IMG/VR virus record: IMGVR_UViG_3300005732_000008
Span: 1-41,808 of that record
Length of the DNA: 41,808 nt
From: a virus
Reading direction: 5' to 3' (one strand)
The notes under the pieces are model-generated. The model did no database searches, was not told the DNA's origin, and saw only the letters and a program-made list of their open reading frames with translations. A program made the translations under genes and the position numbers. Position 1 is the first letter of the stretch. Every line of letters starts with the position of its first letter. Positions 1-41,808 of the stretch are shown in pieces.

Positions 1-21
1 GGGGGAGGGTGCCGGCTGTGG
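1..21. repeat. 21-bp direct terminal repeat, left copy
   Basis: The first 21 bases (five G, then AGGGTGCCGGCTGTGG) are identical to the last 21 bases of the window. With the lysin reading frame staying open across the join, this shows the window is a circular or circularly permuted molecule written with a short overlap. The repeat lies inside coding sequence, so it is more likely an assembly overlap than a physical terminal repeat. Confidence 0.85.
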
Positions 22-1008
22 GATGGCCGGGCGGGGAGATGGGGAGCGGTGAAACCTTGCGTCGAGGTGGCCGGTGAGCGGCACCTCGACGACACGCCCT
101 CGGGGAGCAGGCGGCGGCACGGGTGAGTCAGGGAGTACGGTCCGGGGCTCTGTCAGGAGTCGGTCCTGCTGCCGCTCAAGCTTGAGCGCGCCGGGCGGGT
201 GCTGCACATCAGGGATGAGGGTCGGGTTGCGGGCGATGACCGTGGGGGTGTCATCGTCGGTGTCGTCTGCGGGCGCCTCGATGACCGGCGGCGGGGCTGA
301 CGCTGCCACGTCGCCGGGTCGAAAAACCGACCGGGCCTTGTCGAGCCGGAACTTGCGATCCTTGAGCCCGTTGAGCCCCCCGTTGATCTTGCGGGTCACC
401 GTCTCCAGATCATCAAGGTCGGTCGGGGCGTTGATGTTGCGGTCGAGCCAGTAGAGCGCAGCGATCTTGAATGCCTCATCAGGTCGGGCCGCTCTGGTCG
501 GCTTGTCCTCAAGGCGGATCTTGAGCAGGGCACCGTAGCGGGCATAGTTCGCCCTGCCGGTGAGCTGGATGACGCCCCGGCCCTTGTACCGAACGCCGTC
601 GCCGGGCTGGGTGTTGCCAAGGTCTGCCCGGCCCTCGTAGGCCGCTCCCGAGGCGTACTCCTCCAGCGTCTTGAACCCTGCCGACTCGTGCGCGAGCTGG
701 GCAAGGAACATCGGCAGGCGGGCCGGGATGATGTGGGCGTAGGAGATGGCAGTACGCAGCGGCTTAAGCCATGCCGAGGGAAATGCAGGCTCAAACTCCT
801 GCATTTCCTCCAGCGTCGGCATGTGCAGCGCCTCGGCCTCGATGGATGCGGTGAGGGCTGCAAGAGCGCGGTCTGGCTCTTTGCCGGCCAGTCTGGCGGC
901 GTCGAGAGCCGCCTTGGTCCGCTTGCCGCTGAGCCCGTCGAGCGGACCCGGGGAGAATCCGAGCTTGCTGAGGGCGCGCTGGACGAGGATGGTGGTCGGG
1001 TCGCTCAC
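1..1008 (-). CDS. Endolysin: peptidoglycan-binding domain plus GH19 lysozyme/chitinase-like domain (runs off the left end)
   Basis: Cell-wall hydrolase for host lysis. The start is GTG at 1008, overlapping the TGA of the upstream gene as GTGA. Residues about 4-36 match a PG_binding_1 repeat (LVQRALSKLGF..PLDGLSGKRTKAAL). Residues about 62-225 match the GH19 fold: the HESAGF motif with catalytic Glu108, a second acid nine residues on (Glu117), YEGRADLGNTQPGDG, and the YKGRG.IQLTGR.NY signature. Residues about 230-336 form a Pro/Asp-rich linker. No stop occurs before base 1. Across the circular join the frame continues for eight codons and then into the gene at 41176-41763, giving one 539-codon frame. 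There is no signal peptide, so release through a holin would be expected. The family call is firm; the true C-terminus is uncertain. Confidence 0.9.
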   Translation of the reverse strand, partial: MSDPTTILVQRALSKLGFSPGPLDGLSGKRTKAALDAARLAGKEPDRALAALTASIEAEALHMPTLEEMQEFEPAFPSAWLKPLRTAISYAHIIPARLPMFLAQLAHESAGFKTLEEYASGAAYEGRADLGNTQPGDGVRYKGRGVIQLTGRANYARYGALLKIRLEDKPTRAARPDEAFKIAALYWLDRNINAPTDLDDLETVTRKINGGLNGLKDRKFRLDKARSVFRPGDVAASAPPPVIEAPADDTDDDTPTVIARNPTLIPDVQHPPGALKLERQQDRLLTEPRTVLPDSPVPPPAPRGRVVEVPLTGHLDARFHRSPSPRPAIPQPAPSP

Positions 1009-1742
1009 GATCTGCCCCCGCCGTAGTTGACCTGCAACTCGCCCTTGTAGACGACCTCTCCGACCGCAGCCGACGCCGGCCCGCCTGTGAGCCAGGCAAA
1101 AATCTTGTTGGACCCGGTAAGGTTGTCGTAGGGGGTCTGCTGGGAGATCACCGGGTCGTTTCCGGTGTCTCCGTGGTTCAGGGTCACCGTGTGCCATGTC
1201 CATTTGTTATTGACGAGGATGGGCGTGATGCGGACCAGCCCCGGCGATGCGCGCAGGCTGGAGGTCTGGCCGGTGTTGGTGTTCCGCTTGCTGTTGATGC
1301 CCTCCTCCGAGATGCCGTCGCTGTAGAGGTTGCACCATCGGGAGGACGTGCCGATGTTGGCCCCTGCCAGGTTGGCCGCAGAGCAGAACCCGAACCCCAG
1401 CACAGACGCCTCGCCGGGTCCGGTGTCGGTGATCCAGTCCATCGTGAGGACCGGGGATGCGCTGACGAGGATGTCCTCCCCGAAGAGGTCGGAGAGGTCC
1501 CAGATCAGAACATCACCACCCCATGAGGTCTGATTGACGCCGACCGTGCCTGCGCGCAGGGCGGGGAATGTGCCGACAAGCAGCCCCCCGGAGTCGGACC
1601 AGTCGGTCCCGCTCTGGCTCCCAGCGTTGGCGACGGTGAGGGAGAGCGGGGTGGAGATGCCGGCGGCTGCAGCGACTGCCTGCCCAGGAATCGTCAGCCC
1701 CGGGCGGGTCGGACCACCCGTTGAGGGTCGCGAGACGCCCAT
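1005..1742 (-). CDS. Probable tail-associated structural protein, unknown fold
   Basis: 245 residues, starting at the ATG that overlaps the previous stop as TAATG. It is rich in Gly, Ser, Thr and Asn with many short beta-prone stretches (TWHTVTLNHGDTGNDP, GELQVNYGGG), a composition typical of phage tail fibre or lectin-like domains. It has two closely spaced Cys-containing segments but no motif I can name. It sits between the tail tip genes and the lysin, where fibre or host-recognition proteins are usual. It ends in GGGRS and overlaps the lysin start by four bases, so the two are probably translationally coupled. The tail assignment is inferred from composition and position. Confidence 0.55.
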   Translation of the reverse strand: MGVSRPSTGGPTRPGLTIPGQAVAAAAGISTPLSLTVANAGSQSGTDWSDSGGLLVGTFPALRAGTVGVNQTSWGGDVLIWDLSDLFGEDILVSASPVLTMDWITDTGPGEASVLGFGFCSAANLAGANIGTSSRWCNLYSDGISEEGINSKRNTNTGQTSSLRASPGLVRITPILVNNKWTWHTVTLNHGDTGNDPVISQQTPYDNLTGSNKIFAWLTGGPASAAVGEVVYKGELQVNYGGGRS

Positions 1743-2119
1743 TACTGCCCCCAGCCAACAAGGATGTGGTAGGTTGTGGTGATGCTGTTGTCTGTCGCGC
1801 TGGCCGGGTTGGAGCGGTGGTACAAGACCGAGCCGTTGAAGGTCGCCCCTCCGGTGATCTGGTTGTCCACGGTCGCGGCTGCGGTGTCGTTCTCCAGCAC
1901 GACGCTCGCCCCGCTGGGGTTGGTCGCGGTGCCGATGATCGGGTCAACCGTCGCGGCAGATCCGGCGGTCTTGACGCAGGCTTGCCGGAGGATGCGACCG
2001 CGAGAGAAGCCGAGGTCAATGGGGTCCGCCTCGCTGCCGGCGGCGCACTCCGTCTCGGTGATGGTGACCACGACCTCTCGGTTCTTGCGGGTCACGGTGA
2101 CGGTGTTGGCGTAAGCCAT
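1742..2119 (-). CDS. Small structural protein of the tail module
   Basis: 125 residues starting MAYANTVTVTRKNREVV. The strong ribosome site GAGGGGAG lies about seven bases upstream. The protein is beta-rich and ends in a pattern of the type GATFNGSVLYHR...SITTTYHILVGWGQ. It has no membrane segment or signal. Its stop overlaps the next ATG by one base, and it follows the tail tip gene after a 66-base gap, so it probably belongs to the distal tail or to a fibre-attachment set. I do not recognise a named family. Confidence 0.55.
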   Translation of the reverse strand: MAYANTVTVTRKNREVVVTITETECAAGSEADPIDLGFSRGRILRQACVKTAGSAATVDPIIGTATNPSGASVVLENDTAAATVDNQITGGATFNGSVLYHRSNPASATDNSITTTYHILVGWGQ

Positions 2120-2185
2120 TGTTTCTCCCCTCGTTCAATCAGTCAGTCTGGGGTCTTGACTGTAGCACGCTGGGAAACGGTGCGC

Positions 2186-3847
2186 CTATGCCCCGGTCTT
2201 CTTGAGGCTGCTGGCCCGGATCGGGTCATCATCCAGCGCAAACACGATGTCCCACCCCGTGCCGCTCCAACGCCGCAGAAGAACAGTGGCCAGGAAGGTG
2301 CGATGCAGGCTCTCTGATTGCAGCCGGACTTGCATGCCGGGGCGCAGCCATCCAAAGTTGCGGTGTGCTGTGTAGGGGCGCTCTGCGTATCCGAGCCCGT
2401 TGACCTGGATGCGCTCTCGGGCGATCAGGCCGGCGCCAGCCTCGTCATAGAGCCAGTCCAGCTCCAGCACCTCAGACTGCTCCCGCCTGGCAGCGGTCGA
2501 TGCCGTCCAGCGGTTGACGGAGATCTTGGCGTACTCGTCGCTGAACACCTCCGGATCGTCCGGGTCGGGGTCTGCCTGCACGGTCAGGGTGCGTTTGTAG
2601 TCGCCGGTGCGCGCCCGGGGTGCGAACCGAATCGTGCACCGGTTAATGACGTCGCTGAGCTGCGTCTGCGTGACCAGCGGGCCGGCCGGCTCCAGGTCCG
2701 GCCCCTCGATGAGCAGGCGCAAGCCCTCCGCGTTGGGCGTGTTGAGCAGCCGAGGCTGCGGGTAGAGCCCGTCTGGCCCCGACCGAATCTCGGTCCCGAA
2801 CGGCTCCAGCAGTCGGGTGACGAATGACAGCGGGGTCAGGGTCGGGGTGTTGATGAACGTCGCCACCGCTACCCGATCCAGGGTGCCAGACTCGATGAGC
2901 CACCGTGGGATGTCGACCTCGCGAGAAGAGCGCAGCAGCGCCCACGCGCACACGCTGCCGACGCCGGACAGTGCACCCGCAGCGAACGGGTCAGGAAGCC
3001 CTCCGCCATCGTTCCAGCAGACCCAGTACTCCGCGCTGCTGCGGTCGATGCTGCCGCTGTGGATGTCGACGTAGCTGTACACCCGCCCCAGTCCGTCGAC
3101 AGCCTCCTGAACCGTGAACGTGTCCGACGCCCGATCCGCATCAAAAACGGTGACCGTTTCCGCCACGACCTCATGCCCTGCGATGAGCAGGTGCTCATAG
3201 TGCGAGGGTGAGCCGTGGGTCAGGATCGGGTAGGCCGGGCTGCCGCTGGTGGTGGACTCAGTACCGTCGGATTTGCGGAACACACCCGGGGTGCCGATCA
3301 CCACCGGGTAGACCTTGCCAGCCATCTCGGATGGTGCACTGGGGTGGGTGGTGTCATTGATGACTGCGGACTCGTTCAGCAGCGTGACGCTGTCGTCGGC
3401 AGGGGTGTCCTCCAGGGTGAAGGACAGGAAGCCGGCGGTGCGGCTGGGGTCGGCGTACACGGGACGGGACAGGCGCCCTGTCAGGTACCGGTACCGCTCC
3501 GCATGGGCCTGGAGCGGTACGCCGGTCTGCTCATCGACGTAGACGGCGAACAGCTCCCCCCGCGCCTGCTCCAGACGGTAGCCGCGGGCCACCCGCTCCG
3601 CAACGTCGACCCCGTCAAGCAGCACGAACAGCGGCACCGTGTCCGATTCGTGCACGCCCTCCCGGCTGACCTCGTCAACAACGTCCGGCTCTGACATGCC
3701 GTCGGTGTAGAACACCACCGAGCCGTCAGGCATGGTCAGATCCACCATCTCCGTTGCGGTCCGGTAGGTCCGGCCACCCCATTGAAGATCGAGGCACCAG
3801 ACCAGGACCGCATTGGCCATGTCCCCCGATGATGGGTAGCGCGGCAT
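2186..3847 (-). CDS. Putative minor tail / tail tip (hub) protein
   Basis: 553 residues counted from the ATG at 3847 (MPRYPSSGDMANAV), which overlaps the stop of the 1,132-residue tail protein as TGATG; a longer in-frame extension exists but would overlap that gene. The protein opens with a beta-rich region (LQWGGRTYRTATEMVDL) and has a central segment with TPTLTPLSFVTRLLEPFGTEI, then RCTIRFAPRARTGDYKRTL and a C-terminal MQVRLQSESLHRTFLATVLLR. The order tape measure, large beta protein, then a protein of this size is usual for siphovirus tail tips. No catalytic motif is seen. The role comes from gene order rather than a named domain. Confidence 0.55.
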   Translation of the reverse strand: MPRYPSSGDMANAVLVWCLDLQWGGRTYRTATEMVDLTMPDGSVVFYTDGMSEPDVVDEVSREGVHESDTVPLFVLLDGVDVAERVARGYRLEQARGELFAVYVDEQTGVPLQAHAERYRYLTGRLSRPVYADPSRTAGFLSFTLEDTPADDSVTLLNESAVINDTTHPSAPSEMAGKVYPVVIGTPGVFRKSDGTESTTSGSPAYPILTHGSPSHYEHLLIAGHEVVAETVTVFDADRASDTFTVQEAVDGLGRVYSYVDIHSGSIDRSSAEYWVCWNDGGGLPDPFAAGALSGVGSVCAWALLRSSREVDIPRWLIESGTLDRVAVATFINTPTLTPLSFVTRLLEPFGTEIRSGPDGLYPQPRLLNTPNAEGLRLLIEGPDLEPAGPLVTQTQLSDVINRCTIRFAPRARTGDYKRTLTVQADPDPDDPEVFSDEYAKISVNRWTASTAARREQSEVLELDWLYDEAGAGLIARERIQVNGLGYAERPYTAHRNFGWLRPGMQVRLQSESLHRTFLATVLLRRWSGTGWDIVFALDDDPIRASSLKKTGA

Positions 3848-6800
3848 CAGCGCACCTCCTCGATCACGACGGTGGCCACCCGGAACAACTCCCCGGTCGT
3901 CGGGTCGCACTCATCACCGAGCGTGCTCTCAACCTGCACTGCGCTGGCGATGGTCCCGAGCATGAACGCGTCCGAGAACCGATAGTGCGTGGTCCCGGCA
4001 GGGGTGGGCACACAGGGCAGATAGGTGATCGCGTCTCTGGCGCCGACCTGCTCCAGCACGCCGCGCAGAGACAAGGGCGGGTCTTTCTGCGCAGCAACAG
4101 GCAGGTTGCCGGCGACATTGGTGCTGGTGATGTAGTCCGGGTCTGTCGTGGCGCCCTGGAGTTGGCTGGTGTCGATGGGTTCTGGCCAGGCAATCCGCAC
4201 GGTGCGACCTCCGGGACCGGCCCTGCGTGCACGCTGCACTCCGCTGATCGTGGACTCCGTGAGGTCGCCGCTTTCGTACGCGATGACCCGCCCTCGCCCG
4301 TACTGCGTGCCGAACGCGAACACCCGGCCCATGGAGAAGTGCCCGCATCGCAGGTCAAGCTCCGTCGTCTTCTGCGCATCGATGCGCAGCGCCCACCCGC
4401 CGCCCGTCTCCCCGTCCGTGTGGAACGTCACGCAGAACTTGTCAGGAATCAGGGTGATGGTCGTGGTCGTGGGCTCTGACCCGTCGATGTCTGCCAGGAA
4501 AAACACGGGCTTAGCCCCGTCGATGTTGCTGGCCAGCGTTCCCGCACTGTTCCCGGTCAGCCGCCTGAACGTGGTTCCCATCATCACCGTCCAGCCCGCG
4601 CACTCATTCTCCCGGAAGTATCGCCCGCTGCTCGTCGTCGGGAGGCTGGGGACGATCAACTCGTTGCCCCGGCGGGTCAGACTGAACGCGGTGCTGATCG
4701 CGTTGTTGAGGGTCGCCACCGTGACCCACGCGTTGGTGCCCGTGTCCCATCGGTCGATGCTGCCGGCGCTCCAGTTGACACCCTGGAAGGTGGCATAGAG
4801 CAGCGTGGAGCCAAACCCCTGCTCCTCAGAACCAAGCGTGGCGTCGGTGTTGAGCACGAAGGGGATCAACTGCTCGGGCGTGTTGCCCGATGTGACCGCC
4901 ACTGACCGCCACATGCTGCGGGGGCTGGGACTCTCCCGGTACAGGATGCGCTCGATGGGGTGCTCATAGGCCGTGTCGATGTTGAACGTGTCGCCCTCCA
5001 TCGCAGAGCCATCGACCGCGACCACCCGCACACCGTCGTCAATCCCAATGGTCTGACCACGCCGAGACAGGGTGCGGCCAAACAGGTCGTCCGGGTTGGT
5101 GAACCCACCCCCGAGCGCACCATTGGCAGAGGCGCCAGACATGGCGTGCGCTTCGTGAATGTCAAAGTCAGCGGTGCCGGTAGCAATGGCGCCCCATCGC
5201 ACGATGTCGGTGGAGCCTGCGCCCGCCGTGAGGCTGTGGCCCTGGATGGCGGCGGTCCACTCCCGGTCCGATTTGCTGTCCAGGGCGCGGAACCAGACGG
5301 ACAGTTCCCCGTTTGCGATGGCAGCAAGCACGTCGATGCCCTCATCAGGGCTCACGGTGCTCTTGTCGGTCCCGATCTGCGATGCGGCGTTGTCGTCCCA
5401 CATGCGAAACGACGACGTTGAAAACCGGATGTAGACGTCATAGTCGGCGCCTCCGTCCGCGCTGCGCAGGTTGAGGGCGCACTGGTTGCCGGTGAGCGCA
5501 CCGCCGCTGTTCACGGTCAGCGCGTACCGAGCAGCGACCCCCTGCGCAACTGTGCTCGTCAGCGTCATCGTTGTGTATTTGGTCTGCGATGACGTCGACC
5601 GATTGAGCAACCCGGTGGAGGTGATCGCGTCCGTGCCCGCTCCGGTTGTGGTCAATGACGAGATGTTCGCCGGCAACTCAAGCGGCAGGTAGCTCTCTGT
5701 CCACGATGACCGCTGGTGTGTCCGCGGGTAGGAGATGGGTGCGGGCAGGGTGACGGTGGACGGACCGCCCAGAAACGTCGCGGAGAGGGTGACGCTGGAG
5801 GTCACGTCGGTGGTGTTCAGCCCGATCAGAACCTGCCGGCCCCGGTGGCTGACCCCAACGAAATCCGACAGGTACGTGGCGGAGTCTCCGGTGTAGACGA
5901 CCAGCGCACCGGCTGCGTCGGTGCCGTCCGCGTCCCCGTTGCCGGTGTACTTCCAGTTCAGGCCGCTGTCAGTGGACCGGGCAAGGAACACACCGCCCTC
6001 ATTGGTCGCAGACGACGTGGACAGCCGCCAGGCGCCCTGGATGGTGCCGTCTTCATCCACCCAAACCGACCCGTCGCCATCTGTGACCACTTGATTGGTG
6101 GTGGTGTCGTAGTCGAACACGCGCCCCGCGGTGCCGCTGCCAGACTCCGCAAAGGAGAAGACGCCCGCCGACGCATCGAACGCGGTCGTGACCCGGGACA
6201 GGATCGAGGACGATGCCGAGGGCAGGGCGAGCCGATACATGTAGTTTGCGGTCGGGAGCTGCGCGATGGTGGACGGCCAGAACACCGTGAGCACCCCGTC
6301 GATCTCCATCACCGAGTGGAACGCGAACACGTTGGTGTCACCCCCGGTGAACTCGATCCGGGCAATGTCTGCTGCGAGGGTGAACCGGGAGGCGCGGCTG
6401 ACACTGAACCACTGCGCAAGCTGGTCGCGGGGCTCTGCGCTGGTGTCGGTGTCATTGGCGATCACGTGGGCCACCAGCAGGCACTGCCCGCCGCTGAACG
6501 CCATGCGCAGCCGGCCCGCTTCGTACCCGTCCGCTGCTGAGCCTGCGGTGCCGCTGATGTCCAGCCCGTCCTCCAGGGCGTATGAGGACACCACTGTCCA
6601 CGTCGACCCATCCAGCGACCGGTGCACCCGAACCTGTGCAGTCTCTGCGCTGGTGTCGTAGATCCAGTGCGCGCAGTACAGGTGCCCGTCACGCCGGTTG
6701 TACGTCACGGTGGGGTGGAACCCATCCGTCGGGCTGGTGCTCTGCGTGTAGACGGTCGAGGACGTCCACGTGCCGTCCGCCGGATCGTACACCGCACACT

Positions 6801-7245
6801 CGACGTTGTACGCCGTCGGTCCCACAGACTGGCGCTGGTAGACGACGGCGATCCTGTCGGTGCGGTCCGTGTCGTAGAAGGTGCACGCGTCCGGGTCTGC
6901 CAGGGCGCTGGTTGCCGCCGCTGCTGTGGTTCGGATGACCTGCCAGGCGCTGGTCTGCTGCACGTCACAGCCCCGCCAGTCGGTGTCACCTTCGTACTGG
7001 TAGATGACCTCGGCACCCCCGGGTTGCACCGGCCCGCCCTGGTTCACCTGGACGCGCAGTTCCTTGGATGCCGACTGTGTCCCGCTCGCCTCCAGCGCCA
7101 GCGTGTACGATCCCTGCGGGACAGCCTCGCCATTCGTGGGTCCTTGCTGGGTGAACGTCGCTTTGTCGTCCCAGATGTGGGCGGGGGTGAGCGCGTAGGG
7201 CAGACCAAGGCCGCGCAGGGCAGCGCCAGAGACATCAGTGGACAT
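3847..7245 (-). CDS. Large tail protein with sialidase-type Asp-box; candidate receptor-binding or tip protein
   Basis: 1,132 residues, the longest gene in the window. It is built mostly of beta-prone repeats. Around residue 430 there is a clear Asp-box, S-T-D-S-G-L-N-W, in the context ARSTDSGLNWKYTG, and near residue 210 a shorter relative, HRSLDGSTWTVV. Such boxes mark beta-propeller blades in sialidases and in many phage tail spikes. Segments naming crop- or motion-type catalysis are absent, so it may bind rather than cut. The C-terminal 150 residues (FRVATVVIEEVR end) look like a tail-attachment region. It lies just downstream of the tape measure and a small lipoprotein, and its stop overlaps the next gene as TGATG. 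Confidence 0.6.
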   Translation of the reverse strand: MSTDVSGAALRGLGLPYALTPAHIWDDKATFTQQGPTNGEAVPQGSYTLALEASGTQSASKELRVQVNQGGPVQPGGAEVIYQYEGDTDWRGCDVQQTSAWQVIRTTAAAATSALADPDACTFYDTDRTDRIAVVYQRQSVGPTAYNVECAVYDPADGTWTSSTVYTQSTSPTDGFHPTVTYNRRDGHLYCAHWIYDTSAETAQVRVHRSLDGSTWTVVSSYALEDGLDISGTAGSAADGYEAGRLRMAFSGGQCLLVAHVIANDTDTSAEPRDQLAQWFSVSRASRFTLAADIARIEFTGGDTNVFAFHSVMEIDGVLTVFWPSTIAQLPTANYMYRLALPSASSSILSRVTTAFDASAGVFSFAESGSGTAGRVFDYDTTTNQVVTDGDGSVWVDEDGTIQGAWRLSTSSATNEGGVFLARSTDSGLNWKYTGNGDADGTDAAGALVVYTGDSATYLSDFVGVSHRGRQVLIGLNTTDVTSSVTLSATFLGGPSTVTLPAPISYPRTHQRSSWTESYLPLELPANISSLTTTGAGTDAITSTGLLNRSTSSQTKYTTMTLTSTVAQGVAARYALTVNSGGALTGNQCALNLRSADGGADYDVYIRFSTSSFRMWDDNAASQIGTDKSTVSPDEGIDVLAAIANGELSVWFRALDSKSDREWTAAIQGHSLTAGAGSTDIVRWGAIATGTADFDIHEAHAMSGASANGALGGGFTNPDDLFGRTLSRRGQTIGIDDGVRVVAVDGSAMEGDTFNIDTAYEHPIERILYRESPSPRSMWRSVAVTSGNTPEQLIPFVLNTDATLGSEEQGFGSTLLYATFQGVNWSAGSIDRWDTGTNAWVTVATLNNAISTAFSLTRRGNELIVPSLPTTSSGRYFRENECAGWTVMMGTTFRRLTGNSAGTLASNIDGAKPVFFLADIDGSEPTTTTITLIPDKFCVTFHTDGETGGGWALRIDAQKTTELDLRCGHFSMGRVFAFGTQYGRGRVIAYESGDLTESTISGVQRARRAGPGGRTVRIAWPEPIDTSQLQGATTDPDYITSTNVAGNLPVAAQKDPPLSLRGVLEQVGARDAITYLPCVPTPAGTTHYRFSDAFMLGTIASAVQVESTLGDECDPTTGELFRVATVVIEEVR

Positions 7246-7249
7246 CGAA

Positions 7250-7549
7250 TCACTCGGGGTTCAAGGGGGCCAGTTCAAGGAACCGGGCGCGCACTGTGGC
7301 GCCGTCTCCGTACTCAGACGCCGGACAGTCCACCGTGAGCAGCGCGGCGCCTCGTCGGGGCAGCACCGCCGCACACGCGTCTGGCGTGTCCGCGTGGCAG
7401 ACCTCGACACCGAGCAGATGAGCGGCGGAGTACTGGCTGTTGATGCGGGCCACGTCATCGAGGCAATCCGCCGTCAGCACGTAGATGTCACCGGTCGTGT
7501 GGTACGTCTCGACGTCGGACGCACAGGCAAGCAGAAGGGCGAGGATCAT
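7250..7549 (-). CDS. Small predicted lipoprotein within the tail operon
   Basis: 99 residues beginning MILALLLACASDVETYHT. The LLLAC segment is a lipobox with the lipid-accepting Cys at residue 9, giving an unusually short signal peptide with no basic residue at its start. The mature part has five further Cys, which could form disulfides outside the cytoplasm. GGAGAA precedes the ATG. It sits between the tape measure and the largest tail gene with only four bases to the latter. Phage lipoproteins of this size can act in superinfection exclusion or lysis, but neither is shown here. The lipoprotein call is good; the role is unknown. Confidence 0.6.
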   Translation of the reverse strand: MILALLLACASDVETYHTTGDIYVLTADCLDDVARINSQYSAAHLLGVEVCHADTPDACAAVLPRRGAALLTVDCPASEYGDGATVRARFLELAPLNPE

Positions 7550-7589
7550 GGGGTTCTCCGGGGCGGGGATGCCCCTTTATCGTAGCCCA

Positions 7590-9131
7590 TCAGTACCCCC
7601 GGTTTTGTCGTGGGTGCGGGTTGTTGCGCAGGTTCCGCGCGTACCGGGTGGTGCCAGAGCGCCCGGACCTGCCCAACTCATCATCCAGGTGGCTGCGACC
7701 GATGACCGCGGTAATCCGCTGGTTGCTCCCGGAGAGCTTGCCGTTGTTGGCATCATCGATCAGCTGGGTTGCGGTGCTGTTTGCGACCGCCCCGGGGGTG
7801 GACAACTCGGTGTTGAGCACCCGCCGCCCGTAGCTCATGCGCTCGTCGGGGGCCATGCCTCCGCCCGCCGGGGTGCCGGTGTGGGCCACTGGGGGGGCTT
7901 GGCTATTGATGGCTGCGAGCGCTGGTGCGATTGCGCTCGCTGTGATCGCTGCTGAGCTTGCAATCGCGGCAGGTAGCGGCAACTCAGCAAACTGCCGCGA
8001 GATGGCAACGGCAGCATTGAATCCAACCTGCGCCAGTGCTGCCGTTTTGCTGATTCCGAACATGATCGTTGCGCTCTTTTTGCCTTCTGCTGCCTGTCTT
8101 GCCGCGGCGTCAGCAGCAGCCGCAGAAATCGAGCCTGCCACGCTCACAGCGCTATCCTCGATGGTTTGCTGAACTGTGGCAGCGCGAGACGCCGCCTTCT
8201 CCGCATCCTCATCATCCTTGGCTGCCTTCGCGTCCTGCCGCTCAAACTCGCGATCAAGTGCATCGTTGACCGCGGCGATCCGTTTGCGTCTCGCCTCTTC
8301 AGCAGCACGCTCCCGTTCCAACTCAGCCGCGGCGGACTCCCTCACGGCAGCCGCCAGTTCCCTTTCTGCTGCCGCTTCCCCTTGCACGGCAGCGGCATTC
8401 GCAGCGGCAGCAGCGGCAGCGTTTCTTGCGGCCTCCTCCTCTCGGATGATCTCCGCGTTCAAGTCCTTGGCAAGCGCTATCCGCTCCTGAAGTGCCGCGA
8501 TGTTGCGCTCTTGCGCCGCTGTCGAGATGTCCGACGCGCGGATCTGGGCAATCACCGCAGTGGTCTGGCTGTCGAGCGAGCGGTTGAAGTCCCGAATCTT
8601 CAGGTCTGCTGTGGAGATGGCGCCCGCATACACCCCGTACTCATCGGAGACCTTCTGGATGGTGCGGTCGAGTGCGCTGGTTGCGTCCGCCATCCCGGTG
8701 GCCAGTGCCTGCTGCTCCTTGATGAGGTCGTTTGCCTTCTCGATCTCGCGGTTCAGGTACGCGTAGGCTGCGGCACCTGCGGCCAGTGCGGCGATCACCG
8801 CGCCGATTGGACCCGCAGCGACCCCCAGCCCCATGGCAGCGGTCTTGAGCCCGTTGATTCCTCGGATCGCCTTTCCAGCGGCGGGACTCACCGCGCTCAC
8901 AGCGGTGGCCAGGCCCCGGGTTGCGGAGCCGCCCTTCTTTGCTGAGCCTGCCAGTGCGGTCATCGCAGCAGCGCCACCAGCGGCACCCTTGGTCAGTCCG
9001 CCACCCATCTCCTCGCCAGCGTCACCGGCAGCATCCTCGACCGCGCCAAACTCACCCTCAAGCGCAGCCAGCGCCGCCCTCAGTTCGGTATCGTCAGCGA
9101 TAAATCGAAATACGATCTCTTGGTCAGCCAT
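7590..9131 (-). CDS. Tape measure protein
   Basis: 513 residues that set tail length and normally line the tail lumen. It opens MADQEIVFRFIADDTELRAAL, typical of tape measures (a short beta lead followed by long helix). Long Ala- and Glu-rich coiled coils follow, mainly residues 150-330, with hydrophobic segments near residues 95-125 (GVAAGPIGAVIAALAAGAAA) and again near 355-400. It lies directly after the two overlapping chaperone frames, the standard siphovirus order, and overlaps the end of the -1 frame by eight bases. At about 0.15 nm per residue it predicts a tail of roughly 75 nm, which is short. The family call rests on composition and position. Confidence 0.85.
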   Translation of the reverse strand: MADQEIVFRFIADDTELRAALAALEGEFGAVEDAAGDAGEEMGGGLTKGAAGGAAAMTALAGSAKKGGSATRGLATAVSAVSPAAGKAIRGINGLKTAAMGLGVAAGPIGAVIAALAAGAAAYAYLNREIEKANDLIKEQQALATGMADATSALDRTIQKVSDEYGVYAGAISTADLKIRDFNRSLDSQTTAVIAQIRASDISTAAQERNIAALQERIALAKDLNAEIIREEEAARNAAAAAAANAAAVQGEAAAERELAAAVRESAAAELERERAAEEARRKRIAAVNDALDREFERQDAKAAKDDEDAEKAASRAATVQQTIEDSAVSVAGSISAAAADAAARQAAEGKKSATIMFGISKTAALAQVGFNAAVAISRQFAELPLPAAIASSAAITASAIAPALAAINSQAPPVAHTGTPAGGGMAPDERMSYGRRVLNTELSTPGAVANSTATQLIDDANNGKLSGSNQRITAVIGRSHLDDELGRSGRSGTTRYARNLRNNPHPRQNRGY

Positions 9132-9411
9132 CGGAGGGCTCCGGGATGGTGGGGGATCTCAGCGCGCGGGATCTTCGGTCAGCCTCCAGGAAGCGTTTGC
9201 GGACGGCTGCGGACCGTGCCGCCTTGAGCCGCTGCGCGGCCTCCTTGGTCGACGCCATCGCTGCAACCTTTGACTGGTACCGGTGTCGTGCCATCTCCAT
9301 CTCTTGCTGCCTGCGGGGGAGTTGGTGAAAGCCTCCGATGGGCAGGCTGCGCTCGATCTCGATGGCCGCAATGGTCAGCTCGACCCGGCCGGATTTTGTG
9401 AAGTAAAATCC
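9124..9411 (-). CDS. Tail assembly chaperone, -1 frame extension (T part of a G-T fusion)
   Basis: This frame has no credible start of its own and overlaps the end of the upstream chaperone gene (9375-9758) in the -1 frame. It encodes a basic, helical segment (GRVELTIAAIEIERSLPIG then MEMARHRYQSKVAAMAS) of about 95 residues. It ends eight bases inside the tape measure gene. In most siphoviruses the two frames between tail tube and tape measure are joined by programmed -1 slippage to give a minor G-T product. The phase, overlap and candidate slippery site at 9405-9411 all fit. Expression as an independent protein is unlikely. Confidence 0.7.
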   Translation of the reverse strand, partial: GFYFTKSGRVELTIAAIEIERSLPIGGFHQLPRRQQEMEMARHRYQSKVAAMASTKEAAQRLKAARSAAVRKRFLEADRRSRALRSPTIPEPSDG

Positions 9412-9758
9412 ACGGCTTCGCTGACCTGCGCCTCTCGGGGGATAGAGTCGCTGATGAACTTGACTGCCGCGGACCCTGCCGCCCACAGGGATGGCCCCGG
9501 GGCGACCTCAAGCTTCCCCACCAGGTGGTCCATGATCACCACACCGTACCCGAGGATGTCCACACTGGTCAGGTTGAACCGGGGGAGGCTGACGGCATTG
9601 CGGTCCGCGGTCAAGCCAATGGCCGCGGCGTAGATGAATGCGACCTTCGGCCCATCATCCTGGTGCTTCAGGTATGCCTGCTCAAGCGCGACACGGGCAG
9701 ACCACGATGCGGGCTGCTGAAGCTCCAGCGTGCCCAGCGGGGCGAGTTCGATGTTCAT
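9375..9758 (-). CDS. Tail assembly chaperone (G-like)
   Basis: 127 residues starting MNIELAPLGTLELQQPASW. It is mainly helical (RVALEQAYLKHQDDGPKVAF) with no membrane or catalytic motif. It sits between the tail tube gene and the tape measure, where the chaperone that coats the tape measure before tube polymerisation is always encoded. The main product ends at the TGA at 9375-9377. A -1 shift at about 9408 would replace its last ten or so residues with the 9124-9411 frame and yield a protein of about 212 residues. Confidence 0.7.
   Translation of the reverse strand: MNIELAPLGTLELQQPASWSARVALEQAYLKHQDDGPKVAFIYAAAIGLTADRNAVSLPRFNLTSVDILGYGVVIMDHLVGKLEVAPGPSLWAAGSAAVKFISDSIPREAQVSEAVDFTSQNPAGSS
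9405..9411 (-). promoter_or_regulatory. Candidate -1 ribosomal frameshift site, GGATTTT
   Basis: Read on the minus strand, the heptamer is G GAT TTT in the G frame. Slipping back one base gives GGA TTT in the T frame. The A-site half (T TTT) re-pairs perfectly. The P-site half (GAT to GGA) relies on a wobble-type pairing, so the site is not the textbook form. It lies about ten codons before the G stop, the usual distance. Confidence 0.5.
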
Positions 9759-9785
9759 GGGTGGTTCTCTGGGTTTGGGGTCAGA

Positions 9786-10301
9786 TCAGGGGGCGGGTTC
9801 GCCAGTGTAGACAACGCCGCCGTAGCACTCGAAGCTCACCGAGAGCCGGTCGGGGTCGCCTTCGGAGAAGTCATAGGTGAAGATGCACGACGAGAAGGTA
9901 GCGGTGTGGTCGGTCGTCTCGGTGTGGTCGGAGCCCTCGATGGTCACGACCATGTCAAGGTTGTGTTCCTCATGCGCAACGTCTGCCTTGGTGACTGATG
10001 AGGCGCCCCCGGTGCCGTCCATGAAGTCGATCAGCGATGCTTTGCCTGACGCGCTGTCGGTCCATGCGCGGAAATCGACGGTGAATGAGCCGGTGATCGG
10101 CTGGTCATCGCCCTTTCGGCTGCCGACGATGATGCCGCGGTCACGGATCACGACCCGGTCAGGCTTGGGCTGGGAGTAGGAGAAGTCTCCGTCACCCTCA
10201 TAGGCGATGGTGAATGTGTCGGTGCCGCTGTCGCCCTGGAGGACGATCTGACCGTCCCGGCGTACCTTGACGGTCGTGGATGTGGGCGAGAATGCAGCCA
10301 T
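9786..10301 (-). CDS. Major tail tube protein
   Basis: 171 residues, acidic and beta-rich: MAAFSPTSTTVKVRRDGQIVL, then SFTVDFRAWTDSASGKASLIDFMDG and a C-terminal ..DRLSVSFECYGGVVY. This size, the alternating beta pattern and the phrase type ..TYDFSEGDPDRLSVSFE are usual for tail tube subunits. It is the last gene before the chaperone pair and follows the head-tail completion genes. AGAGG lies a few bases before the ATG, inside the end of the preceding gene. No Ig-like extension is seen. Tube proteins of this type stack as hexamers around the tape measure. Confidence 0.8.
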   Translation of the reverse strand: MAAFSPTSTTVKVRRDGQIVLQGDSGTDTFTIAYEGDGDFSYSQPKPDRVVIRDRGIIVGSRKGDDQPITGSFTVDFRAWTDSASGKASLIDFMDGTGGASSVTKADVAHEEHNLDMVVTIEGSDHTETTDHTATFSSCIFTYDFSEGDPDRLSVSFECYGGVVYTGEPAP

Positions 10302-10304
10302 TGG

Positions 10305-10664
10305 TCAGCCTCTGAAGGGGGTGATCGCGGCCTCGGAGAGGGCCTGCGCGATGGATGGGGCGGTCTGGCTGATGTCCTGCGACACCTCAGACTCGACGGT
10401 GGTGGGGTCGCCGGCCCGGTGGACGTAGCCAGCGTGGGGGAGCGGGTTGCGGACCACAGCAGCAGGACCACGCGGGTCCTGGAGCGGCCCGGACACCCAT
10501 GCGTCCGCGGTCTCTCCGGTGCGCACCGGAGTGCGGTCGATGGCGCGGGCGGTGATGTCGTCGGTCTGCGCGTTGAGCACTGCCTGGGCAGCAACCCGCG
10601 CTGCCCGTGATGCTTCGGTGAGGTCAGGCATTTCGCTGATCTCGATGCTGAATCGAACCGGCAT
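10305..10664 (-). CDS. HK97 gp10-like head-tail / tail completion protein
   Basis: 119 residues. After an N-terminal helix (DLTEASRAARVAAQAVLNAQT) it shows the arrangement TPVRTGETADAWVSGP...NPLPHAGYVHRAGDP, in which PVRTG followed by Y..VHR.G is characteristic of HK97 gp10-type neck or tail completion proteins. It starts at an ATG overlapping the preceding stop as TGATG and lies immediately before the tail tube gene. Its YVHRAGDPT segment resembles HVHRTGDPT in the protein at 11115-11570, suggesting a duplicated fold. Confidence 0.65.
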   Translation of the reverse strand: MPVRFSIEISEMPDLTEASRAARVAAQAVLNAQTDDITARAIDRTPVRTGETADAWVSGPLQDPRGPAAVVRNPLPHAGYVHRAGDPTTVESEVSQDISQTAPSIAQALSEAAITPFRG

Positions 10665-11122
10665 CAGCCCCCCAGCGACGTTTCACGCGTCACGGTGAAC
10701 GTCAGTGCGATGGCGAGGTGCTCCGCTTTGCCAGGCACGACAGCCCGGGTGGTGGACTCATGCCGGATGCGGAAGTTGAGCGGGTCCGACCATGACCGGA
10801 GCGTGAGGCGCTGGCGGATCTGGCCCTCAGCATCGTAGGCACTCCGTCTCGCTGCCCGCTGGTTGTGCGGGTTGATGCGATGGAGGAAGGTCACAACCAT
10901 GGTGTCATCGACGCGCTGCCTCACCCGCTCCCGGCCATTGCGGCGTGCGCGCACGGTGCGGGGGAACGCGACCCAGTAGCCGAGGTGTGCCAGTTGCTTG
11001 GGCGTGGCCGCGGGGAGTTCGATGCGGGGGATCAGGTTGAGCGTCTCCGCGCCTGATGCGGCAAACCCAGTGAGCCGGGACTCGACAGCGGACTCAACGG
11101 CGGAGAGGGTCGTGTCAGCCAA
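10664..11122 (-). CDS. Putative tail terminator / neck protein
   Basis: About 152 residues if the TTG at 11122 is used (LADTTLSAVESAVESRL), which overlaps the upstream stop by eight bases; longer in-frame versions run deep into the upstream gene. It begins with a helix, then has IPRIELPAATPKQLAHLGYWVAF and ends in a beta-rich portion with TRAVVPGKAEHLAIALTFTV. Size, mixed fold and position between two joining proteins and the tube gene match tail terminator proteins, which cap the tube and receive the head. No motif is decisive. Confidence 0.5.
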   Translation of the reverse strand: MADTTLSAVESAVESRLTGFAASGAETLNLIPRIELPAATPKQLAHLGYWVAFPRTVRARRNGRERVRQRVDDTMVVTFLHRINPHNQRAARRSAYDAEGQIRQRLTLRSWSDPLNFRIRHESTTRAVVPGKAEHLAIALTFTVTRETSLGG

Positions 11123-11570
11123 GGCGCACCCCCATCCGGCGCAGGTTGACCGCAAGCGATGAGCGGAGCGCCCGACGCACGCCAGCAACCGGGAGAACCG
11201 TTCCGGTTGGTCGGCGCTGTTGGGTGGTCAGGATTGCGTCGGTGAGGGTGCGGCGGATCTCCGGGCCGTAGCGAGACAGCGCCTCGGGGATCAGGGTGTA
11301 GAGCAGCGGGGTGGGGTCACCAGTGCGGTGGACGTGCTCTGCGTAGTCGGCATCGTTCATCAGCAGGATCGCGGGCGGGCTGGCCTGAACGTGGGCTGAC
11401 CACATGTCTCGACTGTGAGGGCCGGCGTGCTCACCGACAGGCCACCGGCCCTGGATGTACTCCACAACGTCCTCGACGAGCGGCTCAATGCTCTGGCGCT
11501 CGGCGGCGGTCAGGGCGCGGCCCCGGGTCAGGGTGGAGGCGAACGACAGTGAGATGGACTCCTCGATCAT
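11115..11570 (-). CDS. HK97 gp10-like head-tail joining protein
   Basis: 151 residues from the ATG at 11570, which forms an ATGA overlap with the stop of the connector gene and has AGAGG upstream; a GTG at 11588 is also possible. The middle shows GPHSRDMWSAHVQASPPAI then NDADYAEHVHRTGDPTPLL, similar in layout to the gp10-like protein at 10305-10664. The C-terminus is basic (RRALRSSLAVNLRRMGVRLG). The gene lies in the head-tail connector block. Confidence 0.6.
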   Translation of the reverse strand: MIEESISLSFASTLTRGRALTAAERQSIEPLVEDVVEYIQGRWPVGEHAGPHSRDMWSAHVQASPPAILLMNDADYAEHVHRTGDPTPLLYTLIPEALSRYGPEIRRTLTDAILTTQQRRPTGTVLPVAGVRRALRSSLAVNLRRMGVRLG

Positions 11571-12307
11571 CGTCTGCGCCTCTGCCACCGGCTGCGGGGG
11601 CTGGAGGTCAGCCGGAGGATCGAGGTTGCGCTAGTGCGCTCCTCCTCGTCAATGTCGCCCGTCTCGTTGGTGTCATACCGGAAGGCGATCGAAGCCATCG
11701 CCTCGTTGTACTCCCCCAGGTACTCCGCAGCGGCTTCCTTGTAGCGACCATCCCCAATGGCGATGTGCTGGTCGCGGTAGAACAGGTGCAGGCTGAGAGC
11801 AATGTGGGCGTCTGAAAGTTCGTAGCTGTCGAAGATGAGCCACGGACGGCGCCCCTTCCGCAGCAGATCGCGCTCGATGCGCTTGCGGGCACCCTCCCGC
11901 CACTTGCTGAGGTCAGTCACTGACGCCGGCACGATGTTCAGCAGGTCGCTGTCACGGTCGGTCAGGTCGGTGTCGGTGATGGTCGGGTAGAAGGCGTGCC
12001 GAACCAGGTGGCCCGAGCGGCGGAACGTGTAGTCTGTCCCGCCAATCGTGACGCTCCAGACCTCCAGGTAAAGGTCAGAGAGGCCCTCGTCCTCTGTCGT
12101 GGCAGCGGGGAGGGTGTAGGCAGCAGGCGGGCCGAGGGACGTGGCAGAGGCCGCATCCACGATGACCCGCCCGCCGATCTTGATGGTGACCGTCGCTGCC
12201 GAGCACGTCTGCTGTGCGCTGGCTGCGTTGTACACATCCAGGTCGAGCGACTGCTCCACGCCCCGAACCACGATCCGGGGGAGCTGATGGCGGACGGTCA
12301 GGGACAT
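11567..12307 (-). CDS. Head-tail connector / adaptor protein
   Basis: 246 residues. The N-terminal half is beta-rich (SLTVRHQLPRIVVRGVEQSL; TIKIGGRVIVDAASAT). The C-terminal half is helical, with WREGARKRIERDLLRKGRRPW, then ALSLHLFYRDQHIAIGDGRY and EYNEAMASIAFRYDTNET. The helical half resembles the gp6-type adaptor arrangement seen below the portal, while the beta N-terminus is an unusual addition. It ends in the very basic SPRSRWQRRRR and overlaps both neighbours. Function is assigned from the helical pattern and location. Confidence 0.55.
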   Translation of the reverse strand: MSLTVRHQLPRIVVRGVEQSLDLDVYNAASAQQTCSAATVTIKIGGRVIVDAASATSLGPPAAYTLPAATTEDEGLSDLYLEVWSVTIGGTDYTFRRSGHLVRHAFYPTITDTDLTDRDSDLLNIVPASVTDLSKWREGARKRIERDLLRKGRRPWLIFDSYELSDAHIALSLHLFYRDQHIAIGDGRYKEAAAEYLGEYNEAMASIAFRYDTNETGDIDEEERTSATSILRLTSSPRSRWQRRRR

Positions 12308-12657
12308 CAGACAGTGCTCAGGGCAACGCCGTCATTGGCAACCTCGCGCCACTTGAGCGCACCGGTCAGCAGTGCACCCCGAAGTTCGATGAAGTCGCCC
12401 GCATCGGCAAACGTCAGGGTGTTGTTGCCGGTCTGGTTGACCGTGGCTGCGATGGTGACCACAGCGTCCCCGCCGTCCGTGTTGAATAGGAGGATCGCGC
12501 TCTGACCGGGGAAGCGTGGGGAGCCCATGATTCGAGTCTCAGCGCCCGCCGTGTTCAGCGTGCAGACGAGGTTGTTGTGAAGCGGGACGAAGATCGTCCC
12601 ACCGTCGCCGGGATCGTTGATGTCGATCAGGATCGGGCTGCGTGGTTTTCCTGCCAT
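12307..12657 (-). CDS. Small structural protein, possible capsid decoration or head protein
   Basis: 116 residues, beta-rich and without Lys-rich or membrane segments: PILIDINDPGDGGTIFVPL, then QSAILLFNTDGGDAVVTIAAT and a short C-terminal KWREVANDGVALSTV. The Gly/Thr/Val-rich pattern is common in small capsid-surface proteins. It lies between the capsid genes and the connector and has TGATG-type overlap with the gene downstream. I cannot name the family. Confidence 0.45.
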   Translation of the reverse strand: MAGKPRSPILIDINDPGDGGTIFVPLHNNLVCTLNTAGAETRIMGSPRFPGQSAILLFNTDGGDAVVTIAATVNQTGNNTLTFADAGDFIELRGALLTGALKWREVANDGVALSTV

Positions 12658-12663
12658 GTCGGT

Positions 12664-12840
12664 TCACCTCTTCTTGGTGTGGGCCGGGTTCTGGAGTCTC
12701 CCCTCCCGCCTCAAGCGGTCATGCCTGAGGGCCTGTTCGCGTGCCTTGCGGGCCGCGTACTCTGGGGATGCTCCGTTGTCTCGGAGTTGCTTTTCAAAGC
12801 GGTCTTTGGTCGCGCGCACGCCGGGCAGTTCGCCGCTCAT
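12664..12840 (-). CDS. 58-residue basic protein of the head module
   Basis: MSGELPGVRATKDRF to the end PAHTKKR, 58 residues, highly charged and helical. The ATG at 12840 overlaps the upstream stop as ATGA; a longer in-frame version would cut far into that gene and is unlikely. It has no hydrophobic segment. It stops six bases before the next start. The role is unknown, though small basic proteins in this position may be head-completion or DNA-contact proteins. Confidence 0.55.
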   Translation of the reverse strand: MSGELPGVRATKDRFEKQLRDNGASPEYAARKAREQALRHDRLRREGRLQNPAHTKKR

Positions 12841-13577
12841 GATGCCTCGGGGGTGGGTGCGGTCTTGCGGCGGGTGCGCTTGCGGGGGGTGGCGGCGGGC
12901 GCCATGGTGATGCCAGCACTGAGGGCGTAGTCGTCCCAATCGGCGTTGATGCCGTCGCGAATCGCTGCCCACTGCTCATACCGCTGCTTGAGGTGCGGGT
13001 TGTTGTGCATCCGGGCACCGATGAGGTTCATGCGCTCGCTGCAGTTGTTGAGCAGCATCGCCTTGACCTCGGGGATCATGGGCGAGAGCACGCCGGAGTC
13101 ACGGACGCCGAGCCGGAACGCGCGGAACAGGTTGACCGCCTCGTCTCGGTTGTGCAGGGCGCGCCCGTTGGGGAGAACGGTGACCTCCTCGCCGGGCTCG
13201 GTGAAGCTCTTGCCGCCGCCCACCGTCTCGATGTAGCCGACGTAGTGCTGGCACTCTTTCGGCAGGCGCTGGTCTGCGGGGTTGATGAGCATGCCGCCCT
13301 GTGCTGCGTGCCCCTGGATTGCGCCGGTCAGGTCGAGGCGTCCGTTGACGTTCCGGACGCCGTTGGCTCCTGCCTTGGCGACGATCTTCTTAAGCTTCGG
13401 GAGGAACCCCCATGCTTCGCCGGTCGCGGGGTTGATCTCTGCGACGTACTCCCATCCCTGGGGGTAGTGGATGTACACGAACCGGGGGTGCCGGTTCTCC
13501 TTCGGGATGTTCGGGCGCTCGTCGGTGGTCACATCGACAATGTGACGCTGTACCTTTGCGCGGGTCGGCTGAAGCAT
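12837..13577 (-). CDS. Unknown head-module protein
   Basis: 246 residues. It contains HPRFVYIHYPQGWEYVAEINPATGEAW style globular sequence, a Gly-rich segment (YIETVGGGKSFTEPG), a stretch RDEAVNLFRAFRLGVRDSG, and a basic C-terminal tail of about 15 residues (PRKRTRRKTAPTPEAS). It is placed directly after the major capsid gene, a spot often used for head-completion or minor head proteins. No enzyme motif was found. The basic tail may contact DNA. Confidence 0.5.
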   Translation of the reverse strand: MLQPTRAKVQRHIVDVTTDERPNIPKENRHPRFVYIHYPQGWEYVAEINPATGEAWGFLPKLKKIVAKAGANGVRNVNGRLDLTGAIQGHAAQGGMLINPADQRLPKECQHYVGYIETVGGGKSFTEPGEEVTVLPNGRALHNRDEAVNLFRAFRLGVRDSGVLSPMIPEVKAMLLNNCSERMNLIGARMHNNPHLKQRYEQWAAIRDGINADWDDYALSAGITMAPAATPRKRTRRKTAPTPEAS

Positions 13578-13621
13578 GGTGGTTCTCTTTGGTTGGGGTG
13601 GGGTGTCGTCAGGGCGCCGGA

Positions 13622-14563
13622 TCAGGCGTCGGAGACGATCTCGACACCGCGCGCATCCTCGATCTCGACGACGGAGGGGTACGCGGAGGCGATGGCGCTC
13701 GTCATGCCGTTGCCAGCATCGCGGCTGCGCTCGACCAGCATCTGATCACCGGCCTCTGCCAGCACGTCCTGCGGGTTGACGTGGCCGCCGAGGCGGCTGA
13801 CGGGGCCGAGGGTGTAGCCGAAGCAGCCCTGGCCAAACATCGCGCCGGAGCGGTCTGCGCCACCAGCCACGGTGGTCACCGAGTCGGACTGGTAGAAGTC
13901 GATGCCGTTCCAGGTGCCCTGGAAGCCCGGACCCTTGGTGGCGAGCATCTCAGCAGAGGCGGCAACGAACTGAATCGCGCCAGTCTCGCCGCGCAGGGAG
14001 GTGCGGAAGTCGTTCATCTGCTGGTTGTGCAGAACGGAGACGTAGGGGTTGGTGGCGGTCGCGGCGACGTTGGAGCCGTTGAGCTGGAACTGTGCGGCGT
14101 AGATGTCATCCACGGTCAGGTCGACGCCAGAGCCGGGGCCGACATCGTTGGCGAGGCTGGGGAACAGCGCGCAGATGAGGTCGGTCATGGTCAGAGCAAG
14201 GCCCTGCATGAGCTTCATGACCACGCGGTCCAGGTCGATGACGCCACCGGAGACACCGAGCAGGTCGGTGAGCTGGTAGACGCGCTTGTAACGGGCCAGA
14301 ACGAGGCTGAACTTGCTGGTGGTGTAGGCGGCGTTCGTGACGTTGCTGCCGTCCGTCTCGGAGGTCGCGGCGGTCATCGCGCCGGGGACAGCATCAAGGG
14401 TCACGTCGAGGGTGTCACTGCCGACGCCGTTGAACGGAACGAACGTCATGACGGAGCGGAGGTCGCTCGGGTCGTAGAGTTGCTCGAACAGGAGGTCAGA
14501 GAGGAGGGCTGCGACCTGACCACCGTTGGTCTGGAGCAGCGCGTGCGAGATTTCATTGGCCAT
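13622..14563 (-). CDS. Major capsid protein (HK97-fold)
   Basis: 313 residues. The sequence is acidic with the familiar capsid flow: an N-terminal helix (EISHALLQTNGGQVAALL), a beta region (FVPFNGVGSDTLDVTLDAV), a YTTSKFSLVLARYKRVYQL stretch, a long spine-like helix near residues 110-135, then beta segments with GTWNGIDFYQSDSV and VEIEDARGVEIVSDA at the end. It follows a scaffold-like gene and a portal gene, the normal order. It has its own candidate promoter at 14650-14677 and a TGGAG ribosome site. No N-terminal prodomain is obvious. Confidence 0.85.
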   Translation of the reverse strand: MANEISHALLQTNGGQVAALLSDLLFEQLYDPSDLRSVMTFVPFNGVGSDTLDVTLDAVPGAMTAATSETDGSNVTNAAYTTSKFSLVLARYKRVYQLTDLLGVSGGVIDLDRVVMKLMQGLALTMTDLICALFPSLANDVGPGSGVDLTVDDIYAAQFQLNGSNVAATATNPYVSVLHNQQMNDFRTSLRGETGAIQFVAASAEMLATKGPGFQGTWNGIDFYQSDSVTTVAGGADRSGAMFGQGCFGYTLGPVSRLGGHVNPQDVLAEAGDQMLVERSRDAGNGMTSAIASAYPSVVEIEDARGVEIVSDA

Positions 14564-14649
14564 GGTGGTGGCTCCATTGAGTCAGGGGTCAGGGCGCATT
14601 GTGTCGGTTGCCACCGTGACCCCGTTGTCGGAGGGGAGCCCGCATCCTC

Positions 14650-14677
14650 ATTTTACCGCACTGCCCCAATATCGCAA
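14650..14677 (-). promoter_or_regulatory. Candidate sigma70-type promoter for the major capsid gene
   Basis: On the minus strand TTGCGA is followed, after 16 bases, by TAAAAT, about 90 bases before the capsid start. The surrounding 134-base gap between scaffold and capsid genes is the largest in the head region and is locally AT-richer. The gap also contains a GGGGTCA...TGACCCC inverted repeat. A separate promoter would allow the high capsid output needed. Confidence 0.4.
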
Positions 14678-14697
14678 CAATGCGGCGGTTTCTTGCT

Positions 14698-15534
14698 CTA
14701 CTGTTGCAGCTGGCGCAACAGTGCGTCACGGACAGCGCCGGGGAGCCGTCCGCCGTTCTGCTTCTTGATGCGCTGGATCTCTGCGTTGGTGTAGGTCTTG
14801 ACCGGCGCCGGGGTCGGGCGGGTGCCGCCATTGGGGTTGCCGGTCGGGGCACCGAGGGCTCCTCCCTGCTGGCCGAACGCCTGCTGCATCAGGGACACCA
14901 TCTGCTGTACAGGGGTCTGGGGCGCTGCGGGCTGCGACGGGCCGGCGGTGAGGGCAGTCAGGAACGCCTCAGCAGCCTGCTCGGGGGTCATGGTGCCTGC
15001 CTCGACGGCGGCAAAGAGCCCGCTGACCTGCTCGGTGCGGGGGTCGGGGCCGGCTGCACGCTTGAGGTGGGGGGCGTACAGTGGGTCGTTCGCCTCCTCT
15101 ACCGTGGTCAGCCAAGCGTCGAAGGTCGGGGGCTCCTCCTGCCCGGCGGTCGCCTTCTCGTAGCCGCTCAGGAGGAAGTCCTGGATGCTGTCGTGAGCGA
15201 GGGCAGGACGCTGGCTGGAGAGGCGAGCCATGGCGATGCGGTGCGCGGCAGCGGTCTTGTACTTGCTCAGCGCAGCCTCAAGTTCCTCGGCGCGGGTCGC
15301 TTTCGGCGTGAGGTCCGCCATCTGGGCGCGCAGCGTCTCGATCTCTGCAGCGAGGGTGGTTGCCTGCTGCTCGAACTGCCGACGCTTCTCCGTCTCCTCA
15401 CGGACGCGCCAGGACGGGACCATGTTGGCCGGCTCGTGGGGCTGCGGGATGGGGGTCGCGATGGGCTGGGGTGCTGGCGCAGGGGTGGGTGCCGGGGCCG
15501 GCTGTGCGACGGGCTTCGGTGCGGGTGTGCTCAT
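14698..15534 (-). CDS. Scaffolding protein
   Basis: 278 residues. It begins with a Pro/Ala-rich disordered region (residues 1-35), followed by a long coiled coil from about residue 42 to 100 (EETEKRRQFEQQATTLAAEI and AEELEAALSKYKTAAAH). The second half is mixed, with a Gln/Gly-rich stretch near residue 220 and a basic C-terminal helix (NAEIQRIKKQNGGRLPG). This architecture, and its position between portal and major capsid genes, fits an internal scaffold that binds the capsid protein through its basic C-terminal end. No protease motif is seen. Confidence 0.75.
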   Translation of the reverse strand: MSTPAPKPVAQPAPAPTPAPAPQPIATPIPQPHEPANMVPSWRVREETEKRRQFEQQATTLAAEIETLRAQMADLTPKATRAEELEAALSKYKTAAAHRIAMARLSSQRPALAHDSIQDFLLSGYEKATAGQEEPPTFDAWLTTVEEANDPLYAPHLKRAAGPDPRTEQVSGLFAAVEAGTMTPEQAAEAFLTALTAGPSQPAAPQTPVQQMVSLMQQAFGQQGGALGAPTGNPNGGTRPTPAPVKTYTNAEIQRIKKQNGGRLPGAVRDALLRQLQQ

Positions 15535-15541
15535 GGTTCTC

Positions 15542-15847
15542 TCAGTGCGTGAGGGTTGAGGGGTTGGGGCGCTCGATCATGGCCTTGATGGCCTCAAGGG
15601 CCTTGTCGGGGTCGGCGATGCGTGCGAGCCGTGGGGTGCGGGCGATGCGGGTTCCGTTCGCGGTGATGATCTTCCAGCCGGTTGGGACCGGTCGCATCCC
15701 GGGCGCTGCCTCCAGGTGGCGGGTGAAGGCCACGCCATCATCCACGCTGAGGCCCATTCGGGCGGCGAGGACGGCGACCTTCTCGAACCGCGCATGCCAC
15801 GCGGCCATCATCTCGCTGATCTGCTGGATTGCTGGCTCTGGGTTCAT
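15542..15847 (-). CDS. Small protein between portal and scaffold
   Basis: 101 residues from the ATG at 15847 (MNPEPAIQQISEMMAAW), which has GGGAG five bases upstream; a GTG at 15853 would make a GTGA overlap with the portal stop. It is helical, with MAAWHARFEKVAVLAARMGL and a repeat-like ADPDKALEAIKAMIERPN at the end. It has no membrane segment. I do not recognise it; the placement suggests a minor head protein. Confidence 0.5.
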   Translation of the reverse strand: MNPEPAIQQISEMMAAWHARFEKVAVLAARMGLSVDDGVAFTRHLEAAPGMRPVPTGWKIITANGTRIARTPRLARIADPDKALEAIKAMIERPNPSTLTH

Positions 15848-15849
15848 GC

Positions 15850-17358
15850 TCACTCCCCCCCGGCTGCGGGCGCAATGCCCTCAAGGGCTGCACGGAGCCG
15901 CGCCTCGTCCTCTGCCACCCGGATCAGGTGCTTGAGGGCGTCCTCGTCGGTGCTGATGCCGGGTCGGGTGATGCGGGCGGCCTGGATGCGGGAGATGGTG
16001 CCGAGTTCAAGCTCTGCGGCGGTGTTCTCGATGAGCGCCTTCCGCTCCTGCTGGCTGTCGTCGGGGCGGGGGTAGCCGATGACCCATGCGCGCGGGTCGG
16101 TCGGCAGGGTGGTCCCGCTGTAGGCGTTCGCCATGCGGGAGGCGGTCGCCAGGAGGAGCTGATCCCCCATGCGGTGCGCGGGCTCCTGCTGGATCTGGGC
16201 GCGGCGCTGGCCGGAGCGGCTGACCATGATGGCGTATCCGCTCTGCCCCTGCGTCAGCGTGAGGTCGGAGGGGGAGAGTCCCGCGAAGACCGCCAGGCGG
16301 CGCACGTAGCCCTCCAGTGCCGCATCTGCCCCGGTGAGGTCGATGGCGGGCGACCACTGGCCAGCGGTTGCGGTGCGGTCCTTGGTGCTGCGGATCTTGA
16401 GGACGCTCTTGCCGTCGGTGACAACAGCGGTGTAGGAGCGTCCGCCGTCGGTGCGCGTCTCCCCGCCCTGCTCTTCGCCGTCCACGATGTACCGCTGCGG
16501 GTTGGCGCTGGACTGGAAGCCCTCCCACCAATGGGTGCGCCCTGATGCAGCCTTGAGGGTGCCGTCGACCAACTCCCGCGCCCGCATGTAGTCCCAGGTC
16601 CGAGACTGGACGCGTGCGTGGTAGAGCACGTAGGGCATCACCGGCTCGCCATTCGCGTCGATGTAGGGGTACCGGTTGACGTTCTCTGCGTCGAACTCTG
16701 ACGTGACATCGGCGCGGGTGCCTGCCTTGCCGGACGTGCTGCCGATCTCCTCGATCTTGTAGACCGGGTTCTGTGGGTTGCGAACGTCGTAGGTGTCCAG
16801 CGTCCAGACCGCGTGCTCGGTGGGCTCTCCAGTCTTCGCGTCGGTGGTGGTCCGGGTGCGGACGCGCAGCTCGGAGAGCAGGAGCACCTTGCAGGGGTTG
16901 AGCCGGTCCGTCTCGATGTGCTGGATGAGGTGCGGGGGAACCTCTCGGTAGTTCACCTCTGCCGGTGCGCCGTTGCTGATCTCCTCCCGAGTCGGCCAGT
17001 CGAGGCGCATCGCACACTCTCGAACGCCGATTTGGATGCGGGCGCGCTCCTGGCACATCGGCCAGAGCGAGGGGGTGATGACGCTGCTGAGCTGCTCGGG
17101 CTGCGCATCCTCCGCACCGACTGCCACACCCTCGTCATAGGCGGTGTTGATCTGGTCGGTGACGGACACCAGCGGGTTCTCGGAGAGGTCCGGGTTGATC
17201 ACCAGTTCCCCAGCGACCTCCTCCGCGTAGTTGCGGCTGATCTCGTCTTCCACGTCCTTGGTGTGATGCCCGGTGAGCATCCGGTAACGCAGCGACTGCT
17301 CAGCAATGCGGGCGTCTATCTCTGGGTTGCCGGTCTGCGGCTGTGCGGTGTCGATCAT
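15850..17358 (-). CDS. Portal protein
   Basis: 502 residues. Features typical of portals include the stem-like region with LVSVTDQINTAYDEG, the wing-type beta segments (VRTRTTTDAKTGEPTEHAVW; YPYIDANGEPVMPYVLYHAR), the YTAVVTDGKSVLKIRS segment and a C-terminal helical crown rich in Arg and Glu (EDALKHLIRVAEDEARLRAA). It forms the dodecameric vertex through which DNA enters. It follows the large terminase by six bases and precedes the scaffold, the expected packaging order. It has no fused minor head domain. Confidence 0.85.
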   Translation of the reverse strand: MIDTAQPQTGNPEIDARIAEQSLRYRMLTGHHTKDVEDEISRNYAEEVAGELVINPDLSENPLVSVTDQINTAYDEGVAVGAEDAQPEQLSSVITPSLWPMCQERARIQIGVRECAMRLDWPTREEISNGAPAEVNYREVPPHLIQHIETDRLNPCKVLLLSELRVRTRTTTDAKTGEPTEHAVWTLDTYDVRNPQNPVYKIEEIGSTSGKAGTRADVTSEFDAENVNRYPYIDANGEPVMPYVLYHARVQSRTWDYMRARELVDGTLKAASGRTHWWEGFQSSANPQRYIVDGEEQGGETRTDGGRSYTAVVTDGKSVLKIRSTKDRTATAGQWSPAIDLTGADAALEGYVRRLAVFAGLSPSDLTLTQGQSGYAIMVSRSGQRRAQIQQEPAHRMGDQLLLATASRMANAYSGTTLPTDPRAWVIGYPRPDDSQQERKALIENTAAELELGTISRIQAARITRPGISTDEDALKHLIRVAEDEARLRAALEGIAPAAGGE

Positions 17359-17364
17359 GGGTGC

Positions 17365-18813
17365 CTACTTCAGAAAGAATCGGGAGGTCTTGAACGCGCC
17401 CTCGGGGGCAAGCCAATCCTCGGCAATGTAGCCGAATGCGTCGAATGCGTGCTTTAGCTCGGAGTTCGGCTCTCCACACCAATGCGAGAGCGTCTCACGG
17501 AGGCGGGCGCAGTCCTTGTGGACCTTGAGCCGGCCCTCCAGGATCGCCGTGTTGACCATGCGAGCGCGGGCACGGATGGAGCCCGGCCCCTTGTATGGCG
17601 TCTCGATGTTGAACGGGCACCGGGGCAGGTTGGCGCTGCGGGCGATGGCGCGCTCCATCAGTTCGTTGACGGTGGTGGCCACACCCCGACGCCCGGCGCT
17701 GTTGGAGTCGCCCCGCATGCGGTCGATGTTCTGCCAGGTCACGCCCCAGCCCGCAAGCAGGGTGTCATGCACGGCCTTGACCTCCTCGATCTCGGTGAGC
17801 CTGCCCTGACTCACCCACTCACCGAGCACCCAGACGCGGTTGGCTGTCTCGTCCACAAGGATGAGCACCCAGACAGTCGCACCGGGTCGCTCTCCGTAGT
17901 CCGCACCGAGCGCGCAGACCTGAGCAGACTCTGGCAGCTCCTCATCGTCGCCAAACACGTCGTAGCCGAGCCGGTCGGTGAAGGCGGGAATCCACCGGGC
18001 CTCGGTGAGCCCTTCCCATTCTGCCCGAATGCGCTGCGGGACCTCCCACGGTGCGCATCCGTCGACCATGTTCTGGATGATGTGGTCTGCCAGGTGCGGC
18101 GCGTTCTCTCTGCAGAGGCTGAAGTGCTCGACCCACCATCCCGGCTCGGGATGCACGTCGAGGGACTTGTTGCCCTCCAGGATCGTCCGCAGCCACGCGA
18201 CGGGTCGGCCAATCGGGGTGAACGTACACCACATCGGGCCACCGGTTCGATCCACGCGACTCCGACAGCCTGACCAATGCGACCGCTTCGGGGGCTCATC
18301 GACCCACAGCCAGCCGATCTTGTCGCCCTCCATCGCGAGGACATCCTGACTCCCGCCCTTCGCGACGAGCAGCGCCCCACCCAACTCATCCTTGACCTTC
18401 AGCATCTTGCGGGAGCGGTAGGTGTAGCCGATGCCCTCGACGTACTTACAGGAGGGATCGAGCACGCCGGGCGGCTCCAGGATGCGCATTGCCTTGGACA
18501 CCGCTTTCCAGCCTTGCTGGAGGTCGGAGAGCAGCACCCAACCCTCGGCACCCCTACCGGGCGTCCCTCGGTAGGGGTGCCGGTCGAGCAGGTGCCACCA
18601 TGCCTCAGCGCCTCCAGCGAAGCTCTTGCCGATGCCGTTGGCCGCGACCAGGGCGCGCTTGCGGTTGTCTGCCGAGTGAAACGCCATCTGTGGTGGCGAG
18701 TGCCCCCCGAAGCCGGGGAGTTCCATCTCGTAGACCCGGAGCGGGTCCGCGCTGGCTGCACTGGCTGCGCTTCGGATGGATACCACGCTCACGTCAGGGC
18801 GCCCACTGATCAT
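17365..18813 (-). CDS. terL: Terminase large subunit
   Basis: DNA-packaging motor. 482 residues from the ATG at 18813 (MISGRPDVS), which overlaps the preceding stop as ATGA; a longer frame exists but overlaps that gene. Residues 57-64, AANGIGKS, form a deviant Walker A. Residues 168-173, WLWVDE, form Walker B with the catalytic Glu. The C-terminal nuclease has ALGADYGERPGAT near residue 335, a second acid in RMRGDSNS, and a third in HAFDAFGYIAEDW near the end, the three-acid pattern of the RNase H-like terminase nuclease. It lies between an S24/S26-like peptidase and the portal. Confidence 0.9.
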   Translation of the reverse strand: MISGRPDVSVVSIRSAASAASADPLRVYEMELPGFGGHSPPQMAFHSADNRKRALVAANGIGKSFAGGAEAWWHLLDRHPYRGTPGRGAEGWVLLSDLQQGWKAVSKAMRILEPPGVLDPSCKYVEGIGYTYRSRKMLKVKDELGGALLVAKGGSQDVLAMEGDKIGWLWVDEPPKRSHWSGCRSRVDRTGGPMWCTFTPIGRPVAWLRTILEGNKSLDVHPEPGWWVEHFSLCRENAPHLADHIIQNMVDGCAPWEVPQRIRAEWEGLTEARWIPAFTDRLGYDVFGDDEELPESAQVCALGADYGERPGATVWVLILVDETANRVWVLGEWVSQGRLTEIEEVKAVHDTLLAGWGVTWQNIDRMRGDSNSAGRRGVATTVNELMERAIARSANLPRCPFNIETPYKGPGSIRARARMVNTAILEGRLKVHKDCARLRETLSHWCGEPNSELKHAFDAFGYIAEDWLAPEGAFKTSRFFLK

Positions 18814-19130
18814 CGATCCCCCAGCGCGATGACCTTGCCGTAGATCGTGGATGTCCACCCATCGACATGGCCGCGCATGTTGGCGATCTGCCAGCGGTGC
18901 CCCTCGGCTCGGATGACCCGATGAAGGGTGACTCTTCCGCCGACCTTGCACAGCACAGCGTCATCGACAACGGGAGCAGTGCAGGGCTCCATGGTGACCT
19001 CCTGATTGTCGTAGATGCGCGGCTCCATCGAGCGTCCGCGAGGGCGGAAGGTGATGGTCTTGCCGTCTCGCAGATCCTCAATGTGCCGGTCAGCCCACCC
19101 AGAGCGGCTGCGGGTCTTTCGGTTGCTCAC
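18810..19130 (-). CDS. S24/S26-like serine peptidase domain protein
   Basis: 106 residues from the GTG at 19130, which forms GTGA with the upstream stop and has GGGGAGGAG seven bases before it. The core reads FRPRGRSMEPRIYDNQEV, matching the G.SM.P block that carries the catalytic Ser (Ser34) in LexA/signal-peptidase families. It is followed by DDAVLC, then VTLHRVI (His70) and YGKVIAL, which match the second catalytic block in its His-containing form (the archaeal and eukaryotic signal peptidase style) rather than the Lys form. There is no HTH domain and no membrane anchor, so it is not a normal repressor or signal peptidase. It directly precedes terL. Confidence 0.6.
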   Translation of the reverse strand: MSNRKTRSRSGWADRHIEDLRDGKTITFRPRGRSMEPRIYDNQEVTMEPCTAPVVDDAVLCKVGGRVTLHRVIRAEGHRWQIANMRGHVDGWTSTIYGKVIALGDR

Positions 19131-19534
19131 AGTCGCACTCCTCCCCATCGCGGCAGGAGTGCGCGCCCGATGGTTTCCAGCATCTGAACCTCAACCCGTC
19201 CCGCGATGTGCAGGAACCCCGAGATGGTGTGGGCCTTGAGGTCTGGGATCTGGTGCTTCTGCCCCCATCGAGTGTCGCCAACCTGCGCGATCAGCGCGTA
19301 GCCGGGCTCAAGGTAGTCGCCGGCAACCTCCCAGCCGCGCCATGCCATGTATCGATCCAGGGCGACAGCAGGGCCGCCCTCCATGCTCATCAGCAGTTCG
19401 ACCCCCTGCGCTTTCAGGGCGGGGTCTTTGCTGGTCAGCACATCGTGCAGGGCGCTGAACTCGTCGTCGGCGGGGTCGTAGCCCACCCGGATCGGGGAAA
19501 GAACGGCCTGCCCGTCGTGGGGGATGATGGTCAC
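19127..19534 (-). CDS. Unknown protein of the packaging region
   Basis: 135 residues from the GTG at 19534 (TIIPHDGQAVLSP follows), with AAGGAG five bases upstream and a GTGA overlap with the stop of the preceding gene. The last codons of that gene hold the ribosome site, a pattern repeated across this genome. The protein is mixed alpha/beta: FSALHDVLTSKDPALKAQGVEL then GGPAVALDRYMAWRGWEVAGD, DLKAHTISGFLHIAGRVEVQ. No motif is recognised. Confidence 0.55.
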   Translation of the reverse strand: MTIIPHDGQAVLSPIRVGYDPADDEFSALHDVLTSKDPALKAQGVELLMSMEGGPAVALDRYMAWRGWEVAGDYLEPGYALIAQVGDTRWGQKHQIPDLKAHTISGFLHIAGRVEVQMLETIGRALLPRWGGVRL

Positions 19535-19845
19535 TGGTTCTCCTTGAGGATGCGTGCTGCCCACTGCTGGCCTGGCGTTCCGCCCCAGAGGCCCCACGCT
19601 TGCGCGGCCTTGCTGGTCTGGTCGCGTCGAGCCGCTGCAGCGCCGGGCGTCTTGCTGTGCCGGGCGAAGAACGACACCATGCGCTTGATCGTGTCGAGAC
19701 TCACCGGGTCACGGTTGGCGAGCTGGTTTGCACGGGCCAGCCCCACCGGAGTGCCGGCCCGGTTGCTTGGGCTCTGCTTTGCGCGGACCTCCAGCGCACG
19801 GCGGGCGACTCGGGCAACGTCAGCGGGTGGGCGGTAGGAGGGCAT
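19531..19845 (-). CDS. Small phage protein with a recurring RMVSFFARH / WGGTPGQQWA-type motif
   Basis: 104 residues from the ATG at 19845 (MPSYRPPADVARVARRAL), overlapping the upstream stop as TGATG. The middle reads GTPVGLARANQLANRDPVSL then DTIKRMVSFFARHSKT, and the end AWGLWGGTPGQQWAARIL. This combination recurs in many phage and prophage proteins near capsid and packaging genes, sometimes fused to head proteins. A biochemical role is not known to me. It ends in KENQ, whose codons provide the ribosome site for the next gene. Confidence 0.6.
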   Translation of the reverse strand: MPSYRPPADVARVARRALEVRAKQSPSNRAGTPVGLARANQLANRDPVSLDTIKRMVSFFARHSKTPGAAAARRDQTSKAAQAWGLWGGTPGQQWAARILKENQ

Positions 19846-20153
19846 CAGGTGTCGTCCAGGGTGTCTTTGGGGGCGGGAGCGACCGGGACACACGATAGGC
19901 TGCCGTCAACGTAGAAGCACACCGCGTCGCTGAACTCTGCCCGGTACAGGGTGGGTGCTGAGCCGAAACCGTCCGGCTTCATGGGGTTGGCTACCGGCAC
20001 CCACTCCGACGACGGAGAGGTTACGACCGCCGAAAGCATCTCCGCGATAATGTCATCGACGGTGAGCCACAGAGCCACGCTGATGATTAGGGACCAAACA
20101 GCTCCCTTGGTCACCGACTTGCGGACCGCATCGCTGACGCTCTCGCCACTCAT
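19845..20153 (-). CDS. Single-span membrane protein
   Basis: 102 residues. A basic N-terminus (SDAVRKSVTKG) is followed by one hydrophobic segment around residues 18-34 (AVWSLIISVALWLTVDD), then an extracytoplasmic-looking domain with two Cys (AVCFYVDGSLSCVPV). The arrangement suggests N-in, C-out topology. It could be a holin-like or membrane-bound accessory, but its position in the packaging block gives no clue. ATGA overlap with the 26-residue gene upstream. Confidence 0.5.
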   Translation of the reverse strand: MSGESVSDAVRKSVTKGAVWSLIISVALWLTVDDIIAEMLSAVVTSPSSEWVPVANPMKPDGFGSAPTLYRAEFSDAVCFYVDGSLSCVPVAPAPKDTLDDT

Positions 20154-20230
20154 CCTGCCGCCCTCCTGCCGATGTCAGCGGATACCTCGGTGATGCGATT
20201 TGCGACCCGTGCCCCCTTGTTCTTGATCAT
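20150..20230 (-). CDS. 26-residue small protein
   Basis: MIKNKGARVANRITEVSADI then GRRAAG, 26 residues. It is accepted because CAGGAG stands six bases before the ATG, and its start and stop both overlap neighbours (ATGA at each end). It is basic and helical. It could be a real peptide or a device that couples translation of the neighbours. Confidence 0.4.
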   Translation of the reverse strand: MIKNKGARVANRITEVSADIGRRAAG

Positions 20231-20484
20231 TGGTTCTCCTGAAGTGTTTTCCCGGCAAAAACGCTATGTCCTGCCGGATTGTTGACGTTCAACCGTCCCG
20301 GGATGGTGCCGACCCCGCCATGGGAGCGCCCTGCCCGGGTTGTCGCTGCCTGCCTGCTCGTCACGTCCCGTGCCAGCCGTTCGCGGATTCGCTCGGTGAC
20401 AAGGGCCATCCCGAAGATTTCGAGCACTGCGGCGAGGTCGGGGGAGGTGGGTATATCCCCGTGATTTCGGCTATTGGGGGTCAT
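20227..20484 (-). CDS. Unknown 85-residue protein
   Basis: MTPNSRNHGDIPTSPDLAAV to the end GKTLQENQ. A central helix, LEIFGMALVTERIRERLARD, is followed by a basic, flexible Gly/Asn-rich half that includes GTIPGRLNVNNPAGHS. The C-terminal LQENQ codons hold the ribosome site of the next gene, as for the gene at 19531. It is separated from its upstream neighbour by one base. No family recognised. Confidence 0.5.
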   Translation of the reverse strand: MTPNSRNHGDIPTSPDLAAVLEIFGMALVTERIRERLARDVTSRQAATTRAGRSHGGVGTIPGRLNVNNPAGHSVFAGKTLQENQ

Positions 20485-20485
20485 G

Positions 20486-20977
20486 TCAGCAGTCCCACCG
20501 GTCGAATGAGACGTGCCATCCGTCAGGCTGCTCGGAGATGACTGCGACGTGAAGCCCGGGGATCTCGTCAGAGGCGGCAGCCTGTGCTGCTTCTGCGATG
20601 GCTACCATGGGCGCGTTGCCGTACACATCCAGCATGTCAGCGGTCCACCGAAAGTGGAACCCACAAGGGTGCAGGGTAGTGATGGTGCCCGAACTCGGGT
20701 CATCAAGGTGTCGCCATGGCCGCCCAAGGGACTGAAGGGGGTGCCGCTCAGATCGAGCAGGTTGGAGGTCGGCAGGGACGTAGCGATCAAGGAAGTCCCG
20801 CGCTGTGATGAAGCCGGCGCAGCACTCCAGGCGATGGTCCGGGTTGTTGACCATCCACCCGATCAAGGTCGTGCGGTCAGCCGGGGAAATGTCCCAGTCC
20901 GCCCAACGAAAAACGCCGTTGGATGCGGTGCCGATCTCCCGGTCATCTTCGTGGGGGTGGTAAACGGTGAGGCTCAT
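20486..20977 (-). CDS. Unknown 163-residue protein
   Basis: Opens MSLTVYHPHEDDREIGTASN. It includes FRWADWDISPADRTTLIGWM, then ECCAGFITARDFLDRYV and a C-terminal AVISEQPDGWHVSFDRWDC. It has no signal, no membrane span and no repeated motif. The Cys residues are scattered rather than paired. Its ATG forms an ATGA overlap with the small terminase candidate, so the two are co-translated. Confidence 0.5.
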   Translation of the reverse strand: MSLTVYHPHEDDREIGTASNGVFRWADWDISPADRTTLIGWMVNNPDHRLECCAGFITARDFLDRYVPADLQPARSERHPLQSLGRPWRHLDDPSSGTITTLHPCGFHFRWTADMLDVYGNAPMVAIAEAAQAAASDEIPGLHVAVISEQPDGWHVSFDRWDC

Positions 20978-21690
20978 CCGGTGCTCCGGTGGCTGTGGTC
21001 CAGTGCAGCCTGCACAATGGCGCGGGTCTGCGGGTTCTCTGCGAGCACCATGGCCAGCAGGCGCGGACCGATCCTGACGAGGTCTGTGGCAAGCTCTGCG
21101 CGCCCCTCTGCCCCTTCGTAGTAGTCGGCGTCCCGCTCGGTGCTCTCAGGCTCCTCAAGCCTGCCCTCAGCCTCCAGCAGTGGCCCGAGCTTCTCCAGGT
21201 TGAGGTGCAGGGCGCGGGTCATCGACAGGAAGTCCTTGGGCTCCAGGCGGTTGAACTGCGGGGGCTGGCCGTCCTTGTCGAGATTGAGGACCATGCCTGG
21301 CTCACAGTTCGGGCACCACAGGCCGGTCTCCTGCACCCGGACCAGCCGGCGGATGACCTTGCGCACCGAACTCCGATCCACCGGGCCGAGGGCGGCAACA
21401 CGGGTCTCGGCCTTCGCGCGGGCGATGTTGGCTCTGTACTCTGCGAGCTTCCTCGCCTTCCGCGCCTCATCCTTCGTCTTCCCCCCTTTCTTGACCCGAT
21501 CTGCTGGCTTCCGGGTGGGGAGGGCGACCACATTGGCGGGCGGGGTCACGGTGCCCTTGTCAAGTGCCCGTTTCCAACTGCGAACCGTCCCGGCCTTGAC
21601 CCCGTAGCGGGCGCTCACAGCGGCGATGGTGTCCCCGCTGTTGAGGTCGAGCAGAGCCTGCGCTTTGGCGGGGTGGGGTGGTCGTGGCAT
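20974..21690 (-). CDS. Putative terminase small subunit (helix-turn-helix DNA-binding protein)
   Basis: 238 residues from the ATG at 21690 (MPRPPHPAKAQALLDLN). A longer version starting at 21741 would translate the repeat cluster upstream and is unlikely. Residues about 6-42 form a helix-turn-helix (AKAQALLDLNSGDTIAAVS then YGVKAGTVRSWKRAL), as in phage small terminases and transposase-like regulators. A basic helix (KDEARKARKLAEYRANIARA) follows, then a CPNC pair near residue 130, and an acidic helical C-terminal half. It is 2 kb upstream of terL in the same operon. A small terminase recognises packaging start sites, and a repeat cluster lies just before it. A general regulator is the alternative. 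Confidence 0.6.
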   Translation of the reverse strand: MPRPPHPAKAQALLDLNSGDTIAAVSARYGVKAGTVRSWKRALDKGTVTPPANVVALPTRKPADRVKKGGKTKDEARKARKLAEYRANIARAKAETRVAALGPVDRSSVRKVIRRLVRVQETGLWCPNCEPGMVLNLDKDGQPPQFNRLEPKDFLSMTRALHLNLEKLGPLLEAEGRLEEPESTERDADYYEGAEGRAELATDLVRIGPRLLAMVLAENPQTRAIVQAALDHSHRSTG

Positions 21691-21701
21691 GGGTACCAGG
21701 A

Positions 21702-21757
21702 GTTTATCGCGTGGCGTCATAAACGGAAACAATCGCGTCATAAACCACGCGATAAAC
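21702..21757. repeat. Repeat cluster: 13-bp inverted repeat enclosing 11-bp direct repeats
   Basis: GTTTATCGCGTGG at 21702-21714 is the exact reverse complement of CCACGCGATAAAC at 21745-21757. Between and across them GCGTCATAAAC occurs twice, at 21714-21724 and 21735-21745, with 21-bp spacing, that is two helical turns. The element lies in the 82-base gap before the small terminase candidate. It could be an operator, a promoter region or a packaging recognition site. Confidence 0.6.
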
Positions 21758-21772
21758 CCTGTGCGGAAACAG

Positions 21773-22060
21773 TCAGCGCCGGTCCGCCCTCATGCGTGCA
21801 GCCAACTCCATGATCTCCTCCACCGTAGCGTGCGGGTGCGGTCGCGTTCCCCTGCGGACACCATGCGATGTGGTGGTGATTGCCTCCACTGCCTGCGTCT
21901 CGACGGTGCGGATCAGTGGTGCGCGGCTGGTCAGGTGCCACCGATGGCAGTGCCTGCACCGGTAGGGGTACAGGTCCGTGCCGTAGCGGTCAGACAGGCG
22001 ACGTGCGTAGATCCGGGCGGAGCCCTGGCCGGGGTATGTGCGCTTGGTGCACCGGGTCAC
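21773..22060 (-). CDS. Small zinc-finger-like protein
   Basis: 95 residues from a GTG overlapping the upstream stop (GTGA). The segment LYPYRCRHCHRWHLTSR is a C-x2-C...H knuckle seen in many small phage proteins, with TRCTKRTYPG near the start perhaps giving the other Cys ligand. The C-terminus is helical (ATVEEIMELAARMRADRR). It is the last gene before the repeat cluster that precedes the terminase genes. DNA or RNA binding is plausible but not shown. Confidence 0.55.
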   Translation of the reverse strand: MTRCTKRTYPGQGSARIYARRLSDRYGTDLYPYRCRHCHRWHLTSRAPLIRTVETQAVEAITTTSHGVRRGTRPHPHATVEEIMELAARMRADRR

Positions 22061-22404
22061 ACCACAATGCCTTTGAGGGGCTCGCCGCCGACGCAGACGA
22101 ACGCCTCACCAGGGCAAGCGGCCGCCGGAATGATGCCCTGCACGTCGACCTGCTTCATGTCGAATCCGTGGTCCTCCAGATCCCTGATCACCGATGCACA
22201 GACCTCTGCGAGTGCAGCCGGGTCAACCAGCAGGGTGACGTGTGGGAATGGTGTGATGTGGTCCCCCTTCCCCTTGCTGACTCCATCGCCGGAGTCGCAT
22301 GTTGTGTAGCCCAACTCGTTGAAGAGTTTGACCGCGTTGACAATGCCCGGGTCCAGGTGCTCCCAGGGCGGTTCGTCGCAGTTGATGGTTGGGTGGTGGC
22401 TCAT
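22057..22404 (-). CDS. Unknown conserved-looking phage protein with a CDSGDG motif
   Basis: 115 residues. DPGIVNAVKLFNELGYTTC then DSGDGVSKG is a pattern I associate with small phage proteins that open with a helix and a Cys-Asp-Ser-Gly-Asp-Gly loop. The rest is mixed alpha/beta (FPHVTLLVDPAALAEVCASV; EAFVCVGGEPLKGIVV). No catalytic assignment is possible. It overlaps both neighbours by four bases. Confidence 0.55.
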   Translation of the reverse strand: MSHHPTINCDEPPWEHLDPGIVNAVKLFNELGYTTCDSGDGVSKGKGDHITPFPHVTLLVDPAALAEVCASVIRDLEDHGFDMKQVDVQGIIPAAACPGEAFVCVGGEPLKGIVV

Positions 22405-22670
22405 CCCTGATCCTCCTCATGCCGGTCCATGCAGTTCAGCAACGCGTGCTGAAGCCGGGCAGTGGAGGTGTAGAGGTCCGACCATCCAGCATCGCCCTGC
22501 ACCAGCCCATGACTCAGGCTGCGTCCCTGGTAAACCACGCTCAGACACAGCCCTCGGATCTGCCCGCTCTTGACATCCTCCAGCAAGTCCTCGACGTACT
22601 CAACCATGCCCTCGGGAGGCTGCATGCGTGCGTCCGCAAGGGAGATCGCGGGGGTGGGTTTGTTGCTCAT
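22401..22670 (-). CDS. Unknown 89-residue protein
   Basis: Starts at the ATG at 22670 (MSNKPTPAISLADARM), overlapping the upstream stop as ATGA; longer frames would cover the gene upstream. The core EYVEDLLEDVKSGQIRGLC then LSVVYQGR and a C-terminal helix ARLQHALLNCMDRHEED follow a helix-strand-helix plan found in several small phage proteins. Acidic, cytoplasmic, no known activity. Confidence 0.5.
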   Translation of the reverse strand: MSNKPTPAISLADARMQPPEGMVEYVEDLLEDVKSGQIRGLCLSVVYQGRSLSHGLVQGDAGWSDLYTSTARLQHALLNCMDRHEEDQG

Positions 22671-22825
22671 CTCATCTCCTGTGTCGTGACCAGCGCCCGG
22701 CCCGACTTCGGTGCCGTCGGCTGGTCGTGTGGGGTGTGCTGATTGCATCGGTCGAGCTGCGTCCCTACTGCCAGCATGACGAACGACAGCGCCACGGCCT
22801 GCGCGCGGGTGATCCGTCGCCTCAT
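22667..22825 (-). CDS. 52-residue protein with one hydrophobic segment
   Basis: MRRRITRAQAVALSFVMLAV then GTQLDRCNQ. The basic N-terminus and hydrophobic stretch at residues 9-21 look like a signal anchor, and the remaining 30 residues are polar. The ATG at 22825 forms ATGA with the previous stop, and its own stop forms ATGA with the next gene. It is a small membrane or exported protein of unknown role. Confidence 0.5.
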   Translation of the reverse strand: MRRRITRAQAVALSFVMLAVGTQLDRCNQHTPHDQPTAPKSGRALVTTQEMR

Positions 22826-23160
22826 CGGTCGGCCTCCCGACGTTCCCGCCATTGGTAGTAAGCAGCCTCTACCGGGGTGTTCGCCCTGTAGTACCCCCAC
22901 ACCCCATCCAGGAACGACCTGACCTTGTGCGACCAACCGCAGAACCGGTGCCACTCGGCAGGGATGCGGTCCCGCTCGACCACTGACGGCATAGAGTACG
23001 GGTGCGGGAGGCTCGGTGCGCATAAGCCAAGACCCTGAGACAACTCAACAGCCTGCACCGGCTCCACCGTTGCCAGCCTCAGCAGCCTGAACGGAATCGC
23101 CTCAAGCCCCGTCTCTCGCCCGTAGCGGCGCATCTGCTTTCGTCGCTGATGTGCGTTCAT
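22822..23160 (-). CDS. Unknown basic 112-residue protein
   Basis: Starts MNAHQRRKQMRRYGRETGLE. It includes PFRLLRLATVEPVQAVEL, then PAEWHRFCGWSHKVRSFLDG and VWGYYRANTPVEAAYYQWRE near the end. It is rich in Arg, Trp and Tyr, with no membrane span. AGGA lies seven bases before the ATG. It is the first gene after an AT-richer stretch that may hold a promoter. Confidence 0.5.
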   Translation of the reverse strand: MNAHQRRKQMRRYGRETGLEAIPFRLLRLATVEPVQAVELSQGLGLCAPSLPHPYSMPSVVERDRIPAEWHRFCGWSHKVRSFLDGVWGYYRANTPVEAAYYQWRERREADR

Positions 23161-23351
23161 CGGTCAGTCCTGGTTTTATAAGTGCCCTGAAACACCGACA
23201 CCATCGGCATTACTGTGGGTTCCAGCCCCCGAATCCACCCGCTTTTATAAGCGGAAATATGAGTGTATCGAAGTCGCGGTAGGACGCGCGGCGAATGCCC
23301 ACTATCGCTTACGCGACCCCTTGTTCCGGGGCTCCTTGAAGTCGTTGTCAT
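23157..23351 (-). CDS. Doubtful 64-residue frame over an AT-richer stretch
   Basis: The frame fits perfectly between its neighbours, with ATGA overlaps at both ends, but no clear ribosome site precedes it. Its codon use (ACA, ACT, TTT, TAT, AGC, GTA) is far less GC-rich at third positions than surrounding genes. The translated product is Arg/Ser/Thr-rich without a recognisable fold. It contains two copies of CTTATAAAA (minus strand; at 23174-23182 and 23243-23251), the second within a CCGCTT-TTAT-AAGCGG hairpin. The stretch may be a regulatory region rather than a gene. Confidence 0.3.
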   Translation of the reverse strand: MTTTSRSPGTRGRVSDSGHSPRVLPRLRYTHISAYKSGWIRGLEPTVMPMVSVFQGTYKTRTDR

Positions 23352-23944
23352 CGGTCAGCCCCCACTCGGTAGACCGGAATACCCAGCCGCTTCCGGCGCC
23401 GATTGATGGTGTGCATGTTGCGGCCGCATTGGCGGGCAAGCGCCGAATCTGACATGGTCCCAAGAAGGGGGTCGATTCTCGCCCAATCCACCGGGTCGGG
23501 GTTGGTGTTGAACGGAGGGATACCGAGCCGCTCCCGTTTCTGATGAACGCGCTGCCTGCTGATGCCCCAGGTACCCGCAAGCTCGGGGTCAGGCGCTGTC
23601 CCGAGGGCGGCAACCATCTCAGGGGTCCAGCGTGCGGTGTGGACACCCTGGTGGGCTGGGATGTTGCGGGAGATACGCCATCTGCGCACGGCGCTGGGCG
23701 ACACTCCCCACCGGGTGGCGAGTTGCCGGTCAGGGAGTTCTCCAAGGCTGCTGACCTGCTCTACAGTGAGGCGAATCGCCGGACGCCCCTTGTGGCCCGA
23801 CGTCCTCTCGATTCCCTTCCGGATGCGGCGGCATCGAACGGTGTGGTACGAGCACCCAACCGCGCGCGCTATCTCCTTGTCCGGCATGACTCCAAGCAGG
23901 CAGTCAAACTCATCCCAGTCGTAGGTTGGCCTCCTCCCCATCAC
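23348..23944 (-). CDS. Protein made of four tandem helix-turn-helix modules
   Basis: 198 residues with GGAGG eight bases before the ATG. Four modules of about 45 residues follow one another: residues about 9-48 (LLGVMPDKEIARAVGCS), 57-98 (LGELPDRQLATRWGVS), 103-146 (LGTAPDPELAGTWGIS) and 150-194 (LLGTMSDSALARQCG). Each is built as LLG.MPD..lA...GvS...V..rR..LGIP, a helix-turn-helix with a basic second half. The recognition helices differ between copies. The same module occurs twice in the protein at 35523-35942. It may read an extended composite DNA site as a regulator, but it resembles no named phage repressor. Confidence 0.65.
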   Translation of the reverse strand: MMGRRPTYDWDEFDCLLGVMPDKEIARAVGCSYHTVRCRRIRKGIERTSGHKGRPAIRLTVEQVSSLGELPDRQLATRWGVSPSAVRRWRISRNIPAHQGVHTARWTPEMVAALGTAPDPELAGTWGISRQRVHQKRERLGIPPFNTNPDPVDWARIDPLLGTMSDSALARQCGRNMHTINRRRKRLGIPVYRVGADR

Positions 23945-24140
23945 TCAGCCTCCAGGCGCGCCGCATCGCCCGCACCAGCCTCACCACCGTCCGGCACCCG
24001 TAGTGCCCGGTAGCCGCCAGCCAGACCAGCGCCACGAACCACCCCGGCAGGATCATCGAGGCGAACACGGCCCAAACCAACGGGAATGCGACCACCTCGA
24101 ACAGGTTGTCTCTCACAGGAATGTCCCACCATCGGAGCAT
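23910..24140 (-). CDS. Small membrane protein
   Basis: 76 residues. Two hydrophobic stretches, about residues 13-31 (LFEVVAFPLVWAVFASMIL) and 33-45 (GWFVALVWLAATG), form a hairpin, followed by a basic tail (RTVVRLVRAMRRAWR). Topology of this kind is seen in small holins and other phage membrane proteins. It lies far from the lysis genes, so a holin role is not supported by context. It overlaps the tandem helix-turn-helix gene by 35 bases, and the start codon is uncertain because no good ribosome site precedes it. Confidence 0.5.
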   Translation of the reverse strand: MLRWWDIPVRDNLFEVVAFPLVWAVFASMILPGWFVALVWLAATGHYGCRTVVRLVRAMRRAWRLSDGEEANLRLG

Positions 24141-24161
24141 TCCTGATGGTATCGCGGAAGG

Positions 24162-24512
24162 TCACTGGCCACCCCCAGCACGGTTGAGGAGTGCCGCGAT
24201 CTCGGGCGGGGCATGGGGCCGCCGATGTGTGTCGAGGTTGAACCACATCACCTCCATGTACCCGTACTCGCATTCAGCCCCGATCATGGTTGGGTCCGGG
24301 TGGTCCTCGATGGTAAGGGCGGCGCTCCATGCGGGCCATGTGGTGACGCCAACCGCCCGACAGCGGTACACGATGCCGCCGCGCTGGCTCTCGTAGAGTC
24401 CGCCCTGAACCATCCGACCCCGAAACTTCCACGCCAACTCCGACGTGTACAGGAGCCACGGCCCGAACGTCATGACCAGGAACGCCCCAACCAACAGGAT
24501 GTTGCCGGTCAC
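24162..24512 (-). CDS. Membrane-anchored unknown protein
   Basis: 116 residues from a GTG overlapping the upstream stop (GTGA). The N-terminal segment, TGNILLVGAFLVMTFGPWLL, is a transmembrane anchor. The remainder is a soluble domain with QRGGIVYRCRAVGVTTW and a short proline-containing C-terminal helix (APPEIAALLNRAGGG). No motif recognised. Confidence 0.5.
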   Translation of the reverse strand: MTGNILLVGAFLVMTFGPWLLYTSELAWKFRGRMVQGGLYESQRGGIVYRCRAVGVTTWPAWSAALTIEDHPDPTMIGAECEYGYMEVMWFNLDTHRRPHAPPEIAALLNRAGGGQ

Positions 24513-24799
24513 CGCTCACCCCCAACCGGGTCCACGATCATCGCCTCCCCTTGCGGGTCGACATGCCACGCCCGCTGCCACCACTTCCGGCGTGCCATCC
24601 GAGCGTGGTACTCGGTCAGGGTCTCGCAGGGTTCCCAGTGCGGGCAGTTGGTATAGCCGGGGATGGTTCGACCCTCTGCTTGCGCAGCCTTGTTGGTGCA
24701 CCACCACGACACCGCTGCCTTCATGTGGGCACAGTCTTGGCAGGATGCTTTCTCCGGGCTGTGGGTGCCTTTGCGGTCGTTGAGTACCTGATAGATCAC
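24509..24799 (-). CDS. Small Cys-rich, probably zinc-binding protein
   Basis: 96 residues from the GTG at 24799 (GTGA overlap). The first half has CQDCAHM, then WWCTNKAAQAEGR and YTNCPHWEPC: five Cys with a C-x2-C opening and a GYTNCPHWEPC closing, a small zinc-ribbon type common in phage genomes. The second half is basic (HARMARRKWWQRAW). Nucleic-acid binding is possible. Longer in-frame starts would overlap the gene upstream. Confidence 0.55.
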   Translation of the reverse strand: MIYQVLNDRKGTHSPEKASCQDCAHMKAAVSWWCTNKAAQAEGRTIPGYTNCPHWEPCETLTEYHARMARRKWWQRAWHVDPQGEAMIVDPVGGER

Positions 24800-25011
24800 T
24801 GCCCACCCCCTCGCACCACCGGCGGGGGCTTGTGCCACACCCCAGCGATCTCGATCTGGCAAACCCTGTCGACCACCCGGGAGGGCTTGCCAGCAGCGAC
24901 CTGCTTGCAGATGTGCTCCGCTCCTGCCTGCCAGCCTGCCCTTTCGGTGCGGTGCAGCCAGGCGGTGCCGGCCAGCAGAAGAGCTGAGGCGGCGAAAGTC
25001 GCGCGGATCAC
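24796..25011 (-). CDS. Small protein with N-terminal signal or anchor
   Basis: 71 residues from a GTG forming GTGA with the previous stop. MIRATFAASALLLAGTAWL is a signal-peptide-like or anchor segment. Two Cys, in AEHICKQVAAG and DRVCQIEIAG, could pair in the periplasm. No lipobox. It is one of several small exported or membrane proteins in this operon, and its role is unknown. Confidence 0.5.
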   Translation of the reverse strand: MIRATFAASALLLAGTAWLHRTERAGWQAGAEHICKQVAAGKPSRVVDRVCQIEIAGVWHKPPPVVRGGGQ

Positions 25012-25379
25012 TCCTCACCTCTCATCAAGTCCTCAACGAAAGCCACCATCTCGAAGTCCGGTAGCTCCGGTTCGCTGAGTGAGTCCTCGACCCAGGTCCA
25101 CTCCTGCTCGGCTTGTGGGGGCTGGGGGGGAGGGTTGGGCGATGGCCGGAACAGGCGGTTGAGGTAGAGCTTGCGCTGGATCTCACCCCTCCGGTTCTCC
25201 GCGGGCTGGTTGAGGATGTGGCCGTCTGACCAGTCCTCGATCTCTGCGCTCCGGATGTGCATGACCTGCGGCGTGATGCAGTGGTTGGGGTGCCGCTGAT
25301 TCTCCAGCAACTGCGTGATCTCATCGGGCTCGATGCCGTCGCTGTCGAGGATGAGCAGGGTGATTCGGTGGGCCTTCAT
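25008..25379 (-). CDS. Small conserved-type phage protein
   Basis: 123 residues. The N-terminal half, HRITLLILDSDGIEPDEITQ then LLENQRHPNHCITPQVMHI and IEDWSDGHILNQ, follows a plan I have seen repeatedly in small phage proteins (short strand, then DEI..LLEN..YPNHCI.P.V). The C-terminal half is Pro- and Glu-rich with no fold evident. Function unknown. ATGA overlap with the gene upstream. Confidence 0.6.
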   Translation of the reverse strand: MKAHRITLLILDSDGIEPDEITQLLENQRHPNHCITPQVMHIRSAEIEDWSDGHILNQPAENRRGEIQRKLYLNRLFRPSPNPPPQPPQAEQEWTWVEDSLSEPELPDFEMVAFVEDLMRGEE

Positions 25380-25597
25380 GGCTCCACCTCAACCGGTTCA
25401 CACTCTCCTTGGTGCGCACCAGACAACCCGCATCGGCATCGGGGCTGCAACGCCCTCACGGCTGCGAGGCTGGCCAGCGGCGGTCCCGGGTCAAACGTGC
25501 GCCTCCTGAACAGGCCGGGGGTGAACGGGTCGGTGATGCAGTGGTGCGGCTGCTTGTCGCTGTGCGACTGGTCGCACGATGGGCAGGTGACGGTCAT
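25376..25597 (-). CDS. Small Cys/His-rich protein
   Basis: 73 residues. TVTCPSCDQSHSDKQPHHC opens with a zinc knuckle, and a second pair, PRCRCGLSGAHQGEC, lies near residue 55. Two small zinc sites joined by a Pro/Arg-rich linker are likely. It could bind nucleic acid or protein. It overlaps both neighbours by four bases. Confidence 0.5.
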   Translation of the reverse strand: MTVTCPSCDQSHSDKQPHHCITDPFTPGLFRRRTFDPGPPLASLAAVRALQPRCRCGLSGAHQGECEPVEVEP

Positions 25598-25836
25598 GGC
25601 TGCTCCGGCGGCTGGCAGGGGTGGATCTCAAGGATCGTCCACTTGCCGCGCAAGGTCAGCAGCGTGTCGTCCTCCTCGGAGGTGCCCACAGCGGTCGGCG
25701 TACAGCCATCCTCGGGCAGCAGGAAGCCGTCAGGCCGCCGTGTTCGCCGTAAGCCCAGCATCCAATGGCGCCCGTCGGGACCGTCGACCCAGAGCCAGTA
25801 CCACTCACCGTGTTCGGTGTCTTTGATGTCCAACAT
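25594..25836 (-). CDS. Unknown 80-residue acidic protein
   Basis: MLDIKDTEHGEWYWLWVDGP, then RHWMLGLRRTRRPDGFLL and a strand-rich C-terminal half (DTLLTLRGKWTILEIHP). It looks like a small beta-barrel type domain. No signal or membrane span. TGATG overlap with the 47-residue gene upstream. Confidence 0.5.
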   Translation of the reverse strand: MLDIKDTEHGEWYWLWVDGPDGRHWMLGLRRTRRPDGFLLPEDGCTPTAVGTSEEDDTLLTLRGKWTILEIHPCQPPEQP

Positions 25837-25979
25837 CAGTGAACCCCCGAGGTGTGCAGCCCGGCCAGGTACCGGGCTGATCCCTCGCTGCTGAGGGTGC
25901 GGACCTTGGCAGGGCGCATCGCTTCGGCGCTGGCCACAATGGCCATGATGCCGTATGCGGCGGCAAGCAGGACGATCAT
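25836..25979 (-). CDS. 47-residue membrane peptide
   Basis: MIVLLAAAYGIMAIVASAEA, then a polar half ending ARYLAGLHTSGVH. The first 17 residues are a hydrophobic segment. It is accepted because it lies in phase with neighbours: the stop overlaps the next ATG as TGATG and the start is three bases after the upstream stop. Role unknown. Confidence 0.4.
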   Translation of the reverse strand: MIVLLAAAYGIMAIVASAEAMRPAKVRTLSSEGSARYLAGLHTSGVH

Positions 25980-25982
25980 GGC

Positions 25983-26255
25983 TCAGTCCACCCGCCGGAA
26001 GCCGAGAGCCTCCAGGCTTCCGTTCGGACAGACGTCCTCGATGAACGGCCAGTCATTGATCCGCCGGTCGTCGCTCTCCGACGCCTCGGCCCATGTGTCT
26101 GCGCTGATCTCCTCCTCGGTTGCCCAGAAGAAGTCTGCCCCGTCGCTGGGGCCGATGATGTGAAAGCAGGGCAGCAAGCCCTCGGCGGGTGGGGTGGGTA
26201 TCTTCCAGTCGGGTCGCAAGGTCGGCATGGTGGGGTCCTCTGATGTGGGGGTCAT
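25983..26255 (-). CDS. Unknown acidic 90-residue protein
   Basis: From the ATG at 26255 (MTPTSEDPTMPTLRPDW), overlapping the upstream stop as ATGA. It contains PCFHIIGPSDGADFFWATE, then EISADTWAEASESDDRRI and a short closing segment with NGSLEALGFRRVD. It is negatively charged, which could mean DNA mimicry, but nothing specific supports that. No family recognised. Confidence 0.5.
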   Translation of the reverse strand: MTPTSEDPTMPTLRPDWKIPTPPAEGLLPCFHIIGPSDGADFFWATEEEISADTWAEASESDDRRINDWPFIEDVCPNGSLEALGFRRVD

Positions 26256-26659
26256 GGTGCAGCCTCCAGGGCGGCAACGAGGGCCTCTGCAGTCGGGCGC
26301 TTGCCGGTACTGTGGGTGCGACCGTCGAGCGCCTCCCATGTCACGATGGCGTGGCGCTCGCCGCTGTCGATTCGCTGGATGAACTGGATTCGGGCGGTGG
26401 GGTGATGCTCGATGACCAGCGCCAGCAGACAGCCGAGGGTGGCAGGGTCGGAGAGGTCGGGGATCAGGTTGCCGATCTCGGGTGCCCGCTCCCGCAGCCT
26501 CCGGCCCGCCTCCTGAAACAGCCGAAGTCCTCCGCGCTCAGACTGGCAAACGCGCCAGACTCGGCCATGCGCATCCGGCAGGGACTTCACCCCTGGCCCA
26601 CATCGCCAGCCCTTGCAGGCAACCGCGCGCCGTCCGAGGTCGATCAGTTCGGAACTCAT
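26252..26659 (-). CDS. Small phage protein with DPATLGCLLALV and ALVAALEAAP segments
   Basis: 135 residues. It opens with a Cys-containing basic region (RRAVACKGWRCGPGVKSLP). Next comes PDLSDPATLGCLLALVIEHH and, at the end, RPTAEALVAALEAAP. This pairing of segments recurs in phage hypothetical proteins and appears to be a stable small fold. No activity is known to me. It overlaps both neighbours by four bases. Confidence 0.6.
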   Translation of the reverse strand: MSSELIDLGRRAVACKGWRCGPGVKSLPDAHGRVWRVCQSERGGLRLFQEAGRRLRERAPEIGNLIPDLSDPATLGCLLALVIEHHPTARIQFIQRIDSGERHAIVTWEALDGRTHSTGKRPTAEALVAALEAAP

Positions 26660-26883
26660 CGCGCCCCCTTGATCTCGTCGGAGAGCTGCTGGAGGATCAT
26701 GGTCACCTCCTCGGTCGGGGTCTGGCTGGTCGGGCCGATCTCGACGGACCGGACCCCATCGGGGCCTCGATACACGAGGATCGGGATCACGTCGTCGAGT
26801 TCGCGCCCGGCAGGCTCAACGCTGAGGGCGGTCACCATGGCGGCACAGAGGCGCTCGCGGAGGTAGAAGCCGGTGAGACTCAT
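26656..26883 (-). CDS. Unknown 75-residue protein
   Basis: MSLTGFYLRERLCAAMVTAL is followed by a beta-rich centre (DDVIPILVYRGPDGVRSVEI) and a C-terminal helix (EEVTMILQQLSDEIKGAR). It is small, soluble and mixed alpha/beta. ATGA overlaps on both sides. No match recognised. Confidence 0.5.
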   Translation of the reverse strand: MSLTGFYLRERLCAAMVTALSVEPAGRELDDVIPILVYRGPDGVRSVEIGPTSQTPTEEVTMILQQLSDEIKGAR

Positions 26884-27128
26884 CCGGTCACATCCAGCAC
26901 GTCACCCTGCCGCAGTACCGGCCCCTTGTAGGCAGGGCCTCGCGGAGCAAGGGTGTAATGCTCTGGCCCGGCCAGGATGATGGCGTACTCCCCACCTCTG
27001 ATCTGAACGATGGACGCGACGGTGCCACGCTCGACCTTTCCGGGCTGGGGCGGGCAGGATTCGCGCCACTCGGTGCAGTAGGTGATCTGATCGCCGGGTT
27101 TAAGGCTGGTTATGGTTACGTGGGTCAT
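26880..27128 (-). CDS. Small beta-barrel type protein, unknown role
   Basis: 82 residues. HVTITSLKPGDQITYCTEWR, then GTVASIVQIRGGEYAIILAG and GPVLRQGDVLDVTG form a run of alternating short strands, like an SH3-type or KOW-type barrel. It has two Cys in the first half. Function unknown. It lies in the string of small genes following the zinc-ribbon gene. Confidence 0.5.
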   Translation of the reverse strand: MTHVTITSLKPGDQITYCTEWRESCPPQPGKVERGTVASIVQIRGGEYAIILAGPEHYTLAPRGPAYKGPVLRQGDVLDVTG

Positions 27129-27397
27129 GGTATCTCCAGGTCAGGGGTGTAGGTGGGTGCGTTGAGGATCTCGGCCACCCTCGACGCATGCGCCCGGTAG
27201 TTCCGCACGTCCGCATCAGGGTCGGTGAGAACATCGGCGTCGGGCTGGGTGATGGCCTCGACCTCGCAGCGCGGACAGAGCTGATAGGCGGCGCCTGGCG
27301 GGGGCTGGTTGCCTGGGCGGTACGTGACCTCGACAGGGCATCGCCGGCACTGGTAGGTGCGGATCTGCGGGAGGATGGCGAGGCGGGGCCGGGTCAT
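27125..27397 (-). CDS. Zinc-ribbon protein
   Basis: 90 residues. YQCRRCPVEVTYRPGNQPPP then YQLCPRCEVEA gives two C-x2-C pairs 25 residues apart, a standard zinc ribbon. A negatively charged helical tail (DADVRNYRAHASRVAEILN) follows. Such small ribbons usually bind nucleic acid or a transcription protein. ATGA overlap with the RecU-type gene upstream. Confidence 0.6.
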   Translation of the reverse strand: MTRPRLAILPQIRTYQCRRCPVEVTYRPGNQPPPGAAYQLCPRCEVEAITQPDADVLTDPDADVRNYRAHASRVAEILNAPTYTPDLEIP

Positions 27398-27912
27398 CGA
27401 CTCGCCAGATGGTCAAGGGCAGGCTGGAGGTAGTCGAGCACCACGCCCTTTCGCTCCCAGCATACCGAGAACGCCCGCATTTGCTCAGCCGTCAGGGACG
27501 CCTCACCGCGCCGAGCGTCTCCAGCCCGCCAGACGTTCCAGAACGGACGCACGAGCGACCAGAGGACCGCATAGGAGCCGTCAGGGGTGTTGATGAGCAG
27601 GAGGGGGAGCCCGCCGTGCTTCTCGACCGCGTTCAGCGTGCTGGCCTGATGATCCTCCAACTGTCGCAGAGGCCATCGCGACAGCCGGATGCTCTTGGCA
27701 TCGGCAACGATGGTTCGGCCACCGGAGAGGATCGTGTAGTCCGGTGCCCCGGTTGCCCGGAACTGTGCGCCCACGATCTGCCCGCCCCGTCCACGCCGAA
27801 CGATGACCTCGGGATGGTTGCGGGTGACCAGTGCTCGGCCCGACGACTGGATCAGGGCGTGGTAGCGCTCAAGCTGGCGCTCCCAGATTTTGCCCCGGTT
27901 TGCGGCGGTCAC
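27394..27912 (-). CDS. RecU-type Holliday-junction nuclease
   Basis: 172 residues from the GTG at 27912, forming GTGA with the upstream stop. The opening NRGKIWERQLERYHALIQ matches the RecU/PD-(D/E)xK helix with its catalytic Glu. RATGAPDYTIL gives the Asp, VADAKSIRL the E/DxK pair, and RWPLRQLEDHQASTL the conserved Q.H following it, all in RecU order. A closing hydrophobic segment, GLPLLLINTPDGSYAVLW, also fits. It would cut four-way junctions formed during recombination or replication of phage DNA before packaging. Other small zinc and unknown genes surround it. Confidence 0.75.
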   Translation of the reverse strand: MTAANRGKIWERQLERYHALIQSSGRALVTRNHPEVIVRRGRGGQIVGAQFRATGAPDYTILSGGRTIVADAKSIRLSRWPLRQLEDHQASTLNAVEKHGGLPLLLINTPDGSYAVLWSLVRPFWNVWRAGDARRGEASLTAEQMRAFSVCWERKGVVLDYLQPALDHLASR

Positions 27913-28184
27913 GTCAGCACCTCGCCGGGGTTCAGTGTTGCGCACTCCGGCGTGACCAGCCGAGCAGCAGCGGCCTCCTTCTTGCCCGCCATCTCAGCGA
28001 GGGCCTCGTATGCGTCCCGGTACGCCTCCCATCGGGTTGAGGCGGTTCCGATGGCAACCGGGTCGCGGGCGTTGTCGTGCCCGTCGGCTGCGGTGTGGTG
28101 GATGGTCCACACGATCTGCGAGAAGTCCGGGGCGGTCAATCTCATCGGCTCAACGCTGACGCGCCATGCGTGCGTGCTGTTCAT
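27909..28184 (-). CDS. Unknown 91-residue protein
   Basis: From the ATG at 28184 (MNSTHAWRVSVEPMRLT), ATGA with the upstream stop. It contains PDFSQIVWTIHHTAADGHD, then TASTRWEAYRDAYEALAEMA. It is mixed alpha/beta with a basic Ala-rich helix. The stop overlaps the RecU-type gene's GTG, so they are probably co-translated. Confidence 0.5.
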   Translation of the reverse strand: MNSTHAWRVSVEPMRLTAPDFSQIVWTIHHTAADGHDNARDPVAIGTASTRWEAYRDAYEALAEMAGKKEAAAARLVTPECATLNPGEVLT

Positions 28185-28678
28185 CGCGCCACCTCCGGCG
28201 CTTCCCGCGCCTCGACCATCAGGTGGTAGGTGCTGGCCTTGATCGGCGTGCAGTCCACCGGGACTGCCCATCCCTCGGCTGAGATGATGACCACGGCGTC
28301 ATCAAAGATCGCGAACCCATACCGGCCCTGCTGGAAGGCCATCTTCCCAAAGCCTCCGGCCAGCGCAGCCGTCAGATCAAAGCGCTGAGGCACGTCGGGG
28401 AGTTCGTCAAACCGCGCCTTCAGTGCCCTTCCTTCCGGGCTCCTGTCAGCGTACCAGTCTCCCTGGTAGCTCTTTGAGCGGGCGTACCTCTTCAATCCTG
28501 CCGGCGGGTGCGATCCGCTCTTGAAATCGAATGAGCAGCCCATGTACGCCCGCTCAGCACCGATGGACAGCAGGAAGTCGCTGTATGCCATCTTGGCCGT
28601 CTTGAGGTCTGCGGCGAACTTGCGGACCAGTGCCGAGGGCGCCTCGCCTGCGAGGTAGTAGATAGTCTTTCCGCTCAT
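28181..28678 (-). CDS. Unknown 165-residue protein
   Basis: MSGKTIYYLAGEAPSALVRK opens a helical region (KFAADLKTAKMAYSDFLLS). It continues with RAYMGCSFDFKSGSHPPAGL and KSYQGDWYADRSPEGRALK, then closes AEGWAVPVDCTPIKASTYH. It is a cytoplasmic globular protein. It is preceded by an 18-codon frame whose stop overlaps its ATG. No family assigned. Confidence 0.55.
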   Translation of the reverse strand: MSGKTIYYLAGEAPSALVRKFAADLKTAKMAYSDFLLSIGAERAYMGCSFDFKSGSHPPAGLKRYARSKSYQGDWYADRSPEGRALKARFDELPDVPQRFDLTAALAGGFGKMAFQQGRYGFAIFDDAVVIISAEGWAVPVDCTPIKASTYHLMVEAREAPEVAR

Positions 28679-28731
28679 CGCACCACCTCTCGGCAGTCAA
28701 TCACCGGCCAGTCCCAATCGATTTTAGACAT
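28675..28731 (-). CDS. 18-residue frame, possible leader peptide
   Basis: MSKIDWDWPVIDCREVVR with AGGAG seven bases before its ATG, the strongest ribosome site in this stretch. Its stop overlaps the start of the 165-residue gene (ATGA), suggesting that ribosomes reach that gene by reinitiation. A strong hairpin lies just upstream. It could be a coupling or attenuation device rather than a functional peptide. Confidence 0.35.
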   Translation of the reverse strand: MSKIDWDWPVIDCREVVR

Positions 28732-28754
28732 TTCATTCTCCTGTGGTGGGGTGT

Positions 28755-28782
28755 GCCGCGGGCGATGGGGAGCGCCCGCGGC
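28755..28782 (-). terminator. Strong hairpin after the ribbon-helix-helix gene
   Basis: GCCGCGGGCG at 28755-28764 pairs perfectly with CGCCCGCGGC at 28773-28782 around an eight-base loop. On the minus strand it follows the stop of the ribbon-helix-helix gene. No T-run follows, so it may pause or attenuate transcription rather than end it. Confidence 0.45.
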
Positions 28783-28793
28783 GGGTCGAGGAT

Positions 28794-28973
28794 TCAGCGA
28801 CCCTGGGAAGGGTCGGCGGGGAGAGGGTTCAGCACGCGACGCACCGCGACGTGGATCGCGTCGCTCTGAGAGCAGTCGAGGAGCTTGGCCAGCGCTGCGA
28901 CGTCCTTGTGCTCGTCGTCATTGGCCCGATAGCCACGAACAATCCGCCTTTTTCCGGGTGACAGTCGCCTCAT
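28794..28973 (-). CDS. Ribbon-helix-helix (Arc/CopG-type) regulator
   Basis: 59 residues from the ATG at 28973 with AAGGAG seven bases upstream. A basic strand, RRIVRGYRANDDE, is followed by a two-helix segment (DVAALAKLLDCS then QSDAIHVAVRRVL), the plan of small RHH DNA-binding proteins. These bind palindromic sites as dimers, and a perfect 20-bp palindrome lies 27 bases before the start, inside the promoter. Autorepression is therefore likely. The cassette is bounded by a terminator upstream and a hairpin downstream, as an independently controlled unit inside the leftward operon. Confidence 0.7.
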   Translation of the reverse strand: MRRLSPGKRRIVRGYRANDDEHKDVAALAKLLDCSQSDAIHVAVRRVLNPLPADPSQGR

Positions 28974-28993
28974 GCTGTGCTCCTTGTGATTCA

Positions 28994-29022
28994 ATCGTAC
29001 AGCGATAGCGCTATCGCTGCAA
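28994..29022 (-). promoter_or_regulatory. Sigma70-type promoter for the ribbon-helix-helix gene
   Basis: Minus strand TTGCAG (29022-29017), a 17-base spacer, then TACGAT (28999-28994), about 20 bases before the start codon. Spacer length is optimal. The spacer and the edge of the -35 box are occupied by the palindrome at 29000-29019. Confidence 0.65.
29000..29019. promoter_or_regulatory. 20-bp perfect palindrome, probable operator
   Basis: CAGCGATAGCGCTATCGCTG equals its own reverse complement. It lies between and slightly over the promoter boxes of the ribbon-helix-helix gene, where a bound dimer or pair of dimers would block RNA polymerase. Half-site: CAGCGATAGC. Confidence 0.7.
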
Positions 29023-29030
29023 GGGTTGAG

Positions 29031-29067
29031 GCAAAAGAAAAGCGCCTCCCAGTTTCCCGAGAGGCGC
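29031..29067 (-). terminator. Rho-independent terminator upstream of the ribbon-helix-helix promoter
   Basis: On the minus strand GCGCCTC pairs with GAGGCGC around a 12-base loop (29042-29067) and is followed at once by TTTTCTTTT. It would end leftward transcripts arriving from 29.1 kb, isolating the regulator cassette. Confidence 0.7.
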
Positions 29068-29101
29068 ATCCCCTTGACCACAGGATGCAGTCACTTGAAG
29101 C

Positions 29102-29329
29102 CTACCGGGCAGAGTGCCATGCGACAAGCAGCGACGTGAGCCCGTCGTGCATCACGCTCGGGTCAAGCGCTGCCCACCCCTGACACAGCAGGGACTCCAG
29201 CGCATCGACGTCACCGATCTCCATGCCGCCGATGAATGCGGTCAGGGCTGCGTCACCGGCAGCGGATCGACGTGCCATGCAGCAGAGGATCTGTAGCTCG
29301 GTGACGGTCTGGCGTAGTGCGGCGGTCAT
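29102..29329 (-). CDS. Unknown 75-residue helical protein
   Basis: From the ATG at 29329 (MTAALRQTVTELQILC) with GGGGGGAG upstream and ATGA overlap. Helical, with CCMARRSAAGDAALTAFIGG and MEIGDVDALESLLCQGWAAL. It is the last gene before the terminator at 29031-29067. No motif recognised. Confidence 0.5.
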   Translation of the reverse strand: MTAALRQTVTELQILCCMARRSAAGDAALTAFIGGMEIGDVDALESLLCQGWAALDPSVMHDGLTSLLVAWHSAR

Positions 29330-29577
29330 TGCTCCCCCCTTGCGTACGCAGGGCACGTCTCCTGCTGCCCGTTGACGTATCCAGCAGCTCCTGCCGCTCT
29401 GGCGTGCTGTGCCTGCTTCTCAGCGGTCGTGAAGCGCTCCAGCCACCGGTGACCGCGCGGAGTGTCGCTGCCAGGCTCCCGGGGTGTCCAGAACCGAAGC
29501 ACCGGACACGGCTTGCCCGGGGTCGCGGACCTGCACGACCGGCAGAGGGGGCGGCGGGCCATGGGGATGGCGCTCAT
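29326..29577 (-). CDS. Small Cys-containing basic protein
   Basis: 83 residues. RRPLCRSCRSATPGKPCPVL gives three Cys in a zinc-like cluster, with a fourth in QQETCPAYARG near the end. The middle is a basic helix (GHRWLERFTTAEKQAQHARA). A small zinc-binding protein is likely; partners are unknown. ATGA overlaps on both sides. Confidence 0.5.
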   Translation of the reverse strand: MSAIPMARRPLCRSCRSATPGKPCPVLRFWTPREPGSDTPRGHRWLERFTTAEKQAQHARAAGAAGYVNGQQETCPAYARGEQ

Positions 29578-30272
29578 CGTCCACCTCCAGGGAACTGGTA
29601 CACCCTGCCGCCTTTGGCGTGCGGTGTGGGTGCCTCTGGTTCAATGGTGAGCACCTTCTGCTGCTGGAGCACCGAGAGCTTCTCGGGCGTCATCCTTTCC
29701 AGGAAGTACCGGATTATCTTCGCTTGCCGTTCCATCTCATCGAACCCCGCCGGGCTCTGAAGCCCCCGCCACTGCAACTCGAATCCATGGACCTCGATAT
29801 CGCTGACCCAGCCATGCCCGTGGCGCTCGCTTGGAACCTGAAACTGTCGATAGCTCCAGTCATCCCCGGTGTAAGAGATCACCCGCCCGGCGTCGGTGTA
29901 CTCCGTTTCAACCAGCTCCCTGGAGGTCATAAACAACCGGCGATCAATGCCCATCTCCGCGCCAATGCGCTCCCGATGCTCCCTCATGCCGTTCCATGAC
30001 GCCCCCTTGATGTTGAGCTTCTGCCAGTCGCAGCGAACCACGAACTCAGGGTGCAGGTCTTTGCGTGTGCATACGGCCAGCCTGACCCCCAGCAGGGACT
30101 GTCCAGAGCCCCATACTCGGTACCGGTACTCAAAGCGCCATAGGCCACGCTCTGACAACTGCCACCCGCCCATCTCTACCCACTCCCCGGAGAAGGTGAC
30201 CGGGACAGTCCCGCCGTTGCAGCGGTCCCATTCCTGCCCGTTGCGCCTCCAGTCAGATCTTCGCCCCCTCAT
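29574..30272 (-). CDS. Unknown 232-residue protein next to the helicase
   Basis: Basic start (MRGRRSDWRRNGQEWDRC), then beta-rich sequence with ERGLWRFEYRYRVWGSGQSL, a charged centre (GASWNGMREHRERIGAEMG) and a C-terminal helix (DEMERQAKIIRYFLERMTP). It follows the DnaB-type helicase with an ATGA overlap, so it is probably made together with it and may act in replication. No family or catalytic motif seen. Confidence 0.5.
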   Translation of the reverse strand: MRGRRSDWRRNGQEWDRCNGGTVPVTFSGEWVEMGGWQLSERGLWRFEYRYRVWGSGQSLLGVRLAVCTRKDLHPEFVVRCDWQKLNIKGASWNGMREHRERIGAEMGIDRRLFMTSRELVETEYTDAGRVISYTGDDWSYRQFQVPSERHGHGWVSDIEVHGFELQWRGLQSPAGFDEMERQAKIIRYFLERMTPEKLSVLQQQKVLTIEPEAPTPHAKGGRVYQFPGGGR

Positions 30273-31633
30273 CGTCCACCCCGCACAGCTGCGGGCGCAA
30301 CCCTGTCGGTGACAAGCCCTGTGGTTGCGTGCCAGTGGAGGTCCAGGATCATGCCGGCAGGTCCTGCACGGTTCTTGCCGATTACCCAGTTCATCAGGGT
30401 GGGGTCCTGCGTGTCGTCGTAGTACGCCGGTCGGTGGGCGAGGATGATCAGGTCTGCGGTGTTCTCGATCATCGTGCTGTCAGAGATGTTGGAGATCCGA
30501 GGGATGCCGTCCTGCCGGTTCTCTGCGTCCCGGTTGACCTGTGCGAGCACCAGAATCCAGATCCCCAGCTCCTTGGCCAGCTCCTTGAATCCGACGATCC
30601 ATCGGGTGACCGCATCGGTGCGGCGTTCTCCGCGATCCGGAGTCATCAGCCCGATGTAGTCAACAACCACACCGCGCAATGGGTAGTCGGTGTCTGCGTG
30701 TGCGGCGTGCTGGCACCGGATGTGGCTCTTGATCTCGGTCATGGTGTAGATGCCCCGACCGCGCACATTGATGGGCAGGGCGCTGTACTCCGCTGCCCCA
30801 GATCGAATCCGCTGCATGTCGGATGGGGTGGCGCGCACCTTGCCGATCACCTTGCCGAGGCCGACGCCGGAGACCTGTGCGATGTACCGCTGGTGCTGCT
30901 CTACTTCGTCCATCTCCAGGGTGATGTACTCCACTCGATGACCCGCCATTGCGGAGTTCTTCGAGAGGGTCACGCCGCCCATGGACTTGCCCATGCCGGT
31001 GCGGGCTGCGAGCACGATGAGCTTTGTGGGTGCGAGGATGCCGGGGGCCACGTCGTCGAGGGTGTCGATGCCGGTGGAGGCCATGTGAGCGGCTTGCGGG
31101 TTGTCGAGCAGGTCAAGGACCGCCCGTGCACCATCGGATGCGTCAGTGCCTGCGTTGGGGCGGGAGTGACGCAGCCTCCCGGTCGCCGTCTCGATCTTGT
31201 CGACCATCGAAGCGACATGCTCACCGGGACGCCCCCGGATGGGCTGGGACGCCAGGCCGATGAGCCACGGAGCCATGCGCGCAGCCCTGCGGCAGACCGC
31301 CAGTGCCACCACAGCCTCGATGGAGTCATCCACCATCAGCGGGGAGTGATCCGCAATGGCGGAGACGTGCTGGATGCCGCCATAGGCGTCCGCATCACCG
31401 GTCAGGTAGATGGCCTCAACAACAGCTGCCATCTCGATGCTCTGGCCGGCGTCGGCGCGCTCGCACAGCAGTTCGTAGAGCTTGCGGTTCGCATCGCGGT
31501 AGAAGTCGCGGGGCTCCAGGCCGCTGGCTCGGATGTCCACCAGCTCAGCGCCGTACGAGCAGAAGATGGCTGCGAGGATGGCGCGCTCGGATTCGAGGCT
31601 GTGACGCTCAGCGGGATTGCTCATGTTGCTCAC
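30269..31633 (-). CDS. Replicative DNA helicase, DnaB family
   Basis: 454 residues from a GTG forming GTGA with the initiator-like gene; an ATG three codons on (31624) is also possible. The N-terminal domain (ERAILAAIFCSYGAELVDI) matches DnaB-N. The RecA-like domain has Walker A ARTGMGKS near residue 210, the YITLEM segment, Walker B VVVDYIGLM near residue 325, and the DnaB motifs AQVNRDAENR and KNRAGPAG. It forms a hexamer that unwinds DNA at the fork. The initiator candidate immediately upstream probably loads it onto an origin that may lie in that gene. Confidence 0.9.
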   Translation of the reverse strand: MSNMSNPAERHSLESERAILAAIFCSYGAELVDIRASGLEPRDFYRDANRKLYELLCERADAGQSIEMAAVVEAIYLTGDADAYGGIQHVSAIADHSPLMVDDSIEAVVALAVCRRAARMAPWLIGLASQPIRGRPGEHVASMVDKIETATGRLRHSRPNAGTDASDGARAVLDLLDNPQAAHMASTGIDTLDDVAPGILAPTKLIVLAARTGMGKSMGGVTLSKNSAMAGHRVEYITLEMDEVEQHQRYIAQVSGVGLGKVIGKVRATPSDMQRIRSGAAEYSALPINVRGRGIYTMTEIKSHIRCQHAAHADTDYPLRGVVVDYIGLMTPDRGERRTDAVTRWIVGFKELAKELGIWILVLAQVNRDAENRQDGIPRISNISDSTMIENTADLIILAHRPAYYDDTQDPTLMNWVIGKNRAGPAGMILDLHWHATTGLVTDRVAPAAVRGGR

Positions 31634-32745
31634 GACGCCACCTCAAGTCCAACCTGATGCTGCCAGTGTCGGGGGAATGCCTTCTTGAAAGCGCGCTCAA
31701 ACTGGTTCGCCTCGTAGCCCTTGCGCAGATCCCGAGCACGCAGCCAGGCGCTGCCGGTGGATGGTGCATCAAGGACCTCTTGCATTGTGGCCAGCACCGC
31801 AGCGTCCACCCGCAGATCGTCCGGGCACAGCCGCCACCCGGTCCGCTCATGGGGAGCCTGTCGGCGGTAGATGTTGCCCCAACACTCAGCAAGCATCCGA
31901 TACGCCTCGTCTGCGCTCATGTGGCTGGCACCGCCTTGCAGGACCACCAGACCCCCTTCAGCGGGTTTTGGGAACACTCCAGTCCATCCAGACGCTGCGG
32001 ACTGGTGGAGGGCGTCTACGATGCCTGTGTTGCCCTTGCCGTGCTCCCGAACCAGGTGCGTCAACATGCGCTCGACCTGTGAGGGCTTCTTCCAGCGCGC
32101 TGCCGCCTTGAGGTCCTGGCGATGTCCGCAGTACGCAGCCCATGCCTCTGGCCAGCCGGGCAGGCTCTGGAGCAGGTCGGGGACCTGTACCGCTGCGATC
32201 TGCTCCAGCGTCATGGCTGTGGACCGCTTGCGCTTCTTGGCGGGGGGCTTGCCCACAGAATCCACAGGCTTCTCAACAGCGTCCCCAGCAGGGGGACTAC
32301 AGGGGGTTTTGTAATCCTGTAGATCTGTAGGATGTAGATCCGCGCCCGCGTGAGCGGTCCGCTTCCTGTCCACTGGCAGTCCATCGGGCTCTGGTTTGCG
32401 TGTTTCAACCTCATTACCAGCGGTCCGCTTCCTGTCCACTGGCAGTCCGCGATCGGTCCACTGCTCAAAAGCCGAGGCAGCATCTTTTCGAGCCTTGACC
32501 GTGCGCTGCCGGCTGTTGGTGGCACTCCATGCCTCCAGCTCTCCGAGGGTCGCCGGGGCTCCCTTGGACTTGCGCCGGAAGGTGAGCAGCCAGAGGAGCA
32601 GGTAGGCAACGGCCCACATGCGACGACGGGCGGAAGGTGCCTCGATGAGCGCGTCAACCAGCCTCGTAGGGACTGGCATCCACTGCTCCCCGAGGGATGC
32701 ACGTGTGCGGTTAGACGCCATCGCGTCGGGTGTGTTATGCTTCAT
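31630..32745 (-). CDS. Putative replication initiator / helicase loader (phage O-like arrangement)
   Basis: 371 residues from the ATG at 32745 (MKHNTPDAMASNRTR), chosen because GCGAGG precedes it; an ATG at 32793 has no ribosome site and would translate a hairpin. The N-terminal half resembles the winged-helix-bearing region of phage initiators (PVPTRLVDALIEAPSARRR; YLLLWLLTFRRKSKG). The centre is a basic linker containing GLPVDRKRTA twice, encoded by 30-bp DNA repeats. The C-terminal half is helical (ADEAYRMLAECWGNIYRRQ). It directly precedes the helicase, as lambda O and P genes precede helicase loading. The role is inferred from order and repeats. Confidence 0.5.
   Translation of the reverse strand: MKHNTPDAMASNRTRASLGEQWMPVPTRLVDALIEAPSARRRMWAVAYLLLWLLTFRRKSKGAPATLGELEAWSATNSRQRTVKARKDAASAFEQWTDRGLPVDRKRTAGNEVETRKPEPDGLPVDRKRTAHAGADLHPTDLQDYKTPCSPPAGDAVEKPVDSVGKPPAKKRKRSTAMTLEQIAAVQVPDLLQSLPGWPEAWAAYCGHRQDLKAAARWKKPSQVERMLTHLVREHGKGNTGIVDALHQSAASGWTGVFPKPAEGGLVVLQGGASHMSADEAYRMLAECWGNIYRRQAPHERTGWRLCPDDLRVDAAVLATMQEVLDAPSTGSAWLRARDLRKGYEANQFERAFKKAFPRHWQHQVGLEVAS
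32353..32382. repeat. 30-bp direct repeat, copy 1, within the initiator-like gene
   Basis: An exact 30-base copy of 32419-32448, 66 bases apart, sharing CGGTCCGCTTCCTGTCCAC and the following bases to CAGTCC. A partial third copy, TCGGTCCACTG, lies at 32453-32463. Nearby TGTAGATC occurs twice (32318-32325, 32333-32340). Repeats of this kind inside an initiator gene are where lambda-type origins sit. Confidence 0.6.
32419..32448. repeat. 30-bp direct repeat, copy 2, within the initiator-like gene
   Basis: Identical to 32353-32382. Both copies encode GLPVDRKRTA in the same frame, so the duplication also adds a basic module to the protein. Candidate iteron. Confidence 0.6.
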
Positions 32746-32757
32746 GTGAACCTCGCT

Positions 32758-32791
32758 GGAGGCGACCGGAAGTAGTGAGCTGGTCGCCTCC
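32758..32791 (-). promoter_or_regulatory. Leader hairpin before the initiator-like gene
   Basis: GGAGGCGACC (32758-32767) is the exact reverse complement of GGTCGCCTCC (32782-32791), separated by 14 bases. Read leftward it ends 12 bases before the chosen start codon, close to the ribosome site GCGAGG, so it could control translation. A -10-like TATAAA lies just upstream on the minus strand. Confidence 0.5.
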
Positions 32792-32833
32792 ATTTATTTA
32801 TAGCACGGCGGGTTTCTGAACGGTCGTTATGCT

Positions 32834-33493
32834 TCAGCGATTGAACAGCGGAGCATCTGAGTCGATCCGACTGCGTGACATGTCCGCGAACGTCGGATTG
32901 AGTTCGATCCCGATGTACTGACGCTGGAGACGGCGCGCGACCATGCCGGTGGTCCCTGCTCCCGAGAACGGATCGAGGATGGTGTCACCGATGGCAGAGC
33001 CAGCACGGATGCACCGGTCTGCGAGGGCGGGCGGCATGACTGCGAAGTGAGCGCCGGGGAATGGCTGGGTGGGGATCGTCCAGACTGATCGGATGTTTCT
33101 GCCCTTCTCTGCGACACCGAAGCCGATTCCTGCCCGATGCGGCGTCCCGTCGCATCGACCGCTCCCCGTCGAGTATCCAGCGGTCAGGGCCCCGGCTTTG
33201 TACGTGTGCTCACTCTCCTCCCTGACCGCATCCTGATCCCAGTAGTACCGCGCATTCTTCGAGAGCATGAATACGTGTTCATGCGCCTTGGTCGGCCTAT
33301 CCTTCACGCTCTCAGGCATCGGGTTGGGCTTGTGCCAGATGATGTCACTGCGGAGATACCAGCCGTCAGCCTGGAGGGCGAATGCGACACGCCAGGGGAT
33401 GCCTATGAGTTGCTTGTCTCCGTAGCTATCGCCCAGGTTCAGCCACAGCGTGCCACCGCCTTGCGTTCCACGCCAGCCCAGCGCACAGGGGAG
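32834..33493 (-). pseudogene. N-terminally truncated DNA methyltransferase (beta class, N6-adenine or N4-cytosine)
   Basis: The open frame (219 codons after an in-frame TGA at 33494-33496) begins within methyltransferase sequence: GTLWLNLGDSY, then GIPWRVAFALQADGWYLRSD and HKPNPMPESVKDRPTKAHEH, and ends with the SAM-binding motif ILDPFSGAGTTGMVARRL followed by YIGIELN. Beta-class enzymes place the catalytic DPPY motif before these blocks, and no DPPY is present here in any frame upstream. The first usual start in frame is the ATG at 33319, with no ribosome site. The gene is therefore likely a remnant, although a C-terminal fragment could still be made. Confidence 0.7.
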
Positions 33494-33530
33494 TCAGGAC
33501 CACGACGAGGGTGAGGAGTACGGCGGTCAT
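33426..33530 (-). CDS. 34-residue hydrophobic peptide overlapping the methyltransferase remnant
   Basis: MTAVLLTLVVVLTPLCAGLA followed by a basic tail (WNARRWHAVAEPGR). The ATG forms ATGA with the upstream stop, and the first 20 residues make a membrane segment. It may be a real small membrane protein or a frame created where the methyltransferase lost its front half. Confidence 0.35.
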   Translation of the reverse strand: MTAVLLTLVVVLTPLCAGLAWNARRWHAVAEPGR

Positions 33531-33781
33531 GGCTGGCTCCGCTGGATGTGGAGAGCGAGGCGCTCTGCCTCCTCCAGCGTTGAGTGCGAGGGGCAGCATA
33601 CGCGGAGGAGGCGAACAGTCTCACCGGGGGCGCCGAGGTGGTTGCCGCCCTGTCGGGCGGTGATGTCCGACCGGTGCGCATCGCCGTACCACGACAGGTC
33701 CTCGATGCTGTAGCCGGCTGCTCGACGCTCCCTGCGCAGGAGTGCCCCGAGTCGGGCGGCGGCATCGGCTGCGCTCAGCAT
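33527..33781 (-). CDS. Unknown 84-residue protein
   Basis: MLSAADAAARLGALLRRERR, then AGYSIEDLSWYGDAHRSDIT and a C-terminal LEEAERLALHIQRSQP. The first half resembles the start of a short helix-turn-helix domain, but the recognition helix is not clear. It overlaps the exonuclease gene by seven bases. No firm assignment. Confidence 0.45.
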   Translation of the reverse strand: MLSAADAAARLGALLRRERRAAGYSIEDLSWYGDAHRSDITARQGGNHLGAPGETVRLLRVCCPSHSTLEEAERLALHIQRSQP

Positions 33782-34284
33782 CGGAGTACCTTGTAGGCTG
33801 CGACCACCTCAGCGATCTGATGATCAACGTCTGCAAGAGCGTCGTGCTCTGTGGATGTCCGGGGGAGCTTGATGCCCGCCAGTTCTACGATGGTGCGAAC
33901 ATCGCGCACCTGATGAAACCGCCAGGGGCAGCCGAGTTGGAGCTGCCGGTAGGCGTCCTCCAGGATCACCGCATCGAACGATGGCCCCTTGCACCACACC
34001 CGGCGCGACTCGGTGAACTTCATCCAATCCCAGAGGCTGCGAAGACACGCGGCAAGGGTGGGGCCATCGCCAAACGCTGCCGCGCGGGCCTCCGGTGACT
34101 GCTGACCCCACCATGCGACCGTGCCGGGGTCGATGTGCCGGCCCTGGTCCGCCATGGACACAGACAGCTCCAGCGGCTCCCAGAGCGGACCCTCGTGAGG
34201 GTGGAACACGCGCGCCGCGATGGTGAGAATGTGCGCGTTTGCCTGAGTGCTCAGCGTCTCGATGTCGATCATGCAGTGGCTCAC
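33775..34284 (-). CDS. 3'-5' exonuclease, DnaQ-like fold
   Basis: 169 residues from a GTG forming GTGA with the upstream stop; ATG at 34272 is an alternative. MIDIETLSTQANAHILTIAA gives the Exo I D-x-E pair, VWCKGPSFDAVILEDAYRQ matches the Exo II block (N/D residue in SFDAVIL), and STEHDALADVDHQIAEV gives the Exo III H-x4-D. This layout resembles the single-domain phage exonucleases related to RNase AS/ExoX. It may trim DNA or RNA ends during recombination or degrade host nucleic acid. It stands near the annealing-protein candidate. Confidence 0.75.
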   Translation of the reverse strand: MSHCMIDIETLSTQANAHILTIAARVFHPHEGPLWEPLELSVSMADQGRHIDPGTVAWWGQQSPEARAAAFGDGPTLAACLRSLWDWMKFTESRRVWCKGPSFDAVILEDAYRQLQLGCPWRFHQVRDVRTIVELAGIKLPRTSTEHDALADVDHQIAEVVAAYKVLRC

Positions 34285-34535
34285 GATGTCACCTCGCGAT
34301 CCATCTGCAGCCGGTGGATCATGATCCGCGCAGCCTGCAGCTCCTCCCGCAACAAATCGACCTGGCGGCGGGACTCCTCCAGCCGCGTCTCAGCCTCGTG
34401 CTTCTCCCGCTCCATCACCTTGAGCGCGTGGGCGTACCACTCGACGGAGAGCGGGGGATGCGGGTTGATGCTGCGGGCCTCTTCGGCGGCTGCGAGGGCG
34501 TGCTGGTGCGCCTGGAAGCGCTCGAAGGGGTTCAC
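34281..34535 (-). CDS. Coiled-coil protein
   Basis: 84 residues from a GTG (GTGA overlap). Residues about 35-75 form a continuous coiled coil: HALKVMEREKHEAETRLEE, SRRQVDLLREELQAARIMI. The N-terminal part is a short helix (FQAHQHALAAAEEARS). It is probably a homodimer or a partner of the annealing-protein candidate whose stop it overlaps. Confidence 0.55.
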   Translation of the reverse strand: MNPFERFQAHQHALAAAEEARSINPHPPLSVEWYAHALKVMEREKHEAETRLEESRRQVDLLREELQAARIMIHRLQMDREVTS

Positions 34536-35140
34536 GCCGTCTCCTTGCTGTCGATGCTATAGAGGTCGGGGTGCTGGCCCTTGCTCACGTCCTTGACGAA
34601 CTGCTCACGCTCGACGGCCTTCCAGTCCTTGATGGTCCCCCAGCCCTTCTGTGCGGCAATGTAGGCGTCAACCTCGTTGATGCTGACGCCGGCAGCGTTC
34701 AGGGCGCTGTAGGTCCACTCCAGGGAGCCCACGGTGTCCTTTGCGGGCCGGGGGGCGCGCCGGGGCTGCGGGCTGCGCTCAGCCGGCTCATCGCCAGGCA
34801 GCTCCTCCCGCGCGGTCATGCCGATGCCGAGGTACATCCGAAGCGCCCGGCACACTGCCCGCGTCTCTGCCATGCGCAGGACCGCGCCGACCATGCCCCG
34901 CTTGACGTTGTTGGGGTCGGCGTCTCCGTGGGCGGTGAAGGTGCCGCGCTCGCCGCTCACGGTCGCCTTGAACACTGCCGACTGCTGCTCTGCGTTCCAG
35001 TCGAGCAGAACCGGCTCGATGGTGTTCAGCCCGTTGCTGTGCGAGGTGACCAGCAGGCCAGAGTAGGTGACGAACTCACGCCCCTGTAGCTTGATGATGC
35101 CGCCGGTCTTCCGGAGGTCGTTCAGGTCGATTCCGCTCAT
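34532..35140 (-). CDS. Putative single-strand annealing protein (Rad52/DdrA-like)
   Basis: 202 residues. The core reads KLQGREFVTYSGLLVTSHSN, then NTIEPVLLDWNAEQQSAVFK, VSGERGTFTAHGDADPNNVK and the signature-like VLRMAETRAVCRALRMYLGI. The order strand-rich sheet, G.GDA.P.N, then RMAETRA..RALR is that of Rad52/DdrA-type annealing proteins in bacteria and phages. A Pro/Arg linker and a C-terminal helical region (EWTYSALNAAGVSINEVDAY) follow. It would anneal complementary strands during phage recombination, and a 3'-5' exonuclease and RecU-type nuclease are encoded downstream. Confidence 0.55.
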   Translation of the reverse strand: MSGIDLNDLRKTGGIIKLQGREFVTYSGLLVTSHSNGLNTIEPVLLDWNAEQQSAVFKATVSGERGTFTAHGDADPNNVKRGMVGAVLRMAETRAVCRALRMYLGIGMTAREELPGDEPAERSPQPRRAPRPAKDTVGSLEWTYSALNAAGVSINEVDAYIAAQKGWGTIKDWKAVEREQFVKDVSKGQHPDLYSIDSKETA

Positions 35141-35143
35141 GCC

Positions 35144-35377
35144 TCAGCCCATCCCGTTGTAGAAGTTGACCGCGCCGGACAGATCGCCGCTGTAGACCTC
35201 CTCCCAGCGAACAGGCTCAACGAGATAGCGCCGGGTGACCTTGAACTCCGCCCCCTCCTTGAAGAGCCGCTTGACCTGGGTGCCGTCGGCAGTCTTCCCG
35301 GCAGCTCCAAGGATTCGGGACTTGTCGAAGTAGTCGCGCATCTCCTGCGCGTCGAGGGGCTCTGGTCTGGTTCTCAT
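35144..35377 (-). CDS. Unknown 77-residue protein
   Basis: MRTRPEPLDAQEMRDYFDKS, then AAGKTADGTQVKRLFKEGAE and RRYLVEPVRWEEVYSGDLSG. It is charged and mixed alpha/beta. It stands three bases before the annealing-protein candidate, so it may be a partner of it. No motif recognised. ATGA overlap with the small paralogous protein upstream. Confidence 0.5.
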   Translation of the reverse strand: MRTRPEPLDAQEMRDYFDKSRILGAAGKTADGTQVKRLFKEGAEFKVTRRYLVEPVRWEEVYSGDLSGAVNFYNGMG

Positions 35378-35526
35378 GTCGTCTCCTGTTCGTTGATTCG
35401 TGCCGTGAGCGCGTCGATGCGCTCGGTGAGGTCAGCCAGCAAGGCGGGCGGGAAGCCGCGCCGCTGGGGGTAGGTGCGCCGCTTGATGAGGCGGGCGAGG
35501 TGTACGCGGTCGTCTTCGATGGTCAT
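35374..35526 (-). CDS. 50-residue paralogue of the N-terminal part of the two-module helix-turn-helix protein
   Basis: From the ATG at 35526, ATGA with the upstream stop. It begins MTIEDDRVHLARLIKRRTYP and ends LTERIDALTARINEQETT. The adjacent gene at 35523-35942 begins MTIEDDRALLSHLRRRYFYL and continues LAEMAESIQLLERA, so both share the first 45 residues in layout. This copy lacks the helix-turn-helix modules. It could compete for dimerisation with the longer protein. Confidence 0.6.
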   Translation of the reverse strand: MTIEDDRVHLARLIKRRTYPQRRGFPPALLADLTERIDALTARINEQETT

Positions 35527-35942
35527 GAATGCCTCCTGTATGGTGGGATCTTGAGGTGGTGTCGGCGGCGACACACAGCACCCCGCGAGCACCCCACAGC
35601 CTCGGACAGTGCCCTGTCGGTCATGGTCCCGAGCAGGTGATCCCACGGACGAGGCTGCGCCATTGGGCGCCGGTACGGCTCAACACCGAGGCTGGAGCGC
35701 CGCCGGCGCACAGTGCCCTCGGATACGTCGAAGATCCCCGCAACCTTCGAGTCCGGCATCGTGCCGAGCAGGCGATCCCACGGCAGCACAGTAGCCTCGG
35801 GAACAGGCTCAACTGCACGCTCAAGGAGTTGGATGGACTCAGCCATCTCCGCAAGGGTGGGCGCGGCCTCGCCGCGCCCACGTAGGTAGAAATACCGCCT
35901 CCGCAGGTGCGACAAAAGGGCGCGGTCATCTTCGATGGTCAT
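35523..35942 (-). CDS. Protein with two tandem helix-turn-helix modules
   Basis: 139 residues. After an N-terminal helical region (MTIEDDRALLSHLRRRYFYL), residues about 54-93 (WDRLLGTMPDSKVAGIFDVS) and 97-137 (WDHLLGTMTDRALSEAVGCS) each form a helix-turn-helix with a basic second half and end in P-Y-R-R. The module is the one repeated four times in the protein at 23348-23944. It is the second gene of the leftward operon, right after the Cro/CI-like gene, so a regulatory role is likely. Confidence 0.65.
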   Translation of the reverse strand: MTIEDDRALLSHLRRRYFYLRGRGEAAPTLAEMAESIQLLERAVEPVPEATVLPWDRLLGTMPDSKVAGIFDVSEGTVRRRRSSLGVEPYRRPMAQPRPWDHLLGTMTDRALSEAVGCSRGAVCRRRHHLKIPPYRRHS

Positions 35943-36187
35943 GTCGTCTCCCGCTTCCAGTCCGGCACCATGCGACCCTGTGCGTGAAGGATGCCCTCAG
36001 CAGCGTCGAAGCCACACACGCCTGCCAGGCGCAGGTAGAAGCGAAGCCCCATCGAGTAGTGCCCTCGCAGGGTGTTGCTCACGCTGGTCTGGCTGACGCC
36101 GAGCTGCTCAGCGATGGCGGTTTGCGTGAGGCCGGAGGCGGCAACCTTGCCGACCACCCACAGCCTTAGTTTCTCTGTTTGGCTCAT
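35939..36187 (-). CDS. Cro/CI-type helix-turn-helix regulator
   Basis: 82 residues from the ATG at 36187 with AAGGAGAG five bases before it. Residues about 14-47 form an XRE-family domain (SGLTQTAIAEQLGVSQTSVS then NTLRGHYSMGLRFYLRL), with helices 2 and 3 clearly visible. It is the first gene of the leftward operon, and its promoter faces that of the rightward operon, the usual place for a switch protein. Its short length is more like Cro than CI, with no peptidase or oligomerisation domain. Binding to the divergent promoter region is expected. Confidence 0.7.
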   Translation of the reverse strand: MSQTEKLRLWVVGKVAASGLTQTAIAEQLGVSQTSVSNTLRGHYSMGLRFYLRLAGVCGFDAAEGILHAQGRMVPDWKRETT

Positions 36188-36206
36188 CTTCTCTCCTTGT
36201 GCCCCC

Positions 36207-36234
36207 ATTGTAATCGGGTGTCGTATTCGGTCAA
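36207..36234 (-). promoter_or_regulatory. Leftward sigma70-type promoter
   Basis: Minus strand TTGACC (36234-36229), 16-base spacer, TACAAT (36212-36207), about 20 bases before the regulator's ATG. Each box matches the consensus at five of six positions. It would drive the regulator and the downstream leftward operon. Confidence 0.7.
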
Positions 36235-36257
36235 CAACTATTTTATTCGCTATCCGG

Positions 36258-36286
36258 TTGACGACCTCACCTCACAGCCATACAAT
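36258..36286 (+). promoter_or_regulatory. Rightward sigma70-type promoter
   Basis: TTGACG (36258-36263), 17-base spacer, TACAAT (36281-36286), 23 bases before the first rightward ATG. It diverges from the leftward promoter with 23 bases between the two -35 boxes, a region containing ATTCG twice, where a shared operator could lie. Confidence 0.7.
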
Positions 36287-36309
36287 CCAGACACCAACCC
36301 GGAGCAACA

Positions 36310-36519
36310 ATGACCGCCAACGACATGCAGAACCGACAGGACCTCACCGACCGCCTCAGCGCAGCAGCCAAGGGGTACGCAAGCAACCCCTGTGAGGAGA
36401 CCGGCAAGCGCTACCAGCGAGCAATCAAGGACGCCCTGCGTGCTGGCATGCCGGTGTCCATCCTTGACGCCACCCGTGAGGCGGCGACCGCCAGCACCCG
36501 TCCCGTGAGCCTCCGATGA
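36310..36519 (+). CDS. First gene of the rightward operon, unknown 69-residue protein
   Basis: MTANDMQNRQDLTDRLSAAA then KRYQRAIKDALRAGMPVSIL. It is helical and charged, with GGAG before the ATG. Its stop overlaps the next start by four bases. It could be an early regulator or anti-host protein, but nothing specific supports this. Confidence 0.5.
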   Translation: MTANDMQNRQDLTDRLSAAAKGYASNPCEETGKRYQRAIKDALRAGMPVSILDATREAATASTRPVSLR

Positions 36520-36893
36520 TGAACCCATTCCACTACGACCACCACAACCAGAGCCGGGAGCCCGGCAGGTTTGCACTGCGGTGCTGGACCAGTTGCTACA
36601 ACCCACGCACAGAGCGGACGATTGAGCTGGTAATCCTCTGCGACTCGGAAGCTGAGCGTGCTTCGCTGGCCCGCAAGATGGAGTCTGCGGACTGGGGTGA
36701 GTGGGACCACAAGGCCTCGGGGCACTTCAACTGGCTCTTTTACGCACAGTACGTGGCCGCCCCATTCCACGTCCGAGACGCCCTGCGGGACGGAATGACC
36801 CTCAAGGGCATCATCTCCGACATCGACGAGCAGATGGAGGCGCTCGGCACCACCCGCACCGGCCCACGCGCCCGAATCTTCGGACTACTCTGA
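36516..36893 (+). CDS. Unknown 125-residue early protein
   Basis: MMNPFHYDHHNQSREPGRFA, then RTIELVILCDSEAERASLAR and HKASGHFNWLFYAQYVAAPF with a C-terminal helical region (ISDIDEQMEALGTTRTG). Mixed alpha/beta, His-rich at the start. It overlaps both neighbours. No family recognised. Confidence 0.5.
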   Translation: MMNPFHYDHHNQSREPGRFALRCWTSCYNPRTERTIELVILCDSEAERASLARKMESADWGEWDHKASGHFNWLFYAQYVAAPFHVRDALRDGMTLKGIISDIDEQMEALGTTRTGPRARIFGLL

Positions 36894-37108
36894 TGATGCC
36901 GGTCCTGCCCTACATTTTCATCGTCACCGTCCTGCTCTCCGCAGGGTTTGGGATGCTGGTTGCGTGGTGGGCTGATGGCACCAAGACCGGCCAAGTGTTC
37001 ATCTTTGGGGTTGTGGTGCTTTTCGGGTCGATGTTCGGCCTCGGCCTCCAGGACTACGCTGACACTCGCGAGCCCTATCGGGGCTGCATTTACGGATCGC
37101 ACCCATGA
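36893..37108 (+). CDS. Two-span membrane protein
   Basis: 71 residues starting at ATG 36893 (TGATG overlap). Hydrophobic segments at about residues 4-27 (VLPYIFIVTVLLSAGFGMLV) and 33-52 (GQVFIFGVVVLFGSMFGLG) with a short polar loop between, followed by a polar tail with one Cys. It is a small inner-membrane protein of the early operon. Confidence 0.55.
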   Translation: MMPVLPYIFIVTVLLSAGFGMLVAWWADGTKTGQVFIFGVVVLFGSMFGLGLQDYADTREPYRGCIYGSHP

Positions 37109-37806
37109 GTATCAGCAACTACCAACACCAATGCCGCCGGGCGGTCGCTGAGCGCACCGCTGCCATCCCCGGCATGCCCAGGCGCTGGCAACTGCAAGCA
37201 CACGCTGCGAATCTTGCGCAGAGCTACGGGTGTACCGAGTCCCCCCGGTGGGCTGCAATGCTGCGCAAGGATGGAAGCCCGCGGGCCGGCGCAATCGACC
37301 ACGCACCGCGCCCTCACTTCACCCATCGCATCACTGCGAAGACCGGTCACCTGCTGGTCGAGATCAACCGGATCACCGCCCCCCGAGAGGCTGAACTCAG
37401 GGTGAAGTGCTATCGCGCGCCCCAGCAGTGGCAGGCGGACGTCCAGCGCACCGCAGCAAAGCGCCTCAACCTGGAGATCAACGGGTGCAAGCGGGCGCTC
37501 TGGCTGGCGATGCTGTGGATGGGTGCGGACGTGTCCTCGCTGCGGGAGAGCTACTACCACGCGGACGAGTTCCCATCGCGGAATGAGTGGGCCGCGCGCC
37601 GGCATCCAGTGCCTGGCTACACCAACTACTGGGCATGGGCATGGAAGCTCAGCCAGGACGGATGCAGTCTGGATCGCATGATCCAGTACATGCGCGGCCT
37701 GCTGTGGGCGTGGTCCAGCCGCACCGGCGGCACCCACAGCGGTGAGCACATGCTGCGCGCCATCGAGGACCTGATTGCAGACATGAGCGGCGAACGTGCC
37801 GCTTAA
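37105..37806 (+). CDS. Unknown 233-residue early protein
   Basis: The largest gene of the rightward operon. It opens with a basic helical region (QHQCRRAVAERTAAIPG; LQAHAANLAQSYGCTESPR), then beta-rich HFTHRITAKTGHLLVEINRI, and ends with a Trp-rich region (GYTNYWAWAWKLSQDGCSLD; YMRGLLWAWSSRTGG). No catalytic motif, membrane span or zinc site is evident. Unknown role. Confidence 0.5.
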   Translation: MSISNYQHQCRRAVAERTAAIPGMPRRWQLQAHAANLAQSYGCTESPRWAAMLRKDGSPRAGAIDHAPRPHFTHRITAKTGHLLVEINRITAPREAELRVKCYRAPQQWQADVQRTAAKRLNLEINGCKRALWLAMLWMGADVSSLRESYYHADEFPSRNEWAARRHPVPGYTNYWAWAWKLSQDGCSLDRMIQYMRGLLWAWSSRTGGTHSGEHMLRAIEDLIADMSGERAA

Positions 37807-37822
37807 AACCAAGGAGAGAACC

Positions 37823-38029
37823 ATGACTTACAAACTGTGCATCACGTATAAGGGCGGGGGATGGGCTACTTACGGGATCAGCGCCGAGATGAGGGATCAC
37901 CTGATCGATCAGGTGATCACAGCAAGGAAACTGCCGGGTGCATTCAATGTTGAGACCAGCGAGGGGCCACTGCTTGTGATCCTTGATGCCGTTGCGTCCA
38001 TCAACATTCCCGAGGAGGCGGCAGCGTGA
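37823..38029 (+). CDS. Unknown 68-residue early protein
   Basis: From the ATG at 37823 with AAGGAGAG upstream (MTYKLCITYKGGGWATYG). Small mixed alpha/beta protein: AEMRDHLIDQVITARKLPG then VETSEGPLLVILDAVASI. It overlaps the next GTG. The 5' stretch is relatively AT-rich. Confidence 0.5.
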   Translation: MTYKLCITYKGGGWATYGISAEMRDHLIDQVITARKLPGAFNVETSEGPLLVILDAVASINIPEEAAA

Positions 38030-38292
38030 ATCTCCCAGACCTCCTCACCGCCATCAACGGCAACCTCCCCGACGCCACCCGGTACGGCGATCCTGCTGCC
38101 GTCGAAGACCTCACCAAAGCCGTCGATGCCCTGCAGGATGCGCTGGCCCCGCTCGTCGAGGTGCTGAGCCACCCGGAGAATCGGGAGCTGTTCAAGGCGA
38201 GAAGGCAGGACATCGACATGCTCGGCCTCGTTCACGTCATGCCGCACTACCAGCCGCTGGTCGACCTCTTCGACGCCCTGGAGTCCCTGTAA
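38026..38292 (+). CDS. Unknown 88-residue helical protein
   Basis: GTG start forming GTGA with the previous stop, with GAGGAGG upstream. Helical: LTKAVDALQDALAPLVEVLS then HYQPLVDLFDALESL. Acidic and soluble. Its TAA overlaps the next ATG as TAATG. No motif recognised. Confidence 0.5.
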   Translation: MNLPDLLTAINGNLPDATRYGDPAAVEDLTKAVDALQDALAPLVEVLSHPENRELFKARRQDIDMLGLVHVMPHYQPLVDLFDALESL

Positions 38293-38711
38293 TGCCCATA
38301 TGCATGATGATCGTCAACGGCGCCGGGGCTCGATGCGGTCGCCTGGCAGGAGTCGAGAAGGTCAAGGTTCGCGGTCCTGGCTTCCGGGTGCCCGAGACGC
38401 GCTGGGCCTGCGCTCGGTGCCGAGGCGAGGAGATCGCCGTGGTTGCGCCGGAGATCCCCGATGGCGCGCGGGACAGCCGCATTGGCCCTCGATGCGGTGC
38501 TTGCCTGAGTCACCGCGCCGGCCCGTCCGGAGTCTGTCCGAGCTGTCGGTCTGCGATGAACTTTCACGCCCGAGAGAACCCCAGCCGCCCGCCCCGGCAC
38601 GGCTCCAAGGCGAGGCGGGCGATCCAGGTCGCCAAGCCGGAGGTCGTCGCAGGGTACAAGTACGGCGATGTGATCCTCCGAATCCAGGCAGAACTCAACG
38701 GAGGTGCGTGA
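38292..38711 (+). CDS. Zinc-ribbon protein of the early operon
   Basis: 139 residues from the ATG at 38292. Cys pairs occur in RWACARCRGEE, PRCGACLSHRAG and GVCPSCRSAMNFH, giving one or two zinc sites around residues 36-95. The N-terminal part is MPICMMIVNGAGARCGRLAG, and the C-terminus is basic (SKARRAIQVAKPEVVAGYKYG). Nucleic-acid binding is likely. It precedes a one-span membrane peptide. Confidence 0.55.
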   Translation: MPICMMIVNGAGARCGRLAGVEKVKVRGPGFRVPETRWACARCRGEEIAVVAPEIPDGARDSRIGPRCGACLSHRAGPSGVCPSCRSAMNFHARENPSRPPRHGSKARRAIQVAKPEVVAGYKYGDVILRIQAELNGGA

Positions 38712-38830
38712 TGGGCCTCCTCTCCGACCCCGCATTCTGGGACATCGTGATCAAGCCACTACTGCCGGAGGTCGCGCTCGTCGTGCTGAGCCTCTTGTTC
38801 ATCATTCACACCATCACCAGCCCAATCTAA
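38711..38830 (+). CDS. 39-residue membrane peptide
   Basis: MGLLSDPAFWDIVIKPLLPE then a membrane segment (VALVVLSLLFIIHTITSPI). The ATG overlaps the previous stop as TGATG. It is a very small, single-span protein; such peptides in phage early operons may target host membrane or regulate membrane proteins. Confidence 0.45.
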   Translation: MGLLSDPAFWDIVIKPLLPEVALVVLSLLFIIHTITSPI

Positions 38831-38839
38831 GGAGAACCG

Positions 38840-39157
38840 ATGGGTCAAAAACTAACGCTTGAAGCAATCGCCGCCGCCATGAAGGACAACCCCGTCTGGA
38901 GGTACCGCCCCAAGACTGACGACTTCCTCAGCCAGAGTGGGCGCATTGTCCGGTGCAGTGACGCGATCGGGCGATATCGAATCACCGGCCAGTCGTGGGT
39001 CAGCCACGGATTCCCCGAGGGTGCGCATGGCGGACCTGTGGTGACAGGCATCAAGTCAGCCAACGTCCGCGGCGTGTTGTCGTGGTTCTGGATCGAGCAC
39101 GCCGACACCAAGGTGTTCCTCGGCGGGGCCGTCTCCATCCTGGAGGAGGTCCAGTGA
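38840..39157 (+). CDS. Unknown 105-residue early protein
   Basis: AAGGAG lies seven bases before the ATG (MGQKLTLEAIAAAMKDNP). Next comes WRYRPKTDDFLSQSGRIVR then YRITGQSWVSHGFPEGAHGG and a closing VFLGGAVSILEEVQ. Mixed alpha/beta. Its stop overlaps the next GTG. No motif recognised. Confidence 0.5.
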   Translation: MGQKLTLEAIAAAMKDNPVWRYRPKTDDFLSQSGRIVRCSDAIGRYRITGQSWVSHGFPEGAHGGPVVTGIKSANVRGVLSWFWIEHADTKVFLGGAVSILEEVQ

Positions 39158-39303
39158 CCATCCTCTGGTTCTGGTACCACGGCTGTCTCTGGTGCGGCGA
39201 AACCCAATGCCGGTGCTGCGAGCGGTGTGGGACGGATGGCTGCGACTGGTGCAAGTCGACGCGAAATAAAACCACCCGACTGGAGTACACAACCCATGGA
39301 TGA
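39154..39303 (+). CDS. 49-residue Cys-rich protein
   Basis: GTG start (GTGA overlap). TILWFWYHGCLWCGETQCRC then CERCGTDGCDWC contains nine Cys in about 24 residues, spaced C-x2-C-x4-C-x1-C-C-x2-C-x4-C-x2-C in outline. Two zinc sites or a metal cluster are likely. A basic tail follows. Unknown role. Confidence 0.5.
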   Translation: MTILWFWYHGCLWCGETQCRCCERCGTDGCDWCKSTRNKTTRLEYTTHG

Positions 39304-39571
39304 CGCGTTCGGCTTCTTTCTGTTCCTGATGTTCCTTGGCGTGCTCGTCGCGGGCTACTTCAGCGCCCTGCCTGGCGACTCTCGGGCACTCGATGCACTC
39401 AGCGCTTCCGGCTACTCTCAAAGCGAGATCACCGGCTCCAGCGCCATCACGATGCGGTGCAGCCGGTCGGACTCGATGGTGTTTGATTTCACCGGCAACA
39501 ACCCGGCAGGGGACCCTGTCAGCGGCTTTGTCTGCTGCGGGATCTTCAAAGGCTGCACGGTGCGGCACTGA
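39296..39571 (+). CDS. Membrane-anchored protein, last gene of the rightward operon
   Basis: 91 residues from the ATG at 39296, overlapping the previous stop by eight bases. The anchor is FGFFLFLMFLGVLVAGYFS. The soluble domain reads ALDALSASGYSQSEITGSSA, then a Cys pattern with TMRCSRSDSMVFDFTGNNP and VSGFVCCGIFKGCTVRH. It resembles a small family found in phages and bacteria with an anchor followed by GY..I.ITG...C...G.VC.G..KG.T.R. Its function is unknown. Confidence 0.55.
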   Translation: MDDAFGFFLFLMFLGVLVAGYFSALPGDSRALDALSASGYSQSEITGSSAITMRCSRSDSMVFDFTGNNPAGDPVSGFVCCGIFKGCTVRH

Positions 39572-39577
39572 AACAGC

Positions 39578-39606
39578 GAGACGCCGCCCGGTTGAGGCGG
39601 CGTCTC
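39578..39606. terminator. Perfect 11-bp hairpin, probable terminator of the rightward operon
   Basis: GAGACGCCGCC (39578-39588) pairs with GGCGGCGTCTC (39596-39606) around a seven-base loop, six bases after the last stop codon. No T-run follows on the plus strand, so it is a strong hairpin rather than a textbook intrinsic terminator. Confidence 0.6.
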
Positions 39607-39679
39607 TGGTGCTCACTTCCCCTTGCTTAAAGCTGGTTCAGTAGAACGGTGTAGGTGCCCGAACCATAGCCCAACGAGA

Positions 39680-39712
39680 GAACCCCTGCCAGTTGGTTGT
39701 GGGCAGGGGTTC
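39680..39712. terminator. Second 11-bp hairpin, possible terminator of the leftward lysis operon
   Basis: GAACCCCTGCC (39680-39690) pairs with GGCAGGGGTTC (39702-39712), loop AGTTGGTTGTG. It stands between the two convergent operons and could stop transcripts from either side. No T-run. Confidence 0.5.
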
Positions 39713-39867
39713 AGGAAGGGGTGCGCCCTGAGCGGGGGATAATCCCGCAGCCTGTGTCAGATTGGCGCCATCCACCACAAGCCTGACTCTGGCCTAAACC
39801 CAACTGGCTCGCTGACTGTGCGCACAGCCTCTGAGGGTTGGGGGTCGGTCATGTCATCATGACAGAT

Positions 39868-39929
39868 TGGAGCAGCGGGAATCGAACCCGCACACCATGT
39901 CCATTCAGGGCGGCCCCCTTGGTGCTCCA
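39868..39929 (-). ncRNA. Shortened tRNA-like element (acceptor stem and T-arm intact)
   Basis: On the minus strand the element opens TGGAGCA and closes TGCTCCA, a perfect seven-base acceptor stem. The 17 bases before the close, GCGGGTTCGATTCCCGC, form a perfect T-arm with the TTCGA loop. Only 31 bases lie between the 5' acceptor strand and the T-arm, against about 41 in a normal tRNA, and I cannot fold both a D-arm and a seven-base anticodon loop there. CCA is not encoded after the discriminator A. It may be a decayed tRNA, a D-arm-less tRNA, or a tRNA-derived attachment site. Confidence 0.5.
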
Positions 39930-39959
39930 GGGGAAGTGTACCCGGGCGACAAGGGCAGG

Positions 39960-40442
39960 TCAATACAGCTTGAGCCAGCACCCCGGCCCGGCGCCGCGCG
40001 GGGGGTTCTTGATGCACAACTCATTGCCCATGCGCTGAACCTCGGTCAGTCGATCACCGATCATGACCTGAGCCCACTCGTACTGCGGAAACATCGCCTC
40101 GTTGAGCCAGAACACGTCGTCCGGGAGGAGTTGCACCATAGCGAACGGGACATCATCCCTGCCGCGCATCAGCCCTGCGGCGCGCCAGTAGTCATCCCCG
40201 CCCGGTGGAAGATTGAGCTTGGCAGGGAACGGCATGGGCGGGCGGAGTTCGAGTAGGATGCCCCGCTCGATCAGCTCCTCTCGCGTTGGTGGGGGTCGGT
40301 TGCGCTCTGCCTCCGCAGCCTGGCCTGCCTCGACAGCCTCGCGATCCTCCCTGACCTTGCGCAGCAGTGCCGCCTTGGCAGACTCCCGCGACCCGTTGCG
40401 AGGACGCCAGCCGAGGCGGACCAGCAGTGAGCGCAGGATCAC
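39960..40442 (-). CDS. Unknown 160-residue protein ending the lysis operon
   Basis: From the GTG at 40442, which forms GTGA with the preceding stop; a GTG four codons earlier is also possible. It opens with a basic helix (LRSLLVRLGWRPRNGSRESA), then a coiled region (KVREDREAVEAGQAAEAERN). The soluble C-terminal half includes PPMPFPAKLNLPPGGDDYWR, DDVFWLNEAMFPQYEWAQVM and ends ELCIKNPPRGAGPGCWLKLY. No lysis motif or membrane span. Role unknown. Confidence 0.5.
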   Translation of the reverse strand: MILRSLLVRLGWRPRNGSRESAKAALLRKVREDREAVEAGQAAEAERNRPPPTREELIERGILLELRPPMPFPAKLNLPPGGDDYWRAAGLMRGRDDVPFAMVQLLPDDVFWLNEAMFPQYEWAQVMIGDRLTEVQRMGNELCIKNPPRGAGPGCWLKLY

Positions 40443-41179
40443 CCGACGATCCACTCGCTGCCGCGGCGCTGCACGTCCTCGATCTCATCGCTGACTGAGG
40501 ACTGAGCGGCGAGACGCCGGGAGCTGGCCGACCGGAGGCGCTGCAGCTCCTGCTCGTAGCCTGTCACCGCAGCCGACAGGCGCTCGTTCTCTGCCTGGCT
40601 GGCGGCGTGCTCCTGCCTGATGCGGGTGTGCTCCAGGGCGAGCTTTGTGATGCTCTCCACGTCCTCGCGGGAGGGCGTCGGCATCGGCTGGGGGGTGGGT
40701 TCGTCACGCCGGTTGCGCTGGTCGTCGCGGATCTCCAGCAGCAGCGGCCACACTTTCCACATAAACGCTGCCAGGCTGGCGATTGCTGCAGCCAGCGCGG
40801 CGAGTGCCCCGGCGATCTCGTCCGCCAGCCTGAGCCACGGATGGGGCGGCAGGTATCGCTGCGTCGTGGTCGGGTCTGCAACGGGGGCAACCCGCACGCC
40901 GTCCGCATCCACGATCTCCGGGGCCTCGACGTACGCCACGTCCTCCAGCCCTGCGTCAGCGTCGAGCAGCTCCAGCGGGGAGGGTGCAGCGTGGTCCTCG
41001 ACGGCAGCGCGGTCCACCGCGACAATGGAGGGGGCCTCCGGCTCCTCGATGAGCTCTGCGACGGTGCCGAGGTCGTCCGCTGGCTCAGCATCCGAGGGCA
41101 GGCCGTCAGGGAACGGCGGCGCACCGTCAGCGTCAGCCTGACCAGTGCAGGCGCAAGCGAGCAGGAACAGCCACATCAT
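40439..41179 (-). CDS. Predicted lipoprotein with transmembrane segment and cytoplasmic coiled coil; possible unimolecular spanin
   Basis: 246 residues starting MMWLFLLACACTGQADADG. LLAC is a lipobox with Cys9 as the lipid site. Residues about 10-115 are acidic and Pro-rich, suited to spanning the periplasm. Residues about 122-147 (LADEIAGALAALAAAIASL then AAFMWKVWPLLLEI) form a transmembrane helix. A coiled coil follows at about 175-225 (LALEHTRIRQEHAASQAENE; EQELQRLRSASSRRL). N-terminal lipid plus inner-membrane span is the design of unimolecular spanins, which fuse the two membranes at lysis, though the extra cytoplasmic coil is unusual. It lies one gene after the lysin. Confidence 0.55.
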   Translation of the reverse strand: MMWLFLLACACTGQADADGAPPFPDGLPSDAEPADDLGTVAELIEEPEAPSIVAVDRAAVEDHAAPSPLELLDADAGLEDVAYVEAPEIVDADGVRVAPVADPTTTQRYLPPHPWLRLADEIAGALAALAAAIASLAAFMWKVWPLLLEIRDDQRNRRDEPTPQPMPTPSREDVESITKLALEHTRIRQEHAASQAENERLSAAVTGYEQELQRLRSASSRRLAAQSSVSDEIEDVQRRGSEWIVG

Positions 41180-41763
41180 CCCGGCACCTCGATGACTTCA
41201 CCATCCGGAGCGGTCGGGATGGGTGCGCGGGGGATGCCGGCCACCGGAGAGGGGGAGCGGTTCGGGATGATCGGGTCGCGGTGCGGAGCCTCGACCACCT
41301 CGGGAGCGCCGTCGAGGAGGTCAGCGAAGGCGCCGAGCAGCCCGCCACCCTGATCGCCTGCGCTCTTGTCGGTGAGCAGCCCTGCGGCCGTGCGGGCGAT
41401 CTCGACGTTCTGCACCGCGTTCTTGAGGAGTCGACGGAAGGTCCTGGCGATGGCGGACACCATGGCGCTTCGGATGCGCGGGTCGTGGATGATCCGCATC
41501 CGGCCCTCAGTGCTGGAGGTCGCAGAGCGAGAGAGCAGGTTGACGAGGTAGTCGATGAACGACTCCAGCGCCTCCTGCAGCGCCTCCTCTCGGGCCTCCA
41601 TCTCGGTATCGCCCTCTCGGATCGCATCGGCCAACGCCTCACGGTAGCGCGCGATCCAGAGTGCGGCGTTCTTGGCGAACTCCTGCCGCACGACCTTGCG
41701 CTGCTCTCGTCGGGCTTTCCGGTTGCTCTTGCGCTCCTCTCGGCGCTCTTCTCGGTCGGACAT
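41176..41763 (-). CDS. Basic/coiled protein in frame with the lysin; separate lysis-region protein or lysin C-terminal domain
   Basis: 195 residues from the ATG at 41763, which has AGAGGT about eight bases upstream. It opens with a very basic stretch (EERREERKSNRKARREQRKV), then helical REALADAIREGDTEMEAREE and FIDYLVNLLSRSATSSTEGR, an RTFRRLLKNAVQNVEIARTA helix and a Pro-rich end. No clear transmembrane helix is seen. The frame upstream is open through the window end and into the lysin at 1-1008. It is thus either made separately from the internal ATG or as the C-terminal domain of a 539-residue lysin. ATGA overlap with the next gene. Confidence 0.55.
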   Translation of the reverse strand: MSDREERREERKSNRKARREQRKVVRQEFAKNAALWIARYREALADAIREGDTEMEAREEALQEALESFIDYLVNLLSRSATSSTEGRMRIIHDPRIRSAMVSAIARTFRRLLKNAVQNVEIARTAAGLLTDKSAGDQGGGLLGAFADLLDGAPEVVEAPHRDPIIPNRSPSPVAGIPRAPIPTAPDGEVIEVPG

Positions 41764-41787
41764 GGGGATTACCTCTGGGGTCGGGGC

Positions 41788-41808
41788 GGGGGAGGGTGCC
41801 GGCTGTGG
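41788..41808. repeat. 21-bp direct terminal repeat, right copy
   Basis: Identical to bases 1-21, so the unique genome length is 41,787 bp. Joining the ends keeps the lysin frame open without a stop, supporting circularity. Confidence 0.85.

Follow-up and report, generated by a model that had tools for sequence, protein, structure and literature searches.

A protein built of four tandem helix-turn-helix (HTH) units was identified and characterized by computation in a 41,808-nucleotide stretch of viral DNA (IMG/VR record IMGVR_UViG_3300005732_000008; hereafter the window). The protein belongs to a sizeable family of repeat arrays that is apparently undescribed in the databases and papers searched and, as a kind, the protein is a new variant among HTH DNA-binding proteins. 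We infer that the array is a nuclease-free, sequence-specific DNA-binding protein, most likely a late-gene regulator, and we give this view of its function and target slightly less than an even chance. The usual HTH protein has a single reading unit and forms dimers. By stringing together up to ten units, with the core kept fixed and the recognition helix varied, the present family would give bacteria and phages a natural modular means of reading DNA.

Array protein of the window

The gene is a 198-codon ORF on the minus strand, with a GTG start at 23944 and an ATG one codon on; its limits are exactly those of the original prediction. The protein is strongly basic (30 Arg and 5 Lys residues, pI 11.1, net charge +16) and consists of four HTH repeats of ~47 aa joined by linkers of ~15 residues. 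Self-comparison gave repeat offsets of 47, 50, 97 and 144 residues, and the best 35-residue self-matches scored 77 (offset 144) and 74 (offset 47) versus a maximum of 40 for shuffled sequences (n=300). Pairwise identity of the four repeats is low (~26-41%), suggesting that the duplication is old. In Pfam searches, HTH_23 matched three stretches (E = 6e-13) and an AsnC-type HTH was also matched (1e-8). The array and its modules are as follows.

23348..23944, minus strand: tandem-HTH array coding sequence (ORF, HTH matches, self-comparison, AlphaFold)
23807..23899, minus strand: module 1, aa 16-46, LLGVMPDKEIARAVGCSYHTVRCRRIRKGIE, recognition residues YHT.RC (repeat HMM; helices 22-29, 33-43)
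23654..23746, minus strand: module 2, aa 67-97, LGELPDRQLATRWGVSPSAVRRWRISRNIPA, recognition residues PSA.RR (repeat HMM; helices 61-66, 72-79, 83-92)
23510..23611, minus strand: module 3, aa 112-145, AALGTAPDPELAGTWGISRQRVHQKRERLGIPPF, recognition residues RQR.HQ (repeat HMM; helices 108-113, 119-126, 130-140)
23369..23467, minus strand: module 4, aa 160-192, LLGTMSDSALARQCGRNMHTINRRRKRLGIPVY, recognition residues MHT.NR (repeat HMM; helices 154-160, 166-173, 177-187)

An AlphaFold2 model, for which the alignment consisted of 56 four-module segments from related arrays, contained four separate three-helix units (mean pLDDT 89.2) and not a single globular fold, as had been proposed from the DNA letters. 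A pTM of 0.45 implies that each unit is predicted with confidence and their mutual arrangement is not. The four stretches originally named as differing recognition helices were each modelled as a helix, and their sequences are distinct: SYHTVRCRRI (residues 33-43), SPSAVRRWRI (83-92), SRQRVHQKRE (130-140) and NMHTINRRRK (177-187). The accompanying suggestion that each module touches a DNA 'triplet' found no supporting evidence.

No sequence relatives of the array protein or of the repeat profile were found in PDB, and a Foldseek search of PDB structures gave no match below E 0.001. The fold search did return 50 predicted viral proteins, many of them multi-HTH or with nuclease or D5 names. Close relatives of the array protein and of the window's terminase large subunit (TerL) were searched for in IMG/VR and none was found; nor were phage nucleotide relatives of the window found in the collections searched. 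A search for a sigma-70 promoter near the array gene was also negative. Sigma factor, Cro/CI, MerR and excisionase were rejected as identities for the protein, all matches being sub-threshold. Curated sigma-70, Cro and CI families gave sub-threshold HTH matches only, in agreement with the initial opinion that the protein is not of the Cro/CI, Arc or sigma type.

Directly downstream of the array gene (23157-23358, minus strand), CTGACCGATGA and CTTATAAAA each occur twice and nowhere else in the window, and a CCGCTTATAAAAGCGG palindrome encloses one of the CTTATAAAA copies. The window also encodes a second array protein.

35523..35942, minus strand: second array protein, two modules (35673-35771 and 35538-35639) preceded by an N-terminal domain of ~50 aa

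The N-terminal ~50 residues of this protein are paralogous to the whole product of the adjacent ORF (35374-35526, minus strand), and both products start with MTIEDDR. The modules were thus apparently joined onto a duplicated small gene.

The LG..PD repeat family

We defined the LG..PD family by at least two copies of a ~32-residue core (LLGTMPDxxLAxxxGVSxxxVxxxRxxLGIPP), with module starts spaced mostly 41-57 aa apart. Members were collected by scanning DNA with a degenerate pattern that encodes LGTx[PS]D..[ILV]A...G, followed by HMM iteration on ORFs. The pattern matched 34 viral and 44 bacterial stretches, and HMM iteration revealed array proteins in phage contigs and bacterial chromosomes with 2 to 10 modules, the very range of repeat numbers that had been anticipated. 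The window protein is a clear member, with four modules of 47-54 bits each at a spacing of 45-51 and with the consensus residues kept in all four.

The arrays at phage loci L008, L035, L010 and L032 have seven or eight modules; arrays of nine or ten occur in Paraburkholderia, Planctomycetes, Shewanella and Chromatiales. Bacterial chromosomes with the tandem repeat included those of Planctomycetes, Paraburkholderia, Pseudomonas and Shewanella. Within a Planctomycetes family that was sampled, 6 of 60 genomes contained an array, suggesting that the repeat is widespread but patchy. Among the arrays scanned, Pfam and NCBIfam offered no dedicated model for the repeat, general HTH models alone being matched, and a literature search on the repeat motif or tandem HTH repeats retrieved nothing relevant.

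Several arrays had additional parts. Rhodopirellula-type arrays (L063:456-1604, L068:31-1131, L080:3939-5027) have six modules behind a long Lys-rich, histone-H1-like N-terminal tail; their genes are divergent to an adjoining RecQ-like ORF (identified by eye), and one copy per genome was present in the two genomes searched. Adjacent array genes at L006:1520-2844 and L018:1699-3023 (plus strand) encode N-terminal zinc-knuckle-like CxxC motifs. At L020:5814-6860 (plus strand), the modules are split 3+2 by a domain of ~120 residues, which by eye resembles a PD-(D/E)XK/Vsr-type nuclease (VADWVLGDGTIVEFAG...); Pfam and PDB searches with this domain were without a match.

Fixed core and variable recognition positions

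Analysis of 367 modules revealed nearly invariant residues at core positions 2, 3, 7, 25 and 30 (L 97%, G 100%, D 98%, R 98% and I 92%, respectively), where conservation of LGT..D..A...G is partly built in because the search pattern itself demands those positions, while V21, R25, I30 and the recognition positions, all in the second half of the repeat, are outside the pattern and were unselected. Recognition-helix positions 18, 19, 20, 22 and 23 were hypervariable, being the most variable of the repeat together with positions 8 and 26 (entropy 3.5-3.9 bits).

Orthologous arrays showed a strong module-by-module diagonal, module i corresponding to module i. Identity at recognition positions on versus off the diagonal was 0.93 and 0.21 in Rhodopirellula, 0.76 and 0.10 in Paraburkholderia, and 0.40 and 0.07 between two Planctomycetes, implying that the bacterial modules each keep their own reading surface. 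Among phages, L032 and L035 have TerL proteins that are 89% identical and arrays that are only 52% identical; the corresponding values for L032 and L010 are 94% and 34%. For L032/L035, dN was 0.96 at recognition positions versus 0.14 in the core, with synonymous sites saturated. A closer phage pair (L008/L035) had a dN/dS of 0.35 overall, 0.47 for recognition and 0.11 for core positions. Bacterial pairs had dN/dS values of 0.09-0.22, and in Rhodopirellula the recognition positions (0.04) equalled the core (0.037). The array genes in the compared pairs are under purifying selection. In the few pairs compared, the recognition helices appear to be kept in bacterial arrays and to change faster in phage arrays. 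The L032 array is also offset by one module relative to that of L008, as would follow from the gain or loss of one module.

A further reading is that the five variable residues of each module read a short DNA word, the module being a unit that phages, homing-endonuclease-like genes and bacteria use in 2-10 copies. Arrays would then be assembled via addition, loss and re-tuning of modules, and would be fixed in bacteria and fast-changing in phages. We regard such a module code as rather doubtful; if true, it would be a prokaryotic counterpart to zinc-finger and TALE arrays and partly decipherable.

Gene neighbourhood and a candidate target

The array gene lies between replication and terminase genes, all encoded on the minus strand. 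Relevant features are given below.

30269..31633, minus strand: DnaB-like replicative helicase
27394..27912, minus strand: RecU-like Holliday junction resolvase, end of the replication/recombination block
21702..21757, no strand assigned: candidate binding site, four GTTTATNNCG copies (one plus, three minus), directly upstream of putative terS
20974..21690, minus strand: putative small terminase (TerS) with an N-terminal HTH (tentative; HTH_23/HTH_28 and position)
17368..18813, minus strand: terminase large subunit (phrog_2, E 2.7e-16; PF03237 above cut-off)

The minus-strand order is DnaB-like helicase, RecU, small ORFs, array, small ORFs, putative TerS and TerL, with the array 1.7 kb from putative terS and 4.5 kb from terL. 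The window TerL is only 22-26% identical to those of known phages. In L010, the order DnaB (assigned by eye), array, TerS, TerL is as in the window, and L035 has a primase/helicase-like ORF (also assigned by eye), array, TerS and TerL. The pure arrays of L010, L032 and L035 are placed like that of the window, between replication and terminase genes and on the same strand.

Every copy of GTTTATNNCG in the window, four in total, falls within 56 bp, whereas 0.13 copies were expected window-wide, and a four-copy cluster of this kind was seen in none of 60 simulated sequences. Together, the two outermost copies make up a perfect inverted repeat of 13 bp. Different palindromes were present 5' of TerS in the other three pure-array phages. 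The palindrome loci are L035:4066-4086, L008:9749-9769, L010:8876-8932 and L032 ~7090-7115. L032, L035 and L010, whose TerL proteins are 88-94% identical, have unlike palindromes in the same place, adjoining arrays with diverged recognition helices, and co-divergence of regulator and site is possible in these phages. The GTTTATNNCG cluster and the differing palindromes fit an operator that diverges with its regulator; they fit a packaging site bound by TerS equally well.

Arrays fused to GIY-YIG domains

The best phage matches of the window protein (tblastn, repeat HMM) were GIY-YIG proteins of Vibrio phages, in which the C-terminal part consists of an array of this repeat. GIY-YIG scored above cut-off in array proteins of Vibrio phage L004, L028 and L034 and below it in L012, and a LEM-3-like GIY-YIG was above cut-off in the L011 array protein; the domain is N-terminal in L011, L028, L034 and L012. 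By contrast, GIY-YIG (PF01541) is absent from the window's array protein and from the whole window, in which no HNH domain was detected either.

We also set array positions against matches to the terminase large subunit, with related contigs collapsed (n=15). In this small sample of contigs that are often fragments, 7 of 15 arrays were at most 2 kb from terL (2.2 expected, P 0.0014) and 6 of 15 at most 600 bp (0.7 expected, P 1.4e-5). These six, all ~530 bp or less from terL, are exactly the six independent GIY-YIG-type lineages, G007/L013 being counted as such from a GIY-YIG-like C-terminal part only. Pure arrays near the terminase comprised essentially one lineage (L008, L035, L032 and L010), the window and one 2.8-kb case. 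The link between GIY-YIG arrays and adjacent terL bears on a possible route from selfish nuclease genes to regulators.

In two mutually unrelated phages, the Walker A (P-loop) coding region of terL is interrupted. In L011 (5700-6130, minus strand), the interruption is just 3' of the GIY-YIG array gene and consists of an AT-rich insert of 66 nt that carries an in-frame stop (YGGAAG|...|GGKTD). In L012 (7690-7770, minus strand), terL of L012/L027 has an in-frame TAG (YGGAAGG*GGKSH) just downstream of the GIY-YIG array gene. The interruptions may mark the homing site, or else an insert that is bypassed or resembles an intron; Rfam gave no group I intron match at the GIY-YIG loci.

Function of the array

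Each module pairs an almost unvarying core (L-G-x-x-x-D, A, G, V, R and I) with its own recognition helix, so that the array should bind head to tail along one long composite site and not as a dimer on a palindrome. A regulator that reads such a composite site is plausible. It would most likely act on transcription where expression passes from replication genes to those for packaging and structure, and its candidate target is the GTTTATNNCG cluster just 5' of putative terS. Late-gene regulation is the best supported of the functions considered, at about an even chance and no higher, since operator and TerS packaging site suit the repeats equally.

Alternatively, the array, alone or with TerS, could recognise a cos/pac site near terS to start packaging, in keeping with the pure arrays of one phage lineage located directly 5' of TerS-TerL, with the resemblance of the last L035 module to a small-terminase HTH (phrog_1206, 1.5e-5), and with inverted-repeat or palindrome elements 5' of the (putative) TerS in the window, L010 and L035/L008. 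However, a putative TerS with its own HTH is encoded in the window, terminase genes are not among the neighbours of bacterial arrays and many phage arrays are distant from terL; we consider this role improbable. A different origin is suggested by the occurrence of the same repeat as the C-terminal part of GIY-YIG proteins, consistently beside terL: the window's array could be the DNA-reading half of a homing endonuclease minus its nuclease, either a remnant or the partner of a nuclease encoded elsewhere, located near the old target, the terminase genes. But nuclease matches are missing throughout the window, the DNA upstream of the array gene is another intact ORF and not nuclease remains, and no module has lost its consensus residues. 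Purifying selection also acts on other pure arrays, many of which belong to bacterial chromosomes. This origin therefore appears unlikely.

It was also considered that the array is a general DNA-coating or architectural protein of little sequence specificity, as described for T5 D5. The phrog_323 (D5-like) profile matched the array protein with E 1e-7, hhalign of the array profile with D5 gave 88% probability (E 3e-6, 158 columns), and the Lys-rich tails of the Rhodopirellula arrays are nucleoid-protein-like. On the other hand, phrog_323 also matches 13 of 14 control genomes, direct BLAST against D5 yielded nothing (E 0.19), and the repeat HMM had no significant domain in D5, in which the LG..PD...R..xGIP signature is absent. 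That bacterial arrays strictly conserve distinct recognition helices speaks for specificity and against coating, to which we attach little probability.

Relation to known systems

GIY-YIG homing endonucleases of the I-TevI type (NUMOD) share with the array an extended string of small DNA-binding modules, and several phages encode, next to terL, GIY-YIG proteins with this same LG..PD repeat. The array protein is not itself a homing endonuclease, as neither it nor the rest of the window contains a GIY-YIG or HNH domain, but it may function much as the DNA-reading part of such an enzyme does. I-TevI is also capable of transcriptional repression (PMC3943268). NUMOD1 (PF07453) was rejected as an identity for the repeat (11.3 bits, cut-off 22.8).

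By profile, T5 D5 (phrog_323) appears to be the nearest named phage protein, though the match is remote. Like the array, it is a phage DNA-binding protein with several HTH units per chain, and it is annotated as needed for late transcription; unlike the window array gene, its gene neighbours ligase and D6 helicase. Small-terminase profiles (phrog_1206 and phrog_57) gave weak, HTH-level matches to the array protein, and the putative TerS of the window is a separate protein. Weak Foldseek likeness was seen to DUX4, Pax, Tc3 transposase and Reb1, which also have several three-helix units per chain but only two or few of them, and are without sequence relation to the array.

The late regulators RinA, Ltr and Alt are basic proteins; their genes lie between the early/replication genes and terS, and repeats are present 5' of the late operon (PMC13123087). 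RinA is located upstream of terS, and Ltrs are proteins of ~130 aa that are reportedly unlike any known bacterial transcription factor (PMC13123087). The array protein has corresponding traits, namely its high pI and a gene position between DnaB/RecU and the terminase, with terS assigned tentatively.
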